In this document: positions 1 to 64,000 of the stretch, in pieces
Layout: the number at the start of each line of letters is the position of its first letter
Numbering within the stretch: the stretch's first letter is position 1
NCBI RefSeq assembly: GCF_002277025.1
Contig: NZ_NIWD01000002.1
Span: 466,241 to 530,240 of the forward strand
Length of the DNA: 64,000 nt
Direction of reading: 5' to 3'
DNA from: Sphingopyxis sp. GW247-27LB
Lineage (GTDB): Bacteria > Pseudomonadota > Alphaproteobacteria > Sphingomonadales > Sphingomonadaceae
Notes under the pieces: model-generated
The model's database searches: none
What the model was told of the DNA's origin: nothing
What the model saw: only the letters and a program-made list of their open reading frames with translations
Made by a program: the position numbers and the translations under genes

Positions 1-509
1 TGCCGCTGTGGATCCTGGGATCGAGCCTGTTCGGCGCGCAGCTCGCGGCAATGCTCGGGCTGCCCTATGCCTTCGCGAGCCATTTTGCGCCCGATGCGCT
101 CGACGAGGCGCTCGATATCTACCGCCGCCAGTTCAAGGCTTCGGCGCAGCTGTCAGAGCCTTATGCCGCCGCGGCGTTCAACGTCTTCGCCGCCGACACG
201 CGCGAAGAGGCCGAGCTGCTCGCATCGTCGCAGCAGCAGGCGTTCGTCGCGCTGCGCACCGGCAATCCGGGCAAGATGAAGCCGCCGCTCGAAGGCTATA
301 AGGACGGCCTGCCGCCCAATGCGCGCGCGATCCTCGATCATGTGCTGCAATGTTCGGCGGTCGGTACCGTCGACGATGTCGCGGCGGGCCTCAAGGCCTT
401 CGTCGCGCGCACCGGCGTCGACGAAGTGATCGTGGCGTCGTCGATGTACGATCATGAGGCGCGCAAACATTCGGTCGCCTTGGCGATGGAGGCGGCGCGG
501 GGCCTCTGA
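1..509 (+). CDS. LLM-class flavin-dependent oxidoreductase, C-terminal part (5' truncated)
   Basis: The reading frame is open from the window edge (first full codon at base 3) to TGA at 507-509, giving about 168 residues. It matches the C-terminal third of bacterial luciferase-like (LLM class) flavin monooxygenases of the MsnO8/YhbW type: the segment WILGSSLFGAQLAA, then GLPYAFASHFAPDALDEAL, and an ending in which a Val-Asp-Glu-Val-Ile-Val strand precedes the terminal helix. Such enzymes bind reduced FMN in a TIM barrel. The substrate cannot be told. The start and N-terminal half lie outside the window. A 121-bp gap follows before the next gene, with no terminator seen. Confidence 0.8.
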   Translation, partial: PLWILGSSLFGAQLAAMLGLPYAFASHFAPDALDEALDIYRRQFKASAQLSEPYAAAAFNVFAADTREEAELLASSQQQAFVALRTGNPGKMKPPLEGYKDGLPPNARAILDHVLQCSAVGTVDDVAAGLKAFVARTGVDEVIVASSMYDHEARKHSVALAMEAARGL

Positions 510-630
510 ACCGTCAAGAAATATGACGATCGGAGTCATCGAAACATAATCGAAAGGTCATCGGAGCGTCCTCGAATCGACGCGCTGCCTGCCTAGGCGC
601 GGCGCGTCGTTCCAAAAAGGGGTCGCTTCC

Positions 631-3216
631 ATGTCCATCGCCATCCGTCTCGCCGGTGCCAGCCTTCTGGTGCTGGCCGCTTCCCATCAGGCCTATGCGC
701 AGGAGGCGGCGGCCGACGAAGGCGATGCGATCGTCGTCAGCGGCCAGCGTGCGCAACAGGAGCGCGCGATCGAGATCAAGCGCGACGCGATCGGGATCGT
801 CGACGTCGCGGCGGCGGACGAGATCGGCCAGCTCCCCGACCGCAACGTCGCCGAAGTGATCGAGCGGCTGCCCGGCGTCGGGGTGCAATATGACCAGGGC
901 GAGGGGCGCTATGTCGCGATCCGCGGCATCCCTTCCGACCTCAACAATTACACCGTCAACGGCTTCGAACTCGGCAACCCGGACGGCAATACCCGCCGTC
1001 TGCCGCTCGACGTCGTGTCGGGGCAGCTTCTCAACCGCGTCGAGGTGACCAAGGCGAAGACCGCCGATCTCGACGGGCAGGGGATCGGCGGCACGATCAA
1101 CCTCGTCACGCAAACCGCCTTCGACTTCGCCGAACCCTTCGTCCTGTCGGCCAATGCGCAAGTCGGCTATCAGACGCTCAACGAAAAGACACCGATCCGC
1201 GGCGACGCGAGCATCGGCGGGCGTTTCGGCGCCGACGAGCAGTTCGGCGTCCTGATCGGCGGCAGCTATTCGAAACGCGATTTCCAGAGCTTCGGCATCT
1301 TTCCCGACGACTGGTCGCCGTTCCCCGGCGCGGCGCGCGGCGGGATGCCGACCAACATCAAATATACCGATTACCAGCTCGAGCGTGAGCGGATCGGCGG
1401 GGTCGCGTCGTTCGACTGGCGAGCGAGCGACACGACGCACCTGTGGGCGCGCGGGCTCTACAGCAAGTTCACCGAGAACGAATATCGCCAGCGCTTCCGC
1501 CTCGACTTCGCGACCGCCGCGCAGCGCGAGGCCGGGACGGTCACGCTCAACCCCGACGGTGTGAGCGGCGTTTCGACCGCGACCGAGCAGCGGTCGGATC
1601 TTCGCCTCGAATATAAGGAAAAGTCGGTGCTCGTCGGGATGGTCGGCGGCACGACCGAAACCGACGACTGGACGTTCGACTACGGCCTCGCGCGCTCGCA
1701 CAACAAGGTGGTCGAGCCCAACCAGCTCTGGCAGTTCCGCGGCAATCCCGGCACCGTCGATTTCGATTTCAGCGACAAATTGTTCAGCGCCGCGCCGCGC
1801 GCGCCGCTGTCCGCCGACGCGGCGGGCTTTCGCCAATATACGGTGCAGGACGAGAGCGGCGACGAGTATATCTGGACCGGGCGGCTCGACGTGACGCGCC
1901 GGCTCACCTTTGGGGACGAGAGCTGGCTGAAGGTCGGCGGCAAATATCGCGCGACCGACAAGGATTTCGATTCGAACAACACCGTCTTTTCGCGCGGCGG
2001 CAACGCCGCGACGCGCTTCACGCTCGGCCAGTTCGATCTCTCGGGCGCCGACGTGATCTCGCGTGTCGGCGGCGGGCACGACTATCTGATCACCCCGGTG
2101 ATCGACGCCGAACGGATCGATGCCTTCACCGCTGATCCCGCTAACGCCGCCTATTTCGTCCTCGACGAGACCTCGTCGATCGCCAATGCGACGCTGAGCG
2201 ATCTCGACCTGTCGGAAAAGATCGCCGCGGGCTACGCGATGGCGAACCTCGATTTCGGCACGATCACCGTGACGCCGGGGCTGCGCGTCGAGCAGACCGA
2301 CCTGACGATCAAGGGCTTCCAGCTCGAAAATGAGAGCGATGTTGTTCCGGTCACCGCGAAGCATAAATATACGAACTGGCTGCCCAGCCTGGTCGTCCGT
2401 ATCCGGCCCAATGAGGAAACGGTCTTCCGCTTCGCTTATACGCGCAGTGTCGGCCGTCCGAACTATTCGGACCTGACGCCCGGCGGCGAGATCGCTTACG
2501 AGCAGAATGACGACGGCACGTTCGACGGCTCGGTGTCGCTCGGCAACCCGAACCTCAAGCCCTATGTCGCCGACGCGCTCGACGCTTCGGCCGAATGGTA
2601 TTTCGCCAAGGGCGGTTTGCTTTCGGTTGGGGTGTTCGCGAAGTTCATCAAGAACCCCGTCTATACGCAGAGCTATTTCGTGCTCGATGCCAGCTATGGC
2701 GGGCGCGACTATGCGGTGCTCAGCTTCTCGCAAAAGGCGAACGGCACCAGCGCTGACCTGATCGGGCTCGAACTCGCTTATCGCCAGCAGTTCGACTTCC
2801 TTCCCGGCTTCCTGTCGGGTTTCGGGGTCGAGGCGAACATGGCGCTGATCGATTCCAAGCTGAAGGTGCCCGGCCGAGCCGACCCCGCGGCCTTCCCCGA
2901 ACAGTCGGGGCTGCTCTATGGCGCGCAGCTCTTCTATCAAAAGGGTCCGATCGAGGCCTCGGTCGCCTATCACAACACCGGCCGCGCGCTGATCGCGCTC
3001 GGCGCCGACGCAGCGGGCGACCAGTATAACGACGACCTGCGCCGGCTCGATGCCAAGGCGTCGTTCGCGCTGACCGATGCGATCAAGCTGTTCGTCGAGG
3101 CGCAGAATCTGACCGACGAGCCGACGCGCCAGTATCAGGGCAATCGGCGCGACTGGATCATCCAGAACGAGCGCTATGGGCGGACCTTCTACGCCGGCGC
3201 GTCGGTGCGCTTCTGA
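631..3216 (+). CDS. TonB-dependent receptor
   Basis: Outer-membrane active-transport receptor of 861 residues. A signal peptide (residues 1-24, cleavage after AYAQ) is followed by the plug domain: a TonB-box-like stretch IVVSGQR, then LPDRNVAEVIERLPGVGVQ and VAIRGIPSDLNNYTVNG. A long beta-barrel ends in Phe (VRF), the usual C-terminal outer-membrane signature. The plug resembles the Caulobacter/Xanthomonas carbohydrate-type receptors (TIGR01782 group) rather than siderophore receptors. The ligand is unknown. An AAGGGG ribosome-binding site lies just before the ATG. The stop overlaps the ATG of the next gene (TGATG), which suggests translational coupling. Confidence 0.93.
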   Translation: MSIAIRLAGASLLVLAASHQAYAQEAAADEGDAIVVSGQRAQQERAIEIKRDAIGIVDVAAADEIGQLPDRNVAEVIERLPGVGVQYDQGEGRYVAIRGIPSDLNNYTVNGFELGNPDGNTRRLPLDVVSGQLLNRVEVTKAKTADLDGQGIGGTINLVTQTAFDFAEPFVLSANAQVGYQTLNEKTPIRGDASIGGRFGADEQFGVLIGGSYSKRDFQSFGIFPDDWSPFPGAARGGMPTNIKYTDYQLERERIGGVASFDWRASDTTHLWARGLYSKFTENEYRQRFRLDFATAAQREAGTVTLNPDGVSGVSTATEQRSDLRLEYKEKSVLVGMVGGTTETDDWTFDYGLARSHNKVVEPNQLWQFRGNPGTVDFDFSDKLFSAAPRAPLSADAAGFRQYTVQDESGDEYIWTGRLDVTRRLTFGDESWLKVGGKYRATDKDFDSNNTVFSRGGNAATRFTLGQFDLSGADVISRVGGGHDYLITPVIDAERIDAFTADPANAAYFVLDETSSIANATLSDLDLSEKIAAGYAMANLDFGTITVTPGLRVEQTDLTIKGFQLENESDVVPVTAKHKYTNWLPSLVVRIRPNEETVFRFAYTRSVGRPNYSDLTPGGEIAYEQNDDGTFDGSVSLGNPNLKPYVADALDASAEWYFAKGGLLSVGVFAKFIKNPVYTQSYFVLDASYGGRDYAVLSFSQKANGTSADLIGLELAYRQQFDFLPGFLSGFGVEANMALIDSKLKVPGRADPAAFPEQSGLLYGAQLFYQKGPIEASVAYHNTGRALIALGADAAGDQYNDDLRRLDAKASFALTDAIKLFVEAQNLTDEPTRQYQGNRRDWIIQNERYGRTFYAGASVRF

Positions 3217-3956
3217 TGCTCGCCGCCGCGCTGCTGACGCTCGCGACCATCGCCGCGCCCGAGGCCGATCAGGGCGTCGCGGCGGACGCGCGACACGTCT
3301 ATGCGATCGATAACAATGCGATCGGCAAATATGACAAGGCGACGGGCGAGCGCGTGGCGCGCTGGGAGGGCGATGCCAGGCTGTTTCCGCACATGAACAG
3401 CTGCGCGGTGGTGAAGCCGCAACTCGTCTGTGCGGCCTCCAACTATCCCGCGGTGCCGATGGCGAGCACGGTCGAGATCTTCGACACGAGAACGCTGAAG
3501 CATGTTCGCAGCGTCAGCCTCGGCCGCATGTACGGTTCGCTGACCGCGATGGACTGGCACAAGGGCAGCTGGTGGGCGGTGTTCGCCAATTACGACGACC
3601 GCGGCGGCGAGCCGGGCCGCGACCATCGCTTCACGACGCTGGTGCGAATGGACGCATCGTTCCGGCCGCTCGAATCCTGGCTTTTCCCCGCCGAACTGCT
3701 CGCGCGCTTTGCCCCGAAAAGCTGCTCGGGCCTTGCCTGGGGAAGCGACGGACTGATCTATGCGAGCGGCCACGACCGCCCTGAAATCTACGCGCTGAAG
3801 CTGCCGGAGGCGGGCGCGACGCTCGATCTCGTCGCGACGCTGCCGGTGCCGACCGAGGGGCAGGCGATCGACTGGGACCCCGTCGAGCCGCGGCTCTTGT
3901 GGACGATCGACCGGCGGAAGAAGGAGGTTCGCGCGACGCCTATTCCAGCACCTTGA
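3216..3956 (+). CDS. secreted beta-propeller-like protein coupled to the TonB receptor
   Basis: 246 residues with a short N-terminal hydrophobic segment (LAAALLTLATIAAPEA) that looks like a signal peptide. The body repeats short strands of the type VYAIDNNAIGKYDKATGE, VEIFDTRTLKHVRSVSLG and LIYASGHDRPEIYALKLP, a pattern typical of six- or seven-bladed beta-propellers, though only about four blades fit. No catalytic motif was recognised. The ATG overlaps the receptor stop by one base, so the two proteins are probably made together. A role as periplasmic or surface partner in ligand capture or processing is inference only. Confidence 0.65.
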   Translation: MLAAALLTLATIAAPEADQGVAADARHVYAIDNNAIGKYDKATGERVARWEGDARLFPHMNSCAVVKPQLVCAASNYPAVPMASTVEIFDTRTLKHVRSVSLGRMYGSLTAMDWHKGSWWAVFANYDDRGGEPGRDHRFTTLVRMDASFRPLESWLFPAELLARFAPKSCSGLAWGSDGLIYASGHDRPEIYALKLPEAGATLDLVATLPVPTEGQAIDWDPVEPRLLWTIDRRKKEVRATPIPAP

Positions 3957-4127
3957 GGATTTTTGGCTCTCGTCTCGCCGCCCAACAGGGCGAGCGAAAC
4001 GGGCTGCCGGGCACGCGCGCCGCCCGTGTTGACGCGCCTCCGGCCGCGGCAGTATAGGGACGGCGCCAATCGGGCGGCCCGCATGGGGTCGCCTTTTTAC
4101 TTTACCTGTCTGGAAAGGTGCTGTGCC

Positions 4128-5315
4128 ATGTCGATCACGCCGCTGATGCCCGTTTACCCCCGGTGCGCAGTGCGTCCGGTGCGCGGCGAAGGCGCCTATC
4201 TGATCGGCGAGCGAGGCGAGCGCTATCTGGACTTCGCGAGCGGCATCGCGGTCAACCTGCTCGGCCACGGGAATCCGCACCTGACGAAGGCGATCCAGGA
4301 TCAGGCGGCGACGCTGATGCACGTCTCGAACCTCTACGGCAGCCCGCAGGGCGAGGCTTTTGCCGCGCGGCTCGTCGAGAACACATTCGCCGATACGGTC
4401 TTCTTCACCAATTCGGGCGCCGAGGCGGTCGAATGCGCGATCAAGACCGCGCGCGCCTATCATTCGAGCGCGGGCAATGCCGAAAAGCATGTTCTGATCA
4501 CCTTCAACAACGCCTTCCATGGCCGTACGCTCGGGACGATCTCGGCGACCAACCAGGAAAAGCTGCGCAAGGGTTTCGACCCGCTGCTGCCCGGCTTCGC
4601 TTACGCGCCGTTCGACGACGTCAACGCCGCGCTCGACCTGGTCGACGACAACACCGCCGGCTTCCTCGTCGAACCGGTGCAGGGTGAGGGCGGCATCCGC
4701 CCCGCCTCGCAGCCCTTCCTGCAGGCGCTGCGCGACATCTGCGACAAGCGCGACCTGATGCTGATCTTCGACGAGGTGCAGTGCGGCGTCGCGCGCACGG
4801 GAACCCTCTACGCCCATGAGCAATATGGCATCGCCCCCGACATCATGGCGAGCGCCAAGGGCATCGGCGGCGGCTTTCCGATGGGCGCGTGCCTCGCGAC
4901 CGAAAAAGCGGCGCGCGGCATGGTGATCGGCACTCATGGATCCACCTATGGCGGCAATCCGCTGGCGATGGCGGCGGGGCAAGCGGTGTTCGACGTGATC
5001 CTCGAGGAAGGCTTCCTCGACCAGGTCAAGGCGACCGGCGAGCGGCTGCGCGGCGCGCTCGAACAGCTTATCCCCAATCATGACCATCTGTTCGACAGCG
5101 TGCGCGGCATGGGGCTGATGCTGGGGGTCAAGCTCAAGTCCGACAGCCGCGCCTTCGTCGCGCATCTACGCGACAATCACGGGCTGCTGACGGTGGCGGC
5201 GGGCGACAATGTCGTCCGCATCCTGCCGCCGCTCAACATCGGGCAGGGCCATATCGACGAGTGCATCGAAAAGCTGTCGGCGGGCGCGGCGAGCTATACG
5301 CCGCCGGAAGCCTGA
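4128..5315 (+). CDS. argD: acetylornithine aminotransferase
   Basis: PLP-dependent class III aminotransferase of 395 residues that converts N-acetylglutamate semialdehyde to N-acetylornithine in arginine synthesis; it may also act on succinyldiaminopimelate. Visible motifs are [13 protein letters not shown] (phosphate-binding loop), [14 protein letters not shown] (Asp binding the pyridine nitrogen) and [14 protein letters not shown] with the Schiff-base Lys. The ATG at 4128 was chosen because [12 protein letters not shown] is the family's normal N-terminus and a GGAAAGG ribosome-binding site sits 9 bases upstream; the frame is open 165 bases further upstream, but that part looks non-coding. 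The stop overlaps the argF start (TGATG). Confidence 0.95.
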
Positions 5316-6238
5316 TGCGGCATTTCCTGAACCTGTCGGACGCCGGCGGCGATGCCGTCGCGGCGATGCTGACCGACGCGATCGACCGCAAGGCGGCGCG
5401 CGCGGGCTGGCCCAAGGGCCGGCCCGACGCCGACAAGCCGCTCGCGGACCATGTGCTGGCGATGGTGTTCGAGAAGAATTCGACCCGCACCCGCGCCTCG
5501 TTCGACATGGCGATGCGCCAGCTGGGCGGCAGCGCGATGGTCCTCGACGCGGGGACCACCCAGCTCGGCCGCGGCGAGACGATCGCCGACACCGCGCGCG
5601 TCCTGTCGCGCTATGTCGACGCGATCATGATCCGCACCGACGATCATGCCAAGATCGAGGAACTGGCCGCGCATGCAAGCGTGCCGGTGATCAACGGTCT
5701 GACCGACCTGTCGCATCCGTGCCAGATCGTCGCCGACCTGCTGACGCTGGTCGAAAGCGGCAAGGCGTTGCCCGGGCTAGAGCTCGCGTGGCTCGGCGAC
5801 GGAAATAACGTACTCGCCTCGCTGATCGAGGCGGCGGGGCTGTTCGGCTTCAACGTCCGCGCGGGATGCCCGCAGGGCTATGACCCCGACCCGGCCTTCG
5901 TCGAGGCGGCGCGCGCGAAGGGTGCGCGGATCGACGTCGTGCGCGACGCGCGTGAGGCGGCGGCGGGCGCCGACGTCGTCGTCACCGATACCTGGGTGTC
6001 GATGGGGCAGGACCATGCCCACAACAAGCTCGCGGCGATGGCGCCGTTCCAGGTCGACGAGCGGCTGATGGGCGCCGCGAAGAGCGATGCGCTCTTCCTT
6101 CACTGCCTGCCCGCGCATCGCGGCGAGGAGGTCGTCGACGCGGTGATCGACGGATCGCAGTCGCGCGTCTGGGACGAAGCTGAAAACCGCGTCCATGCTC
6201 AAAAATCCGTCCTCCTCTGGGCGCTGGAAAAACTGTGA
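5315..6238 (+). CDS. argF: ornithine carbamoyltransferase
   Basis: Cytoplasmic enzyme of 307 residues that makes citrulline from ornithine and carbamoyl phosphate. Family motifs are present in order: [11 protein letters not shown] (the STRTR carbamoyl-phosphate loop), [13 protein letters not shown], and [11 protein letters not shown] with the ornithine-binding Cys. The start at 5315 overlaps the argD stop and begins MRHFLNLSD, the usual N-terminus. The stop overlaps the GTG of hslO (GTGA). argD-argF are therefore translationally coupled and likely one transcript with the chaperone gene that follows. Confidence 0.96.
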
Positions 6239-7149
6239 GCGACTCCGTCGAGACCTGGTTCGACCAGCCGCTGCTCTTTACCATTGCCGAACGTCATGTT
6301 CGCGGACGACTGGTGCGGCTGGGACCGGCGCTGCGCACGATCATCGCGGCGCACAGCTATCCGCCGGTCGCGGAAAAGCTGCTGGCCGAAGCGCTCGTCC
6401 TCACCGTTCTGCTCGGCTCGACGCTCAAGGACGAAAAGGGTCAGCTCACGCTGCAGGCGCAGACCGGCGGCGGGCCGGTCGAACTGCTCGTCTGCGACTA
6501 TCGCGGCGGCGAGCTTCGCGGCTATCTGAAGTTCGACGCCGAGCGGCTCGCCGAGATCGGCCCGGAACCGACGCTGTTCGCGCTGTTCGGCGAAGGGTTC
6601 CTCGCGATCACCTTCGACCAGGCGACAACGGGCGAGCGCTATCAGGGGATCGTCCCGCTCGAAGGCGCGTCGATCGGCGACGCCGCCGAACATTATTTCG
6701 AGCAGTCCGAGCAGATTTCGAGCCTGATCAAGCTCGCGGCGCGCCATGATGCCGAGGCGGGCTGTGTCGCCGGCGGGCTGCTGCTCCAGCATCTACCGGA
6801 GGGCGAGGTCGGCCGCGATCGGCTGCACGTCCGCCACGATCTTCCCGAATGGGAGCATGCGCGGACGATCGCCGAGACGTTGAAGCCCGACGAGCTGACC
6901 GACCCGGCGACCTCGCTCGAAACGCTCGCATGGCGCCTGTTCCACGAGGATGAGGTGCGCGTCGCGCCCGGCGTCACCATATCGCGCGGCTGCCGGTGCA
7001 GCACCGGCTATTTCGCCGGCGTGCTCGCCCAATTCCCCGAAAGCGAGCGCCGCGAAATGGCGGACGAACAGGGGCTGGTCCAGGTCGACTGCGCCTTTTG
7101 CTCGCGCGTCTTCCCCATTCCGCTCGGCGAGATCGGCGCGGAGGACTGA
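6235..7149 (+). CDS. hslO: Hsp33 redox-regulated chaperone
   Basis: 304-residue holdase activated by oxidative unfolding. The C-terminal zinc switch is complete: a CRC motif near residue 258 and a CAFC motif about 30 residues later, matching the family pattern CXC-X(27-32)-CXXC. The start is GTG at 6235, inside the argF stop region (4-base overlap), so translation probably depends on argF. The argD-argF-hslO order gives the arginine enzymes a chaperone neighbour but no direct functional link is evident. Confidence 0.94.
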
Positions 7150-7290
7150 GCGCCCCGGGACGGCGTTCCCCATCGGTGAAGCGGGGTCATCGAGGGCCGG
7201 GCGGTTGAAAGGCCGCGACCGGATCGCTATCTCCTTGCGAACGGGGTCGCACTCTTGCCCGGTTGTGGGTGGCCAGGTGGATAGGTGGAC

Positions 7291-7710
7291 ATGGCGATCT
7301 TCTCTCATTTCTTGCGATGGACTTTGGCGAGCGCGACTTTGGCGCTGGCCAGCACGGCGGCGGTTCCGGCGCAGGCGCCTTCGCTCGCGATGCTCGATCG
7401 GCTCGAAAAAGGCCGCTGGCAGCTCAGCGAGCGCGGCAAGTCCGACGTTCTGCAATCGATGTGCCTTGGCGACGCGCGGCGGATGATCCAGGTCTATCAT
7501 CCGCGCAGCGGCTGCTCGCGCTATGTGATCGAGGACAAGCCGAATTCGGTGACGGTGCATTACACCTGCCCCGGCGCCGGGCATGGCCGTACGACGATCC
7601 GTTCGGAAACCAACCGGCTGGTGCAGATCGACACGCAGGGGATCGCGAACGGCAAGCCTTTCTCGCAGGCGATCGAGGCACGCCGCGTCGCGGCGTGCAC
7701 GGGTGGCTGA
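7291..7710 (+). CDS. secreted DUF3617-like protein
   Basis: 139 residues (141 if the upstream GTG at 7285 is used). A signal peptide ends near VPAQA. The mature part has four Cys (SMCLGD, SGCSRY, YTCPG, AACTGG) and the pattern RLEKGRWQLSERG followed by a TIRSETNRLVQIDTQG strand, which resembles DUF3617 proteins of proteobacteria. No function is known for that family. It stands alone between hslO and queC. Confidence 0.6.
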   Translation: MAIFSHFLRWTLASATLALASTAAVPAQAPSLAMLDRLEKGRWQLSERGKSDVLQSMCLGDARRMIQVYHPRSGCSRYVIEDKPNSVTVHYTCPGAGHGRTTIRSETNRLVQIDTQGIANGKPFSQAIEARRVAACTGG

Positions 7711-7896
7711 TCCACTCCGGCGATAACCCGATATTAACCATCCCGCGCTATCGGGGATGAATGACGCACCGATGTGCGTCCTTCTCCCTACGGCTTCATG
7801 CCGAACTGGGCCGCCGGCACCGCCGCGCGGCCCATTTTCTTGGTGCGGCGCAGCGCGGGCCTTGCACGGCTGCATGGGCGGGCGTATCGGGCGCCG

Positions 7897-8589
7897 ATGC
7901 ACGACATGCACGGAAAAACGGTCATCGTCCTTCTCTCGGGCGGGCTCGACTCGATGGTCTGCGCCGGCCTTGCGCGCGAGGCGGGGGCGCGGATCGTCGC
8001 GCTGACGGTCGATTACAACCAGCGCCACCGCGTCGAACTCGAATCGGCCGCGCACATCGCCGACTATGTCGGCGCGGCCGAGCATATCGTGCTCCCGCTC
8101 GACCTTCGCCGCTTCGGCGGCTCGGCGCTGACCGCCGACATCGACGTCCCGAAGGACGGCCCGATCGGCGAAGCGAGCGACGTTCCGGTCACCTATGTGC
8201 CCGCGCGCAACCTCATCTTCCTGTCGCTCACGCTCGGCCTCGCCGAGGCGCGGCGCGCGCAGGACATCGTGATCGGGGTCAATGCGCTCGACTATTCGGG
8301 CTATCCCGATTGCCGCCCCGAATTCATCGCGAGCTTCGAGGCGCTCGCGCGCCTCGCGACGCGTGACGGCGACAAGGGCGTCGATTTTCATATTCACGCT
8401 CCGCTCCAGCACATGACCAAGGCCGATATCGCCGCCGAGGCGGCCCGGCTGGGCATGGACGCCGGGATGAGCTGGTCGTGCTACGACCCGACGCCCGAAG
8501 GGCTGCATTGCGGCCATTGCGATAGCTGCCGGCTGCGCAGCAAGGGTTTCGCCGACGCCGGGCTGACCGACCCGACGCGCTACGCCTGA
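7897..8589 (+). CDS. queC: 7-cyano-7-deazaguanine (preQ0) synthase
   Basis: 230-residue ATP-dependent enzyme that converts 7-carboxy-7-deazaguanine to preQ0 for queuosine in tRNA. It carries the PP-loop SGGLDSMVCAGLA near the N-terminus and the zinc-binding cysteine cluster C..HCGHCDSCRLR near the C-terminus. The ATG at 7897 (MHDMHGKTVIVLLSGG) was chosen because the PP-loop then falls at the normal distance from the start; the frame is open 123 bases upstream but encodes nothing family-like. queE follows after 3 bases. Confidence 0.95.
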   Translation: MHDMHGKTVIVLLSGGLDSMVCAGLAREAGARIVALTVDYNQRHRVELESAAHIADYVGAAEHIVLPLDLRRFGGSALTADIDVPKDGPIGEASDVPVTYVPARNLIFLSLTLGLAEARRAQDIVIGVNALDYSGYPDCRPEFIASFEALARLATRDGDKGVDFHIHAPLQHMTKADIAAEAARLGMDAGMSWSCYDPTPEGLHCGHCDSCRLRSKGFADAGLTDPTRYA

Positions 8590-8592
8590 ATC

Positions 8593-9225
8593 ATGGCCTA
8601 CGCTGTCAAAGAGATTTTCCTGACCCTGCAGGGGGAGGGCGCGCAGGCGGGCCGCCGCGCGGTCTTTTGCCGCTTTGCCGGCTGCAATTTGTGGACGGGG
8701 CGCGAGCAGGACCGCGCGAAGGCGGTCTGCCGCTTCTGCGACACCGATTTCGTCGGCACCGACGGGACGCTTGGCGGCAAATATGCCGATGCGGCAGCGC
8801 TCGCCGATCGCATTGCCGGGGCATGGGGCGCGGGGAGCGATGACCGTTACGTCGTGCTGACCGGCGGCGAGCCGATGCTCCAGGTCGACGACGCGCTGAT
8901 CGCGGCGCTCCACGAGCGCGGTTTCACCATCGCGATCGAGACCAACGGCACGCTCGCGGTGCCGCGCAGCATCGATTGGATCTGTGTCAGTCCCAAGGCG
9001 GGCAGCGAACTCGTTCAGACGAGCGGCGACGAATTGAAACTCGTCTGGCCGCAGCCGGGCAGCGATGTGGAGCGCTTCGCGACGCTCGATTTCGCGCATC
9101 ATCTGGTCCAGCCGCTCGACGACCCGAACGCGGCCGCCAATGTTCGCGCTTGCATCGATCTGGTGATGGCCGACCCGCGCTGGCGCCTGTCGCTCCAGAC
9201 GCACAAGAGCCTGGGGTTGCGTTAA
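8593..9225 (+). CDS. queE: 7-carboxy-7-deazaguanine synthase (radical SAM)
   Basis: 210-residue radical-SAM enzyme that contracts carboxytetrahydropterin to 7-carboxy-7-deazaguanine, the step before QueC. The iron-sulfur motif is the atypical CX14CX2C (Cys of CNLW, then CRFC), as in the Burkholderia multivorans type, rather than CX3CX2C. EIFLTLQGEG at the N-terminus and VLTGGEPMLQ (GGE, SAM binding) are clear. It forms a two-gene preQ0 operon with queC. It converges on a lipoprotein gene 3 bases away. Confidence 0.94.
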   Translation: MAYAVKEIFLTLQGEGAQAGRRAVFCRFAGCNLWTGREQDRAKAVCRFCDTDFVGTDGTLGGKYADAAALADRIAGAWGAGSDDRYVVLTGGEPMLQVDDALIAALHERGFTIAIETNGTLAVPRSIDWICVSPKAGSELVQTSGDELKLVWPQPGSDVERFATLDFAHHLVQPLDDPNAAANVRACIDLVMADPRWRLSLQTHKSLGLR

Positions 9226-9228
9226 GCT

Positions 9229-9576
9229 TTATTCGGTCGAAGCTTTGGGGGCGGGGGCTGTGGTCACCGCCTTCTTGGCTGCCGGGGCGGCGACGGCGTC
9301 GGGATTTTCCGTTTCGCCCGCATCATCCGTGGCAGCGTCGTCGGCCGTGTCCTCGTCCTTCTTCTCGGTCTTCTTGGCGCTGCCATCGTCGGGCACGCTG
9401 TTGTCGACCGCGGTGCCGTCGATGCTCGAATCGTCGAGGATGATCATCGAATCGCTGATCGTGCCGGGCTGAACCTCGACCGCGTCGAGCTTCGTCGTCG
9501 ACGAGCCGCCCGAATCGCCGCCTCCGCAGGCCGCGAGCGACAGGAGGAGGGCGGAGGACAGGAGAAGACGGGTCAT
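9229..9576 (-). CDS. small Asp/Ala-rich lipoprotein
   Basis: 115 residues. The N-terminal LLLSSALLLSLAAC is a clear lipobox with the lipidated Cys at about 17. The rest is low complexity: Gly/Ser, then Lys/Glu/Asp/Ala/Thr-rich sequence probably without a fixed fold. No family was recognised. The gene lies 9 bases downstream of lipB in the same direction and probably shares its transcript. Confidence 0.65.
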   Translation of the reverse strand: MTRLLLSSALLLSLAACGGGDSGGSSTTKLDAVEVQPGTISDSMIILDDSSIDGTAVDNSVPDDGSAKKTEKKDEDTADDAATDDAGETENPDAVAAPAAKKAVTTAPAPKASTE

Positions 9577-9585
9577 GCGCCCCTC

Positions 9586-10239
9586 CTAATCGCTCGGCGA
9601 AAGCTTGTCGAGAAAGGCGGGAAGGGCCGCCGCCAGCGCGGCATCGACCTCGGCGAAACCCGCCTGCTTCCCCAATGCGGCGAGGCTGGTCACAGGGAAT
9701 TCGGCGATCCCGCACGGCACGATCCCGCCGAAATGAGTGAGGTCGGGCGCGATGTTGAGCGAGAAGCCGTGCAGCGTCACCCAGCGCCGTACGCGCACGC
9801 CGATCGCGCCGATCTTCGCCTCGCGGCCCTGCGGGTCGTCGGTCCAGATGCCGATGCGCCCCTCGGCCCGCCGCGCCGCGACGCCGAGCGCGGCGAGGGC
9901 ATCGATCACCCAGCCTTCGAGCGCCGAGACATAGGCGCGGACGTCGCGGCCGCGATGGCTGAGGTCGAGCTGGACATAGCCGACGCGCTGGCCGGGGCCG
10001 TGATAGGTATAGCGCCCACCGCGACCGGCATCATAGACGGGAAAACGCGGGTCGAGCAGCTCGGCGGGATCGGCGCTCGTCCCCGCGGTGTAGAGCGGCG
10101 GATGCTCGAGCAGCCAGATGCGCTCGCCGACCCCGCCCGCGTGGATGGCCGCGGCGCGCGCCTCCATGTCGGCCAGCGCGGCGGGATAGTCGGTGAGACC
10201 GGGCGAAACGCTCCATTCGGTTGACGGCAGGCGGGTCAT
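9586..10239 (-). CDS. lipB: lipoyl(octanoyl) transferase
   Basis: 217-residue cytoplasmic enzyme that moves octanoate from acyl carrier protein to lipoyl domains such as that of the E2 subunit encoded at 41.4 kb. Motifs: [30 protein letters not shown] (catalytic Lys) and IVPCGI (catalytic Cys). The ATG at 10239 (MTRLPSTEW) fits the family N-terminus better than the open frame 36 bases upstream. Confidence 0.95.
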
Positions 10240-10366
10240 CGCGCGCCTCCTGCCCGCGTCGGAGGCCGAGCGCAAGGGGGCGGCTTAAATCGTTAACGAG
10301 GCTGGACAAGGGAGAGCCGGGGCGTCAGTCTCCATGAACGAGGGGCCTGACAAAGACGGGATATTG

Positions 10367-11185
10367 ATGCCGAAATTCGACATGGGCGCAGCCTGGGAGG
10401 ACAGCATGACCCTCCTGCGATCGTACAGCGGCCTGACCTGGGCGATCGCCGCGGTATTCTTTTTCCTGCCGACGCTGGCGGTAAGCTGGTTCGGGCCGAC
10501 GCCGATCGAACCCGCCGCAGGCGCAACCTTCGACCAGATCATGGCGGCGATGGGTGCCAATGTGCGTCAGGGTCTTCCCTATCAGCTGCTGGTCGCGCTG
10601 ATCGCCGCAATCGGCGGGGTTGGCATCCTGCGGCTCTGGCTGTCTCGGACGGGCGTGAGCGTCGGCGAGGCGCTGACGTTTGCGGCTAAAATGGCGCCGA
10701 CGGTCATTGCGGTCCAGTTGATCCTGTTCGTGGCGCTCGTGCTCGCGGTCCTGATACTCTTCGCGCCGGGTATCGCCGCCGGCCGCGGGGGCGCCGGTGT
10801 CCTCCTGCTGGTGGTCGGGCTGCTGATTTTCCTCGGGCTCTCCGCCTATTTCTGGGGTCGTCTGTCGACGATCTCCGCCGTGATCGCCGACCGCGCGCTT
10901 CACAACCCGTTCGCGGCGATCCGCGAGGCCTGGGCGCTGACGAAGGGCAATGGCTGGCGGATCTTCCTGTTCCTGTTTCTGGTCACGCTGGTGATCCTGA
11001 TCATCGCCGCGATTTTGGGCGGCATCGTCGCCGCCATCGTCGGCACGGGCAGCGATGCGGGGCGCATCCTGATCGGGCTGGTCGAGGGCGGAGTGGCCGC
11101 GGTCAGCGGCATGGTCACCTTGGCGATCGTGGCGGCGACATACCGCCAACTCGCGATCCGGGAAAGCGGGGAGATTTTCGGATAA
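10367..11185 (+). CDS. polytopic membrane protein, first of a paralogous pair
   Basis: 272 residues with about six hydrophobic segments (for example TWAIAAVFFFLPTLAVSW, ILFVALVLAVLILFAPG, IFLFLFLVTLVILIIAAIL). It resembles the YciC / glycerophosphodiesterase-membrane-domain type of uncharacterised inner-membrane proteins. The start at 10367 was chosen because MPKFDMGAAW aligns with MNRFSIGQAW of the next gene, and a GACGGGA ribosome-binding site is 7 bases upstream; an ATG at 10334 is less likely. Both paralogues end in a similar tail (RESGEIFG and HESAGEVFT). Function unknown. Confidence 0.7.
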   Translation: MPKFDMGAAWEDSMTLLRSYSGLTWAIAAVFFFLPTLAVSWFGPTPIEPAAGATFDQIMAAMGANVRQGLPYQLLVALIAAIGGVGILRLWLSRTGVSVGEALTFAAKMAPTVIAVQLILFVALVLAVLILFAPGIAAGRGGAGVLLLVVGLLIFLGLSAYFWGRLSTISAVIADRALHNPFAAIREAWALTKGNGWRIFLFLFLVTLVILIIAAILGGIVAAIVGTGSDAGRILIGLVEGGVAAVSGMVTLAIVAATYRQLAIRESGEIFG

Positions 11186-11237
11186 TTCAGAACTGGGGTC
11201 GTTTGTCGCAACATATCTAGCAACGGGGAAAGACATC

Positions 11238-12200
11238 ATGAATCGATTCAGTATCGGACAGGCTTGGTCCCATGCGACCGGCTTCTTCAGCGGCAACGCC
11301 GCCAATCACGCCATCGTCCTGATTGGGATAGGCATTCTGGTCCCGCTCGTCCTGCAATGGGTCATTATCGGGAACCCGATGGCGAACGCATTCAATCCGG
11401 CCGTCATGGCGGGCAACCCGACGATGATGGCGGGCATGGGCGTCGGTTTGATCGTGATATCGCTGCTGTCCTACGTCCTGCAGTTCGGCAGCTATTTCTC
11501 GTCGTGGCGATTGGGAATCACCGATGCCGGCGACCTGCCCGGCGGCCTTCGGTTCGGCATGATCGCCGGCGCGGTCCTGGTCGGATTGATGATCGCCACG
11601 ATCGTCGTCCTGGCAGCGGTGGCCTATGCAATCTCGCCTTGGCTCGCGATCCCGTTCATCCTGGTGCTGATGCTGTTCTTCATCGTCATCTATCCATGGC
11701 TGTTCGGCTTCATGGCCATCCTCTTTCTTCTGCTTGCCGCGTTCGGCTCCTACGCGCTGACCTCTATGGCGCCGATGATGGGGGGCACTGCTGCGGGCGG
11801 AAGCGGGGTCATGGTGATCCTCCTGGTGGCCTTCGGGGCGCTGTGCCTCTGGTTGGCGGCGCGGTTGTGCTGCACGGGGCCTTCGATGGCCGACCGGAGC
11901 GAATATCTGCCTTTTCAGGCGCTGAAGCGCAGCTGGAGCATGACCAGCGAGGGACAATGGCGCATCGTTGGTTATTTCCTTCTGATCGGCGTCGTGCTGT
12001 TCGTTCTTGCGATCATCCTGGGCCTGCTGGTCGGGTCGAGCTTCCAGTCGATGATGATGGGCGGCGGCGTGCCGGGATTCGGAACGATCATCCTGCTGAC
12101 GCTGATCGTGAGCATCCCGATGGCTTATTTCACCGTCGCCGTTCCGGCGGGCATCTATCGGGCTCTCGGTCACGAGAGCGCGGGTGAAGTCTTCACCTGA
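11238..12200 (+). CDS. polytopic membrane protein, second of a paralogous pair
   Basis: 320 residues with six or seven hydrophobic segments, including IVLIGIGILVPLVLQWVII and ILVLMLFFIVIYPWLFGF. The N-terminus and the last 20 residues align with the gene 52 bases upstream, pointing to tandem duplication. The central part is longer and Met/Gly-rich. A hairpin terminator follows at 12224. No enzyme motif is visible; the role is unknown. Confidence 0.7.
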   Translation: MNRFSIGQAWSHATGFFSGNAANHAIVLIGIGILVPLVLQWVIIGNPMANAFNPAVMAGNPTMMAGMGVGLIVISLLSYVLQFGSYFSSWRLGITDAGDLPGGLRFGMIAGAVLVGLMIATIVVLAAVAYAISPWLAIPFILVLMLFFIVIYPWLFGFMAILFLLLAAFGSYALTSMAPMMGGTAAGGSGVMVILLVAFGALCLWLAARLCCTGPSMADRSEYLPFQALKRSWSMTSEGQWRIVGYFLLIGVVLFVLAIILGLLVGSSFQSMMMGGGVPGFGTIILLTLIVSIPMAYFTVAVPAGIYRALGHESAGEVFT

Positions 12201-12223
12201 TCGGAGTCGGTCAGGGTCTTGTG

Positions 12224-12255
12224 AGGGGCGCTCCGGCGACGGGGCGCCCCTTTTT
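12224..12255 (+). terminator. intrinsic terminator after the membrane-protein pair
   Basis: GGGGCGC pairs with GCGCCCC across a short GC-rich loop and is followed by TTTTT at 12251-12255. It lies 24 bases after the stop at 12200 and directly beside the convergent hemF stop. Confidence 0.8.
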
Positions 12256-12257
12256 CG

Positions 12258-13118
12258 TCAGGCCCATTTGGCGAGCGGCGGCAGGCTCATCAGGATCGCG
12301 TCGATATTGCCGCCGGTCTTGAGCCCGAACAGCGTGCCGCGGTCGTAGACGAGGTTGAACTCGGCGTAGCGGCCGCGCCAGACGAGCTGTTCCTCGCGCT
12401 CGGCCTCGGTGAAGGGCAGGGCCATGCGGCGCCGAACGATCTGCGGGAAAATGTCCAGGAACGCCTCGCCGACGGCCTGGGTGAAGGCGAAGTTGCGGTC
12501 GAACTCGGCGTCGTCGCCGCATTCGAGATGATCGTAGAAGATGCCGCCCACCCCGCGATGAACGCCGCGGTGTGGGATGAAGAAATAATCGTCGGCCCAT
12601 TTGGCGTAGCGTTCGTAAACGTCGGGGCCATAGGGTGCGCATGCGGCGCGGAAGCGGGCATGGAAGGCGTCAGTGTCCTCGGCATAGGGGATCGGCGGGT
12701 TGAGGTCGGCGCCGCCGCCGAACCAGCGCTTCGTCGTGACGAGGAAGCGGGTGTTCATATGCACAGCGGGGACGTGCGGATTCGCCATATGCGCGACGAG
12801 GCTGATGCCGGTGGCGAAGAAGCGCGGGTCCTCGCTCGCGCCGTTGATCGACGCCGCGAAGTCGGGCGCGAATTCGCCGCCGACGGTCGAGACATTGACT
12901 CCGACCTTTTCGAAGACCTGCCCGGTCATCACTCCGCGCACGCCGCCGCCGCCTTCCCCGGGGGCGAGCCCTTCGGCCTCACGGTCCCAGGGCGTATAGG
13001 CGAAGCGCGCGTCGCTGCCCGCTTCGGCCTCGATCGCCTCGAACTCGGCGCAGATGCGGTCGCGCAGTGTTTCGAACCAGCTGCGCGCCGCCTGTTGCTG
13101 GGAGTCGAGCGAAATCAT
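12258..13118 (-). CDS. hemF: oxygen-dependent coproporphyrinogen III oxidase
   Basis: 286-residue aerobic heme-synthesis enzyme. Family blocks are intact: GGGGVRGVMTGQVFEKVGVN, HMNTRFLVTTKRWFGGGADL, HRGVGGIFYDHLE, and EFNLVYDRGTLFGLKTGGN near the end. The start at 13118 (MISLDSQQQAARSWF) overlaps the trmL stop by 4 bases (ATGA), so it is translated after trmL. The open frame continues upstream but that stretch is the other frame of trmL. Confidence 0.96.
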   Translation of the reverse strand: MISLDSQQQAARSWFETLRDRICAEFEAIEAEAGSDARFAYTPWDREAEGLAPGEGGGGVRGVMTGQVFEKVGVNVSTVGGEFAPDFAASINGASEDPRFFATGISLVAHMANPHVPAVHMNTRFLVTTKRWFGGGADLNPPIPYAEDTDAFHARFRAACAPYGPDVYERYAKWADDYFFIPHRGVHRGVGGIFYDHLECGDDAEFDRNFAFTQAVGEAFLDIFPQIVRRRMALPFTEAEREEQLVWRGRYAEFNLVYDRGTLFGLKTGGNIDAILMSLPPLAKWA

Positions 13119-13573
13119 GCCGCAAAGCCTTTCGTCTGCCGGAGTGCCTCGGCGAGCGCGATGCCAGCCGCGACCGCGACATTCAAGGAGCGAAAGCCCG
13201 GCTGCATCGGAATCGCGACCCGCGCGCTCGCCGCCGCGTGCACATGGGGTGGCACGCCCGAGGATTCGGCGCCGAACAACAGGATGTCGCTCGGGGTGAA
13301 AAGGAAAGCGGGCAGGGGAGTCGCGCCCGCGGTCGTGAGCAGCACGATCCGCCTGTCCGCGCCCGCCGCCCAGTCGCCGAACGCAGCCCAATCGGCGTGG
13401 CGCCGGGTGTCGGCGCGCGCGGCATAGTCCATCCCGGCGCGCCGCAACGCCGCCCCGGAAAAGGGAAAGCCGCACGGCTCGATGATATGCGCGGGCACGC
13501 CGAAACAGGCGGCGGTGCGCAGCGTCGTGCCAAGGTTGCCGGCGATGTCCGGCTGAAACAGGGCGATTTCCAT
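13115..13573 (-). CDS. trmL: tRNA (cytidine(34)-2'-O)-methyltransferase
   Basis: 152-residue SPOUT methyltransferase, a normal length for TrmL, which methylates the wobble base of tRNA-Leu isoacceptors. It begins MEIALFQPDIAGNLGTTLR (the NxGxxxR motif), has LLFGAESSGVP in the knot region and the C-terminal RSLNVAVAAGIALAEALRQ. The start at 13573 is set by this conserved N-terminus. It is coupled to hemF and divergent from petA across 223 bp that should hold both promoters; no specific boxes were identified there. Confidence 0.92.
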   Translation of the reverse strand: MEIALFQPDIAGNLGTTLRTAACFGVPAHIIEPCGFPFSGAALRRAGMDYAARADTRRHADWAAFGDWAAGADRRIVLLTTAGATPLPAFLFTPSDILLFGAESSGVPPHVHAAASARVAIPMQPGFRSLNVAVAAGIALAEALRQTKGFAA

Positions 13574-13796
13574 CGCGCCGCCATAGCCGCCGCCGGCGGG
13601 CGAATCGAGCCTGATCGCGGCCGCTGCCGCCGCACGAGGCCCGAGGGGAAATTGCCTGTTGGCAAGCCCCGGATGTGCGGCTATCAGGCCCGCAATTCCC
13701 GGAGGGGCCGCCGGGATGCGCCGCGTCCTGCGTGCGCAAACAGGGCGACCCGGCATCCGCGCGAATTTGTCAGTTCAGCCATGCAAGGGCAATCGA

Positions 13797-14354
13797 ATGG
13801 CCAGTGAAACCAATCTCAACGCCGGCATCGAAGATGGCGTGCGGCGCCGGGATTTCATCAATATCGCCGCAGTCAGCTTCGCCGGAGTCGGCGCCGCCGC
13901 GGTGGTCCTTCCCCTGGTCAACCAGATGAACCCGTCGGCCGACGTGCTCGCGCTGTCGTCGACCGAGATCGACATTTCGGCGATCCAGTCGGGACAGGCG
14001 ATCAAGACGAGCTGGCGCAAGCAGCCGGTGTTCGTGCGTAACCTGACCCCGGTCGAGATCGCGGAAGCGAACAAGGTGCCGCTCGGCGACCTGCGCGATC
14101 CGCAGACGCTGGCCGAGCGTACCAAGACCGGCAAGGAAAACTGGCTGATCACGCTCGGCGTCTGCACCCACCTCGGCTGCGTGCCGCTCGGTGCCGCCGA
14201 AGGCGAGCCGCGCGGCGATTTCGGCGGCTATTTCTGCCCGTGCCACGGGTCGCACTACGACACCGCTGCGCGCATCCGCAAAGGCCCGGCACCCAAGAAT
14301 CTGACCGTGCCGCCCTATGACTTCACCAGCGACACCGTCGTGACGATCGGCTGA
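13797..14354 (+). CDS. petA: ubiquinol-cytochrome c reductase Rieske iron-sulfur subunit
   Basis: 185 residues. It has a twin-arginine-like N-terminus ([17 protein letters not shown]) that also forms the membrane anchor, and both cluster-binding boxes, CTHLGC and CPCHGSHYD. It passes electrons from ubiquinol to cytochrome c1 in complex III. The ATG at 13797 gives the usual length. First gene of petABC, 13 bases before petB. Confidence 0.97.
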
Positions 14355-14367
14355 GGAGCGAGATAAG

Positions 14368-15651
14368 ATGAGCTTTCCCTGGGCCAAGAATTACGAACCC
14401 CAGCAACCGCTGATGAAGTGGCTGGACGAGAAGCTGCCGCTGCCGCGCCTCGTCTACAATGCGGTCGGCGCGGGCTATCCGGTGCCGCGCAATCTCAACT
14501 ATTTCTGGAACTTCGGCGTTCTCGCCGGGGCCGCGCTGGCGATCCAGATCATCACCGGCATCGTGCTGGCGATGCACTATGCCGCCAATGCGGGCGTCGC
14601 CTTCGATTCGGTCGAGCACATCATGCGCGACGTGAACGCCGGCTGGTTCATCCGCTACGCGCATATGAACGGCGCGAGCATGTTCTTCATCGTCGTCTAC
14701 CTCCACATCTTCCGCGGCCTTTATTACGGTTCGTACAAGGCGCCGCGCGAGATGGTGTGGCTGCTCGGCGTGGTGATCTTCCTCCTGATGATGGCGACCG
14801 CCTTCATGGGCTACGTCCTTCCCTGGGGTCAGATGAGCTTCTGGGGCGCGCAGGTCATCACCGGCTTCTTCTCGGCGATACCGGTCGTCGGCGAGCCTAT
14901 CCGCGTCTGGCTGCTCGGCGGCTTCGCACCCGATGACGCCGCGCTCAATCGCTTCTTCTCGCTGCACTATCTGCTGCCCTTCGTGATCGCGGGCGTCGTG
15001 ATCCTGCACATCTGGGCGCTGCATATTCCGGGTTCGAGCAACCCGACCGGCATCGAGGTGAAGGATGAACAGGACACCGTCCCGTTCCACCCCTATTACA
15101 CCGCGAAGGACGGCTTCGGGCTCGGCGTCTTCCTGCTGCTGTTCGTCGCGCTGACCTTCTTCAGCCCGAACCTGCTCGGTCACGCCGACAACTATATCCC
15201 GGCGAACCCGCTTTCGACGCCGGCGCATATCGTCCCCGAATGGTATTTCTGGCCCTTCTACGCGATCCTGCGCGCCTTCACCTTCAACTTCCTGTGGATC
15301 GACGCGAAGCTGTGGGGCGTCATCGCGATGTTCGCCTCGATCGCGCTGCTGTTCTTCCTGCCGTGGCTCGACAGCTCGCCGGTCAAGTCGTCGACCTATC
15401 GGCCGCTCTATCGCAAATTCTTCTGGGTGCTCGTCGTCGACGTGCTGATCCTCGGATATTGCGGCAAGAGCCCGGCGGAGCAGCCCTATGTGATCATGAG
15501 CCAGCTCGCGGCCGCCTATTATTTCGCCCACTTCCTGATCATCCTGCCGATCGTGTCGCGGATCGAACGCCCGGCTCCGATGCCGAATTCGATCACCGAG
15601 GCGGTCCTCGCGAAGCACGCCGACAAGTCGTCGGCTTCGGCAACGGCCTGA
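14368..15651 (+). CDS. petB: cytochrome b subunit of the bc1 complex
   Basis: 427-residue integral membrane subunit carrying the two b hemes and the Qo/Qi quinone sites. Recognisable parts are [31 protein letters not shown] (Qo site), the Qo-loop motif [13 protein letters not shown], and the His-bearing transmembrane helices ([29 protein letters not shown]). The C-terminus runs on for about 20 hydrophilic residues. Confidence 0.97.
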
Positions 15652-15682
15652 GCGCCGGACTTTAATAGGAGCTGATACAGCC

Positions 15683-16492
15683 ATGGTTCGTCCGCTCGGA
15701 TTTCTCGTCGGCCTGGGGTTCATCATCGCGCTGTTGTGCGCGATCGTCACCACGCCCCTGTCGAACGAGCCGCAAGCCGCTCACGCGTTCCACAAGCATC
15801 CGCGTCACCTCGCCCTGTCGAGCGACGGCCTGTTCCCGCACTGGGACAAGGCCAAGCTGCAGCGCGGGATGCAGGTGTACAAGGAAGTCTGCTCGGCCTG
15901 CCACAGCCTGAATCACGTCGCCTTCCGCGACATCCAGGACCTCGGCTATACCGAAGGCCAGGCGAAGAGCTTCGCCAAGGGCTTCCAGGTGCCGTCGATC
16001 AACCCCGACACGGGTGAGCCGGCGACGCGTGACGGTCTGCCGTCGGACCATTTCCCGGCGCCCTATGCCAATGAAGTCGCGGCGCGCGCGGCGAACAACA
16101 ATGCGCTGCCGCCAGACCTCTCGCTGATCACCAAGGCGCGCGAAGGCGGCAAGGACTATGTCTATTCGCTGCTGACGGGCTTCCAGAACCCGCCGAAGAA
16201 CCTGCCCAAGGAGCTTCAGCCGGCGACGGGGCTGCACTACAATCCCTATTTCGCCAACCTCAACCTCGCGATGGCACCGCCGCTGACCGACGGCCAGGTG
16301 ACCTTCGCCGACGGCTCGCCGAACGATGTGAAGGCGATGGCGAGCGACGTTTCGGCCTTCCTGGTGTGGACCGCCGAGCCTAAGCTGGTGAAGCGCGTCT
16401 GGACCGGCTGGGCGGTGTTCCTCTACCTGCTCATCTTCACCGGCCTGACCTATATGGCGTACCGGAACATCTGGGCCGACAAGGAACATTGA
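15683..16492 (+). CDS. petC: cytochrome c1 subunit of the bc1 complex
   Basis: 269 residues. A signal/anchor segment comes first, followed by the heme motif CSACH (near residue 70), the distal Met region (NLAMAPPL) and a C-terminal transmembrane helix (WAVFLYLLIFTGLTYMAYRN) that anchors the periplasmic domain. It accepts electrons from the Rieske protein. Third gene of petABC, 31 bases after petB. Confidence 0.97.
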   Translation: MVRPLGFLVGLGFIIALLCAIVTTPLSNEPQAAHAFHKHPRHLALSSDGLFPHWDKAKLQRGMQVYKEVCSACHSLNHVAFRDIQDLGYTEGQAKSFAKGFQVPSINPDTGEPATRDGLPSDHFPAPYANEVAARAANNNALPPDLSLITKAREGGKDYVYSLLTGFQNPPKNLPKELQPATGLHYNPYFANLNLAMAPPLTDGQVTFADGSPNDVKAMASDVSAFLVWTAEPKLVKRVWTGWAVFLYLLIFTGLTYMAYRNIWADKEH

Positions 16493-16518
16493 GGGATGGG
16501 GAAGGGCGCTCGTCGCCG

Positions 16519-17073
16519 ATGATCGCCCTTCCGCCCCGACCCGATCTCGACCTCGCGGCACTCGTCCGCACCATCCCCGATTTTCCGAAGCCGGGGATTT
16601 TCTTTCGCGATATCACCACGCTGATCGGCGACGCCGCCGGCTTTTCGGAAAGCGTGCGCCGCCTCTGCGAGCGCGCCGCGGCCTATCGTCCCGACCTGAT
16701 CGTCGCGGTCGAGGCGCGCGGCTTCCTGTTCGGCGCCGCGATGGCGACCGCGATGGGGCTTGGCCTCGTTCCGGTGCGCAAGGCGGGCAAACTCCCCGGT
16801 GTGACGATCGGCGTCGATTACGAGCTCGAATATGGCACCGATCGCCTGGAGCTTCACGAGGGGGCGGTGGTCGCCGGGCATCGCGTCGTGCTGGTTGACG
16901 ACCTGCTCGCTACAGGCGGGACGATCCTCGCCGCGGCGCAATTGATGCGCAACGTCGGGGCCGAGGTCGCCGCCGCGATGTTCGTCATCGACCTGCCCGA
17001 TCTCGGCGGATCAGAGCGGTTGGCGGCCGCCGGCCTCGCGTGCGAGACGCTGATCGCCTTCGACGGGGGCTAA
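16519..17073 (+). CDS. apt: adenine phosphoribosyltransferase
   Basis: 184-residue purine-salvage enzyme that makes AMP from adenine and PRPP. It carries IPDFPKPGIFFRDIT at the N-terminus and the PRPP loop VVLVDDLLATGGT. The ATG at 16519 is preferred; an upstream in-frame TTG at 16489 overlaps the petC stop but would add ten residues the family lacks. It follows petC by 26 bases and may be read through from the pet promoter. Confidence 0.94.
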   Translation: MIALPPRPDLDLAALVRTIPDFPKPGIFFRDITTLIGDAAGFSESVRRLCERAAAYRPDLIVAVEARGFLFGAAMATAMGLGLVPVRKAGKLPGVTIGVDYELEYGTDRLELHEGAVVAGHRVVLVDDLLATGGTILAAAQLMRNVGAEVAAAMFVIDLPDLGGSERLAAAGLACETLIAFDGG

Positions 17074-17108
17074 TAGAACTGCCCGCTTTGGGGTGGGTTT
17101 GAGCCATT

Positions 17109-17219
17109 CCCCTCCCTTTTAGGGAGGGGTTAGGGGTGGGTGCGCGAGCGGAGCGAGCCCACGAAAGAACGCCGCCTTCGGCGGCTACCCACCCCCAGCC
17201 CCTCCCTAAAAGGGAGGGG
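17109..17219. repeat. intergenic palindromic repeat, family A
   Basis: Two copies of a CCCCTCCC-TTTTA-GGGAGGGG hairpin face each other as an inverted pair (17109-17129 and 17199-17219). Each has an inner arm TTAGGGGTGGGT or its complement ACCCACCCCCAGC. The centre contains two smaller palindromes. The element fills the apt-eipA gap. A related copy with the same outline but different stem core lies inside bkdB (41732-41840). Confidence 0.8.
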
Positions 17220-17267
17220 AGAAGGTATGGCCGCTCTCGGTCGCAAACCGCCACGCTCGCTGCCCAA

Positions 17268-17295
17268 AGAAAAAGCCCGCGCCGAAGCGCGGGCT
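17268..17295 (-). terminator. intrinsic terminator of eipA
   Basis: Read on the minus strand: AGCCCGCGC, loop TTCG, GCGCGGGCT, then a T-rich tract TTTTCTTT. It lies 27 bases beyond the eipA stop. Confidence 0.8.
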
Positions 17296-17321
17296 ATCGC
17301 CCCCTTGGCAAGCAGGTGGGA

Positions 17322-18113
17322 TCAGAAGGGCAGCCAGCTCTGTTTCTTGCGGAACTTCATATAGCCGACATTGGCGCCGAGGCGGGCGCCGACGCCGACG
17401 CGGATCGGGATCAGCACGATATCGCCGCTGCGCATGTAGGAGGCGTTGAAGCCGCCGATCAGATAGGCGGCGCCTTCGCCGGCGGGGAAGCGCTTGTAGA
17501 GGTCTTCGCTGTCGAAGAGATTATAGACGAGGATGAAGGTGTTGCCCGCGTTGGCGCCCGCGTCGAAACCGATCGAGGGACCGGTCCAATAGGCGGGGCG
17601 TTCGCCCTCGATCTTGTGATAGAGCGTGCCCGAACCGTAACGCACGCCGATGCCGAGCGCGCCGCTCGCTTCGCGGCCGACGATATAGGCATTGGGCTCG
17701 CCCTGCTTCTTCAGGATATCCTCGATCAGGCCGGCCAGGCCCTGCGCGCCCTTGCCGAACACGCCCTCGGCGGCGCCGATCAGGTCGTCCTCCTTGTAGG
17801 TCTCGGCCGGATTGGCGGTCGTCGCCGCAGTCTGCGGGTCGGTGGCGGCAGTCGTCGCGGTCGTCGTGTCGGCCGGGTCGGACACACCATTGATCTGTTC
17901 GTCGCCGGTGGCAAGGTCGCTGTCGAGCGACGGGTCGGCGGTCGGCTCGGTCGTGGTCACCGGCGGCGGGGTCGGCTGGGGATTGTCGAGATCCGAATCG
18001 ATCACCGTATTGGGATCGACCTCGGTCATCTGGGCCGCGGCGGGCAGGGGCGACAGGGCGATCCCGATGGTCGCGATTCCCATCGTGGCGAATTTGGTAA
18101 ACATAGAACGCAT
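17322..18113 (-). CDS. eipA: DUF1134 / EipA-family periplasmic envelope protein
   Basis: 263 residues. A signal peptide ends at PAAAQ; residues 30-105 are a Thr/Pro/Asp/Ala-rich linker. A DUF1134 domain follows: TYKEDDLIGAAEGVFGKGAQ, IVGREASGALGIGVRYGSG, WTGPSIGFDAGANAGNTFI, ending in a GARLGANVGYMKF strand and a WLPF tail. EipA of Brucella is a small beta-barrel lipid-binding-type protein needed for envelope stress resistance. The extended linker is longer than I would expect. A CtrA-like half site (TTAATCAT, 18166-18173) lies upstream but is weak. Confidence 0.88.
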   Translation of the reverse strand: MRSMFTKFATMGIATIGIALSPLPAAAQMTEVDPNTVIDSDLDNPQPTPPPVTTTEPTADPSLDSDLATGDEQINGVSDPADTTTATTAATDPQTAATTANPAETYKEDDLIGAAEGVFGKGAQGLAGLIEDILKKQGEPNAYIVGREASGALGIGVRYGSGTLYHKIEGERPAYWTGPSIGFDAGANAGNTFILVYNLFDSEDLYKRFPAGEGAAYLIGGFNASYMRSGDIVLIPIRVGVGARLGANVGYMKFRKKQSWLPF

Positions 18114-18360
18114 CTCATTCCCCCAAGGGCTGGACTACGGCGCGCATCGCCGCCGCGACCCCTCGTTAATCATGACTCTCTTTGCGTGGCGGGCAATGAA
18201 CCGGCGATGACCCGAGTCGATTTTGCGCTGGATCGAATCGCGTTCGCCGCCGAAGCCCGCGTCCGCAGGCAAAAAGGACAATATTGGGCGTTGCGGCCCG
18301 GTGCCGGGCTGGCTATAGCGCCCGCCGAGGCCAAGACTGCCGTTAGCGCGGCAGCCATGC

Positions 18361-18453
18361 GGAGACGTGGGTGAGTGGCTGAAACCAACGGTTTGCTAAA
18401 CCGTCGTACTGGTAAATCCGGTACCGAGGGTTCGAATCCCTCCGTCTCCGCCA
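18361..18453 (+). tRNA. tRNA-Ser (GCT)
   Basis: Acceptor GGAGACG pairs with CGTCTCC; discriminator G and an encoded CCA end the gene at 18453. The anticodon loop TTGCTAA gives anticodon GCT, and the long variable arm (TACTGGTAAATCCGGTA) marks a class II tRNA. The TTCGAAT T-loop is present. Confidence 0.96.
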
Positions 18454-18526
18454 CCTAGCTATTTCCATGAAATTTGCGGCCGCCCGTACGAGCGGCCTGA
18501 TGGCGCCCATGAGCGCGATGCAGTTG

Positions 18527-19192
18527 CTACAGGTCGATGGTGATCCGGATGCGGTCGGGCGATACGCCCGCGACGGCGGCGATCTGTGCCTTTGCGCGCT
18601 CGGTGGCGCTTCGCAGCGTTTCGCGCGATTCGATGCCGAGCAGATCGGCGCTCTGGACGCCGAGCAGCTTGGCCAGCGCTTCGATGCGTCCAGCCTTGGG
18701 CCGCGCCTTGTCCTGCTCCCAGGCCGAGATCGACGGTTCGCTGACGCCGAGTTCGGTCGCGACCTGTGACTGGGTAAGCCCCTGGGCCAGACGCAGGCGC
18801 TGCAAGCGCAGGCCGAAGCTTTCGAGCGTGGAGGCGGGGGCGTCGGGCTCGATCGGCGCGTCAGGGGTCGCGACACTCCGCAGGCTGGCGGCGCTGAGGG
18901 TGGCGGTCGAGACTGGCGTGTCGAATCGGCAGCCATAAAGCGGCCCGCTCGCCCAGATGATGCTGACCGACGTGGCGCCCGCATGCGGCAGTGCGATTTC
19001 GATTCGATCGCCGGGCTTCATGTCGGCGTCGGCCTCGATCAGAAGGCCGGTCGCCGAGATGTTGTGGACGAGCGCCTTGATTCCCGAACCGCTGGCCTTC
19101 GCGCCCTGCAGCAAAAGCCGCAGCCGCCGCCGCTCGCTCGAACGTGGATGCCCCGGTTGCGCCGTCTCTTCGATAAAAGCTGTCACTGCCAT
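18527..19192 (-). CDS. PilZ-XRE fusion transcription regulator
   Basis: 221 residues with two domains. Residues about 15-100 form a PilZ domain with both cyclic-di-GMP contact motifs: RSSER (RxxxR, R17/R21) and NISATG (N/DxSxxG, 44-49). A Pro/Ala-rich linker (105-122) leads to an XRE-type helix-turn-helix at about 125-180 (LRLAQGLTQSQVATELGV, then SEPSISAWEQDKARPKAGR). A short C-terminal helix and strand end in RIRITIDL. This is the architecture expected of a c-di-GMP-responsive DNA-binding protein. It is divergent from the pilus operon across 416 bp, so control of the pilus is a reasonable inference but not shown. Confidence 0.85.
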   Translation of the reverse strand: MAVTAFIEETAQPGHPRSSERRRLRLLLQGAKASGSGIKALVHNISATGLLIEADADMKPGDRIEIALPHAGATSVSIIWASGPLYGCRFDTPVSTATLSAASLRSVATPDAPIEPDAPASTLESFGLRLQRLRLAQGLTQSQVATELGVSEPSISAWEQDKARPKAGRIEALAKLLGVQSADLLGIESRETLRSATERAKAQIAAVAGVSPDRIRITIDL

Positions 19193-19608
19193 TCGCCGGA
19201 CAGTCGCGATCGGGGGTTAACGCTTGGTTAGTGCGTGCCCATTCCGTGCCGGCGATCGGACGGAACGAGCCTGTCCTGAGGTGCGCTGGGCCCTTTTGCC
19301 CGAGAGTCGTTCTCGTAAATAAATAGCTAAGGATCGGATGCGGACATCGAGTGGCGCGAAATCCCAGGGCTCACGACAGGGGCAATTGTCGCTTTTCCCG
19401 GCAAAAATATATATAACTAATTGATTTATATACATAATAATAAAGACATTTGGAACTGTGCCAGACCGGAACAGGGCTGCGGCAGAGAGGGCGTGTGCCC
19501 ACAATCTGATGGCAGTGGGATTGCCAATATAAATAAACTGTTTACCTTCGCTTTCGGACTACGGCGATTCTTCGTCCGCGGGGGCGGACACATGGGGGAT
19601 CGCCTGCC
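19193..19608. promoter_or_regulatory. AT-rich divergent intergenic region between pilZ-xre and the pilus operon
   Basis: 416 bases with no convincing gene. The part from about 19310 to 19450 and again 19520-19555 is far richer in A+T than the rest of the window (runs such as AAAAATATATATAACTAA and CCAATATAAATAAACTG). This is typical of a strong or silencer-bound promoter region. It carries the CtrA-like box described separately. No clear sigma-70 pair with correct spacing could be fixed by eye for the pilus operon. Confidence 0.6.
19216..19231 (-). promoter_or_regulatory. candidate CtrA box upstream of the PilZ-XRE gene
   Basis: On the minus strand the site reads CTAA, seven bases, then TTAAC, one mismatch from the alphaproteobacterial CtrA consensus TTAA-N7-TTAAC. 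It ends 24 bases before the ATG of the PilZ-XRE gene. Function inferred from the motif only. Confidence 0.4.
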
Positions 19609-20214
19609 GTGGCTCTTTCGGGCCGGCGGCGATTTGGGTGGGGATTTTCTTTGGCTGAGGCCTTTTGCCGGTTTCGGGCAGCGTGTTGCGTTGCCTTTGC
19701 GGGGTTGCTGGTTTCGACCACGGCCGCCGCTGCGGATGCGCCCGACAAGGCGGCCGCCAACGGGGGCGTGTCGCTCGACATCGTCCTGAACGGGCATATC
19801 ACGCCGAAATGCACCGTGGGCGGCGGCGACACCATCGATCTCGGTCAGTTGAATGTCGACAAGAATGTTTCGGCGCGCTTCGACGTCGCCTGCAACGTGC
19901 CCTTCGAAATGGTGTTCCGATCGTCGGAGGGCGGCATCGCCCATGTCAGCAAGCCGCAGGGCGAGGGCCCTTATGCGGGCATCGTGCCCTATCGCCTAGG
20001 CGTGAGGGTTCCGGGGCTGACGCCGGAGCCGGTGCAACTGCAGGCCGATTTCACGAGCGGACAGATGGTTGGCGGCGCGACGCTGAACAGCGGCGATGCG
20101 ATCGCCAAGGGCGGCGGAGAAATCACGCTGCAAACGGAAATGACGGCGGGCCGGGATCTGCTGGCCGGCGATTATGCGGATTCGATCACGATCGTGATCA
20201 ATCCGCGCGTCTAG
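19609..20214 (+). CDS. pilus subunit-like secreted protein (first of locus)
   Basis: 201 residues. A signal peptide (AACCVAFAGLLVSTTAAAA) is followed by an Ig-like fimbrial subunit pattern. A Cys in GHITPKCTVGGG pairs probably with one in FDVACNVPFEM, a strand segment follows the second Cys, and the tail DYADSITIVINPRV has the alternating pattern of a final beta-strand. The start is GTG at 19609 with GGGGGA about ten bases upstream. It resembles spore-coat-U/Csu-type subunits. Probably a minor or adaptor subunit. Confidence 0.65.
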   Translation: MALSGRRRFGWGFSLAEAFCRFRAACCVAFAGLLVSTTAAAADAPDKAAANGGVSLDIVLNGHITPKCTVGGGDTIDLGQLNVDKNVSARFDVACNVPFEMVFRSSEGGIAHVSKPQGEGPYAGIVPYRLGVRVPGLTPEPVQLQADFTSGQMVGGATLNSGDAIAKGGGEITLQTEMTAGRDLLAGDYADSITIVINPRV

Positions 20215-20285
20215 GAATGCTGACCGCGAAGGTCAGCAGGGTCGTAGTGAGTAGTAAGTAACTGAGTAGAAAAGGGAGTTAAGTA

Positions 20286-20936
20286 ATGAAAATTTCTCAT
20301 CTTATGATCGCGGGTGCGGTTGCCGCGCTGAGCAGCACCGCCGTTTCGGCGCAGACCACGCCGGCGAATGCCGTCTACGAGCCGGGCGGGAACGCCAACA
20401 TCGGAAACGCGTCTTCGTCGGTAGACGCGGATTTCACCATCACCGGCAATGTCAGCCCGGCGTGCGTCCTCGGCGCGGGCGGCGACCTGCGCGATCTCGA
20501 CATGGGCAGCATCGGCATCTACGCCGACGCGACCAGCTCGGTGGAAAACGTGTTCACCTCGGTCGGTGAATCGGATGCCCACACCCGCACCAACCTCGCG
20601 GGTTGCAACACCAAGAACCGGATGACGATCACCAAGACCAACGGTTCCGAGGGCCTCGTCAACGCGGGCGCGGCGGACGGCGGTTATGACGGCAATGTCT
20701 TCCAGAAGAACATTCCGTACACGGTCATGGCTCGCTACACCGCCGGTGCGGTCGGCACCACCACCGCTTCGCTCGCCAACCAGATCACGGTCCTTCCGAA
20801 CGACGATTCGGAATCGCGCGAGCATGGGGCCTGGAAGTCGGCCCCTGCGTTCAAGGTCACCCTGACCGATCCGACGAAGGCGCTGGTTGCCGGCACCTAC
20901 ACGGACACGGTGACGGTGGTGCTCGAAGCCATCTAA
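20286..20936 (+). CDS. probable major pilus subunit
   Basis: 216 residues with a signal peptide cleaved after VSAQ (23). Two Cys (C60 in NVSPACVLG and C107 in LAGCNTKN) are placed as in chaperone-usher pilins, and the C-terminus ends in the strand YTDTVTVVLEAI. It shares the G.I.P.C..G pattern with the preceding subunit. A stable hairpin lies 11 bases downstream, as often found after the most abundant subunit of pilus operons, which supports the major-subunit call. Confidence 0.72.
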   Translation: MKISHLMIAGAVAALSSTAVSAQTTPANAVYEPGGNANIGNASSSVDADFTITGNVSPACVLGAGGDLRDLDMGSIGIYADATSSVENVFTSVGESDAHTRTNLAGCNTKNRMTITKTNGSEGLVNAGAADGGYDGNVFQKNIPYTVMARYTAGAVGTTTASLANQITVLPNDDSESREHGAWKSAPAFKVTLTDPTKALVAGTYTDTVTVVLEAI

Positions 20937-20947
20937 ACGGCAAGACT

Positions 20948-20984
20948 GAGTATCGCGGGGAACGGGTTGTTCCCCGCGATACTC
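20948..20984 (+). promoter_or_regulatory. 16-bp perfect hairpin between pilin and chaperone genes
   Basis: GAGTATCGCGGGGAAC, loop GGGTT, then the exact reverse complement. No T-run follows, so it is more likely an mRNA-stabilising or partial attenuator structure than a full terminator. It probably sets the ratio of pilin to chaperone and usher message. Confidence 0.65.
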
Positions 20985-21050
20985 GCATATCGGGGGCAGG
21001 GGGAAGCGCTACGGCGCGAACGCCATCGACCGCTCCCGGGCGAGGGACGA

Positions 21051-21902
21051 ATGGCGAAATTTCGGTTTGCTGGCCTCTTGGGGAAACTGCGCCTCGGCGC
21101 GGTATTGTTGTTTCTGGGCATCCTTGCCTCGACTTCGGCGCTGGCGATGCGCGTTTCGCCGATGGTGTCCGAATTGACGACATCGGGCGCGGGCGCGGTC
21201 GCGCGCATCGAGGTCGGCAATGTCGGCAGCGCGTCGATGCCGTTCGAGACCAGGATCACGCGCATCGATTTCGACGAGAACGGAAAGCTTGTCGAAACGC
21301 CCGCCGATGAGGACTTCATCGTCTTCCCGCCGCAAGGTCTGGTTCCGGTTTCGGGCCGTCAGGTCATCCGTGCGCAATGGATCGGCCGCCCCGACATCCC
21401 GACCTCGCAGGCTTATTATCTGTGGGTCCGCCAGTTGCCGGTCGAAACCAACCCGCAGAAGATTCAGGGGACCGATGCAGCGGTCTCCATCGATATTCTC
21501 TATACCATGAAGGCGCTGATCGTCGTCGCGCCGCCGGGGGCGAAACCCGATGTGGAAGTGGTGTCGCTGACGCCGGAGATGATCGTGCCTCCCGCGCTCG
21601 AGGGCGAGGCCGCGACCCAGGGCGAGGGGGCCGCCCCGCCGGGCGCCGAGCCCCGCCCGGGGCTGAAGGTCGTGGTGACGAACAAGGGCAATCGCTATGC
21701 GCTGATGAGCGGCGCGAAATGGGTTGTCTCCGGCACCGATACCAGCGGCAAGCCGTTCGAGCGGACCTATAGCAATGAGGAAGTCGCGACGCTGCTTGGC
21801 GTCGGCTATCTCGCTCCTGGCGGCGGCAAGCGCATTTTCGAGATTCCGACCGGCGTGGCGCTCGATCCCGCCAAGCCGCTGACGATGCGATTCATTCGGT
21901 GA
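21051..21902 (+). CDS. periplasmic pilus chaperone (PapD-like)
   Basis: 283 residues. A signal peptide ends near LASTSALA and the first Ig domain starts MRVSPMVSELTTSG. The chaperone pattern PPQGLVPVSGRQVIRAQW follows, with the subunit-binding Arg around residue 103, then AYYLWVRQLPVE. Between the expected strands of the second domain lies an Ala/Glu/Pro/Gly-rich insert (about residues 178-203) that standard chaperones lack. The ATG at 21051 has GGGCGAGGGA upstream. The stop overlaps the usher GTG by 4 bases. Confidence 0.85.
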   Translation: MAKFRFAGLLGKLRLGAVLLFLGILASTSALAMRVSPMVSELTTSGAGAVARIEVGNVGSASMPFETRITRIDFDENGKLVETPADEDFIVFPPQGLVPVSGRQVIRAQWIGRPDIPTSQAYYLWVRQLPVETNPQKIQGTDAAVSIDILYTMKALIVVAPPGAKPDVEVVSLTPEMIVPPALEGEAATQGEGAAPPGAEPRPGLKVVVTNKGNRYALMSGAKWVVSGTDTSGKPFERTYSNEEVATLLGVGYLAPGGGKRIFEIPTGVALDPAKPLTMRFIR

Positions 21903-24445
21903 GACGCTGGCTTCGTGTCGCCGGCAGCGCGGTCGCCATCGGCGCCGGCCTTTGGGCGGCCACCAGCGCGTGGGCGTTTGAAGACCCCGGGGCCGGGACC
22001 GGTGCGACGAACATCGCCCCCGCGCCGGACACCCCGTCGCCGGCCGCGCCGCGGGTCGACATCAATCCCTATGATCGCGATGTGGACATCACCGCGCCGT
22101 TGCAGTTCAACCGGCGGATATTGGGCGAACTGCCGGTCCTGCTGACCCGCGACGACCGTTTCATGGTGGGCTCCGAAGGGTTTCTGGCGCTGATCGGGCC
22201 TTTGCTCACCCCCGAAGCGAATGCCGAGCTGACCGCGCTGCTCGACGGCAAGCAGCGCTTCCTGCCCGAGGAAATCGCACCGAGCGGAATCCGGCTCGAC
22301 TATGATCCGCAACAGCTCGCGGTGCTCGTGCTCAAGATCGCGCCCGAAAAACGGTCGGTCGAGATCCTCTATCAGCGCGGGGAACCCGAAGCGCCGGGCG
22401 CCGCGCCCGAGCCGTTCAGCGCCTATCTGAACGTCAACACGATCGTGTCGCGATTGTCCGGCGCGGGCGGCGTCCGCACGCCCGAACTCTATCTGAACGG
22501 CGCCATTCGATACAATGGCCTGGTCTTCGAGGCCGACGCCCAGGCGCGCAGCGATTTTGCGACCGGCGATTACAAGTTCGAGCGGCGCTACGCGCGACTG
22601 GTTTACGATCAGCCCGAACAATATCGGCGCTGGTTCCTCGGCGACCTCGATCCCGAAACGCGCGGGCGCCAGGGCTTCATCAACATGGGCGGCATCGGCG
22701 TGGTGCGGCAACGGCGCCGTTTCGACGCGTTCCGCAGTAATATTCTGTCCGGCGGGCGGCAACTGGTGCTGCAGGAGCAATCGACGGTTCGCGTCATTCG
22801 CAACGGCATCTACCAGCGCGAATTCATCCTCGACCCTGGTCAATATGATGTTTCGAACCTGCCGCTCGACACCGGCAGCAACAACATCCAGATCGAGATC
22901 GAGGGCATTTCGGGCAACCGGCGAACGGTCGACTACCAGGCCTATCTCGACACTATCGATATCGAGCCGGGCGATTATGAATATGGGGCCTATATCGGCT
23001 TCCTTGACGAGGGTGGTTTCGGCAATCCAGATTATTCCGGAAAAAAGCCTGTGTTTACCGGGTTTTGGCGAAAGGCATTCCTGAATCGTCCGGCGATCGG
23101 CATCGGCACGCAAATTTCCGAAGATGTGCAGAACGTGACCGCGCAGACGCAGTTCATTCTGCCGAACAGCGGCCTGCTTCGCATCGACGTCGGGGCCAGT
23201 CACGGTAAAACCGGCCAGGGCTTCGCGACCACATTCGGCTATGAACAGATCGTCGGCGGCACGACGGGTTACGACACCGTGACCGTCGTAGCCGACTATA
23301 CGTCTTCGCACTACGCGACCGTGGGCGGCATCGTCGGGGTCAACCCCATCTCGTGGAACCTCAACGCCGCCTATACCAAGCGTTTCTCGACGAAATTGTT
23401 CGCGACCACCAACGTCTCATACCGAAAGAGCCGGAGCCCGCTGCTCCGCGACGCCTACAGCATCGGTTCGACCGCCAATTATCGTTTCGACCGGCAGTGG
23501 TCGCTGCAGTTCGGCGTCGAATATAGCCGGACGAGCTTTTCGAGCAGTTTCGGCCGCACAGGCGGGTTCGGGGCGAGCATCGGTCTGGTCTGGCAGCCGG
23601 GCTATAACCGCCGTGCCGAGGCGCGTTACAATTCGGTCCGCAATGCCGCGAGCGCACGCTATCAGCAGACGGCCGAGAACCGTGCCGGCTCCTTCGGCTA
23701 TGCGGTAGCCTCCAACTACGACGATGGCGCGACCTCGGTCAGTGGTCAGCTCGACTATGTCGGCAACCGGTTCGACGCAAATCTGTCGCACACGGCGTTC
23801 GGGGATGGTTTCGACAGCATCGGCGACAGCCAGCTCACCACGCTGCGCATCGGCAGTTCGATTTCCTATGTCGGCGGGCGTGTCGCCATCGGTCGCACGA
23901 TCGACGACAGCTTCGCCCTCGTCTATCCCCACGATACGCTGAAGGGGCGTCCCGTGATCGTCGGCGACCGGCTGGAGGATGGCGCCTATACGAGCAAGAG
24001 CGGCGCTTTGGGGCCGGCGGTGCAGAATTCGCTCACCGCCTTCTTCAACCAGTCGATCCGCTATGATGTCGTCGATCCGCCGCTCGGATATGACGTGGGC
24101 GAAGGCGTCAAGCGCGTGCGACCGGCCTACAAGAGCGGCTATGTCATCGAAGTCGGCAGCGCCGCCTTCGTCAGCGCCGTCGGCACATTGAAAGGGGTCG
24201 ATGGCCAGCCGCTCAAGCTGGTCAGCGGCATATTGCGCCGCGCGGACGCGCCCGAGGCCGAAGGCGAACCCTTCTTCACCAACACGGCCGGCAGGTTTGC
24301 CGCGGCCAAGCTGGAACCGGGCGTGAAATATTCGGTGCAATTCTATTCGGGCGGCTTCGAAGGATTCGGTTTCCGGGTGCCCGAGGATAATGAAGGACTT
24401 TTGGACCTCGGCGTGATCGAGGTCAGGCGCAAGGAAGGCCAATGA
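21899..24445 (+). CDS. outer-membrane pilus usher
   Basis: 848 residues starting at GTG. After a signal peptide, an Ala/Pro linker leads to an N-terminal domain with YDRDVDITAPLQFNRRILGE. The barrel part is Tyr/Arg/Gly-rich with motifs such as FEADAQARSDFATGDYKFERRY and DVSNLPLDTGSNNIQIEIEG, typical of PapC/FimD-like ushers of the alternative or archaic classes. The C-terminal part has the expected small Ig-like fold (AGRFAAAKLEPGVKYSVQFY). It exports and polymerises the subunits encoded beside it. The class cannot be fixed by eye. Confidence 0.85.
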   Translation: MRRWLRVAGSAVAIGAGLWAATSAWAFEDPGAGTGATNIAPAPDTPSPAAPRVDINPYDRDVDITAPLQFNRRILGELPVLLTRDDRFMVGSEGFLALIGPLLTPEANAELTALLDGKQRFLPEEIAPSGIRLDYDPQQLAVLVLKIAPEKRSVEILYQRGEPEAPGAAPEPFSAYLNVNTIVSRLSGAGGVRTPELYLNGAIRYNGLVFEADAQARSDFATGDYKFERRYARLVYDQPEQYRRWFLGDLDPETRGRQGFINMGGIGVVRQRRRFDAFRSNILSGGRQLVLQEQSTVRVIRNGIYQREFILDPGQYDVSNLPLDTGSNNIQIEIEGISGNRRTVDYQAYLDTIDIEPGDYEYGAYIGFLDEGGFGNPDYSGKKPVFTGFWRKAFLNRPAIGIGTQISEDVQNVTAQTQFILPNSGLLRIDVGASHGKTGQGFATTFGYEQIVGGTTGYDTVTVVADYTSSHYATVGGIVGVNPISWNLNAAYTKRFSTKLFATTNVSYRKSRSPLLRDAYSIGSTANYRFDRQWSLQFGVEYSRTSFSSSFGRTGGFGASIGLVWQPGYNRRAEARYNSVRNAASARYQQTAENRAGSFGYAVASNYDDGATSVSGQLDYVGNRFDANLSHTAFGDGFDSIGDSQLTTLRIGSSISYVGGRVAIGRTIDDSFALVYPHDTLKGRPVIVGDRLEDGAYTSKSGALGPAVQNSLTAFFNQSIRYDVVDPPLGYDVGEGVKRVRPAYKSGYVIEVGSAAFVSAVGTLKGVDGQPLKLVSGILRRADAPEAEGEPFFTNTAGRFAAAKLEPGVKYSVQFYSGGFEGFGFRVPEDNEGLLDLGVIEVRRKEGQ

Positions 24446-24446
24446 T

Positions 24447-25358
24447 ATGATTGTTCGGGGCACCTCTTGGGCGCGTTGGCCGTATCTTTGCGCGGCGGCT
24501 TTCGGACTCGCCGCCGCCCCTTCGGCGGCCCAGGCCGCGTGCGTCCTCTCGATCGAGCCGGCGCAGGATGAACTCCTCATCCGTCACAATGTGCTCGAAC
24601 CGGGCGCGGCATATGGAACGATCGAGCTTAACATCGTCAACCGCGGCGACAGCGAGTGCATCGGGCAACTCGGTGCGTCGCTGCGCGGCGAACAATATGG
24701 GTTCCGATCCGGCAGCAGCGCGCCATCGATCCTTTATCAGCTGGTCGATGAAAAGAGCCGCAGCGACATCACGCCGCGTACCGGGCGGAATCTCGATCGT
24801 GCGGGCGGACGAATGCTGCACCTCGCGCCGGGCGAACGGAGCCTCGAGGTCATCTCGGTCACCGCGCTTCCCGACGAGGCAACCTCACAGGGCCGCTATG
24901 TTCAATCGCTCGACCTGACGGTGACCGATGCGAGCGGCATGTCGCTGGCGGCGGCGCCTCTGACGCTAGGCCTCGACATCGTCTCCGCCGCGCTGATCGG
25001 AGTGAAGGGCGAGGTTTCGCGCGTGCGCGGCGGCCTTTCGGTCGACCTCGGCGAGCTCGAGCCGGGCGAGCGAAAGCTGCCGGTGACGCTCTATGTGGTG
25101 TCGACCGGCGCCTATCGCGTCTCGGTGTCGTCACTGAACCTGGGTCGGCTCAAGCATGTGGGTTCGCAATGGTATGTCAGCTATCGCATGTGGCTCGGCG
25201 GCCAGAGCCTCGACCTGTCGGCGCTCGACGGGTTCGATGTCACGTCGGATCGCTGGCATTTCGACGATTATCCGGTGCGGATCGAAATCGGCGAAACCGA
25301 AGGGAAGCGCGCGGGCAATTACAGCGACCGCGTGATGCTGACCGTCGCCGCGCTATAG
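24447..25358 (+). CDS. pilus tip or adhesin-like subunit
   Basis: 303 residues, signal peptide ending PSAAQAA. The N-terminal half starts CVLSIEPAQDELL and has a second Cys (SECIGQL); the second half has LYVVSTGAYRVSVSSLNLGRL and WYVSYRMWLGGQSLDLS, a pattern seen in spore-coat-U-type pilins. Its size and position as the last gene after the usher match the two-domain tip proteins of archaic and alternative chaperone-usher operons. It starts one base after the usher stop and converges with the next gene with no gap. Confidence 0.65.
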   Translation: MIVRGTSWARWPYLCAAAFGLAAAPSAAQAACVLSIEPAQDELLIRHNVLEPGAAYGTIELNIVNRGDSECIGQLGASLRGEQYGFRSGSSAPSILYQLVDEKSRSDITPRTGRNLDRAGGRMLHLAPGERSLEVISVTALPDEATSQGRYVQSLDLTVTDASGMSLAAAPLTLGLDIVSAALIGVKGEVSRVRGGLSVDLGELEPGERKLPVTLYVVSTGAYRVSVSSLNLGRLKHVGSQWYVSYRMWLGGQSLDLSALDGFDVTSDRWHFDDYPVRIEIGETEGKRAGNYSDRVMLTVAAL

Positions 25359-25778
25359 TCAGATGGGCTGAATCGTCAGCGACAGGGTCAGCGGCGCTTC
25401 GAGGCGCACTTCGTCGAACCGATAGACGACCTGCTGGATTCGCGGACCATGGGCGCGGTGCACTTCCTGCTCGCCGGCCGATGAAAGGTCGAACATCCGA
25501 TCGCCATAGATCAGGCGCGCGTGCTCGGACGGATCGAGCGGGCGGTACATCGCCGACACGACATAGCCCGACGCGCTGTTGCACGCTTCGGTCACGCGTC
25601 CGTCCGCCGGACTCATCGCGTCCGCCTCCACGGCATGGTCGACCCAGCAGGCCATCGGCACGGTGGCCGAAATCTGGAAGGTCCCGGCCGCCTGCGACCC
25701 CGCCATTGCCGGTGCCGAAACGAGCGCTGCGGCCGCGCAACCGATGGCGGCCATGGTTCGGATCGCTGTCGTTGGCAT
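25359..25778 (-). CDS. small secreted pilin-like protein, convergent with the pilus operon
   Basis: 139 residues with a signal peptide ending APAMA and two Cys (PMACWVDH, TEACNSAS). The segment SGYVVSAMYRPLDPSEHARLIYG and a last strand LEAPLTLSLTIQPI resemble the pilin-type subunits of the adjacent locus. It is transcribed on its own toward the operon, stop to stop. It may be an extra subunit expressed under different control. ATG 25778 chosen because the signal peptide follows it. Confidence 0.55.
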   Translation of the reverse strand: MPTTAIRTMAAIGCAAAALVSAPAMAGSQAAGTFQISATVPMACWVDHAVEADAMSPADGRVTEACNSASGYVVSAMYRPLDPSEHARLIYGDRMFDLSSAGEQEVHRAHGPRIQQVVYRFDEVRLEAPLTLSLTIQPI

Positions 25779-25977
25779 AGTGAAAGCCCCTACATCTACG
25801 GCTGCCCTCTTAAGGCCCAACCGTTAAGGGGCTGATGTGGAGGTATGGTTAACGTGTCGGACTATTGACAGGCGGGCCGCGTCGCGGCGGCCGGTGGGGC
25901 GGCCGCGGCGATGATGCTCCGCGCAAGCGCTCCTTCCCATGCGATTTCGTTCGGTAGGGGGGCGATATATTATTGTA

Positions 25978-25997
25978 ATTGATAATCGTTCGCGATA
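25978..25997 (+). promoter_or_regulatory. Fur-like box upstream of the PepSY operon
   Basis: ATTGATAATCGTTCGCGATA, an imperfect dyad (GATAAT ... GCGAT) like alphaproteobacterial Fur sites. It lies 35 bases before the ATG of the PepSY gene. A 19/20 identical copy sits at 32911-32930 upstream of the siderophore receptor, which is the main support for a shared iron regulator. Confidence 0.65.
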
Positions 25998-26032
25998 GTG
26001 GCGGGTCATCCTTTCCTCGACCAGACCATCCG

Positions 26033-26674
26033 ATGCACGCACCCACTTCCCCGCGACGGGCGCAGAAAAAGAGCCGGAAAGCCTTCTGGCTGAAACAGCT
26101 CCACATGTGGCACTGGATGAGTTCGGCCGTCAGCCTGATCGGGCTCCTGCTGTTCGCGATCACGGGTTTCACGCTCAATCATGCCGCCGACATCGAGGGA
26201 CGGCCGGTGGTCGCCGAACGGACGGTGCAATTGCCGGCGGCGCTTCTCCGCGAGATCGCGGCCGGACCAACCGAAGGGAAGGCGCGCCTGCCGCACCCCG
26301 TCGTCGCATGGGTCGAGCGGACGCTGCCGGTGCGGGCGTCGGCCGAAGCCGAGTGGTCGGCCGACGAGGTCTATCTGCCGGCGCCGCGTCCGGGTGGCGA
26401 CGCCTGGGTCGCGATCGACCGGGCGAGCGGCGCGGTGACGGCCGAGGTCACCGATCGCGGCTGGATTTCCTATCTCAACGATCTCCACAAGGGCCGCAAT
26501 TCGGGTTCGGCGTGGAGTCTGTTCATCGACGTCTTCGCCGGCGCCTGCCTGATCTTCGCGCTGACCGGGCTTCTGCTGCTCCAGCTTCACGCGGCGAAGC
26601 GCAAGAGCACCTGGCCGCTCGTCGCCTCCGGGCTCGTCATCCCGGCCGCGCTCGCCATTATTTTCATCCATTAG
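26033..26674 (+). CDS. PepSY-type transmembrane protein
   Basis: 213 residues. One transmembrane helix lies near the N-terminus (AVSLIGLLLFAITGFTLNH) and two near the C-terminus (FIDVFAGACLIFALTGLLLLQ, LVASGLVIPAALAIIFI), around a periplasmic region of about 110 residues. His residues at membrane faces (LHMWHW, LNHA, LHKG, LQLHAAK) could bind heme, as in PepSY-TM reductases. The family is linked to periplasmic electron transfer and ferric-siderophore reduction. First gene of a four-gene operon, 9 bases before the DUF2271 gene. Confidence 0.8.
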   Translation: MHAPTSPRRAQKKSRKAFWLKQLHMWHWMSSAVSLIGLLLFAITGFTLNHAADIEGRPVVAERTVQLPAALLREIAAGPTEGKARLPHPVVAWVERTLPVRASAEAEWSADEVYLPAPRPGGDAWVAIDRASGAVTAEVTDRGWISYLNDLHKGRNSGSAWSLFIDVFAGACLIFALTGLLLLQLHAAKRKSTWPLVASGLVIPAALAIIFIH

Positions 26675-26683
26675 GAGATCCGC

Positions 26684-27214
26684 ATGCAGCCTCTCTCTCT
26701 CACCGCCCTGACCGGTCTCACGCTCGGCCTCGGCTGCACGCTCGCCGCCCCCGTGCTCGCGGCCGAACCCGCGACGATGGACGTCACGGTCGCGATCCCG
26801 CGGCTCAAGGTCGCCGAATATCATCGGCCCTATGTGGCGATCTGGGTCGAGAAAGCGGGGGCTTCGGCGAAGACCGTCGCGGTCTGGTACGACCATGACA
26901 TGAAGAACAACGAGGGGACGAAATGGCTCCGCGACGTACGCCAATGGTGGCGCGCGTCGGGCCGCTCGCTGCGCTTTCCCGCCAACGGCATCACCGGCGC
27001 GACGCGCGCGCCGGGGACGCACAAGATATCCTTCTCGCGCGCGCAACTCGGGGCGATGGCGCCCGGCCAATATACGCTGGTGGTCGAAGCCGCGCGCGAG
27101 GTCGGCGGGCGCGAATTGCTGCGCATCCCGTTCGTGTGGCCGGGCAAGTCGGGCGCCGGAGGGCGCGCCGCGGGCAAGACAGAGCTCGGCGCCGTCTCCA
27201 TTTCCTTCCGCTGA
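26684..27214 (+). CDS. periplasmic DUF2271 protein with flavinylation-like motif
   Basis: 176 residues, signal peptide ending APVLA. The mature domain has YVAIWVEKAGASAKTVAVWYD and WLRDVRQWWRASG, as in DUF2271. Residues 101-107 read NGITGAT, very close to the ApbE-recognised motif Dxx(S/T)GAT; Thr107 would be the FMN attachment site. The presence of an ApbE gene two genes downstream agrees. It is likely a periplasmic flavin electron carrier working with the PepSY membrane protein (inference). Confidence 0.8.
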   Translation: MQPLSLTALTGLTLGLGCTLAAPVLAAEPATMDVTVAIPRLKVAEYHRPYVAIWVEKAGASAKTVAVWYDHDMKNNEGTKWLRDVRQWWRASGRSLRFPANGITGATRAPGTHKISFSRAQLGAMAPGQYTLVVEAAREVGGRELLRIPFVWPGKSGAGGRAAGKTELGAVSISFR

Positions 27215-27234
27215 TCTGAAAAAGGGGCAAAGCG

Positions 27235-28068
27235 ATGAATAAGCATTTCCTGGGTTTCGCGGCGGTCGCCGCAGCGGCAATTCTGACGGCGGCGCCCGCG
27301 AGCGCACACCGGCAGTGGCTGCTGCCCTCCTCGACCGTGCTGTCGGGCGACGACGTCTGGGTAACGGTCGACGCTGCGGTATCGAACGACCTTTTCTATT
27401 TCGAGCACCAGCCGCTGCGGCTGAACTCCATGAAAGCCTGGGCGCCGGACGGCAGCGAGGCGCCGATCGAGAATGCGTCGACGGGGCGCTATCGCAGCAC
27501 CTTCGACGTCCATCTGACGCAGAAGGGAACGTGGCGGATCGCGTCGGTCTCCGACGGGGTGATGGGCACCTATGATCTGGGCGGTAAGACCGAGCGGTTG
27601 CCGCGCGGAACGACGACCGCGAACCTCGCAGAGCGGCTCCCGGCCGGAGCGACCAATGTGAAGACCGCCGAATCGAACAACCGCAACGAGATTTTCGTGA
27701 CTGTCGGCGAGCCGACGACGACGCTGTTCAAGCCGACCGGCAAGGGCATCGAACTGGCGCCGGTCACCCACCCGAACGACCTGTTCGCGGGCGAGGCCGC
27801 GACCTTCCAGTTCCTGCTCGACGGCAAGCCCGCGGCGGGGCTGCCGGTGACGGTGATCCCGGGGGGCATCCGCTACCGCGACCAGCTCGGCCAGATCGAT
27901 CTGACGACCGACGCGGAGGGCAAGGTGGAAGTGACTTGGCCCGAGGCTGGTCTCTACTGGCTCAACGTCACGACGCCGCGCGCCGAGCGCGAGGAAGGCG
28001 AGGCCGCGCCGGCCGCGCCGCAGCGGCGCGCGAGCTATGTCACGACGCTCGAAGTGATGGCGCCCTGA
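27235..28068 (+). CDS. periplasmic DUF4198 protein
   Basis: 277 residues, signal peptide ending TAAPASA followed by HRQWLLPSSTVLSGDD, the typical N-terminus of DUF4198 (linked to metal uptake, for example near NikM/CbiM-type transporters). The domain contains DLFYFEHQPLRL, a central FLLDGKPAAGLPVTVIPGG Ig-like strand set, and ends WLNVTTPRAEREEGEA plus a short strand. The two His near the mature N-terminus could bind metal. It lies between the DUF2271 and ApbE genes. Confidence 0.82.
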   Translation: MNKHFLGFAAVAAAAILTAAPASAHRQWLLPSSTVLSGDDVWVTVDAAVSNDLFYFEHQPLRLNSMKAWAPDGSEAPIENASTGRYRSTFDVHLTQKGTWRIASVSDGVMGTYDLGGKTERLPRGTTTANLAERLPAGATNVKTAESNNRNEIFVTVGEPTTTLFKPTGKGIELAPVTHPNDLFAGEAATFQFLLDGKPAAGLPVTVIPGGIRYRDQLGQIDLTTDAEGKVEVTWPEAGLYWLNVTTPRAEREEGEAAPAAPQRRASYVTTLEVMAP

Positions 28069-29021
28069 CCGATCGCGTCCTGATCCCGCGGGCGCTGACG
28101 CCCGCCGCCTTCGCCGCCCGCGATGGCGGCGCGGCGATCCGGTCGTTCGCGGGCGAGACGATGGGAACCTATTGGTCGCTTCAGGCCGTGTCGCCGCCTG
28201 CCGATGCAGCGCCCGGCGTCCAGGCGGTGCTCGACCGGGTGGTCGCGCAGATGAGCCAGTGGGAGGCGACGTCCGACCTCTCGCGCTTCAACCGGGCCGC
28301 GCCGGGCGTCTGGCGCGACGTGCCGGTGGAACTCGCCCATGTCCTCGAGGCGGCGCTCGCCGTGGGCCGAGCGAGCGGCGGAGCGTTCGAGCCCGCGCTG
28401 GGACGGATCACCGAGCAATGGGGCTTCGGAAGCATGGGACCGGTCGATCGCGTGCCGGACAATCCTCCCGCGACCGGCCGGATCGAGTTCGATGCCGAAC
28501 GCCGTCAAGCCCGGCGGGGCGAGGACGCGCTGCTCGATCTGTCGGGCATCGCCAAGGGCTATGGCGTCGATGCCGCGGCCGAATGGCTGTTGGCCAAGGG
28601 CGTGCGCCATTTCCTGATCGAGGTCGGTGGCGAACTGCGCGGCGAGGGCATTCGGCCCGACGGCCAGCCCTGGTGGGTCGATGTCGAGCTGCCGCCCTCC
28701 TGGCCCGGCGCCGGCTGGCGGATCGCGCTGCACGATCTCTCGGTAGCGACCTCGGGCGACTATCGCCGCGGCTTCGAAGTCGATGGCCAGCGCTATTCGC
28801 ACAGCTTCGATCCGCGCACCGGGCGGCCGATCGTCAATGGCGTGCGCTCGGCGACGGTGATCCATCGCAACTGCATGATGGCCGACGGCTGGGCGACGGC
28901 GCTCACCGTGCTGGGGCCGGAGAAGGCGATCGCGCTTGCCGATGCGCAGGGATTGGCGGCGTGCGTGCTCGCCCGGGGGCATGAATTCACTTCGCAGGCT
29001 TGGCGCGCGATGCTCGAATAG
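28065..29021 (+). CDS. apbE: FAD:protein FMN transferase (ApbE-like), start uncertain
   Basis: About 318 residues. ApbE motifs are clear: GETMGTYWSLQ, LSGIAKGYGVDAAAEWL, FLIEVGGELRGEG, LSVATSGDYRR and HSFDPRTGRPI. The enzyme transfers FMN from FAD to a Thr/Ser of the target motif. The start is a problem: no ATG or GTG exists between 27936 (TTG) and the ATG at 28161, which would cut off conserved sequence. A CTG at 28065 overlaps the previous stop (CTGA) and would give a sensible length; I list that start tentatively. No signal peptide is visible whichever start is used, unusual for a protein acting on periplasmic targets. Confidence 0.82.
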   Translation: MTDRVLIPRALTPAAFAARDGGAAIRSFAGETMGTYWSLQAVSPPADAAPGVQAVLDRVVAQMSQWEATSDLSRFNRAAPGVWRDVPVELAHVLEAALAVGRASGGAFEPALGRITEQWGFGSMGPVDRVPDNPPATGRIEFDAERRQARRGEDALLDLSGIAKGYGVDAAAEWLLAKGVRHFLIEVGGELRGEGIRPDGQPWWVDVELPPSWPGAGWRIALHDLSVATSGDYRRGFEVDGQRYSHSFDPRTGRPIVNGVRSATVIHRNCMMADGWATALTVLGPEKAIALADAQGLAACVLARGHEFTSQAWRAMLE

Positions 29022-29068
29022 AGTCTGTCCCGATGGGGTTCGTTGAATCCGTTCAAGCAGGACAGGCG

Positions 29069-29842
29069 CTAGGAACCGTTCCCGCGCAAGATGAACGGGA
29101 TTTCGACCAGTCCCTTGACCTTCACCGCCTGTCCGTTCCGCGTCGTCGGCGCCCAGCGCCATTTCCGCACCGCGCGCAGCGCCGCTTCGTCGAGACGCTG
29201 GAAGCCGCTGCTCTGCGCGACCGAAATGGCTGCGACCGAGCCGTCGACGTCGAGGGTCAGCGCGAGCACTACCGTTCCCGTTTCGCGGTGACGCCGGCTT
29301 TCCCGCGGATAGCTCGGCGGCGCTCCCGACAGCATGCGCGTGCCCAGATCGTCCGCACGCACCGTCGCGGGCAGCGCCGGGGGCGTCGGAGGGTTGGGGG
29401 GAAGGGCGACCGGCACCGGTGGGGTGGGGACCGGATCGGGCGACACCAGCAGCGGGGGGCGATCGTTCGGCACTACGACCAGCGGGCGGGGCGCGACGAT
29501 CGGCGTCGGTTGTTGTTGCGACACGTTCTTCGGCGGCGCCGGCGGGGGTGGAGGCGGGGCGACCGACAGATTGACCACCGCCAGTTTCGTCGTCTCGGTC
29601 TGCGCGCGATGATAGTTCGTCTGTACCAGCGCTGCGAGCAAGGCCGCCGACAGCAGCAGAGTCAGGGCCGCGGCGGGCAGGTCGGGCCCGTGATCCTCGC
29701 CATAGCGCGCGGCCGCCGCCGGGCGGGCGCCGACAGATGCGCGCGCCGCGGAAGCGACGCGCCTTGGCTCCCCGGTCTCGTCAGGTCTCGGACCAGCGCC
29801 GGAGGAGGTTGTGATAGACGCAAGTGAGTTGGAGGACAGCAT
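29069..29842 (-). CDS. tonB: TonB protein
   Basis: 257 residues. One transmembrane helix (LPAAALTLLLSAALLAALV, about 55-73) follows a long cytoplasmic N-terminus. A Pro-rich periplasmic spacer (about 92-165) leads to a TonB C-terminal domain (GTVVLALTLDVDGSVAAISV, then AVRKWRWAPTTRNG). It couples proton motive force to outer-membrane receptors. The ATG at 29842 overlaps piuC by 62 bases; no later start exists before the helix, so either translation begins inside piuC or a rarer start is used. Last gene of the receptor operon. Confidence 0.85.
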   Translation of the reverse strand: MLSSNSLASITTSSGAGPRPDETGEPRRVASAARASVGARPAAAARYGEDHGPDLPAAALTLLLSAALLAALVQTNYHRAQTETTKLAVVNLSVAPPPPPPAPPKNVSQQQPTPIVAPRPLVVVPNDRPPLLVSPDPVPTPPVPVALPPNPPTPPALPATVRADDLGTRMLSGAPPSYPRESRRHRETGTVVLALTLDVDGSVAAISVAQSSGFQRLDEAALRAVRKWRWAPTTRNGQAVKVKGLVEIPFILRGNGS

Positions 29843-30458
29843 CGTCGTCGGCTCCGTCGAGCGTGAGTTTCTGGATGGCGGTGTCCATTTCGAACAGCAT
29901 CCGCCGTTGGTCGTTGTCGCGCACGAGGCTCTGGATCCAGAAGAAGGACGCGAGCCGGGCGCCGCGGGTCACCGGCTCGACGCGGTGGAGACTGTTCGCG
30001 GGATAGACGATGGCATCGCCCGCCGGCAGTGCGATGCCGCGCCCGCCGGGGCTCCCGCTGATGACCAGCCGGCCGCCGTCATAATCGTCCGGATCGTTGA
30101 GGAAGAGCGTGCAGGACAGGTCCGATCGCAGATGCTCGCCGTTCGCCATGTGCATCACGGCGCCATCGACGTGAAAGCCATATTCGCCCCCGCCGGTATA
30201 GCGATTGAAGCGCGGCGGCAGGATCTTGCGTGGGAGTGTCGCTGCGAAGAAAGTGGGAGTCCGCTTCAAAGCCCCGAGCACCGCGGCGCTGAGTTCGGCC
30301 TTGAGCGGCGAGCTATCGGGCAATTGCTCGTTGCGCTTGACCTTCGCCCCCTGCGCGCCGACCGTTTCGCGCCCGTCGGTCCAGTCGGCGGCGTCGAGGC
30401 GGCGGCGGAACTCGGCCACCTCGTCGGGCGTCAGGACCTTCGGGATATGCAGCAACAT
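29781..30458 (-). CDS. piuC: PiuC-type Fe(II)/2-oxoglutarate oxygenase
   Basis: 225 residues, the usual size of PKHD-type hydroxylases that sit beside siderophore receptors. The metal and oxoglutarate residues are in place: YGFHVDGAVMH (HxD), SLHRVEPVTRGARLASFFW (distal His and Arg). The start at 30458 (MLLHIPKVLTPDEV) is the family's; a TTG 12 bases upstream is less likely. It lies 72 bases after the receptor gene. Confidence 0.93.
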   Translation of the reverse strand: MLLHIPKVLTPDEVAEFRRRLDAADWTDGRETVGAQGAKVKRNEQLPDSSPLKAELSAAVLGALKRTPTFFAATLPRKILPPRFNRYTGGGEYGFHVDGAVMHMANGEHLRSDLSCTLFLNDPDDYDGGRLVISGSPGGRGIALPAGDAIVYPANSLHRVEPVTRGARLASFFWIQSLVRDNDQRRMLFEMDTAIQKLTLDGADDDAVLQLTCVYHNLLRRWSET

Positions 30459-30530
30459 GCCGGGCTCCAATGTCTTTAATGGCGAAGGCGGGAGGCAAGC
30501 CCCCCGCCCAAACCCCCGTTCCGCCCCGGC

Positions 30531-32837
30531 CTAGAAGCGGAAGTCGGCGCTGAACAGGAAGGTCTGCGGCTGCCCCGGCGTATAGCGGTAGCCGCTCTTG
30601 TTGATCGCCGCGACATAATCTTCGTCGAACAGATTATAGGCGTTCGCGCGCAGCTTGATATTGTCGTTGATCGCATAGCCGAGCATCGCGTCGACGACCG
30701 TATAGCCCTCGGTGCGCGGCGGCGTGCCGGCCGCGCCGTCGGTCCCGCGCCGCATCCCGCTGGTATAGCGGACGCCGCCGGCAACCTCGAGGCCGAAAGG
30801 TGTGCGATAGCTGGTCCATGACGAGAAGCTGTCGTCGGGGGCATAGGTCAGGCCGCTGCTGCCGTCGACCGCGACGGCGCCGCCATTGGTCACCTTGGTC
30901 TTCTGATGTCCGTACCCGGCGGAGATCGACCAGGCATCGGTGATGTTGCCGACGACCGACAGTTCGAAACCGCGCACCCGCTTCGAGCCGCTCTGGATGT
31001 CGGACGGGTCGGCGGCGTTGACTTCGTTCAGCACCTTGGTCTGGAATACCGCCGCGTTGAGCGCCAGCGCACCGTCGAGCACGTCCCACTTCAGGCCGGC
31101 TTCGATCGTCTTGGCCTTTTGCGGGGCGAAGTCGGGGTTATTGGCGCTGTTGCCGGCAGCCAGGGTGAAGTTCTCTCCGCCCGGGGGCTGCTGCGACAGC
31201 GCATAGTTCACATAGAGGCTGACCGGCTCGCTCGGCTTGAGGACCGCGCCCAGCTTCCAGTTGAACAGCGTGTCCTTGGCCTTCAGGTCGGCAGTGGTGA
31301 CGATCGAGCCGACGGGTGCGGTGCCGCAGGGTACGGCGCCGCGGCCGGTGCCGTTGTTGCAGACGGCGGTGTTGAAATAGGTCGTCTTGTAATGATCGAC
31401 GCGCACACCGCCGGTCACCAGCAGCAGCCCGTCGAAGAATTTCGCGGTGTCGAACGCATAGAAGGCGAGGGTGTTCGTCTTGCCCCGGGCGGCGGTGCCG
31501 TTGCGCGAATGGGTGTAGTCGCTCGTGTCGTTCCAGTCGGGATTGTAGAGATTCGCGACCGGCAACGTGCCCGAGGAGCTGTGGCCGTATATGACCTGCT
31601 TCTCGCCGGTGATCTCGGCGCCGATGCTCAGATTATGCTCGATCGCACCCGTCGCGAAATCGGCCCGCAGATTGAGCTGGTTGGTCAGAATGCGGTTTCT
31701 CGCGTCGCGGATCGTCGGGTTGCCGCGCGTCATCTGATAGGCGGACAGGTCATCGGGGTTGGCGGGATCGCCCGTGATATTGGCTCCCGTCGACATGAAG
31801 GCGGTCAGAAGATAGTCCTGCTTGGTCTCGCCCGCGCGCGCGATGTTGGTCAGCCGCACGCTGTCGGAAAAATCATGCTCGATGATGAGCGTCGCCATCT
31901 GCGCCGTCACGTCGTCGTGATCCTTGCGCGTGCCGTAGAAATTCTTCGAATCGACCGGGTGGCCGACCAGCGGTTCCAGCCCGGCCTGGGGCTCCCAGCC
32001 GAGAAGGGCGATCGTCGGAACATAGCCGTCGGGAATATTGTCCTGATCGACATAGAGTAGGTTGAGATAGGCGCGGGTCGGGGTGTCCAGCCCGAGGCCG
32101 AGCGAGGCGGCGAGGCCGAGCCGCTGATTCTCGACATGATGGCGCCCCGGAACGTCGCTGTCCTGCCACAGCATGTTGAGCCGGAGCGCACTGTTGCTGA
32201 GGCCACCCAGCGTCTGGTTGACGTCGGCGGTCACCCGCCTTTGTCCATCGACCCCGACCGACAGCGCGCCTGATAGCGAGGTTTCGAGCGATGCGCGCTT
32301 GGTCACCATGTTGATCGCGCCGGTCGGCGCGGTGCGGCCGTTGTCGGTGCCCGCCGGACCTTTCTCGACCTCGACCGCTTCGGTGTTGAAGATGTCACGC
32401 GAGACCGATCCCAGATCGCGGATACCGTCGACGAAGATGCTGTTCGACGTGTCGAAGCCGCGCATGCGGATCGAATCGCCGCTCGTCGTGTTGCCGTTTT
32501 CGCCGGCATAGAAGGTGCCGACGCCGGGGCTGTTGCGCAACACTTCGGTCAGCGTCGTCGCGCCCTGTTCGGTGAACAGTTCCTTGCTGATGATCTGGAT
32601 CGTCTGTGGCGTGTCGCGGAGCGGCTGCGTGAATTTGGGCGAGGAGGGCTTGTCGACCTTGTAGCCGTCCTCATCGATGGCGGTGTCGACGACCGTGACG
32701 CCGCCGAGCACCGGCTGCTTCGCTTCCTGCCCGCTATCCTGCGCGGCGGCGGGGGAGGCGGCGAGACCGAAGCAGCTGAGCGCCAGATAGGCCGGAGCCG
32801 CCGCCGACATGGTTTCGCGCAAACGCAAGATTGACAT
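30531..32837 (-). CDS. TonB-dependent siderophore receptor (Fiu/PiuA type)
   Basis: 768 residues. A signal peptide (ending SPAAAQ) is followed by the plug (TQPLRDTPQTIQIISKELF, TLTEVLRNSPGVGTFYAGEN, RMRGFDTSNSIFVDGIRD) and a 22-strand-type barrel ending in FRF. The plug pattern and the neighbouring piuC point to a catecholate siderophore receptor such as Fiu/PiuA. The ATG at 32837 has AGGGGA in front; the frame is open 102 bases further but that part overlaps the Fur-like box. Likely iron-repressed. Confidence 0.92.
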   Translation of the reverse strand: MSILRLRETMSAAAPAYLALSCFGLAASPAAAQDSGQEAKQPVLGGVTVVDTAIDEDGYKVDKPSSPKFTQPLRDTPQTIQIISKELFTEQGATTLTEVLRNSPGVGTFYAGENGNTTSGDSIRMRGFDTSNSIFVDGIRDLGSVSRDIFNTEAVEVEKGPAGTDNGRTAPTGAINMVTKRASLETSLSGALSVGVDGQRRVTADVNQTLGGLSNSALRLNMLWQDSDVPGRHHVENQRLGLAASLGLGLDTPTRAYLNLLYVDQDNIPDGYVPTIALLGWEPQAGLEPLVGHPVDSKNFYGTRKDHDDVTAQMATLIIEHDFSDSVRLTNIARAGETKQDYLLTAFMSTGANITGDPANPDDLSAYQMTRGNPTIRDARNRILTNQLNLRADFATGAIEHNLSIGAEITGEKQVIYGHSSSGTLPVANLYNPDWNDTSDYTHSRNGTAARGKTNTLAFYAFDTAKFFDGLLLVTGGVRVDHYKTTYFNTAVCNNGTGRGAVPCGTAPVGSIVTTADLKAKDTLFNWKLGAVLKPSEPVSLYVNYALSQQPPGGENFTLAAGNSANNPDFAPQKAKTIEAGLKWDVLDGALALNAAVFQTKVLNEVNAADPSDIQSGSKRVRGFELSVVGNITDAWSISAGYGHQKTKVTNGGAVAVDGSSGLTYAPDDSFSSWTSYRTPFGLEVAGGVRYTSGMRRGTDGAAGTPPRTEGYTVVDAMLGYAINDNIKLRANAYNLFDEDYVAAINKSGYRYTPGQPQTFLFSADFRF

Positions 32838-32910
32838 GAATTTCCCCTTTTTTCGAGCGAGCTTCGTAACGGCGATGCCGCTATTGCGAGTCGGTCGCAA
32901 AGTCAATGAA

Positions 32911-32930
32911 ATTGAGAATCGTTCGCGATA
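32911..32930 (-). promoter_or_regulatory. Fur-like box upstream of the siderophore receptor
   Basis: Plus-strand sequence ATTGAGAATCGTTCGCGATA, identical to the box at 25978-25997 except one base. It lies 74 bases before the receptor ATG and after the stop of the TonB-like gene, so it would sit at the receptor promoter. Confidence 0.65.
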
Positions 32931-32954
32931 TTGTCGCAAAATCGTCGCGATCGA

Positions 32955-33674
32955 TCAGCGCCGGGGTTCGAGCCACCAGCTCTGCCGCCAGCCATATTGG
33001 CTCGCGATCGGGGCTCCGCGGCCCTCGGTCGCGGGCTTGAAGCGGAAGCGCTTTTCGATCAGGCGGCACGTCGCCGCGTCGAGCGAGGGATCGCCGCTGG
33101 TTCGGGCGATACGGCAGCCGCTGACGCGGCCCGTCGTCTCGATGGTGAAGCGCACCTCGACCTCGCCGCCGACCCTCGCGCGGGCCGCTGGGCTGGGATA
33201 GTCGGAATCGCGGATCGCGCCGCTGAGCCACACGGGGCGCGTTCCGCCGCCGGTGCCGGTGCCCGATCCGCCGGCGCCGGTCCCGTCGCCTTGCCCGCCC
33301 GCGCCAGATCCGGGACCGGGGCTGGGCGCTGCGCCTGCCGAGGATTCGCTGCCGGCACCGGGGGTGGGTGAGGTCTGAATGGTCGGTTCGATCGGCGGCA
33401 GCTTTGGCTTGGGCGCCGCGACAGGCGCCGCCTTGGCGAATTTGTTGGCGGCCCCTTCGTTGCCGCTCGCCTTCTCGTCGAAGCGGGGCTTTGGCGGTGG
33501 TTCCTCGCGGGGTGGCGCGGGGATGGCGATCGCGCTGATCGTCGCATTGGCGATGCGGACGACCGTCAGGTCGAGCCCGCTCACCAGCCCCAATCCCACG
33601 GCCACCACCGCGAGCAAGCTGCCGACCGCCGCGATCCCGCGCTGCCGCACTGAAATCTGCCCGCTGTAGCTCAT
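32955..33674 (-). CDS. TonB-like energy transducer, second copy
   Basis: 239 residues. N-terminal helix (GIAAVGSLLAVVAVGLGLVSG), a Pro/Lys-rich stretch, then a Gly/Ser/Thr-rich spacer (about 105-145), and a TonB-type C-terminal domain (GGEVEVRFTIETTGRVSGC, then LIEKRFRFKPATEGRG). Two Cys in the C-terminal domain (SGCRI, AATCRL) could form a disulfide. Different from the tonB at 29069, which has a Pro-rich spacer. It may serve other receptors. Confidence 0.75.
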   Translation of the reverse strand: MSYSGQISVRQRGIAAVGSLLAVVAVGLGLVSGLDLTVVRIANATISAIAIPAPPREEPPPKPRFDEKASGNEGAANKFAKAAPVAAPKPKLPPIEPTIQTSPTPGAGSESSAGAAPSPGPGSGAGGQGDGTGAGGSGTGTGGGTRPVWLSGAIRDSDYPSPAARARVGGEVEVRFTIETTGRVSGCRIARTSGDPSLDAATCRLIEKRFRFKPATEGRGAPIASQYGWRQSWWLEPRR

Positions 33675-33720
33675 CGCTCCGTCCGCAGCGCCCGAACGCC
33701 GGGCACCTTCCGAACGGGGT

Positions 33721-34587
33721 CTACAGAAATTCGTCTAGCGTGGACATGAACCGCTCGAACTGGTCGTGGTGCAGCCAGTGGCCGGCATTTTCGAATTCGA
33801 TCACCTTCGCGGTATTGAAATGGCGGAGCCGCCCATCGCCTTGGGGGTTCGAGGCCCAGCTGTCGGCGCCATAGAGAAGCAGGGTGGGACAGGTGATCGC
33901 CGACCATAGTGTCTCGATGTCGGCCTGCGGCATGTCGAACACCGACCAGACGTTGAGGTAATTGTCGAACTTCCAGCTCCAACTGCCATCCTCGTTGCGG
34001 TTGATCCCCTGCACGGTCAGATGGCGCGCCTGTTCGGGGGTCAAATAGGCGTTTTCCGCCATCATCCGGGCGAGCGCATCGTCGAGCGTCGCATAACGCT
34101 TGGGCATCCGCCCCGCCGCCTTGCGCTTGTCATCGATCCATTTGCGGAAGCGGTCGCCGACCGGCACCGCAGCGCGTTCCGCCAGCACCTTGGGCGAGGG
34201 CCCGAGCCCCTCGATCGCGACGAGCTTGCGAACATGGTCGGGGTAGAGGCCGGTATAGCGGAGCGCGACATTGCCGCCCATCGAATGCGCGACGATGGTA
34301 ACCGGCGCGAGGTCGAGCTGATGGATCAGCTGCGCAAGGTCGTAGACGAAGGCGTCCATGTCGTAATTGGCGTCGGGCGACCAGGCACTGTCGCCATGGC
34401 CGCGCAGGTCGGGCGCGATGACATGATAGCGGTCGGCCAGTTTCTCTGCGACCCAGTCCCAGCTCCGGCAATGATCGCGCCCGCCGTGAACGAGCAGCAG
34501 CGGTAGCGCGCCCTCATTCCCCCAGTCGACATAGTGCAGCTTCAGCCGCTGCGAAATGAAGCTGTTGGAGGTGGGGCCTCTTGCCAT
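33721..34587 (-). CDS. alpha/beta hydrolase
   Basis: 288 residues. The core is a typical alpha/beta hydrolase fold: oxyanion region LLLVHGGRDHCRSWDWV, nucleophile elbow VAHSMGGNVALRY (Ser), and acid and His in the final third (HWLHHDQFERF). Substrate unknown. The start at 34587 is used; the frame is open upstream. Divergent from the SDR gene with a 92-bp gap. Confidence 0.87.
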   Translation of the reverse strand: MARGPTSNSFISQRLKLHYVDWGNEGALPLLLVHGGRDHCRSWDWVAEKLADRYHVIAPDLRGHGDSAWSPDANYDMDAFVYDLAQLIHQLDLAPVTIVAHSMGGNVALRYTGLYPDHVRKLVAIEGLGPSPKVLAERAAVPVGDRFRKWIDDKRKAAGRMPKRYATLDDALARMMAENAYLTPEQARHLTVQGINRNEDGSWSWKFDNYLNVWSVFDMPQADIETLWSAITCPTLLLYGADSWASNPQGDGRLRHFNTAKVIEFENAGHWLHHDQFERFMSTLDEFL

Positions 34588-34679
34588 CGGTTCGTCCTTG
34601 CTGTCTGGTTGAGTTTCAAAAGGCGACCGAATCCGATCCGTCAACCCCGGATCGTACGCGCCCCAAGGGAGACAAGTGC

Positions 34680-35471
34680 ATGACGACCTTTCGTGAGAAT
34701 CTGTTCGAGGGCAAGACGGCGTTCGTCGCCGGCGGCACGAGCGGGATCAACCTGGGCATCGCCAAGCGCTTTGCCGAGCTGGGCGCGAAGGTCGCGGTCG
34801 CCGGGCGCGACCCCGACAAGGCGCAGCGCGCCGCGGCGGAGATCGGCCATGACGCGATCGGCCTGTCGGGTGACGTGCGTGATTATGATGCGATCCGCGG
34901 AGTGATGGAGACCGTCGCTGACAAGCTCGGTGCGATGGATATCGTCGTCTCGGGCGCGGCGGGCAATTTCCTGGCGCCCGCGCTCGGCATGTCGTCCAAC
35001 GCCTTTCGTACTGTGGTCGACATCGACCTCAACGGTACTTTCAACGTGTTCCGTGGCTGCCACGACTTGCTGGCTCGTCCGGGCGCCTCGCTGATCGCGA
35101 TCACCGCGGGGCAGGCGGTCAACGCTTCGGCGTTGCAGGCGCATGCCTGCGCGGCGAAGGCGGGGATCAACCAGCTCATCCGCGTGCTCGCGCTCGAATG
35201 GGGCCCCGAGGTGCGCGTGAACGGCATCTCGCCGGGCCCCATCGCCGACACCGAAGGCATGAAGCGCCTCGCCCCCGACGCCGCCTCGCGCGAGGCGCAT
35301 TACGCCCGCATCGCGATGAAGCGCTGGGGCAAGGTCGAGGAGGTCGCCGAATCGGCGGTGTTCCTCTGCTCGCCGGCGGCGGGCTATATCACCGGAACCA
35401 TCCTCGACTGCGACGGCGGCAGCCAGGTCGGCGATGCGTCGCGCGGCGACCTGGCGCGCGGGATGGCCTGA
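34680..35471 (+). CDS. SDR-family 2,4-dienoyl-CoA reductase-like enzyme
   Basis: 263 residues. The NADPH-binding motif GGTSGINLGIA is at the N-terminus, followed by AAGNFLAPALGMSSNAFRTV and DLNGTFNVFRG. The usual YxxxK is replaced: the region reads QAHACAAKAGINQLIR, with Lys kept and Tyr absent. The same change, plus the following GPIADTEGMKRL, matches peroxisomal-type 2,4-dienoyl-CoA reductases, which lack that Tyr. It probably takes part in oxidation of unsaturated fatty acids. ATG 34680 chosen by the N-terminus. Confidence 0.82.
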   Translation: MTTFRENLFEGKTAFVAGGTSGINLGIAKRFAELGAKVAVAGRDPDKAQRAAAEIGHDAIGLSGDVRDYDAIRGVMETVADKLGAMDIVVSGAAGNFLAPALGMSSNAFRTVVDIDLNGTFNVFRGCHDLLARPGASLIAITAGQAVNASALQAHACAAKAGINQLIRVLALEWGPEVRVNGISPGPIADTEGMKRLAPDAASREAHYARIAMKRWGKVEEVAESAVFLCSPAAGYITGTILDCDGGSQVGDASRGDLARGMA

Positions 35472-35487
35472 CCGAGCCTTAGAAAGC

Positions 35488-35524
35488 AAAAACGCCGCCA
35501 ACCCGTTGGGGTGGCGGCGTTTTG
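35488..35524. terminator. bidirectional intrinsic terminator
   Basis: AACGCCGCCAACCC pairs with GGGGTGGCGGCGTT across a three-base loop, flanked by AAAAA on the left and TTT on the right. It ends the SDR gene (+) and the tRNA-Val transcript (-). Confidence 0.8.
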
Positions 35525-35526
35525 AA

Positions 35527-35601
35527 TGGTGGGCGTGGCAAGGATTGAACTTGCGACCCCTGCGATGTCAACACAGTGCTCTACCACTGAGCTACACGCC
35601 C
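35527..35601 (-). tRNA. tRNA-Val (GAC)
   Basis: Minus-strand acceptor GGGCGTG pairs with CACGCCC, discriminator A, CCA encoded. The anticodon stem CTGTG/CGCAG encloses TTGACAT, anticodon GAC. D-loop TAGCTCAGTGGTAGA and T-loop are standard. Confidence 0.96.
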
Positions 35602-35672
35602 ATCCCTTGGGGTGACGCGCCCCCTAATCGCCCCGGCGCGGCTTGGCAAGCCCTTCGCGCGAGGCGGCGGCG

Positions 35673-36050
35673 TTATTGTTGGTTCGAGCGGTCGGCGCGG
35701 CCAAACAGATTGTCGACCTCGCGCACCAGATCCTTGAGGTGAAAGGGCTTCGACAGCAGCTTGGCCTGCGGCACATTTTCCTCGGCGCGCAGCGATACCG
35801 CGGCAAAGCCGGTGATGAACATCACCTGTGTTTGCGGGGCCGCCTTGGCGGTGTGCTGCGCGAGTTCGATACCATCCATTTCGGGCATGACGATATCGGA
35901 CAGCAGCAGATCGAAGGTACCCGAATCGATGTATGGCACCGCTTCGGTGCCGCGGTCGACCGCGGTAACGTGATATCCTGCGCTGGTCAGCGCGCGCGCA
36001 AGATATTCGCGCATCACGTCGTCATCCTCGGCCAGCAAGATACGAATCAT
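35673..36050 (-). CDS. cpdR: single-domain response regulator, CpdR type
   Basis: 125 residues made only of a receiver domain: acidic pair ILLAEDDD, phospho-acceptor Asp in LLLSDIVMPEMDGIEL, MFITGFAAVSL and the Lys in LSKPFHLKDLV. The pattern VMFITGFAAV and the ending match CpdR of alphaproteobacteria, an adaptor that when unphosphorylated delivers substrates to ClpXP in cell-cycle control. No output domain. 140 bases separate it from the next gene on the opposite strand. Confidence 0.92.
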   Translation of the reverse strand: MIRILLAEDDDVMREYLARALTSAGYHVTAVDRGTEAVPYIDSGTFDLLLSDIVMPEMDGIELAQHTAKAAPQTQVMFITGFAAVSLRAEENVPQAKLLSKPFHLKDLVREVDNLFGRADRSNQQ

Positions 36051-36190
36051 GTGAACTTCATGCCCCTGGTCCCGTGCCGCCGCCCTCCGCGGGCGCGGCC
36101 TTGTTGCGAAGGCCCGTCATAGCGCGAGAGATTTAACAAATTGACGCGCGCGGCTGGATTCAGGCGCCCTTTTTTGGCACCCGTCATTCC

Positions 36191-37060
36191 ATGCCGCGCC
36201 GTTCCATCCCGCCGCCCGCCATCGCTGTCAACCGCCCCGCGGCGAATGGAACCGTGATCGTGTCCGTTCCGCATGCCGGGCGCATCTATCCGCCCGAGAT
36301 TCTCGCCGCGGCGCGGGTGCCGCGCGAACAGCTCGAGCGATTGGAGGACAGCTGGTGCGATGCGATCGCCGCGCGCGCCTGCGGAGCCGGGGCCGTCGTC
36401 GTCGAGGCGCTGTGGGCGCGCGCCGTCGCTGACTGCAACCGCGGCGAGGGACAGATGGCGCCGGGCGAGGTCGAAGCGTCGCTGCACGCGCAATTTTCGG
36501 CGCCGGGGCGCAAGGAGCGCGCTGGGCTGGGCGTCGTGCCGACGCGGCTCGCCGACTGCGGGCCGCTGTGGCGGCGGCCGCTCGACCGCGCGGCGCTGCG
36601 CTGGCGGCTCGAATCGCTCCATCGCCCCTATCACGCCGCGCTGGCCGAGGAACTGGCGGCGGCGCGCGATCGATACGGCCAAGCCGTGCTGATCGACCTT
36701 CACAGCATGCCGCCGATCCCGGCGGGCCAGCCCGGGCACGGCGCGCGCATCGTCGTCGGCGATCGCTTCGGGGCGACCGCGGACGGCTGGCTGGTCGATC
36801 TAGCGATCGAGGCGGCGGGGACGCTTGACGTTCCGGTGGCCCGCAACCAGCCCTATGCGGGCGGCCACATCGTCCGCACGCACGGCAGGCCGGACCGGGG
36901 CATCCACGCCGTCCAGATCGAAATCGACCGCAGTCTTTATCTGACGCCTGACAGAATGCCCGATCGCGCTGCGACGGCCCGGCTCGCCGAGTGGTTCGCC
37001 GACCTGGTCGCGCGCGCGGCGCAAGCCGGAAGCGATTCGCTGCCACTCGCTGCCGAATAA
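36191..37060 (+). CDS. N-formylglutamate amidohydrolase
   Basis: 289 residues. FGase-family pattern: VSVPHAGRIYPPEIL near residue 25, DCNRGEG, HRPYHAALAEEL and the metal-binding motif LIDLHSMPP, then NQPYAGGHIVRTHGRP. The enzyme frees glutamate from N-formylglutamate in histidine breakdown, but no other hut genes are in the window, so the physiological substrate is unsure. Confidence 0.88.
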   Translation: MPRRSIPPPAIAVNRPAANGTVIVSVPHAGRIYPPEILAAARVPREQLERLEDSWCDAIAARACGAGAVVVEALWARAVADCNRGEGQMAPGEVEASLHAQFSAPGRKERAGLGVVPTRLADCGPLWRRPLDRAALRWRLESLHRPYHAALAEELAAARDRYGQAVLIDLHSMPPIPAGQPGHGARIVVGDRFGATADGWLVDLAIEAAGTLDVPVARNQPYAGGHIVRTHGRPDRGIHAVQIEIDRSLYLTPDRMPDRAATARLAEWFADLVARAAQAGSDSLPLAAE

Positions 37061-37090
37061 AAAACCACCTCGTACCGGGGTACGAGGTGG
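37059..37090 (-). terminator. intrinsic terminator of the candidate sRNA / tRNA-Pro
   Basis: On the minus strand CCACCTCGTAC, loop CCCG, GTACGAGGTGG, then TTTTTT (37059-37064): a perfect 11-bp stem. It terminates leftward transcription just at the stop of the opposite amidohydrolase gene. Confidence 0.85.
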
Positions 37091-37169
37091 CCAGGGTCCA
37101 GGGAGGACGCACCCGCGTCATGCGACGGGGCACTCGCCGTGATGGAAAGGGGGTGAACCACAACGGCGT
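37059..37169 (-). ncRNA. candidate small RNA with anti-Shine-Dalgarno loop
   Basis: About 110 nt on the minus strand, with a good sigma-70-like promoter upstream and an intrinsic terminator at its end. It can fold into an arm closed by CGCCGT/ACGGCG, a hairpin closed by CGTC-GCAT-GACG, a hairpin with TCCTCCC in its loop region (GGGT ... ACCC stem), and the terminator. CCCCCTTTCC and TCCTCCC are unpaired and complementary to ribosome-binding sites. This resembles the alphaproteobacterial sRNA class with anti-SD loops (alpha-r14/Cuckoo type). No ORF with a good start is apparent in it. Confidence 0.5.
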
Positions 37170-37175
37170 GACATC

Positions 37176-37204
37176 AATCTAGGTGTTCCGCGCGCAGGTT
37201 ACAA
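37176..37204 (-). promoter_or_regulatory. sigma-70-like promoter of the candidate sRNA
   Basis: Minus strand: TTGTAA, 17-base spacer, TAGATT. The start would fall near 37169. It lies just after the tRNA-Pro 3' end. Confidence 0.5.
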
Positions 37205-37226
37205 GACCGATGATTGCAAAAGAAAC

Positions 37227-37303
37227 TGGTCGGGGAGAGAGGATTCGAACCTCCGGCCCCTGCCTCCCGAAGACAGTGCTCTACCAGGCTGAGCTACTCC
37301 CCG
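37227..37303 (-). tRNA. tRNA-Pro (CGG)
   Basis: Acceptor CGGGGAG pairs with CTCCCCG, discriminator A, encoded CCA at 37227-37229. The anticodon stem CTGTC/GGCAG holds the loop TTCGGGA, anticodon CGG. Confidence 0.96.
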
Positions 37304-37407
37304 ACCGATCCTGCGCCGGCGGACCGGCGCGAAGGCAGGGCGGTCCTCTAGACGGGCGTTTCGCGAACTTCAAGCGCCAATGCGCACATCGCGTACGATT
37401 GCCGTTT

Positions 37408-37836
37408 CTACAGCAATTGGGCGCGGCGAAAGCTGAAGTGCCCGCTCTCGACGAAAATCAGATGATCGACCAGATCGACGTCGAGCACCGCCAGAAAGGC
37501 GGCGGCTTCGCGGGTGCAGTCGATGTCGGCTCGGCTCGGCCGTGGGTCGGCGGAGGGATGGTTGTGTGCCATCAGCACATGGCGGACGCCGCGACCGAGC
37601 AGATTGTGCCAGCGCGGCGGTGTGATCGCGCAGCGCGCCGTCGCCCCTTCGTCGATCCGCTCGAAGGCGGCCAGGCGCTCGAAGGCGTCGAAGGCGGCGA
37701 GCAGCAATATCTCGCGGTCGCGCGCGAAGCAGGGGCGCAGCAATTGGCGCGCGACCTCGTCTTCGTCGGCGCGCGCCGTGAAGCCGGCGGTTTCCGCCGG
37801 GTCGGGCGCGCCGCCGACGGGTTCGAATTTCGTCAT
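37408..37836 (-). CDS. RadC-like MPN(JAB)-domain protein, short form
   Basis: 142 residues made of an MPN+ domain: HVLMAHNHPSADPRPSRADID (the HxH...SxxD metal motif) and the ending DHLIFVESGHFSFRRAQ as in RadC. The normal RadC N-terminal helix-hairpin-helix part is missing; the first 30 residues are Ala/Asp/Glu-rich. The ATG at 37836 (MTKFEPVGG) is chosen over one 42 bases upstream. Real function of RadC proteins is unsettled. Confidence 0.75.
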   Translation of the reverse strand: MTKFEPVGGAPDPAETAGFTARADEDEVARQLLRPCFARDREILLLAAFDAFERLAAFERIDEGATARCAITPPRWHNLLGRGVRHVLMAHNHPSADPRPSRADIDCTREAAAFLAVLDVDLVDHLIFVESGHFSFRRAQLL

Positions 37837-37963
37837 CGGTCCTTCTTGCGCGACGATGGCGTTGTCTCCAACCGGCAACTGGCCCGGAACGGATCGATGC
37901 CGGCGGGTGCTTGCCGCGCCCCCGCGGGGGGCTTAGCAAAGGCGGGCAACCCGGGAGCGATTC

Positions 37964-38899
37964 TTGCCTGATTCCATCCATTATGAGCTGCAATATCTCG
38001 ACCTGATGCGGCGGATCTGGGTCGAAGGCGACGAGCGCGTCGACCGCACCGGCGTCGGCACCCGCTCGCTGTTCGGCGAGACGATGCGATTCTCGCTCGC
38101 GGACGACGCGATCCCGCTGCTGACGACCAAGCGCGTCTATTGGAAGACGGCGCTTCGCGAGCTTCTTTGGTTCCTGACCGGCGACACCAACATCCGCCCG
38201 CTGGTCGCGCAGGGCGTACGCATCTGGACCGACTGGCCGCTCGACCGCTACCGCCGCGAAACGGGTCAGGCGATCAGCGCCGAGGATTTCGAGGCGCGCA
38301 TTCTTGCGGACGAAGCCTTTGCCGTTGCCTGGGGCGACCTGGGGCCGGTCTATGGCCATCAATGGGTCGACTGGCCGCGCTACGAACCGGTGGAGGGGGG
38401 GCTCTATCGCCGCGCCGAACGCGGGCATAACCAGATCGCGGCGCTGATCGACGGGTTGCGCAATAACCCCGGATCGCGGCGGCATATCTTTACCGGCTGG
38501 AACGTCGCCGATCTGGATCGCATGGCGCTTCCCCCGTGCCACATGACCTATCAGTTCCACGTCCGCAGCGACGGCGGATTGTCGTGCCTGCTCTTCCAGC
38601 GCTCGTGCGATCTCGGGCTTGGCTTCGCCTTCAACGTCTTCGAAGCGGCGCTGTTGACGCGCATGATCGCGCAGCAGTGCGATCTCCGCGCGCATGAGCT
38701 CGTTTGGACCGGCGGCGACGTGCACCTCTACCTCAACCATGCCGAGCTCGTCGAAGCGCAGCTTTCGCGGGTTCCCGAAGGCGCGCCCAAGCTGCGCATC
38801 CTGCGCCGCCCCGAGAGTATTTTCGATTATCGGTTCGAGGATTTCGCGGTCGAGAATTACGCGCCGCAGGCCCATATTCCCGCGCCTGTCGCGGTCTGA
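37964..38899 (+). CDS. thyA: thymidylate synthase
   Basis: 311 residues. Folate-dependent dTMP synthesis. Motifs: DRTGVGTRSLFGETMRF, GDLGPVYGHQWVDW, catalytic Cys in LPPCHMTYQFHV, and GDVHLYLNHAELV. The extra segment at about residues 85-125 makes it longer than E. coli ThyA (264) as in many alphaproteobacteria. The likely start is TTG at 37964, with GGGAG seven bases upstream; the next ATG (38006) would remove conserved N-terminal sequence. Confidence 0.95.
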   Translation: MPDSIHYELQYLDLMRRIWVEGDERVDRTGVGTRSLFGETMRFSLADDAIPLLTTKRVYWKTALRELLWFLTGDTNIRPLVAQGVRIWTDWPLDRYRRETGQAISAEDFEARILADEAFAVAWGDLGPVYGHQWVDWPRYEPVEGGLYRRAERGHNQIAALIDGLRNNPGSRRHIFTGWNVADLDRMALPPCHMTYQFHVRSDGGLSCLLFQRSCDLGLGFAFNVFEAALLTRMIAQQCDLRAHELVWTGGDVHLYLNHAELVEAQLSRVPEGAPKLRILRRPESIFDYRFEDFAVENYAPQAHIPAPVAV

Positions 38900-38993
38900 G
38901 CGGCGGGCATTGCATTGGTATGCGGAAAGCAATAATATGTCGCCACATTGAAATATAACGGCGCGGCGATTCGCGCCTCGAAGGGACGAAGAT

Positions 38994-40304
38994 ATGCCCG
39001 AAACGCGCCCCGAGCGGAGAGTGGGGAGCCCGGCGAGCAATCTGCCGCCGCTGTCGCTCCATATTCCCGAGCCGCGTTATCGCCCCGGCGATACGCCCGA
39101 TTTCGGCGATATCGAGATTCCCGCGGTCGAGGCGACGCCGCGTCCCGGCGAAGCGACCAGGCCCGACGCGATGCGCGAGCTTTGCTATGGCCTCGTCCGG
39201 GTGCTCGACTTCGACGGCGAGGCGAAAGGGCCGTGGGACCCGAAGCTGACCCCCGACCGGCTGCGGACGATGCTGCGCACGATGATGCTGCTCCGCGCAT
39301 TCGACGACCGCATGTTCCGCGCCCAGCGCCAGGGCAAAACCAGCTTCTACATGAAGTCGACTGGCGAGGAAGCGACTTCGGTCGCCTCGACGATGGCGAT
39401 CGACCGCACCGACATGGTGTTTCCGAGCTATCGCCAGCAGGGCATATTGATCGCGCGCGATTATCCGCTGATCCAGATGATGAACCAGATCTATTCGAAT
39501 CGCGGCGATCATCTGCTCGGGCGCCAGCTTCCGATCATGTATTCGGCGCCCGAGCATGGTTTCTTCAGCGTGTCGGGCAATCTCGCGACCCAATATCCGC
39601 AGGCGGTGGGCTGGGCGATGGCGTCGGCGTCGAAGGGCGACAGCCGGATCGCGACCGTCTGGTGCGGCGAGGGCTCGTCGGCCGAGGGCGACTTCCACTC
39701 GGCGCTGACCTTCGCGACCGTCTATAACGCGCCGGTCATCTTCAACGTCGTGAATAACCAGTGGGCGATTTCGAGCTTTTCGGGCTTTGCCGGCGGCGAG
39801 CGCACGACCTTTGCGGCGCGCGCCGTGGGTTACGGGATTGCGGGGTTGCGGGTTGATGGCAACGACCCTCTCGCGGTCTATGCCGCGACGCAGTGGGCGG
39901 CCGATCGGGCGCGGACGAATAACGGCCCGACCTTGATCGAGCATTTCACCTATCGCGCCGAAGGGCACAGCACCTCGGACGACCCGAGCGCCTATCGCGC
40001 CGCGCAGGAAGCGAGCGCCTGGCCGTTCGGCGACCCGGTCGCGCGGCTGCGCCAGCATCTCGAACGGCTCGGCGAATGGGATGCCGAGCGCCATGAGGCG
40101 CAGGCGAAGGAACTCGACGATCTGGTCAAGACGACCCAGAAGCAGGCGGAAAAGCTCGGCATATTGGGGCATGGCATGCACCAGCCGTTCGAGACGATGT
40201 TCGAGGACGTGTTCGAGGAGATGCCCTGGCACCTCAAGGAACAATGCGCGCAGATGCTCGCCGAGCAAGAGGCCAAATTCGGCCCGAACTGGAAGCCTGA
40301 ATGA
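38994..40304 (+). CDS. bkdA1: branched-chain 2-oxoacid dehydrogenase E1 alpha
   Basis: 436 residues. Thiamine-diphosphate-binding region CGEGSSAEGDFHSALTFA followed by FNVVNNQWAIS; YRAEGHSTSDDPSAYR is the E1alpha phosphorylation-loop region. The long N-terminus (about 60 residues before MRELC) is typical of branched-chain E1alpha rather than pyruvate E1alpha. It decarboxylates 2-oxo acids from Val, Leu and Ile. A 94-bp gap from thyA contains an inverted repeat ATTGC-N15-GCAAT (38909-38933). Its stop overlaps the bkdA2 start by 4 bases. Confidence 0.94.
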   Translation: MPETRPERRVGSPASNLPPLSLHIPEPRYRPGDTPDFGDIEIPAVEATPRPGEATRPDAMRELCYGLVRVLDFDGEAKGPWDPKLTPDRLRTMLRTMMLLRAFDDRMFRAQRQGKTSFYMKSTGEEATSVASTMAIDRTDMVFPSYRQQGILIARDYPLIQMMNQIYSNRGDHLLGRQLPIMYSAPEHGFFSVSGNLATQYPQAVGWAMASASKGDSRIATVWCGEGSSAEGDFHSALTFATVYNAPVIFNVVNNQWAISSFSGFAGGERTTFAARAVGYGIAGLRVDGNDPLAVYAATQWAADRARTNNGPTLIEHFTYRAEGHSTSDDPSAYRAAQEASAWPFGDPVARLRQHLERLGEWDAERHEAQAKELDDLVKTTQKQAEKLGILGHGMHQPFETMFEDVFEEMPWHLKEQCAQMLAEQEAKFGPNWKPE

Positions 40305-41329
40305 TGGCCGACCAAAGCAAAACGATGAACATGATCGAGGCGATCAACAGCGCCATGGACGTCATGCTCGAGCGCGACCCGGCGACCGTCGTGATGGGCG
40401 AGGACGTCGGCTTTTTCGGCGGCGTGTTCCGCGCCACCGCGGGGCTGCAGAAAAAGCATGGAAAGACCCGCGTTTTCGACACGCCGATCAACGAATGCGG
40501 CATCATCGGCGTCGCGGTGGGCATGGGCGCCTATGGCCTGCGCCCGGTCCCCGAAATCCAGTTCGCCGACTATATCTATCCGGGCCTCGACCAGCTCGTC
40601 AGCGAGGCGGCGCGGCTGCGCTACCGCTCGGCGAACGACTTCATCTGCCCGATGACGGTGCGGACCCCCTTTGGGGGCGGCATCTTCGGCGGCCAGACGC
40701 ACAGCCAGTCGCCCGAAAGCATCATGACGCATATCTGCGGCGTGAAGACGGTGATCCCGTCGAACCCCTATGACGCCAAGGGGCTGCTGATCGCGGCGAT
40801 CGAGGACAATGATCCGGTCGTCTTTCTGGAGCCCAAGCGCATCTACAACGGCCCGTTCAGCGGCTATTACGACCGCCCGGTCGAGCCCTGGTCGAAGCAT
40901 GCGGCGAGCGCGGTACCCGAGGGCTATTACCGCATCGACCTCGGCAAGGCGGCGACGGTGCGCGAGGGCGAGGCGGTGACGGTGCTAGCCTATGGCACCA
41001 TGGTCCATGTCGCGAAGACGATCATCGAGGAACGCGGCATCGACGCCGAAATCCTCGATCTGCGCACGCTGCTGCCGCTCGACATCGAGGCGATCGAGGC
41101 GTCGGTGAAGAAGACCGGCCGGTGCCTGATCATCCACGAAGCGACGCGCACTTCGGGTTTTGGCGCCGAGCTCGCCGCGCTGGTGCAGGAGCGCTGCTTC
41201 TATCACCTCGAGGCGCCGGTCGAACGCGTCACCGGCTTCGACACGCCTTACCCACATAGCCTCGAATGGGCCTATTTTCCTGGCCCGGTGCGTATCGCGA
41301 CCGCGCTCGACAAGATCATGCGTGATTGA
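40301..41329 (+). CDS. bkdA2: branched-chain 2-oxoacid dehydrogenase E1 beta
   Basis: 342 residues. Transketolase-type pyrimidine-binding domain with VVMGEDVGFFGGVFRAT, INECGIIGVAVGMGAYGLRPVPE, and a C-terminal transketolase domain (LLPLDIEAIEASVKKTGR). Forms the alpha2beta2 E1 with the upstream gene. Starts ATGATG at 40301, overlapping the E1alpha stop. Confidence 0.94.
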   Translation: MMADQSKTMNMIEAINSAMDVMLERDPATVVMGEDVGFFGGVFRATAGLQKKHGKTRVFDTPINECGIIGVAVGMGAYGLRPVPEIQFADYIYPGLDQLVSEAARLRYRSANDFICPMTVRTPFGGGIFGGQTHSQSPESIMTHICGVKTVIPSNPYDAKGLLIAAIEDNDPVVFLEPKRIYNGPFSGYYDRPVEPWSKHAASAVPEGYYRIDLGKAATVREGEAVTVLAYGTMVHVAKTIIEERGIDAEILDLRTLLPLDIEAIEASVKKTGRCLIIHEATRTSGFGAELAALVQERCFYHLEAPVERVTGFDTPYPHSLEWAYFPGPVRIATALDKIMRD

Positions 41330-41355
41330 CGTGAGCACCACGGCAAACGCGCATG

Positions 41356-41375
41356 CCCCGGACCGCGATCCGGGG
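41356..41375. repeat. short hairpin repeat between bkdA2 and bkdB
   Basis: CCCCGGA-CCGCGA-TCCGGGG, a 7-bp stem in the 72-base gap between E1beta and E2. Similar short palindromes of this type are frequent between genes in sphingomonads. Confidence 0.5.
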
Positions 41376-41401
41376 TCTAAAGACAAAAAGGACTGACCGC
41401 C

Positions 41402-42718
41402 ATGGCTCGTTATTCGTTCCGTCTGCCCGACATCGGCGAAGGCATCGCCGAGGCTGAAATCGTCGCCTGGCACGTCAAGGTCGGCGACCGCATCGAGGAA
41501 GATGCGCAGCTCGCCGACATGATGACCGACAAGGCGACCGTCGAAATGGAATCGCCGGTATCGGGGATCGTCGTCGAAATCGCGGGCGAGGTCGGCGACC
41601 TGATCCCGATCGGATCGACGCTCGCGGTGATCGAGACCGACGGCGAGGTTGCGGCGCCTGCCGAGGAGCCAGTCGAGGAAGAGGTCGTGGCGGAAACGCC
41701 GGGGGCGGAAGAGGTTTCGGTGGCTGAAGAAGCTCCTCTCCCGCTTGCGGGAGGGGCTGGGGGAGGGCGTGTCGAATCCGCTCCCGCAGTTGCCGCCGAA
41801 ACAAGCGCTCCCCCGGCCCCTCCCGCAAGCGGGAGGGGGGATAAGGCCGTCCTCGCATCCCCCGCGGTGCGCGCGCGCGCCAAGGATCTCGGCGTCGACC
41901 TGTCGCAGGTCCACGCCGAAGGCGACCGCATCCGCCATTCCGACCTCGATGCCTTCCTGCGCTACAGCGCGGGGCAGGGCTATCATGCGCCCGGTGCCGC
42001 GCGCGCGCGCGCCGACGAGCCGGTCAAGGTCATCGGGATGCGCCGCAAGATCGCCGAGAATATGGCGGCGTCGAAGCGCGCGATCCCGCACTTCACCTAT
42101 GTCGAGGAAATGGACGTCACCGCGCTCGAAGCGATGCGCGCCGACCTCAACGCCAATCGCGGCGGGCGGCCCAAGCTGACGATGCTGCCGTTCCTGATCG
42201 TCGCCATCTGCCGCACCATTCCGCAATTCCCGATGATCAACGCGCGCTACGATGACGAGGCGGGCGTGGTGACGCGCCATGGCGCGGTGCATCTGGGCAT
42301 GGCGACGCAGACCGACGCCGGGCTGATGGTTCCCGTCATCCGCGATGCGCAGGACAAGAATGTCTGGCAGCTCGCGAGCGAGATCGCGCGCCTTGCCGAG
42401 GCCGCGCGCACCGGCAAGGCAAAGGTCGAGGAACTCACCGGCGGCACGCTGACCGTGACCTCGCTCGGCCCGCTCGGCGGCATCGCGACGACGCCGGTGA
42501 TCAACCGGCCCGAGGTCGCGATCATCGGCCCCAACAAGATCGTGGAACGCCCCGTCTTCGCCAAAAATCCTCAGGGGGGCGACGACATCCGCCGCGCCAA
42601 GCTGATGAACCTGTCGATCAGCTGCGACCACCGCGTCGTCGATGGCTGGGACGCGGCGAGCTATGTCCAGGCGCTCAAGAAGCTGATCGAAACGCCGGTG
42701 CTGCTGTTCGCGGATTGA
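41402..42718 (+). CDS. bkdB: branched-chain 2-oxoacid dehydrogenase E2 (acyltransferase)
   Basis: 438 residues. The lipoyl domain (1-80, Lys44 in MTDKATVEMESP) is followed by a Pro/Ala/Glu-rich linker (81-149), a peripheral subunit-binding domain (about 151-187, LASPAVRARAKDLGVDLSQV) and the catalytic domain ending SCDHRVVDGWDAASY (His and Asp of the active site). Linker residues about 111-147 are encoded by an inserted palindromic repeat. E3 is not in the window. Confidence 0.94.
   Translation: MARYSFRLPDIGEGIAEAEIVAWHVKVGDRIEEDAQLADMMTDKATVEMESPVSGIVVEIAGEVGDLIPIGSTLAVIETDGEVAAPAEEPVEEEVVAETPGAEEVSVAEEAPLPLAGGAGGGRVESAPAVAAETSAPPAPPASGRGDKAVLASPAVRARAKDLGVDLSQVHAEGDRIRHSDLDAFLRYSAGQGYHAPGAARARADEPVKVIGMRRKIAENMAASKRAIPHFTYVEEMDVTALEAMRADLNANRGGRPKLTMLPFLIVAICRTIPQFPMINARYDDEAGVVTRHGAVHLGMATQTDAGLMVPVIRDAQDKNVWQLASEIARLAEAARTGKAKVEELTGGTLTVTSLGPLGGIATTPVINRPEVAIIGPNKIVERPVFAKNPQGGDDIRRAKLMNLSISCDHRVVDGWDAASYVQALKKLIETPVLLFAD
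41732..41840. repeat. palindromic repeat of family A inserted in-frame in bkdB
   Basis: The left arm (41735-41765) has CTCTCCCGCTTGCGGGAGGGGC, and the right arm (41806-41838) is its near-perfect reverse complement with CCCTCCCGCAAGCGGGAGGG. Inner arms CTGGGGGAG and CTCCCCCGG match too. The outline equals the intergenic element at 17109-17219 (same GGGAGGGG-xTGGGGG order). The protein reads on through it as a Gly/Ala/Pro-rich linker. Confidence 0.75.
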
Positions 42719-42726
42719 TCCGAAAA

Positions 42727-42819
42727 CCGTCGCCCCCGCGAAGGCGGGGGGCCGTTGTCGGCCTTGCCCTTCGTGGCTGCGTAAACCGCCAGCGGCCCCC
42801 GCCTTCGCGGGGGCGACGG
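42727..42819. repeat. palindromic repeat, family B
   Basis: CCGTCGCCCCCGCGAAGGC on the left (42727) and its inverted copy on the right ending at 42819, around a 40-base centre. It fills the gap between the bkdB stop and the convergent 5.1-kb gene, so it may also end both transcripts, although no T-run is present. Confidence 0.7.
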
Positions 42820-42823
42820 CTTC

Positions 42824-45800
42824 CTACAACCCCAGCCCCGCAAGGCTCGTCTGGTCGAACTTCAGCTTGAAGGTGAGGTAGACGCCCGAACGCGAGAAGC
42901 GTTCATCCTCGAAATCGCGGTCGCGGAAACCCGCGAGATTATAGCCGAGGGTGATGTTGGCGTTCTTCATCGGCGCTATGGTCAGCATCGGCCCGCCGGC
43001 CCAGGCGACGGTGTCGCCACCGGCACCGATCCGCGCGGTCCCCGACGCGCCGATCCCGAAGTGCTCACCCAGATGGATGCGCGCATCTGCGCCGACAAGG
43101 TTCGACCAACCCTTCACATCGTCGGCGCCGAAGCGGTCGAAGCTATAACGCGTGCCCCAGAAAAGGCCGAATTCGGCGCGTTCGTACCACATGCGGCCGT
43201 CGCCTTGCCCGCCGCGGTCGCCGAGCGGCGCCCAGTTCGCCGACAGGCTGCCGAGCAGGCGGCGGCTTGTCGCGTCGCCGTCGATCGTCAGCGTGCTGCC
43301 GATCGCGTCGCGCTGGCCCGCGACCGCGCCGCGCACCTTGTCCGAGCGGAACTCGGTCTTGCCCAGCCACGCGACGCGCGAGGCGGCGGGGCGGTGCGCC
43401 CAGCTCATTTCGAACTGCATGACTTCGGTCGTCGGCACCGCATCCGCGCCGCTCGCCTTCGTCCAGGTGAAGAGCGCGCCGAGCGCACGGCCTTCGCCGA
43501 GCTGGCGCAGGCCGCCGAAGGTCAGGCCGTAACGATCGGCGAGTTCGCCGTCGCGATATTCGGCGCGGCCGGTCAGCGTCCAGCGATCGGCGCGATAGGT
43601 GGCGCCCGCGCTCAGCGCCAGGAAATCCTCGGTCAGCAGCCCGCTCGTGCCGAGGAAGCCGCCCGAAGCGGCGGGCTGGTCCGGGTTGAGGATATCCTTG
43701 GCGTGAATCCCGCCCAGGGTGCGGTTGCCATCGAGCGACGCGTCGACCGACCAGCGCTCGCCGAGCCGCAGCGACTGCGACAGGCCATAGGCGGCGAAGC
43801 TGCGCGGACCATATTCGCCGATCGCTTGCTGGTTCGCGGTCGCGAGCAGCCGCGCCCCGGCCCAGGGTGCGAGGTCGAAGCCGAGCCGCGCGGTGCGCGC
43901 CTTGACCGTATCGCCGTCGGCGATTTCGTAACTGCCGACGAGATTGACGTCGCGCGTCACCGCGAAACGCGCGCCGAGGCGGTGGCGGGCGGGGAAGTCG
44001 ACGCTGGCGTTCGTGCCGCCGAGCGCGAATTCGGTCTGCGCGTCGAGTTCGAGCCGCTTTTCGAACAGGCGCTGCGTCGCGCCGAGCTGGACGATGTTCG
44101 ACCGGTTGGACGTTCCGTCGGCCAGTCGGTCGTCGGCGTGGGTCAGGCCCGCGCGTGCCACCGTCGAGCCATCGTCATATTCGACCAGCGCGCGCGCGGC
44201 ACGGCGGCGCGCACCGAGATCCAGATACTCCTCCTGCCACGCGCTGCCGGTCAGCGACAGGCCGCGGCCCACGCGCAGGCGGCCGTCGAGGCCGAACTTG
44301 CGCGTCCCGTCCTCGCCGCGATTGAGCTGGCCGGCGCCGAATCCCGCCTCGCGCTCGCGCAGATAGGCAAGGAGATCGGCGGTGCGGCTGTGGTGCTCGG
44401 CCTCGATCAGCCACGCCTTGGCGGTTCCGGCCGCCGCGCTCGCGGTCCCCGCTTTGGCCCGTGCGTCGCTGACCGCCAGCTCGGCGCGGATTTCGGTGTC
44501 GAGATCGGGGCGATAGCGCGCATCGACGCCGCCGAGGTCGGTGCGCGCGCTATTGTCCTCGTCATGGATCAGCGTGGCGCCGACGCGTAGCTTTTCGTCG
44601 CTCGACCGATAGCTCACGCGCCCGCCGGCGTTGAGCACGCGTTCGCCGACGCCGTTCACTTCATATTCGGCGACGATGAACTGCGGGTCGAGTCCCGAGG
44701 AACGGCTGAAGACGGGATTGGCGAAGCGCAGCGCTCCGGCGAAATAGTCGATGTCGTAATCGACGTGCCGGGTCAGGGTCAGCGTTTCGACGATGCGCTC
44801 GCTGTGCAGCCGGTCGCGCGTCTCGATGACGATCCGTTCGCTGTTCGGCAGGATGTCGCGCGCGCCGAGCTGATAGGGGCCGGTCAGGCCGTTGCCCTGA
44901 ATCTCGTCGCGGCGGAAACGGTAGGGGGTGTCGGCGGCGAAGGCGGTCGCGGCGATGTTGCGGCCGCGATATTCGGCCTTGGCGCCATTCAAGGCGCGCT
45001 GGTAGCGGGCGAGTTCGGGCTCCGAAATGCCGGTCTCGAAATCGCCGAACATCGCGTAGAATTGCGGGCGTTCGAGCCGCAGGTAGAGTTTGCGCACCGA
45101 CGCGGCGTCGTAGCGCGTCTCGTTGCGGTCGGCGTAGATGGTGTAATAGGCGCGCGGGTCGATCACGCCGCCGAAACGCGCGTCATCCTTTTCCTTGTCG
45201 CTGTCGTAGGCGAGTGTCATCAGCCATTTGCCGCGCACCCGGCCCTTCGCATAGAGCGCGAGGCGCGCGTCGGCGTTCACATCGTCCAGCGTCTCCGCCA
45301 CCGGCTCCATGCGATCGTCGAGCGTGTTGTAGCCGAGCGTGCCCGCCGCGAAGCCGACGACGGTCCACGGCCGGTCGCCGGGATCGAGCCAGGTCTCGAT
45401 AGTCTGCTTGCGCTCGACCTTCTCGTCGCGGAAGGTGAAGTCCATCGTCAGCGTGCCCGACGCGGTGGTCGGCTCGAGCTCGATATAGGCCATGCCGTCG
45501 TCGCCCTCGACCTTCCAGATCGGGCGGGCGCGGTCGAGCCCGGCGAGCTGCCGCGCCTGCTGCGCGTCGGCCTCGACCGCCGGATAATAGGGCGCGGGAA
45601 CGGCGAAATCGCCGGTCAGCCCGTGGCGCACCGGGCGGCCGTCGCGATCGGTGAGCCGCACCGCGATCACCGGGCGGGTCACGCCGTCGGCGATCAGCAC
45701 CGATTTCTCGCGCACCAGAGCGGCGCGCATCGGGGTGATCGAATAATGGACGCTGCGCTCGATCCGCTCGACGGGGCGGCCGTCGGCGTCGCGGATTTCG

Positions 45801-47920
45801 GCGGTCAGGCGATTCTCGCCCTCGCGAATCTCGATCCCGCGCCACAGGCTGACCGCGACGCGGCCGTCGCCCGATTTGCGCGTGCCGTCGAAGCTGAGCG
45901 CGTCGACGGGCTTGCCGTTGACCGCGAGCGCGACCGTCTGTCCCGGAAGATGCTTGATCGCGACGCGCACCGATTTCGAGCGCGGATTATGATCGGGAAC
46001 GGGGAAGAGCCAGCCGATGCCGGGCGCCTGCCCGGTCAGCCAGTCGCGGTTCGCCCCCGCGGCATCGGGGTCGCTCGCCGCCGCCGGCCGCTCGCTTGCC
46101 GGAGTTGCGGGCGCGGCGCGCAGCGGTGCGGGTCCGGCACGGAAATCGGCGCGCTTCAGCGAACCGCCGCGCCCCTCGACGAAGCGCGAGATCGCGCTGC
46201 CCGCGCTGTCGGTCGAGCGCGCGCAGTCGACCGCTTCGCGGTCGCGCGGCAGCGTCGAAGGATCGATCTGGACGACGTGCAGGCCGGGCCGCACGCCTTC
46301 GAAATGATAGCGGCCGTCCTCGTCGGTGACGGTGTAGCTGCCATCCTGCAGCATCACGCGCACGCCCGCGACACCCTTCGCCTTGCCGGGATCGACGCCG
46401 CAACCGCCGTCGGCGATGCGGCCGATGATCGTCATCCGGTCGCCGAGCTGGTCGCGCTTGATCGTCACCGCCGCCTCGGCGACGTTGCTCGCGGTGCCGC
46501 GATTGTCGATGGCGGTCGCGCGATTGAGCAGGTTTCCGGGCTCGGCCGACCCCAGCACCTCGGCGAGATAGGTGAGCAGGACCGATTTCGACGGCGCGAG
46601 CGCGGGCAGGGCGACGCTGAACTCGCGGCCGTTCGCCGCCACTGCCGCGTCGACGCGGACGCCGTCGGCGCGCACGGTGTCGGGGCGGAGCCGCAGGCCC
46701 GCGGGAAGGATGTCGGTGACCGTGACGGCGCCGCTCGCGCGTCCGGCGTCGCGGTTCGCGACCTCGATGCGGTACTGGATGACGTCGCCCGCGACCGCGA
46801 CCTGCGTCGAACTCGCCTTGCGCAGCGCGAGCGGCTGGCCGGGCCGGTCGACGGGGATGTCGATCCGCACCGGTGCCGGGCTGTCGAGCGTGAAGGCCGC
46901 CCCATAGCTGGCTTCCGATAGGGTGAAGGGCAAGCCGTCGTCGGGGCGCCGCAAGCCGGCCAGCTCGCTCGCATCGCTCCGCGACGGCGCGCTGAAGGGA
47001 CTCGGCGGTTCGACGACAAGCCGATAGGTGCCGGGCGCGACGAAGGGGAAGCGATAGTCGCCGGGCGGGAAATGATAGACGGTGCCGCCCGCGTCGGTGA
47101 CATCCTCTCCGGTCGTGACGGTCGAGGGGTAGGCGGAAACGCCGTCGTCGCCATAGGCGTTCGCCGGCTGCCCGGTCGCCGCATCGACCAGGGTGATGTG
47201 CGTGCCCGCGACCGGCGCCCCGTCGCCGCTGTCGAAGACGATGCCGAACGGATCGACGAGGAAGTCGAGCGTCGCGGTGGCGGTCAGCGCCGCGTCCGCG
47301 GCCGCCGCGACGTGGAGCTGGATCGCGGGCCCGGGCGAAACCGACAGGCGGCAGTCGCCCGCGACGATCGCGGGCGGCACGCCGATGGTGGCGATATAGC
47401 CAGTGAACTCGCCGCTGTTCGCCGCGGTTTCGGTCAGCGTGATCGCCTCGCGGTCGCCATTGTCCAGCGTCAGCACGACCGGCAGCGTATCGCGCGCGGC
47501 GGGATCGCGATTGGCCGAGGCGAGGGTGAGGCCGACCACGAGCATCTCGCCCGCGCGAAAGCTGTGCGTGCCCTGCAGCGCGGCGGGATCGACGGCGAGG
47601 TTCGCGTAGACGCCGCTCATCGCCGGGGGGGCGGCGTTCAAGGCGCCGGCGGTCGGCCGCGCGGCGGCGCATCGGGTTGGTGCGAGCGGTGCGCTGTGGT
47701 CGCCGCCGCTCGCGATGAGACGATAGGTCGCAATGCCTGGCGGCTCGGACGGTCGCGTCGTGACCGTCACGTCGACCCGGTTCGAGCGCGTATCGCCGCC
47801 GCTCCACTGCGCCGTCGCGGTGTTCGAGATGACCTGCGCGCGCACCGCCGGAGCCGCAGGCAGCAAAGCTGCCGCGACCAGGGCGGTCACGAAGCGAAGG
47901 GATTTCGAAGTCCACGCCAT
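42824..47920 (-). CDS. very large secreted DUF11/SdrD-like protein with outer-membrane-barrel C-terminus
   Basis: 1698 residues. A signal peptide ends at PAVRAQ and is followed by VISNTATAQWSGGDTRSNRVDV, the same type of N-terminal module as in the two DUF11-like proteins upstream. A SdrD-B/carboxypeptidase-like segment (GPPGDYRFPFVAPGTYRLVVE type) follows, then a DUF11 repeat (SSTQVAVAGDVIQYRIEVAN, AVTVTDILPAGLRL), then GVAGVRVMLQDGSYTVTDEDG, and a stretch with Ig-like pattern. From about residue 950 onward it is a Tyr/Asp/Arg-rich, strand-turn repeat (LALYAKGRVRGKWLMTLAY, LKFD near the end), as in outer-membrane barrels. Function unknown; probably exposed at the surface. Confidence 0.75.
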   Translation of the reverse strand: MAWTSKSLRFVTALVAAALLPAAPAVRAQVISNTATAQWSGGDTRSNRVDVTVTTRPSEPPGIATYRLIASGGDHSAPLAPTRCAAARPTAGALNAAPPAMSGVYANLAVDPAALQGTHSFRAGEMLVVGLTLASANRDPAARDTLPVVLTLDNGDREAITLTETAANSGEFTGYIATIGVPPAIVAGDCRLSVSPGPAIQLHVAAAADAALTATATLDFLVDPFGIVFDSGDGAPVAGTHITLVDAATGQPANAYGDDGVSAYPSTVTTGEDVTDAGGTVYHFPPGDYRFPFVAPGTYRLVVEPPSPFSAPSRSDASELAGLRRPDDGLPFTLSEASYGAAFTLDSPAPVRIDIPVDRPGQPLALRKASSTQVAVAGDVIQYRIEVANRDAGRASGAVTVTDILPAGLRLRPDTVRADGVRVDAAVAANGREFSVALPALAPSKSVLLTYLAEVLGSAEPGNLLNRATAIDNRGTASNVAEAAVTIKRDQLGDRMTIIGRIADGGCGVDPGKAKGVAGVRVMLQDGSYTVTDEDGRYHFEGVRPGLHVVQIDPSTLPRDREAVDCARSTDSAGSAISRFVEGRGGSLKRADFRAGPAPLRAAPATPASERPAAASDPDAAGANRDWLTGQAPGIGWLFPVPDHNPRSKSVRVAIKHLPGQTVALAVNGKPVDALSFDGTRKSGDGRVAVSLWRGIEIREGENRLTAEIRDADGRPVERIERSVHYSITPMRAALVREKSVLIADGVTRPVIAVRLTDRDGRPVRHGLTGDFAVPAPYYPAVEADAQQARQLAGLDRARPIWKVEGDDGMAYIELEPTTASGTLTMDFTFRDEKVERKQTIETWLDPGDRPWTVVGFAAGTLGYNTLDDRMEPVAETLDDVNADARLALYAKGRVRGKWLMTLAYDSDKEKDDARFGGVIDPRAYYTIYADRNETRYDAASVRKLYLRLERPQFYAMFGDFETGISEPELARYQRALNGAKAEYRGRNIAATAFAADTPYRFRRDEIQGNGLTGPYQLGARDILPNSERIVIETRDRLHSERIVETLTLTRHVDYDIDYFAGALRFANPVFSRSSGLDPQFIVAEYEVNGVGERVLNAGGRVSYRSSDEKLRVGATLIHDEDNSARTDLGGVDARYRPDLDTEIRAELAVSDARAKAGTASAAAGTAKAWLIEAEHHSRTADLLAYLREREAGFGAGQLNRGEDGTRKFGLDGRLRVGRGLSLTGSAWQEEYLDLGARRRAARALVEYDDGSTVARAGLTHADDRLADGTSNRSNIVQLGATQRLFEKRLELDAQTEFALGGTNASVDFPARHRLGARFAVTRDVNLVGSYEIADGDTVKARTARLGFDLAPWAGARLLATANQQAIGEYGPRSFAAYGLSQSLRLGERWSVDASLDGNRTLGGIHAKDILNPDQPAASGGFLGTSGLLTEDFLALSAGATYRADRWTLTGRAEYRDGELADRYGLTFGGLRQLGEGRALGALFTWTKASGADAVPTTEVMQFEMSWAHRPAASRVAWLGKTEFRSDKVRGAVAGQRDAIGSTLTIDGDATSRRLLGSLSANWAPLGDRGGQGDGRMWYERAEFGLFWGTRYSFDRFGADDVKGWSNLVGADARIHLGEHFGIGASGTARIGAGGDTVAWAGGPMLTIAPMKNANITLGYNLAGFRDRDFEDERFSRSGVYLTFKLKFDQTSLAGLGL

Positions 47921-47980
47921 AGCGAGCCCGGAAAGGCGGCGGGTCCGGGGCAACCGGATCCCGCCGCCTCCGCCCCCCGA

Positions 47981-49042
47981 TCAGTTGACTTTGGTCTGGA
48001 AAACGAGCGTGCGGGTCTGACCGGCCGCGATCGTGGCGATCGTGCCCGAAACCACCGGCGCGGCGTAGCTGCCGCCCGCCCCGCCGTCGGCGTTGCAGGT
48101 GCTGCCCGTCACGGTGCCGTTCAGCTTGATCGAGCCTGCGACGAAGGTCAGCTGGCCCGGCACGCTGTCGCTGATCGCCACCGACGTCGCGGCCGCGCCG
48201 CCCGCCGCATTGGCGATCGCGATGCAATATTCGACCGTGGCGCCGGGGATCAGCTTGGGATTGCTGGCCCCGTTGAGCGGATCGTCGACGACGCGGCTGG
48301 TCTTGGTGACGGTCAGCGTCGCGGTCTTTACCGTATAATCGTCGGCCGCGCTGTGCGCCGCGTCGCGCGCGCCGTCGTTGACCCCGGCGATGTCGGCGAA
48401 GACCGTATCCTTCCCGGCGGTATTGGCGCCGCTGGTCTGCGAGACGGCGGCCCCCTGAGAACTCGCGGTGCCGCCTTCGCGCGCCGTGGCGCGAAGCTGG
48501 ATGCCGGCGACCGCGCCGGTCGCGAGGCCGCCCGGAATGTCGGCGACCACGAACAGGCGAACCGGCGTGTCGACGGGAACCTCGTCGGCATAGGTGACGA
48601 GCGCGTCGCCGGGATCGAAGCTGCCGACCGTTCCGGTCACCGCGTTGTCGCGATAGATGCGGACATTGGTTGCGTTGAAGCTGTCGGTGCCCAGATGCTT
48701 GGCGGTGCCGCCGGTGATCTGCGTCGCGGCGAGCGCGAAGTCGAGCACCTCGTTCGAATTGTTGGTCAACAGGAAGGTCGTGACGGCGTTCGACTGGCCG
48801 GGGACGACCTCGGTCGTCGCCGTCCCGTCCTCTTCGACCGTCAGGTCGATCTTGCGGTCGACGACGAAACTGTCCGACGCGCTCTGCTGGGTCTGGCTGA
48901 CGCCGCCGACCTGGAAATCGACGGTCGCGGTATTGGTGATCGAGCTGCCAGCGGTCGTGCCGGCCGCAAGGGCCGGCGTGGCGGTGACACAGGTGATCGC
49001 CGCCAGACCGATGGAGCCCATGTAGGTCAGCTTGCTGGTCAT
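47981..49042 (-). CDS. secreted DUF11-type protein
   Basis: 353 residues with a signal peptide ending TPALA. The mature N-terminus GTTAGSSITNTATVDF matches the other members; strand-rich sequence follows with LLTNNSNEVLDFALAA. A DUF11-like module (TVTKTSRVVDDPL, AISDSVPGQLTFVAGS) ends in IATIAAGQTRTLVFQTKVN, whose last residues match the protein encoded at 49592. Probably exported to the surface. Third gene of the operon; 60 bases before the 5.1-kb gene. Confidence 0.7.
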   Translation of the reverse strand: MTSKLTYMGSIGLAAITCVTATPALAAGTTAGSSITNTATVDFQVGGVSQTQQSASDSFVVDRKIDLTVEEDGTATTEVVPGQSNAVTTFLLTNNSNEVLDFALAATQITGGTAKHLGTDSFNATNVRIYRDNAVTGTVGSFDPGDALVTYADEVPVDTPVRLFVVADIPGGLATGAVAGIQLRATAREGGTASSQGAAVSQTSGANTAGKDTVFADIAGVNDGARDAAHSAADDYTVKTATLTVTKTSRVVDDPLNGASNPKLIPGATVEYCIAIANAAGGAAATSVAISDSVPGQLTFVAGSIKLNGTVTGSTCNADGGAGGSYAAPVVSGTIATIAAGQTRTLVFQTKVN

Positions 49043-49115
49043 AGCTGAACTCCTAGGCTCGGTTGGCCGCCTGTTCCCCACCGCCGGCGACCGTTAAGCG
49101 GCTTGTTTCACCCGG

Positions 49116-49580
49116 TTATTTGACGATTCCCCGGAACATGAGCTTGCCCGATGCCCCGGCCGGGATCGGCTTTTGAAAGGCCCAGCGGATGTGCGTCACA
49201 TCGGCGGGCTGCGCGGCGCGGCGCGTGCCGTCCGCGAGCGTGATGGTCAGGTCCGCGAGTCGCCCCCAGGCGTGCCCGCCATCGACCGAGACGAGCGGCT
49301 GCGTATCGCCGGCATCGGCGAAGCGCACCGCAGCGGGGAGCGGGTTGGTGATGACGAAGCGGTCGGCCGCCCGTGCGCCCGCGTTGCGATAGTTGAGCAC
49401 GAAGACGAGCTTGTCGCCGGGAACGACGACCTTCGGTTCCTCGAGCAGGATGCGCTGCTTGCCGGCCGCGTCGGTCTTCACGCGCTCGACGAAAACGCTG
49501 TTGTCGAGCGCGATCTGGTCCGCCGCGAGCGCCTGGCCCGGAAGCAGCGCGGCGAAAGCGAGAAGGAGTGCGGAACGCAT
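49116..49580 (-). CDS. small secreted DUF11-like protein
   Basis: 154 residues, signal peptide ending AQALAA. The core LVFVLNYRNAGARAADRFVI plus NPLPAAVRFADAG is the DUF11 strand pattern, and it ends AGASGKLMFRGIVK. ATG 49580 chosen; an upstream TTG lies at 49595. Second gene of the operon, after a gap of 11 bases from the first. Confidence 0.65.
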   Translation of the reverse strand: MRSALLLAFAALLPGQALAADQIALDNSVFVERVKTDAAGKQRILLEEPKVVVPGDKLVFVLNYRNAGARAADRFVITNPLPAAVRFADAGDTQPLVSVDGGHAWGRLADLTITLADGTRRAAQPADVTHIRWAFQKPIPAGASGKLMFRGIVK

Positions 49581-49591
49581 GATTATTCCCC

Positions 49592-50596
49592 TCAATCGAT
49601 CTTGGTCTGGAAGGTGACGGTGCGCGTCTGGCCGCCGGCGATCGTGCCGAGCGCGACGCTGATCCTGGTGCCGTCGTAGCTGCCGGCGTCGCCATCGGCG
49701 GCGTCGGTCAGCGCCGCGCCGCCGAGCGTGGCCGAATTGGCGACATAGCTGGTGTCGGCGGGCACATTGTCGGTGATGGCGAGGCCGTTCACCGATCCGC
49801 TGCCTGCGACGGTCGCGACGATCGTGTAGGTGATCGTCGCGCCGGGCACCGGTTCGCTGCCCCCGAACGGGTCGGCGACGACCGCCGATTTGACGAGGCT
49901 GACGGTGGCGGCCGAAACGGCATAGGCGCCCGAATCCTGACCGTCGGCCCCGGTCGAGCCGACGACGGCGTCGCCGCCGCCTTCACCCGCGCCGGCGAAG
50001 CTGGTGCCCGGCGCCCCGGTGCCCGTCTTCGAGGCTGCGATCAGGCTGACGATGCCGCGGTCGCCGTCGGCGACGCTCCCCGCTATGGTCGACAGTATGA
50101 AGATCGTCCGGCTCTGATCGGGATCGAGCACGGGGTCGTTGGCGCCAGCGGTGTAGAGCGTGTCGGTCCCGGCGTCGAAAACGCCGTCGCCATTGTCGAG
50201 GTAGATCTGCGTGACGGTCGGGTCGAAATTGTCGCCGCCGCCGTTCGCAACGGTGCTCAACGCAAAGCCTTCCTGGCCGTTGCCGTTGTTGGTGAGCGAA
50301 AAGGTCAGAAGCTGGCCGGTCGCGCCGGGCGTCGTCGCGACGTCGGCCGGGTCGCTCGAATCGACGGCGACGTCGAGCAGTTCGTCGACGCGCAGGTCGA
50401 CCTTGTTCGAATCGATCGTCTGGGTGCCGGCGCCATTGTCGAAGCTGGCGCTGGCGGTGTTGCTGATGGTGGAACCCGCGCGGGTGCCCGCGGCGTGGGC
50501 CTGCGTTGGCAGGGCCAGCGCGCAGGCGAGGGCGAAGGTCGAAATGGCAGGGATGCGATAGTGATGCACCACGCCCCCCACAGGCGCATTCATCAT
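49592..50596 (-). CDS. secreted DUF11-type protein, first gene of operon
   Basis: 334 residues. A signal peptide ends TQAHAA; the mature N-terminus GTRAGSTISNTASASFDNG is shared with the 47981 protein. Asp/Gly-rich segments (IYLDNGDGVFDAGTDTLY) look like calcium-binding or bacterial Ig-type loops. A DUF11-like module (LVKSAVVADPFGGS, ITDNVPADTSYVANSATLGG) ends in GTIAGGQTRTVTFQTKID. GGAGACGG upstream of ATGATG is a good ribosome-binding site. 196 bp separate it from the divergent permease gene. Confidence 0.7.
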   Translation of the reverse strand: MMNAPVGGVVHHYRIPAISTFALACALALPTQAHAAGTRAGSTISNTASASFDNGAGTQTIDSNKVDLRVDELLDVAVDSSDPADVATTPGATGQLLTFSLTNNGNGQEGFALSTVANGGGDNFDPTVTQIYLDNGDGVFDAGTDTLYTAGANDPVLDPDQSRTIFILSTIAGSVADGDRGIVSLIAASKTGTGAPGTSFAGAGEGGGDAVVGSTGADGQDSGAYAVSAATVSLVKSAVVADPFGGSEPVPGATITYTIVATVAGSGSVNGLAITDNVPADTSYVANSATLGGAALTDAADGDAGSYDGTRISVALGTIAGGQTRTVTFQTKID

Positions 50597-50792
50597 GATC
50601 CGTCTCCAAAGGCTGGTCCGTTGGCATCGCTAATGGAGGGAAAAGGAAAATTTCTGGTTAAGAGCGCGGTCACCATCGGCGATTCTGACCCGGAAGAGGA
50701 CAGATAGGCCGCGCCGCGAATGCGCGGCGCGGCGTCTGGCGCGCCAGGCAAAGCTCGCGTAAGAAGAGACGGTTAACAGGGAGACGGACGAG

Positions 50793-51992
50793 GTGGCCGA
50801 CGACGAGGGGAAAAAGGAGGCTCGCGTGCCGCGCGCCAATCCCCTGCATCAGATCGAGGTCGACGATCTCCGCCGCGATCGGCTGCTCGCGGCGCTGACG
50901 CTGATCATCGGCGCTGCCTTCTGCCTCGGCCTGCCGTTCGCGTTGCAGGCGGGGGCGGAATTCTTTCTGCCGCTGACCGCGGCGATCGTGATCGCGATCG
51001 CGCTCGTTCCGGTGCTCGAATGGCTCGAACGGCGCGGGGTGCCCTCGGGGCTCGCCTCCTTCCTGTCGCTGGCCGCCTTTCTGCTGGTGATCAACGCCGC
51101 GCTCGCGATCATCGTCGTGCCCGCGACCGGCTGGTTCACCCGGCTCCCCGAATCGATCCCGCGCATCCAGAGCAACCTCGCGCCGCTGATCGATTTCTAT
51201 TCGACCCTGCAGAAGTTCGTCGACCGGACGCTGGCCTCTATGGCGAGCGGCAGCGAGGCGACCGCGCAGGCGATGGCGGCGACCGCGCCGACCTCGGTGG
51301 TCGATTATTTCATCTCGGCGGCGCCCTCGGCGGCGATCCAGCTCTTCTTCGCGGTCCTCGTCGTCTTCTTTTTCCTCGCGGGCTGGACGCGGCTGCGCAA
51401 GGGCACGATTCGCCGTCGGGGCAGCTTCGACGGCGCGATGCAGACCGCGCGAGTGATCCAGAATGTCGTCGATGCGACCGCCGACTATCTGGCGACGATC
51501 ACGATGATCAACGCATTCCTCGGCCTGATCGTGTCGCTGCTTTTGTGGGCGCTCGGCATGCCGTCGCCCTTCATGTGGGGCGGCATCGTCGCGATCTGCA
51601 ATTTCGTGCCTTATCTGGGGCCGATCGTCGCCGCGATCCTGCTCGCGCTCGGCGGGCTGATGACTTTCGACGCGGTGGGTTTCGCGCTGCTGCCGGCGCT
51701 GATCTTCATCGGCGTCCATCTCGTCGAGGCGAATCTGATCACGCCGCTCGTCCTCGGCCGGCGGCTGACCGTCAATCCGCTGCTGATTCTCGTGTCGCTG
51801 AGCTTCTGGGGCTGGGTGTGGGGAACGCCCGGCGCGCTGCTCGCGGTGCCGCTGTTGCTGATCCTGCAGACGATCCTGCATTCGACCGGGACCCCCGATC
51901 TTGCGGGATTCCTCTTCGAACGCGGCACGCTGACGACGGCCGAGGAGATGCGCGCGCGGTTAAATCGCGAGCAGGGCGAAAGCGACGGTTGA
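50793..51992 (+). CDS. AI-2E family transporter
   Basis: 399 residues with about eight hydrophobic segments in the pattern of the AI-2E (YdiK/PerM) family, for example FFLPLTAAIVIAIALVPVLEWLERRG, LFFAVLVVFFFLAGWTRLR and PSPFMWGGIVAICNFVPYLGPIV. The transported substrate is not known; the family includes exporters unrelated to autoinducer. Start GTG at 50793 with GGGAGA upstream. Confidence 0.85.
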   Translation: MADDEGKKEARVPRANPLHQIEVDDLRRDRLLAALTLIIGAAFCLGLPFALQAGAEFFLPLTAAIVIAIALVPVLEWLERRGVPSGLASFLSLAAFLLVINAALAIIVVPATGWFTRLPESIPRIQSNLAPLIDFYSTLQKFVDRTLASMASGSEATAQAMAATAPTSVVDYFISAAPSAAIQLFFAVLVVFFFLAGWTRLRKGTIRRRGSFDGAMQTARVIQNVVDATADYLATITMINAFLGLIVSLLLWALGMPSPFMWGGIVAICNFVPYLGPIVAAILLALGGLMTFDAVGFALLPALIFIGVHLVEANLITPLVLGRRLTVNPLLILVSLSFWGWVWGTPGALLAVPLLLILQTILHSTGTPDLAGFLFERGTLTTAEEMRARLNREQGESDG

Positions 51993-52035
51993 CAGGCCGG
52001 AGCGCGGCGCATATTGGCGCTGCTCCCAAGCACAC

Positions 52036-52112
52036 GCGGGTGTAGCTCAGTTGGTTAGAGTGCCGGCCTGTCACGCCGGAGGTCGCGGGTTCGAGCCCCG
52101 TCACTCGCGCCA
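52036..52112 (+). tRNA. tRNA-Asp (GTC)
   Basis: Acceptor GCGGGTG pairs with CACTCGC (one G-T), discriminator G, encoded CCA. Anticodon loop CTGTCAC gives GTC. A hairpin GCCATTCC/GGAATGGC overlaps its 3' end (52109-52138) but no T-run follows. Confidence 0.96.
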
Positions 52113-52193
52113 TTCCCTGTCCCTTCGGACGGAATGGCAATCGCGGCTTGGGATCCTTTCACCGTCGGAAAGACCCAAGCCCGGCGCGGCCCT

Positions 52194-52427
52194 TCAGCCG
52201 CGCCAGCGTCCCAGTTCCATCCAGCGCAGCAGCGGCTTCAAGGGCAGGATCCAGACGATCCCTGCCGCCAGATAGAAGATCGCCTGAACCAGGATCGGCC
52301 AGGTGCCGACCCATGGCGACAGGCTGACGACGATCGCGGCCCAGACAGCGATCAACAGCAGGATCAGGAAGATGCCCGCGGGCTTGCGCCAGCTCGGTTG
52401 ATCGGGGCGGGCGGGATCTTCACTCAC
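52194..52427 (-). CDS. DUF2842 small membrane protein
   Basis: 77 residues starting at GTG 52427 within a GTGA overlap with the 5-FCL stop. Two transmembrane helices (IFLILLLIAVWAAIVVSL and IFYLAAGIVWILPLKPLL) in the DUF2842 pattern. Function unknown; conserved in alphaproteobacteria next to this gene. Confidence 0.8.
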   Translation of the reverse strand: MSEDPARPDQPSWRKPAGIFLILLLIAVWAAIVVSLSPWVGTWPILVQAIFYLAAGIVWILPLKPLLRWMELGRWRG

Positions 52428-53017
52428 AAACGGTCTCCACAGACGATCAATTCCTGTTCGGTCAGCACGGCGTCGAGCCGCGCGTCGGTTGATTCGGCGG
52501 GTATGGCATCGACTTCCTGCACCGACCAGCCGACGCCGATGCGGGGGATGCCGGGATGCGCGGCGAAATAACGGTCGTAATGGCCGCCGCCCTGACCGAG
52601 CCGCCCGCCGCTCCGGTCGAATCCGACGAGCGGGCACAGGATCAGCGCGGGCTGGACGGAAAGACCCTCGTCGGCGGGCTGATGCGTTCCCCAAGGCCCC
52701 TTCGCCAGCGCGCCGCCGTTGGCCCAGCGCCGGAAATCCATCGTTTCGCTGCGGTCGCGGTGGAAGGGAAGGGCGATCGGGCAGTCCGCCAGCGCCGGCA
52801 GGATATCGGGTTCGTCGCCCCAGGCGACATAGGCCGCGACTGGGGCCGCGACCGGATCGCGGCCTTCGATCAGGTCGGCGAGCGGCTGGGGAAGGGTTCG
52901 GAAGGCGGCGAGACGCGCCATGCCGTCCAGATTCGCGGCGAAATGCCGGCGCCGAAAGCGCAGCCGCTCGCGGAGCGCCTGCTTCTGCCGGACCAGATCG
53001 GCGGACATGTCGGTCAT
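52424..53017 (-). CDS. 5-formyltetrahydrofolate cyclo-ligase
   Basis: 197 residues. It has the motif GFDRSGGRLGQGGGHYDRYF and the N-terminal RFRRRHF basic region that binds substrate phosphate. It returns 5-formyl-THF to 5,10-methenyl-THF using ATP. Located downstream of 6S RNA and zapA as in many proteobacteria. Confidence 0.93.
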   Translation of the reverse strand: MTDMSADLVRQKQALRERLRFRRRHFAANLDGMARLAAFRTLPQPLADLIEGRDPVAAPVAAYVAWGDEPDILPALADCPIALPFHRDRSETMDFRRWANGGALAKGPWGTHQPADEGLSVQPALILCPLVGFDRSGGRLGQGGGHYDRYFAAHPGIPRIGVGWSVQEVDAIPAESTDARLDAVLTEQELIVCGDRL

Positions 53018-53048
53018 CGCCGTTCCTGGCTCTTTCTATCGGCGGGTT

Positions 53049-53207
53049 GGCGGGACCGCCGTGGTCGTTTGCCGGAAAATCCTCTGACGCCAGTAACGTC
53101 AGGTGGGGGCCATGTACGTCGGGCCAGGGCCCGGGCAGGGACAGCTCCCTTGGATGATGTATCGCCTCAGGGATATTCGCAGCGGCTCGTGCCGGGCAGT
53201 GCCCGCC
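53049..53207 (-). ncRNA. ssrS: 6S RNA (position and fold estimated)
   Basis: About 159 nt between zapA and the 5-FCL gene, the normal position of ssrS. The minus strand has a CCTGAGGCGATAC-like stretch typical of the 5' part of 6S RNA. A closing stem GGCGGG (53207 end) pairs with CCCGCC (53049), and the central part (CGGGCCCTGGCCCGA) can fold to an imperfect hairpin. Inhibits sigma-70 polymerase in stationary phase. The exact ends are estimated from the fold. Confidence 0.7.
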
Positions 53208-53238
53208 GCCCCCTATTTAGGGGCGCGGGCGCGGCGTC

Positions 53239-53727
53239 TCAAGGGATTTGCTCGACTTTCGTCGCGAGCGCCTCGATCCGGTCGGCGATCTGCATCAGCG
53301 CGCGGTCGTGGCGGCCCGAGGGCGGCGCGGGAACGACCGGCGCGCCCTGCCGCAGCGCTTCGAGTTCGGCGAGCGCGGTGGCTTCGCGTTCGGCGGCGGC
53401 GCGCGCTTCGGCAAGTGCCTCCTGTTCCCGCGTCTGCGCGGCCCGCAGCTCGTCCTTCGCCGCCGCCTCGCGGCTTTCGGCGAGCGCGACCGCAGCGCGC
53501 AGCGAATCGGACTGCGGTGCCGCCTTTTCGACCTTGCCGCGCGCTTCCTGTGTCTCGTCGGCGAGCATCAGCGACGCAAAGAGGAGTTGGCGCACCTCGG
53601 TTCCGCCCTGGACGCTGCGCGCCTTCTCGTCGATGATCGCGGCGAGCTGGCGGATCCGGTCCTCCTGCCCGTCGGCGCAATGGACGTCGTAGGGGCGTCC
53701 CGCGATGCTGAGGCGGACGTCAGCCAT
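53239..53727 (-). CDS. zapA: cell-division protein ZapA, long form
   Basis: 162 residues; usual ZapA is about 100-110. It begins VRLSIAGRPYDVHCADGQEDRIRQLA, the ZapA N-terminus, followed by RQLLFASLMLADE; the second half (about 65-125) is an Ala/Glu/Arg-rich coiled coil. FtsZ-ring associated. The gene overlaps the small gene upstream (53720-53926) by 8 bases. Confidence 0.8.
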   Translation of the reverse strand: MADVRLSIAGRPYDVHCADGQEDRIRQLAAIIDEKARSVQGGTEVRQLLFASLMLADETQEARGKVEKAAPQSDSLRAAVALAESREAAAKDELRAAQTREQEALAEARAAAEREATALAELEALRQGAPVVPAPPSGRHDRALMQIADRIEALATKVEQIP

Positions 53728-53926
53728 GCTTCGCTTCCCCGATCAGGCGGTCGAGTTCGCCGATCACCGCCGCGACTTCGGCCTTCAGGGCCGAGGATTC
53801 GGGGGGCGGGGCGGTCGCTGCGGAGGCGGGGCGCTCGGCCCGCGCGGCCAGCGCCTTCTCGATCCGGCTCAGCGCCCGTTCGATGCGGCCGATGGCGAGA
53901 CTGGATTCGTCGAGATCGAGTTCCAT
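53720..53926 (-). CDS. small coiled-coil protein upstream of zapA
   Basis: 68 residues (MELDLDESSLAIGRIER start). Two amphipathic helices separated by a Pro/Ala-rich stretch (ERPASAATAPPPESS). No family fixed by eye; DUF4164-like small proteins are found here in alphaproteobacteria. Overlaps zapA by 8 bases, so probably co-translated. The ATG at 53926 follows from the sequence of the start. Confidence 0.6.
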   Translation of the reverse strand: MELDLDESSLAIGRIERALSRIEKALAARAERPASAATAPPPESSALKAEVAAVIGELDRLIGEAKHG

Positions 53927-54090
53927 AAACAAAGACGTAGCAGCGGCGCCCGATGGGCGCAATTGCCGAGGGTCGGGCTTGGAGCCGAAACCGGCTTTTT
54001 GCGCGATTTCTTGCCGCGGGCGGTTGACTCCTGCCCGCCGCGCCGCAAAGGGCAGTCGCGCACGCCAGCCCAGCCATTTCCGGGGGACGA

Positions 54091-56058
54091 ATGACACTGC
54101 CCGAACGCCAGCTCGCCAATGCGATCCGCGCGCTTGCGATGGACGCCGTACAAGCCGCGAACAGCGGTCATCCGGGGATGCCGATGGGCATGGCCGACGT
54201 GGCGACGGTGCTCTATTCGGACTATCTGAAGTTCGATCCCGCCGACCCGGCGTGGCCAGACCGCGACCGATTCGTGCTGTCGGCGGGGCACGGCTCGATG
54301 CTCGCCTATGCGACGCTCCACCTCGCGGGCTACGCGCATCCGACGATGGACGAGATTCGCGGGTTTCGCCAGCTCAGCAGCCCCTGCGCGGGGCATCCCG
54401 AGAATTTCGAACTCGCGGGCGTCGAGACGACGACCGGGCCACTGGGACAGGGGCTCGCGACCGCGGTCGGCATGGCGATCGCCGAGCGGCATCTGAACGC
54501 GATCTATGGCGACGAGCTGGTCGATCATCGCACCTGGGTGATCGCCGGCGACGGCTGCCTGATGGAGGGCATCAACCACGAAGCCATTGGTCTCGCCGGA
54601 CATTTGAAGCTCGGCCGGCTGATCGTGCTGTGGGACGACAACAAGATCACGATCGACGGATCGACCGACCTGTCGACGAGCGAGGATGTGAAGGCGCGCT
54701 ACGCGGCGACCGGCTGGCACGTCGATGCGTGCGACGGGCACGACCCCGCCGATGTCCGCCGCGCGATCGACGCCGCGCTCGCCGACGAACGGCCGTCGCT
54801 GATCGCGTGCAAGACGATCATCGGCTTCGGCGCGCCGAACAAGCAGGGCACCTCGGCCACCCACGGCGCGGCGTTGGGTGCCGACGAGGTCGCGGCGGCG
54901 CGCGAGACGCTCGGCTGGACCGCCGAGCCCTTCGTCATCCCGGCCGATATCGCCGCGGCGTGGAAGGCGTTTGGCGATGCTGGAAAGACGCTTCATTCCG
55001 AATGGAAGGATCGCCTTGCAAGCAACGAAAAGAAAAAGGATTTCGAGGCACGGATTGCCGGCAAGGTGACCCCCGGCGCGGCCTTCAAGGCCTATCTCGA
55101 CGGGCTCGTCGCCGAGCCGCCGAAGGTCGCGACGCGCAAGGCGTCGGAAAACACGCTGACCGCGCTCACCGCCGACATCGGCGCGCTGGTCGGCGGCAGC
55201 GCCGATCTGACCGGTTCGAACAACACCAAAACTTCGTCGACCAAGCCGCTGACCAGAAATGATTACTCGGGTCGCTATATCTATTATGGCATCCGCGAAT
55301 TCGGCATGGCGGCGGCGATGAACGGCATGGCGCTGCACGGCGGGGTCATTCCCTATGGCGGCACTTTCCTGGTGTTCGCCGACTATTGCCGCGGCGCGAT
55401 CCGCCTGTCGGCGCTCCAGCGCCAGCGTGTCGTCTATGTGATGACGCACGACAGCATCGGCCTGGGCGAGGATGGGCCGACGCACCAGCCGATCGAGCAT
55501 CTCCAGTCGCTGCGCGCGATGCCGAACCTGCTCGTCATGCGCCCCGCCGACGCGGTCGAGACCGCCGAATGCTGGGCGCTCGCGCTCGCGCAGACGGATC
55601 GGCCGACGCTGCTCGCGCTCACGCGCCAGAATCTACCGCCGCTGCGGCATGACGTCACCGAAAATCTTTGCGCAAAGGGCGGTTACCGCCTGCGCGATGC
55701 CGCGGCCGCCCGCAAGGTCGTCCTCGTCGCGACGGGCTCCGAAGTGTCGCTCGCGATGGAGGTCGCCGACCGGCTGGAGGCCGCGGGGCAGGGCGCCGAC
55801 GTCGTCTCGATGGTGTCGACCGAGCTGTTCGACGAACAGGATGCGGCGTATCAAGCCGATATCCTGCCGGAGGATGCGCTGATCGTGTCGATCGAGGCGG
55901 GCACCACCTTTGGCTGGGAGCGCTATACCGGACGCCACGGTTTGCGCTTCGGCATCGACAGTTTCGGCGCGTCGGCGCCGATCGAAGACCTATTCAAGCA
56001 CTTCGGCCTGACCGCCGATGCTATCGCTCCCCAGATCCTGACCCGGCTGGGCCAATAA
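54091..56058 (+). CDS. tkt: transketolase
   Basis: 655 residues. Thiamine-diphosphate motif ([20 protein letters not shown] ... LWDDN) and the catalytic Glu in [12 protein letters not shown], plus [20 protein letters not shown]. Moves two-carbon units in the pentose-phosphate pathway. The gene starts a run tkt-gap-pgk-fba. 164 bases separate it from the divergent coiled-coil gene. Confidence 0.96.
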
Positions 56059-56095
56059 GAACCCGGTCGCTCCCACGCAGAAAGGACGTTTCGTC

Positions 56096-57103
56096 ATGGC
56101 AGTGAAAGTCGCAATCAACGGTTTCGGACGCATCGGCCGCCTCGTCGCGCGCGCCATTCTGGAACGCCCCGATTGCGGGCTCGAACTCGTCGCGATCAAC
56201 GATCTTGCCGATGCCAAGTCGAACGCGCTGCTGTTCAAGCGCGACAGCGTCCACGGCCCATTCCCGGGTGAAGTGAAGGCCGATGGCGACTCGATGGTCG
56301 TCGACGGCAAGCGTATTCGCGTCACCGCCGAACGCGACCCCGCCAACCTGCCGCACGCCGAGCTGGGCGTCGACATCGCGCTCGAATGCACGGGATTCTT
56401 CGCCGATCGCGACAGCGCGTCGAAGCATCTGGCCGCTGGCGCCAAGCGCGTGCTGATCTCTGCCCCCGCGAAGGGCGTCGACCTGACCGTCGTGTACGGC
56501 GTCAACCACGACAAGCTGACCGCCGAGCATGTCGTCGTCTCGAACGCGAGCTGCACCACCAACTGCCTCGCGCCGGTCGCCAAGGTGCTCAATGATGCCC
56601 TCGGGATCGAACGCGGGCTGATGACCACCATTCACGCCTATACCAACGACCAGAAGATCCTCGACCAGATCCACCCCGACAAGCGTCGCGCCCGCGCCGC
56701 CGCGATGTCGATCATCCCGACGACCACCGGTGCCGCGCGCGCGGTTGGTGAGGTGCTTCCCGAGCTCAAGGGCAAGCTCGACGGCTCGTCGGTCCGTATT
56801 CCGACCCCGAACGTCAGCCTGATCGACCTGACCTTCACGCCGAAGCGCGACACGAGCGTCGAGGAAGTGAACAAGATCCTGAAGGACGCATCGGAAGGCG
56901 CGCTGAAAGGGGTCCTCGATTATTCGGACGAGCCGCTGGTTTCGATCGATTACAACCACTGCCCGGCCAGCTCGACCATCGACAGCCTCGAAACCGCGGT
57001 TCTCGAAGGCAAGCTGGTTCGCGTCGTGAGCTGGTACGACAATGAATGGGGTTTCTCGAACCGCATGGTGGATACCGCCGGCGTGATCGCGGGGCTGCTG
57101 TAA
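56096..57103 (+). CDS. gap: glyceraldehyde-3-phosphate dehydrogenase
   Basis: 335 residues. NAD-binding [15 protein letters not shown], catalytic Cys in [19 protein letters not shown], and [18 protein letters not shown]. Glycolysis and gluconeogenesis. 37 bases after tkt. Confidence 0.97.
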
Positions 57104-57117
57104 GATCATTCGCACAT

Positions 57118-57216
57118 CGTCATTGCGAGGAGCGCAGCGACGAAGCAATCTCCAGCCATGACACATGAGCTAATCGCTGGAGATTGCCGCGGCCCCTTCG
57201 GGGCCTCGCAATGACG
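57118..57216. repeat. palindromic repeat, family C, copy 1
   Basis: Arms CGTCATTGCGAGGAGCGCAG ... CAATCTCCAG and their inverse CTGGAGATTG ... CCTCGCAATGACG, around a 22-base centre. Located between gap and pgk. The same core GTCATTGCGAG...GAAGCAATC recurs at 60106-60179. Confidence 0.8.
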
Positions 57217-57269
57217 AGACATAGAGACGCGAAGACGCTTCGATGCTGTCGGGGCGAATGGAGTCGAAT

Positions 57270-58466
57270 ATGAGCAGCTTCAAGACCCTCGACGACATTG
57301 GCGACGTCACCGGCAAGCGCGTCCTCGTCCGCGTCGACCTCAACGTCCCGATGTCCGACGGCGCGGTCGCCGACGACACGCGAATCCGCGCGGCGATGCC
57401 GACGATCCGCGAGCTGTCCGACAAGGGTGCGATCGTGCTGCTGCTCGCCCATTTCGGACGGCCGAAGGGCGCGAAGAACCCGACCCAGTCCTTGAGCCTC
57501 GTCATCGACGGGGTTGCCGACGTGCTCGGCCATTCGGTGATGTTCATCCCCGACTGCATCGGTGAGGGCGCCCAGGCGGGCGTCGCAGTGCTCGCGCCCG
57601 GCGATGTCGCGGTGCTTGAAAATACGCGTTTCCACGCGGGCGAGGAAAAGAACGATCCCGCCTTCGCCGATGCGCTCGCCGAGATCGGCGATCTTTATGT
57701 CAACAACGCCTTCTCGGCGGCGCACCGCGCGCACGGATCGACCGAGGGCATCGCGCACCGGCTGCCGGCCTATGCGGGGCGCGCGATGGAGGCCGAATTG
57801 AAGGCGCTCGACGCCGCGCTCGGCAATCCCGCGCATCCGGTCGCGGCGGTGGTCGGCGGCGCCAAGGTGTCGAGCAAGATCGACGTGCTCAAAAATCTGG
57901 TAGGCCAGGTCGACCATCTGATCATCGGCGGCGGCATGGCGAACACCTTCCTCGCCGCGCGCGGGGTCGACGTCGGCAAGTCGCTGTGCGAGCATGATCT
58001 GGTCGATACCGCGAACGCGATCTTCGACGCCGCCGACAAGGCCGGCTGCACCATCCATCTGCCCTATGACGTGGTGGTCGCGAAGCAGTTCGCGCCCAAC
58101 CCGCCGACGCGCACCGTCAACGTCCACGAGGTCGCGGCCGACGAGATGATCCTCGATGTCGGCCCGGCGGCGGTCGAGGCGCTCGCCGACGTGCTCAAGA
58201 ACTGCCGCACCCTGGTGTGGAACGGCCCGCTCGGTGCGTTCGAAACGCCGCCGTTCGATACGGCGACCGTCGCGCTCGCGAAGACCGCGGCGGCGCTGAC
58301 CCGCGAGGGATCGTTGATCTCGGTCGCGGGCGGCGGCGATACCGTTGCGGCGCTCAACCATGCCGGCGTAGCGCAGGATTTCACTTTCGTCTCGACCGCG
58401 GGCGGGGCCTTCCTCGAATGGATGGAAGGCAAGCCGTTGCCGGGCGTCGACGCGCTGAAAGCATAG
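57270..58466 (+). CDS. pgk: phosphoglycerate kinase
   Basis: 398 residues: [53 protein letters not shown], and the nucleotide loop [15 protein letters not shown] 57270 ([11 protein letters not shown]) has GGAG upstream; ATG 57258 is possible. Confidence 0.96.
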
Positions 58467-58545
58467 AATTTTCGCTTCCATTGCATCCCGCGCGCGGGAC
58501 AGCTATGCGCGCCGCCACATACGTATGCAAACAACCGGAGATCTT

Positions 58546-59436
58546 ATGACCACCGCCAATGCCGCCATGCTCGACCAGATCAAATCGGGCCAGGGGTTCA
58601 TCGCCGCGCTCGACCAGAGCGGCGGTTCGACGCCCAAGGCGCTCAAGGGCTATGGCATCGGCGAAGACGCCTTTTCGAACGATGAGGAAATGTTCGGCCT
58701 GATCCACGCGATGCGCAGCCGCATCGTCACCGCGCCCTGCTTCAACGGCGACAAGGTGATCGGCGCGATCCTGTTCGAACGCACGATGGACGGCGAGGCC
58801 GGCGGCAAGCCCGTGCCGGCGCTGCTGTGGGAACGCGGCGTGGTGCCGTTCCTGAAGGTCGACAAGGGGCTGGAGGCGGAGGCCGACGGCGTCCAGTTGA
58901 TGAAGCCGATGCCCGATCTCGACGCGCTGTGCGATCGTGCGGTGGCGAAGGGCGTGTTCGGGACCAAGATGCGCAGCGTCGTCAACCTCGCCAACCCGGC
59001 CGGAATCAAGGCGATTGTCGAGCAGCAGTTCGCCGAAGCGAAGCGCATCGCGGCGCACGGCCTCGTCCCGATCATCGAGCCCGAGGTCAATATCAAGAGC
59101 CCCGAGCGCGACGCCGCCGACCGCCTGCTGCTGAAGGAAAGCCTCGCGGCGCTTGACGCCTGGGACGGCGCGCCGGTGATGCTGAAGCTGTCGCTGCCCA
59201 CCGAGGCCGGGCTGTTCCAGCCGCTCGTTGATCATCCCAAGGTTCTCCGCGTCGTCGCGCTCTCGGGCGGCTTCGCGCGGCCCGAGGCGTGCGCCGAGCT
59301 GGCGAAGAACCCCGGCATCATCGCGAGCTTCAGCCGCGCCCTGCTCGAAGATCTGCGCGCCCCGATGAGCGACGAGGAGTTCAACGCCTCGCTCGGCGGC
59401 GCGATCGACGAGATTCACGCCGCTTCGATCGCCTGA
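58546..59436 (+). CDS. fba: class I fructose-bisphosphate aldolase
   Basis: 296 residues. Schiff-base (class I) aldolase of the bacterial long type: FIAALDQSGGSTPKAL, IGAILFERTMDG, GTKMRSVVN, IIEPEVNI and VMLKLSLPTE with the Schiff-base Lys. ATG 58546 follows GGAG. The stop overlaps the O-methyltransferase ATG. Confidence 0.93.
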   Translation: MTTANAAMLDQIKSGQGFIAALDQSGGSTPKALKGYGIGEDAFSNDEEMFGLIHAMRSRIVTAPCFNGDKVIGAILFERTMDGEAGGKPVPALLWERGVVPFLKVDKGLEAEADGVQLMKPMPDLDALCDRAVAKGVFGTKMRSVVNLANPAGIKAIVEQQFAEAKRIAAHGLVPIIEPEVNIKSPERDAADRLLLKESLAALDAWDGAPVMLKLSLPTEAGLFQPLVDHPKVLRVVALSGGFARPEACAELAKNPGIIASFSRALLEDLRAPMSDEEFNASLGGAIDEIHAASIA

Positions 59437-60092
59437 TGGCCGCGAGCTGGCACGCCGTCGACGATTATATCGCCGGGAAGCTGCTCGGCGATGACGCGGC
59501 GCTCGCCGCCGCGCTCGCGAATAACAAGGCGCAGGGCCTGCCGCCGATCGACGTGTCGGCGACGCAGGGCAAGATGCTGTCGCTGCTCGCGCAGGTCGCG
59601 GGGGCGCGGCGCATCCTCGAGGTCGGGACGCTCGGCGGCTATTCGACCATCTGGCTTGCCCGCGCGCTGGCCGAGGGCGGCGAACTGGTGACGCTGGAGA
59701 TCGATCGCAAGCACGCCGGCGTCGCGCGCGAGAATCTGGAGCGTGCGGGGGTGTCGGACAAGGTCGATATCCGCGTCGGCCCGGCGAAGGACAGCCTCGC
59801 CGCGATGACCGGAGAGGCGCCCTTCGACTTCGTCTTCATCGACGCCGACAAGCAGGGCAATGCCCATTATGTCGCCGAGGCGATCCGGCTGGGGCGCAGC
59901 GGCACGGTGATTGTCGTCGACAATGTCGTGCGTGAGGGCGGAGTGCTGGAGGCGGACAGCCATGACGAACGCATCGTCGGCACCCGCGCGCTGTTCGACA
60001 TGCTGGCGGCCGACGAACGGCTCGATGCGACCGCGGTGCAGACCGTGGGCGCGAAGAAATGGGACGGGTTCGTGCTGGCGCGGGTGCGCTGA
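59436..60092 (+). CDS. SAM-dependent O-methyltransferase
   Basis: 218 residues. Catechol O-methyltransferase-like family (PF01596): SAM motif ILEVGTLGGYSTIWLARAL, metal-binding region FDFVFIDADKQGNAHYV, and VIVVDNVVREGGV. Natural substrate unknown. ATG overlaps the fba stop. Confidence 0.9.
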   Translation: MAASWHAVDDYIAGKLLGDDAALAAALANNKAQGLPPIDVSATQGKMLSLLAQVAGARRILEVGTLGGYSTIWLARALAEGGELVTLEIDRKHAGVARENLERAGVSDKVDIRVGPAKDSLAAMTGEAPFDFVFIDADKQGNAHYVAEAIRLGRSGTVIVVDNVVREGGVLEADSHDERIVGTRALFDMLAADERLDATAVQTVGAKKWDGFVLARVR

Positions 60093-60105
60093 CACCCATA
60101 TTTCT

Positions 60106-60179
60106 GTCATTGCGAGCGCAGCGAAGCAATCTAGGGCGGTCTACGTTACTCTGGATTGCTTCGCTGCGCTCGCAATGAC
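60106..60179. repeat. palindromic repeat, family C, copy 2
   Basis: 29-base arms (GTCATTGCGAGCGCAGCGAA...) with one mismatch and a 16-base loop. Between two convergent genes, so it may double as a terminator. Confidence 0.85.
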
Positions 60180-60186
60180 GAGGAAC

Positions 60187-60600
60187 TCAAAGCCCGCCGT
60201 CGAAGCGGAATGCGAAGCGATAATCCTCGGACTTGATCGGCCGTCCGGTGTGCCGTGCTGGCGTGACTCTTTCGAGCAGGATCGTGCCGTCGGCGAGCGG
60301 GATGCGCTTGCCGAGAATCGCCTCGAACGCCTGCGAGCGGCCGCCGGGGCGAATCCACCGCATCTTGAGCCGCACCTGCCCGGCCCACACGCACATCACA
60401 TTCTCGGGGCAGCGGCTGTCTTCGAGGATCCGCACCGGCTGGATCACCGGGCCGTCGGCATAGGCGCGCTGGCCGAGGGCGACGCTGGAGGCGTCGGGAA
60501 GGGGCGCGGGTTCGGGCGGCGCCGACCGGCTCGCCGCGCAGGCGGAGAGGGCGAGCGGGACGACCAGCGACAGGGCGACGAGGCGCGGCATTTTCTGCAT
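60187..60600 (-). CDS. lipoprotein with CxxxxxC motif
   Basis: 137 residues; lipobox LALSAC (Cys21). The mature part has a SRCPENVMCVWAGQ motif with two Cys six apart, then a strand-rich end (YRFAFRFDGGL). No family was recognised. ATG 60600 gives the lipobox a normal distance. Divergent from thiE with a 35-base gap. Confidence 0.65.
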   Translation of the reverse strand: MQKMPRLVALSLVVPLALSACAASRSAPPEPAPLPDASSVALGQRAYADGPVIQPVRILEDSRCPENVMCVWAGQVRLKMRWIRPGGRSQAFEAILGKRIPLADGTILLERVTPARHTGRPIKSEDYRFAFRFDGGL

Positions 60601-60635
60601 TTGCCCGAGCATGGCGGCGTGGCTATGAACCCGCC

Positions 60636-61274
60636 ATGACCACACGGACCTGCCAGCTCTATCTGATTTCGCCACTCGACGTCGGGGGCGATTTTCCTGC
60701 CCGGCTAGAAGAGGCGCTCTCCGCCGCGCCGGTCGCGGCCTTCCAGTTTCGCGTCAAGGGGGTGGACCAGCACGAGGCGGCGCGGCTCGCCGAACCGCTG
60801 CAGGCGATCTGCGCTGCGCACGAGACCGCCTTCATCGTCAACGACGACATGGCGCTCGCGAGGCGGCTGCGCGCCGACGGCGTCCATCTGGGGCAGGGCG
60901 ACGGCGATCCGAAGGAAGCGCGGCGCCTGCTCGGGCCCGATGCCCAGATCGGCGTGACCTGCCATGCCAGCCGCCATCTCGCGATGGAGGCGGGCGAGGC
61001 CGGGGCCGATTATGTCGCTTTCGGCGCCTTCTTTCCGACCACGACCAAGGCGGTCGAGCATCACGCCGATCCCGAAATCCTGACCTGGTGGCAGGGGTTG
61101 TTCGAGCTGCCCTGCGTCGCGATCGGCGGGATCACGCCCGCCAACGCCGGGGAACTGGTCGACGCCGGCGCCGATTTCCTCGCGGTATCGGGCGCGGTGT
61201 GGAACCACGAAGGCGGCCCCGCGGCGGCGGTGCGCGCCTTTGCGGCGGTGCTGGAGGGTCAGCCGGCCGGATAG
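60636..61274 (+). CDS. thiE: thiamine-phosphate synthase
   Basis: 212 residues. TIM-barrel enzyme: LYLISPLDVG, QFRVKG, FIVNDDMALARRLRADGVHLGQGD, IGVTCHASRHLA, and AIGGITPANAGELVDAGADFLAVSGA. Joins the pyrimidine and thiazole halves. No TPP riboswitch was seen ahead of it. Confidence 0.93.
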   Translation: MTTRTCQLYLISPLDVGGDFPARLEEALSAAPVAAFQFRVKGVDQHEAARLAEPLQAICAAHETAFIVNDDMALARRLRADGVHLGQGDGDPKEARRLLGPDAQIGVTCHASRHLAMEAGEAGADYVAFGAFFPTTTKAVEHHADPEILTWWQGLFELPCVAIGGITPANAGELVDAGADFLAVSGAVWNHEGGPAAAVRAFAAVLEGQPAG

Positions 61275-61423
61275 TCGCGGTGCGGCGTCTCATCGTCCCT
61301 GTCGCGCCGCTGCTCGTCCTTGCGCCAGCCGAACAGGCCGGCGCAGGGGGTCGCGCGGCGCGGATTCTTGGGCGCCGTCCGGCGCGGGGGGCGAAGCTGG
61401 TCGCTATAATCGATGCTCATCAT
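61259..61423 (-). CDS. possible small basic protein overlapping the end of thiE
   Basis: 54 residues (MMSIDYSDQLRPPRRTAP start), Arg/Pro/Lys-rich, converging on thiE with a 16-base overlap. No family was recognised and no strong ribosome-binding site. Could be a chance open frame. Confidence 0.3.
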   Translation of the reverse strand: MMSIDYSDQLRPPRRTAPKNPRRATPCAGLFGWRKDEQRRDRDDETPHRDYPAG

Positions 61424-61551
61424 GCGCGCCGCTATGACAGCGGTGCGCGGGACGATATTGGATCGATGCGACAAATCGGCTTCGGTTCGTCGCCTTTTCG
61501 CTTGCGCAATGCGCGGCGCGGCGCAACAGCATGGCGCCGGGGAGACATTTT

Positions 61552-63513
61552 ATGACAACGACCGACCAAGCCGCCTCGGGGCTTCGCGAACTCACGCTGC
61601 GGGGGATCATCCTCGGCGGGCTGATCACTCTGCTGTTCACCGCGGCGAACGTCTATCTCGGGCTCAAGGTCGGGCTGACCTTCGCGACCTCGATTCCCGC
61701 CGCTGTGATATCGATGGCGCTGCTGCGCCATATGAGCGGATCGACGATTCTCGAAAACAACATCGTTCAGACGATCGCCAGCGCGGCGGGAACGCTCGCG
61801 GCGATCATCTTCGTGCTGCCGGGACTCGTGATGGTCGGCTACTGGCAGGGCTTTCCGCTGCTCGAAACGACCGCGATCACCATGCTCGGCGGCATTTTGG
61901 GCGTGCTCTTCTCCGTGCCGCTGCGCCGCGCTCTCGTTGTCGACGCGGACCTGCCCTATCCCGAAGGGCGGGCCGCCGCCGAAGTGCTGCGCGTCGGTGC
62001 CGCAAGCGCCGAGGGAGCGGAGGAGAACAAGGCGGGCTTGTCGGCGCTTCTGTGGAACGGGCTGATCGCGGCCGGCTTTGCACTGCTCACCCAGATGAAG
62101 CTTGCCGCGGGAGAGGTCGCGCGCTGGTTCAAGGTTGGGGCGGGCGCGACCGGCATCGCGGGCGGATTGGGCTTCGCACTGTTCGGGGTCGGGCATCTCG
62201 TCGGTCTGTCGGTCGGCCTCGCCCAACTCGTCGGACTGGTCACCGGCTGGTGGATATTGCTGCCGATCCTGACGCAGGGTGTCGCCGGGGCCGACGCCGA
62301 AACGATCGCGAACACCGTATTCCGCGATGAGGTCCGCTTTTTCGGCGCGGGCGTGATCGCGGTCGCCGCGCTCTGGACGCTCCTTAAGATCGCGAGCCCT
62401 GTGATCGGCGGGATACGTTCGGCCATGGCGGCGAGCAGGGCGCGTCATGCGGGCGCTGCCCTCGCGGTCGAGGAGCAGGATATTTCGATCGGCTGGGTGT
62501 TCGGCGGCTCGCTGCTGATCCTGCTGCCGACCGCCTGGCTGCTCTGGTCGGTGCTTGCCGGCGGCCCGCTTGCGGGCTCGGCGGCGATTCTCGTTGCCGG
62601 TGCGCTCGTCTTCATCATCGTGATCGGCCTGATGATCGCGTCGGTAACTGGCTATATGGCTGGCCTCATCGGAGCGTCCAACTCTCCCGTGTCGGGCATC
62701 GGCATTCTCGCGATCATCGCATCGTCGCTGCTGCTCGTCGGGTTGCTCGGCCGTGGCGGCGGAGACGAGGCGAGCGCAGCCATGGTCGCCTATGCTTTGA
62801 TCGTGACCGGCCTCGTCTTCGGCATCGCGACGATCTCGAACGACAATCTGCAGGATCTCAAGACCGGTCAACTGGTGGGCGCGACGCCGTGGAAGCAGCA
62901 GGTGGCGTTGATCATCGGCGTCGTGTTCGGTTCGCTTGTCGTGCCGCCGGTCCTCAATGTGCTCAACGAGACCGTCGGCTTCGTCGGCGTGCCCGGTGCC
63001 GGGCCAAACGCGCTCGCTGCGCCGCAGGCGGGACTCATCTCCTCGCTGGCAAAGGGCGTACTGGGCGGCGATCTCAACTGGACGATGCTGAGCTATGGCG
63101 CGCTCGCCGGTGCCGGTTTCATCCTGGTCGACGAGATGCTCGGACGCGCGCGCAAGCTGCGGCTACCGCCGCTCGCGATCGGCATCGGCATCTATCTGCC
63201 GATGGCGGTCATCCTGCCCGTCGTGATCGGCGCGGTCGGGGGCTGGTTTTATGATCGCTGGGCCGAACGGCGCTCCAACCCGGCCTTCGCGCATCGCATG
63301 GGCGTTTTGACCGCGACCGGCATGATCGTTGGCGACAGCCTGTTCGGCGTCTTCTATGCCGGAGCGGTCTATGTGACCGACAAGGATGCGCCGCTCGCGG
63401 TGGTGGGCGACGGATTCCAGCTGCCTTCGGTGCTGATCGGCCTTGGCCTGTTCGCTGGGCTCATCGTCCTCAGCTATGCGCGGACGCGCCGGATGGTCCA
63501 AGCCACGGCCTGA
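61552..63513 (+). CDS. OPT-family oligopeptide transporter
   Basis: 653 residues with about 15 transmembrane segments. OPT signature early: LTLRGIILGGLITLLFTAANVYLGLK, FATSIPAAVISMALLRH, NNIVQTIASAAGT; and LPYPEGRAAAEVLRVG (the conserved motif of prokaryotic OPT proteins). Substrates are peptides or metal chelates. ATG 61552 with GGGGAGA upstream. Confidence 0.92.
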   Translation: MTTTDQAASGLRELTLRGIILGGLITLLFTAANVYLGLKVGLTFATSIPAAVISMALLRHMSGSTILENNIVQTIASAAGTLAAIIFVLPGLVMVGYWQGFPLLETTAITMLGGILGVLFSVPLRRALVVDADLPYPEGRAAAEVLRVGAASAEGAEENKAGLSALLWNGLIAAGFALLTQMKLAAGEVARWFKVGAGATGIAGGLGFALFGVGHLVGLSVGLAQLVGLVTGWWILLPILTQGVAGADAETIANTVFRDEVRFFGAGVIAVAALWTLLKIASPVIGGIRSAMAASRARHAGAALAVEEQDISIGWVFGGSLLILLPTAWLLWSVLAGGPLAGSAAILVAGALVFIIVIGLMIASVTGYMAGLIGASNSPVSGIGILAIIASSLLLVGLLGRGGGDEASAAMVAYALIVTGLVFGIATISNDNLQDLKTGQLVGATPWKQQVALIIGVVFGSLVVPPVLNVLNETVGFVGVPGAGPNALAAPQAGLISSLAKGVLGGDLNWTMLSYGALAGAGFILVDEMLGRARKLRLPPLAIGIGIYLPMAVILPVVIGAVGGWFYDRWAERRSNPAFAHRMGVLTATGMIVGDSLFGVFYAGAVYVTDKDAPLAVVGDGFQLPSVLIGLGLFAGLIVLSYARTRRMVQATA

Positions 63514-63625
63514 CCGCACGCGCCGCTTGCCCTCGGGCGCGTGCCCCGCTAAGGGCGCGCTCCTGTGACCGGCGTGCTGTGGCGCGCCGGCGGCTCTTTC
63601 CATCCTTGAACTGTGAGTGTGCGCG

Positions 63626-64000
63626 ATGAAGATCACCGGCGTTGAAATCCGTCCCGGCAATATTATCGAATTTGAAGGCGGCATCTGGAAGGTCACCAAG
63701 ATCCAGCACACCCAGCCGGGCAAGGGCGGCGCCTATATGCAGGTCGAAGCCAAGAATCTGATCGACGGGCGTAAGCTCAACAACCGCTTCCGCAGCGCGG
63801 ACACGGTCGAGAAGGTCCGCCTCGACACCAAGGATTTCCAGTATCTCTATGCCGAGGGCGACGATCTCGTCTTTATGGACAAGGATACGTACGAGCAGAT
63901 CACCATCGGCAAGGATGTCGTCGGCGACGCGCACGAATTCCTGCAGGACGGCATGGATGTCGTGCTCGAACTGTGGGAAGAGCGCCCGATCTCGGTCGAA
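63626..64000 (+). CDS. efp: elongation factor P, 3' truncated
   Basis: First 125 residues of about 187. KOW-like N-terminal domain; the modification loop reads [11 protein letters not shown] with a Lys (33) at the tip, so the Lys-type EF-P modified by the EpmA pathway is likely. Prevents stalling at polyproline. The window ends within the gene. Confidence 0.96.

Follow-up and report, generated by a model that had tools for sequence, protein, structure and literature searches.

A PilZ–XRE fusion protein beside a chaperone-usher pilus operon in Sphingopyxis: a candidate c-di-GMP-responsive regulator and its wider family

The fusion gene and the pilus operon

The window, a stretch of 64,000 nucleotides from Sphingopyxis sp. 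GW247-27LB, harbors a putative regulator gene that faces a pilus operon. The regulator is encoded on the minus strand (18527 to 19192) and comprises 221 residues, with a PilZ domain (residues 17–98) that is followed by an XRE-type helix-turn-helix (HTH; residues ~126–183) and a conserved tail extending to residue 221. Both domains exceed their Pfam cut-offs: PF07238 (PilZ) reaches 33.1 bits against a threshold of 22.5, and the HTH is recognized by the two profiles HTH_31 (126–182, 59.1 bits) and HTH_3 (130–183, 55.2 bits). A previous reading made from the letters alone, in the following called the sequence-only reading, had described a single protein joining PilZ and XRE in which both c-di-GMP motifs are intact, and this description is correct in either respect; RxxxR is present as R17-SSE-R21 and [DN]xSxxG as N44-IS-AT-G49. 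The structure model of the fusion is modest (pLDDT 66), its residues 1–25 score below 50, and the placement of R17 is unsupported by it. Fold searches with this model retrieved PilZ domains with known c-di-GMP-bound structures, Alg44 and MapZ among them, and, for the HTH half, domains of the P22 c2, DdrO and SinR type. Six PilZ matches are present in the window genome, and only one place matches the fusion at E ≤ 1e-10.

Homologues of a chaperone, an usher and pilins lie together in one operon on the plus strand (19609–25358). It starts with a pilin-like subunit (19609–20214; GTG start at 19609, with an uncertain start codon and called starts that vary among homologues), followed by a second pilin-like subunit (20286–20936) with a weak match to SCPU (spore coat U), a Csu-like periplasmic chaperone (20967–21902, true start perhaps at 21051), an outer-membrane usher of 848 residues that is identified by homologue profile matches (21899–24445) and a tip-like subunit (24447–25358), which recurs in pilus loci and whose role is suggested by its position. 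A small protein without Pfam match, recurrent as well, is encoded on the minus strand at the end of the operon (25359–25820). Similar small proteins close many pilus operons in either orientation.

The pilus proteins of the window itself have Pfam matches below the cut-off or none. The SCPU match of the second pilin (E 8e-4) is below the cut-off, that of the first pilin reaches E 0.095, and the window usher alone finds no Pfam match. Among the aligned homologues, 11 of 13 ushers match PF00577 (Usher) and 9 of 11 chaperones match PapD_N at E ≤ 0.01, and the best solved match of the chaperone profile is CsuC (E 8e-7). Judged from these similarities, the operon is real though diverged, and archaic, Csu-like chaperone-usher system is the most fitting name for it. 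The gap between the fusion and the GTG at 19609 measures 416 bp and has a GC content of 53.8% compared with 66.5% in the window. The notion of a fusion facing a complete pilus operon across 416 AT-rich bases is accordingly accurate for the operon and the distance, while the gap is AT-rich in relative terms only.

Linkage within the genus and insertion at a tRNA-Ser gene

The distribution of the fusion was investigated in 80 genomes of the genus, the window genome included, by whole-genome searches, because a contig search with a single protein had returned only seven loci. The fusion protein has a match at E ≤ 1e-20 in 72 of the 80 genomes and the usher in 50. Among the matches listed we counted 124 places with both domains, after leaving out 26 rows that span only one of the two (a few of the kept rows are partial at one end), and at least one counted place is present in 68 of the 80 genomes. 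The fusion is hence no rarity in Sphingopyxis.

A fusion from the matches listed is located within 12 kb of 36 of the 61 usher places, compared with 0.71 expected by chance, and a neighbourhood by chance is thus ruled out. Ushers with at least 45% identity to that of the window have a divergent fusion directly upstream in 22 of 23 cases, the exception being G102 on a contig of 6,776 bases, whereas this applies to only 4 of the 38 ushers below 45%; the genomes share ancestry and such counts are not independent events. Seen from the fusion, 48 of the 124 places (again among the matches listed) have an usher nearby, and for 76 none was detected in the vicinity.

Two subfamilies of the fusion are found upstream of pili. 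The clade of the window has a local support of 0.52. The second subfamily is nested within a clade of 19 (support 0.98), five members of which have no nearby usher, and accompanies most of the ushers with 47–48% identity, which represent the second pilus lineage. The pairing of clades and lineages is not strict, as documented by window-clade fusions upstream of more distant ushers in G028, G029, G020 and G034. Many second-lineage loci harbor a further fusion downstream, which is of the kind occupying that chromosomal site in other genomes. Another Sphingopyxis subfamily (10 members, support 0.99) resides near PEP-CTERM, L,D-transpeptidase (YkuD) or acyltransferase genes; its loci include L097 and L098 and also L085, L090 and L094 to L096. 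Short proteins that match the XRE half and the tail only are distributed across the genus (e.g., G028:C3:300402) and represent a possible source of the DNA-binding part.

In the window, fusion and pilus together constitute an insert of 7.5 kb (18458–25968) directly after a tRNA-Ser(GCT) gene (18361–18453, plus strand). A comparison of six relatives at this site showed that the insert is missing in G010 and G097, which hold about 95 bases there and then resume like the window; in the other four, the match to the window stops at the tRNA. In many Sphingopyxis relatives, the fusion is located, with or without a pilus, between queA and a PAS-GGDEF-EAL gene, from which it diverges. Five genomes (L049 to L053) harbor the fusion at the queA site beside the GGDEF-EAL gene and have no usher match anywhere. 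The queA site of the window genome is closed, with 13 bases between the matching stretches compared with about 8.4 kb in L121 and about 7.5 kb in L117. In the case of G074 (L119), nothing at the queA site matches the stretch with the GGDEF-EAL gene. A PAS-GGDEF-EAL protein with a C-terminal PilZ match is encoded directly after queA in the window genome (L161, C14:333330-335516), and the GGDEF-EAL protein of this genome is 84% identical to that of a relative.

The identity to relatives amounts to 80–89% in the large block left of the insert and to 76–86% in the block from eipA to the tRNA, and the pilus region reaches only 71–72% in the comparison with L119 and L121. One example is G074, which has the closest EipA (89%) and yet an usher (75%) that is no closer than those of G097 and G010 (75%). 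The reciprocal empty sites and the stronger divergence of the pilus relative to its flanks fit a transfer, and fusion and pilus therefore appear to travel as a unit. Since 76 of the 124 fusion places lack a detected usher nearby and the five queA-site genomes have no usher match, a larger fusion family would have the pilus as one of its targets.

The fusion family in other genera

Searched with a profile of 31 members, the 396 genomes of the order yielded 119 with the fusion, which belong to 17 of 84 genera and exclusively to the family of the window. A confinement to the genus Sphingopyxis, which the result for other families (0 of 24 genomes) had left in place, was overturned by this profile, as it finds 16 further genera of the same family at E ≤ 1e-25. 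Outside the genus, 103 genomes matched, and 98 of them from 14 genera were used (G318 is partial); G247, G262, G367, G369 and G426, from two genera, were left out. The fusion is located immediately before a GGDEF-type gene in at least 68 of these 98 genomes and in the same direction in at least 67, with a median distance of 282 bp between the match ends; five candidates per genome were scored among the matches listed, and the numbers may be undercounts. The adjacency holds for every counted genome in ten of the 14 genera (39/39, 10/10, 8/8, 3/3, 2/2, 2/2 and four with 1/1), and there is none among the matches listed in the other four (0/23, 0/5, 0/1, 0/1). This organization is found in loci L172, L174, L175, L177, L179, L180, L182 to L186 and L188, with an opposite orientation in L184. 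All four GGDEF-type neighbours that were checked by Pfam contain a GGDEF domain, three of them together with PAS. The genes of the fetched loci originate from a simple codon-usage caller that missed some; in 8 of 100 loci it overlooked the fusion. A GGDEF (cyclase) gene is the commonest partner of the fusion across the other genera sampled. In G213, a representative of another genus, the fusion adjoins an usher (L176, about 4784–9690), which suggests an independent or transferred pairing. No description of a PilZ–XRE regulator was found in the titles and abstracts listed by searches of the open-access literature, and the family is apparently uncharacterised.

The family alignment contains 120 sequences from the 124 fusion places counted among the matches listed. 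R17 is conserved as arginine in 75 of them and R21 in 111 (nine gaps), [DN]xSxxG is kept in 111, and 74 retain all five motif residues. The position of R17 is occupied by glycine in 19 sequences, and some divergent members of the family are without the motif. This loss could be read as a sign of a degenerate PilZ domain in an XRE regulator that works independently of c-di-GMP. The window protein keeps all five residues, however, as do the 74 aligned sequences, and a GGDEF gene is the neighbour in at least 68 of the 98 genomes from other genera, which makes a degenerate domain very improbable. The frequent GGDEF neighbourhood in most of the other genera sampled provides a stronger reason to believe that the fusion senses c-di-GMP.

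The same neighbourhood raises the question of whether the fusion acts mainly in a local way on genes of c-di-GMP turnover, with feedback on the adjacent cyclase, and whether the vicinity of the pilus simply follows from insertion at the same place. GGDEF adjacency indeed covers more genera than pilus adjacency, and the five genomes with the fusion beside GGDEF-EAL at the queA site lack any usher match. In the window genome, nevertheless, the fusion does not lie at the GGDEF-EAL site but next to the pilus alone, and a distinct fusion subfamily goes with most pilus loci of the second lineage. We consider a mainly local role improbable and prefer a function of the fusion in the control of the pilus.

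Upstream sites, proposed mechanism and known systems

A CtrA-like box (CTAAC-N6-TTAAC; 19216–19231, minus strand) is located 39 bp before the start codon of the fusion. Its presence near the fusion's own start was part of the sequence-only reading and proved to be real and widespread, with NTAA-N7-TTAAC occurring no more than 150 bp from the start in 57 of 119 fusions compared with 22 of 918 control genes. The box is present in all ten members of the window's upstream clade and in 45 of the 75 fusions without a nearby usher, and in only 2 of 19 downstream fusions. Among the upstream fusions it is found in 10 of 25, all from the window's clade, and in none of the 15 others, which mostly belong to the second pilus lineage. 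In other genera, CTAAC-N6-TTAAC precedes 7 of 17 fusions at a distance of 55–81 bp, compared with 0 of 136 control genes. The two halves of the box form a direct repeat with a spacing of one helical turn (11-bp period) and not a palindrome, a layout that we take to be the CtrA pattern; CTAA-N7-TTAAC presumably differs by one mismatch from a consensus of the TTAA-N7-TTAA type. Alternatively, TAAC-N6-TTAAC may be bound by the regulator itself as an operator, or be part of a promoter. Its position about 40–80 bp before the start, where a promoter could be, and its absence from some fusion subfamilies are compatible with this explanation, which is nonetheless rather unlikely in view of the direct repeat, corresponding to the CtrA pattern, and the rarity of the box before control genes (22/918, 0/136). 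A CtrA site is the preferred interpretation, and according to PMC9756655 CtrA is highly conserved in this class.

The candidate operator is a dyad between the fusion and the first pilin, CTGTGCCAGACCGGAACAG (19456–19474), 135–153 bp upstream of the annotated pilin start. It follows the palindrome CTGT-N11-ACAG, whose recurrence was seen on aligning the intergenic regions between fusion and pilin. The exact dyad is not enriched overall in the 1.795 Mb of the window and 100 loci, with 18 copies compared with 19 expected by composition. Nine of the 18 copies are located between the fusion and the start of the pilus operon, two upstream of pilins without an upstream fusion (L128, L130), and two between the fusion and a PEP-CTERM gene (L097 near 8568, L098 near 8506), with near matches in other loci of the PEP-CTERM/acyltransferase subfamily. 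Of the remaining five, two lie within genes, two in the interval from the usher to the gene called next, and one past the 3' end of a fusion (L147). A position weight matrix (PWM) from five sites of the window's clade scored at least 12 in 16 of 109 held-out fusion upstream regions, including some between fusion and GGDEF-EAL gene, compared with 1.2 in shuffles (sd 1.0, maximum 4) and 17 of 657 upstream regions of control genes; none of 200 column-permuted PWMs reached the value. The dyad had first been spotted by eye in alignments that included some second-lineage loci, for which the held-out test is therefore not blind. Neither the PEP-CTERM loci nor the pilin-side sites of G015 and G019 had contributed to the discovery of the dyad.

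Many second-lineage pilus loci (e.g., G005, G098, G013) have only a weak dyad or none, and the dyad was not found upstream of fusions in other genera (10 loci scored, best score 6.9). Among the 25 pilus operons that have no fusion nearby, 20 were scored and contributed four upstream sites of at least 12 compared with 4.4 expected, which adds little. For the longer form CTGTNCC-N5-GGNACAG, the dyad of the window is the only exact copy in the 4.79-Mb genome. Copies with one mismatch elsewhere in this genome were rejected as evidence (12 sites including the exact one, 14 for the reversed control). One of them (L190 2074; C16:134473) is located upstream of a gene that we take from its sequence to be dksA-like and of a stand-alone PilZ gene.

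We consider it probable that the fusion is a c-di-GMP-responsive one-component transcription factor that controls the pilus and probably receives an input from CtrA. The PilZ domain would bind c-di-GMP, as suggested by the intact motifs and the neighbouring cyclase genes in other genera, and this binding would alter how an XRE homodimer attaches to the palindromic operator CTGT-N11-ACAG, for which recurrence and enrichment of the site are documented. Most likely, c-di-GMP would thereby turn on the archaic chaperone-usher pilus operon, in the manner of MrkH. CtrA would probably set the transcription of the fusion gene via the putative site about 40–80 bp before its start, and this control would tie pilus expression to the cell-cycle circuit. 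The coupling of c-di-GMP and the cell cycle to pilus expression, which the sequence-only reading had proposed, is thus supported in part: the linkage, the apparent co-mobility, the shared candidate operator, the recurrent box and the GGDEF neighbours speak for it, and the 76 of 124 places (among the matches listed) that are not close to any detected usher and the missing box in the second lineage speak against it.

With respect to the sign of control, the analogy leads us to lean towards activation, against repression. The same protein with the opposite sign would repress the pilus operon, and c-di-GMP would relieve or strengthen the repression in the manner of SinR-like XRE regulators and phage repressors. 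The matches of the HTH in fold and sequence (P22 c2, DdrO, SinR) are repressors, and the divergent layout of regulator and target, which is typical of repressors too, counts for this explanation. We still regard repression as somewhat unlikely, given that the dyad 135–153 bp before the annotated pilin start may suit an activator at least as well, and that MrkH, a PilZ regulator of chaperone-usher fimbriae, is described in PMC3161979 as a c-di-GMP-dependent activator.

Control of the pilus by the fusion would be one facet of a more general scenario, which we advance with about as much doubt as conviction. The fusions may constitute an undescribed class of c-di-GMP one-component regulators, composed of PilZ and a canonical XRE HTH and spread through one family, whose ancestral position would be ahead of a GGDEF cyclase gene of its own, in many cases together with a CtrA-like box. 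Within Sphingopyxis, the class would have multiplied into subfamilies, which would travel with different surface structures (the pilus lineages and the PEP-CTERM/acyltransferase loci) and control them via a shared palindromic operator. To our knowledge, the established c-di-GMP transcription factors recognize the messenger at sites that are varied and often improvised, and in MrkH the DNA-binding domain joined to PilZ is an unusual one. If the scenario is true, PilZ plus a textbook HTH with a predicted operator, adjoined by a cyclase gene in many genera, would represent a simple modular switch from c-di-GMP to DNA. In sphingomonads, it would link the second messenger, and perhaps the cell cycle as well, to surface attachment, and the fusion would be a candidate part for c-di-GMP biosensors.

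Among the known systems, the XRE/Cro-C1 repressors (P22 c2, SinR, DdrO) are similar in sequence and fold of the HTH, but the matches span only this half of the fusion. The locus resembles the archaic Csu pili in the chaperone, whose profile matches CsuC best, and one pilin has a weak SCPU match below the cut-off, whereas its usher and pilins are strongly diverged; we know of no PilZ–XRE regulator of Csu pili. VpsT, FleQ, BrlR, LtmA and other c-di-GMP-binding HTH factors share the direct link from messenger to DNA but sense c-di-GMP via REC, GyrI-like, TetR-type or other parts and not via PilZ, as stated in the accessible sections of a 2025 review (PMC12564702), in which no word beginning with XRE was found. 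By analogy, the closest functional precedent would be MrkH of Klebsiella pneumoniae. According to PMC3161979, it needs c-di-GMP for strong binding to the mrkA regulatory region, activates type 3 fimbriae from a position just upstream of the promoter of the first pilin and is fed by the cyclase YfiN and the phosphodiesterase MrkJ. In both cases a PilZ protein and a chaperone-usher fimbrial operon are involved, with control established for MrkH and the same kinds of parts recognized here as neighbours from the genes alone. The architectures differ, since PMC3161979 and PMC12564702 describe for MrkH a C-terminal PilZ and a novel N-terminal DNA-binding domain without HTH, which is not the arrangement of the window fusion with its N-terminal PilZ and XRE HTH. 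Further differences are the archaic, Csu-like type of the pilus and the CtrA-like box. The fusion would thus resemble MrkH in function, but with a canonical HTH.
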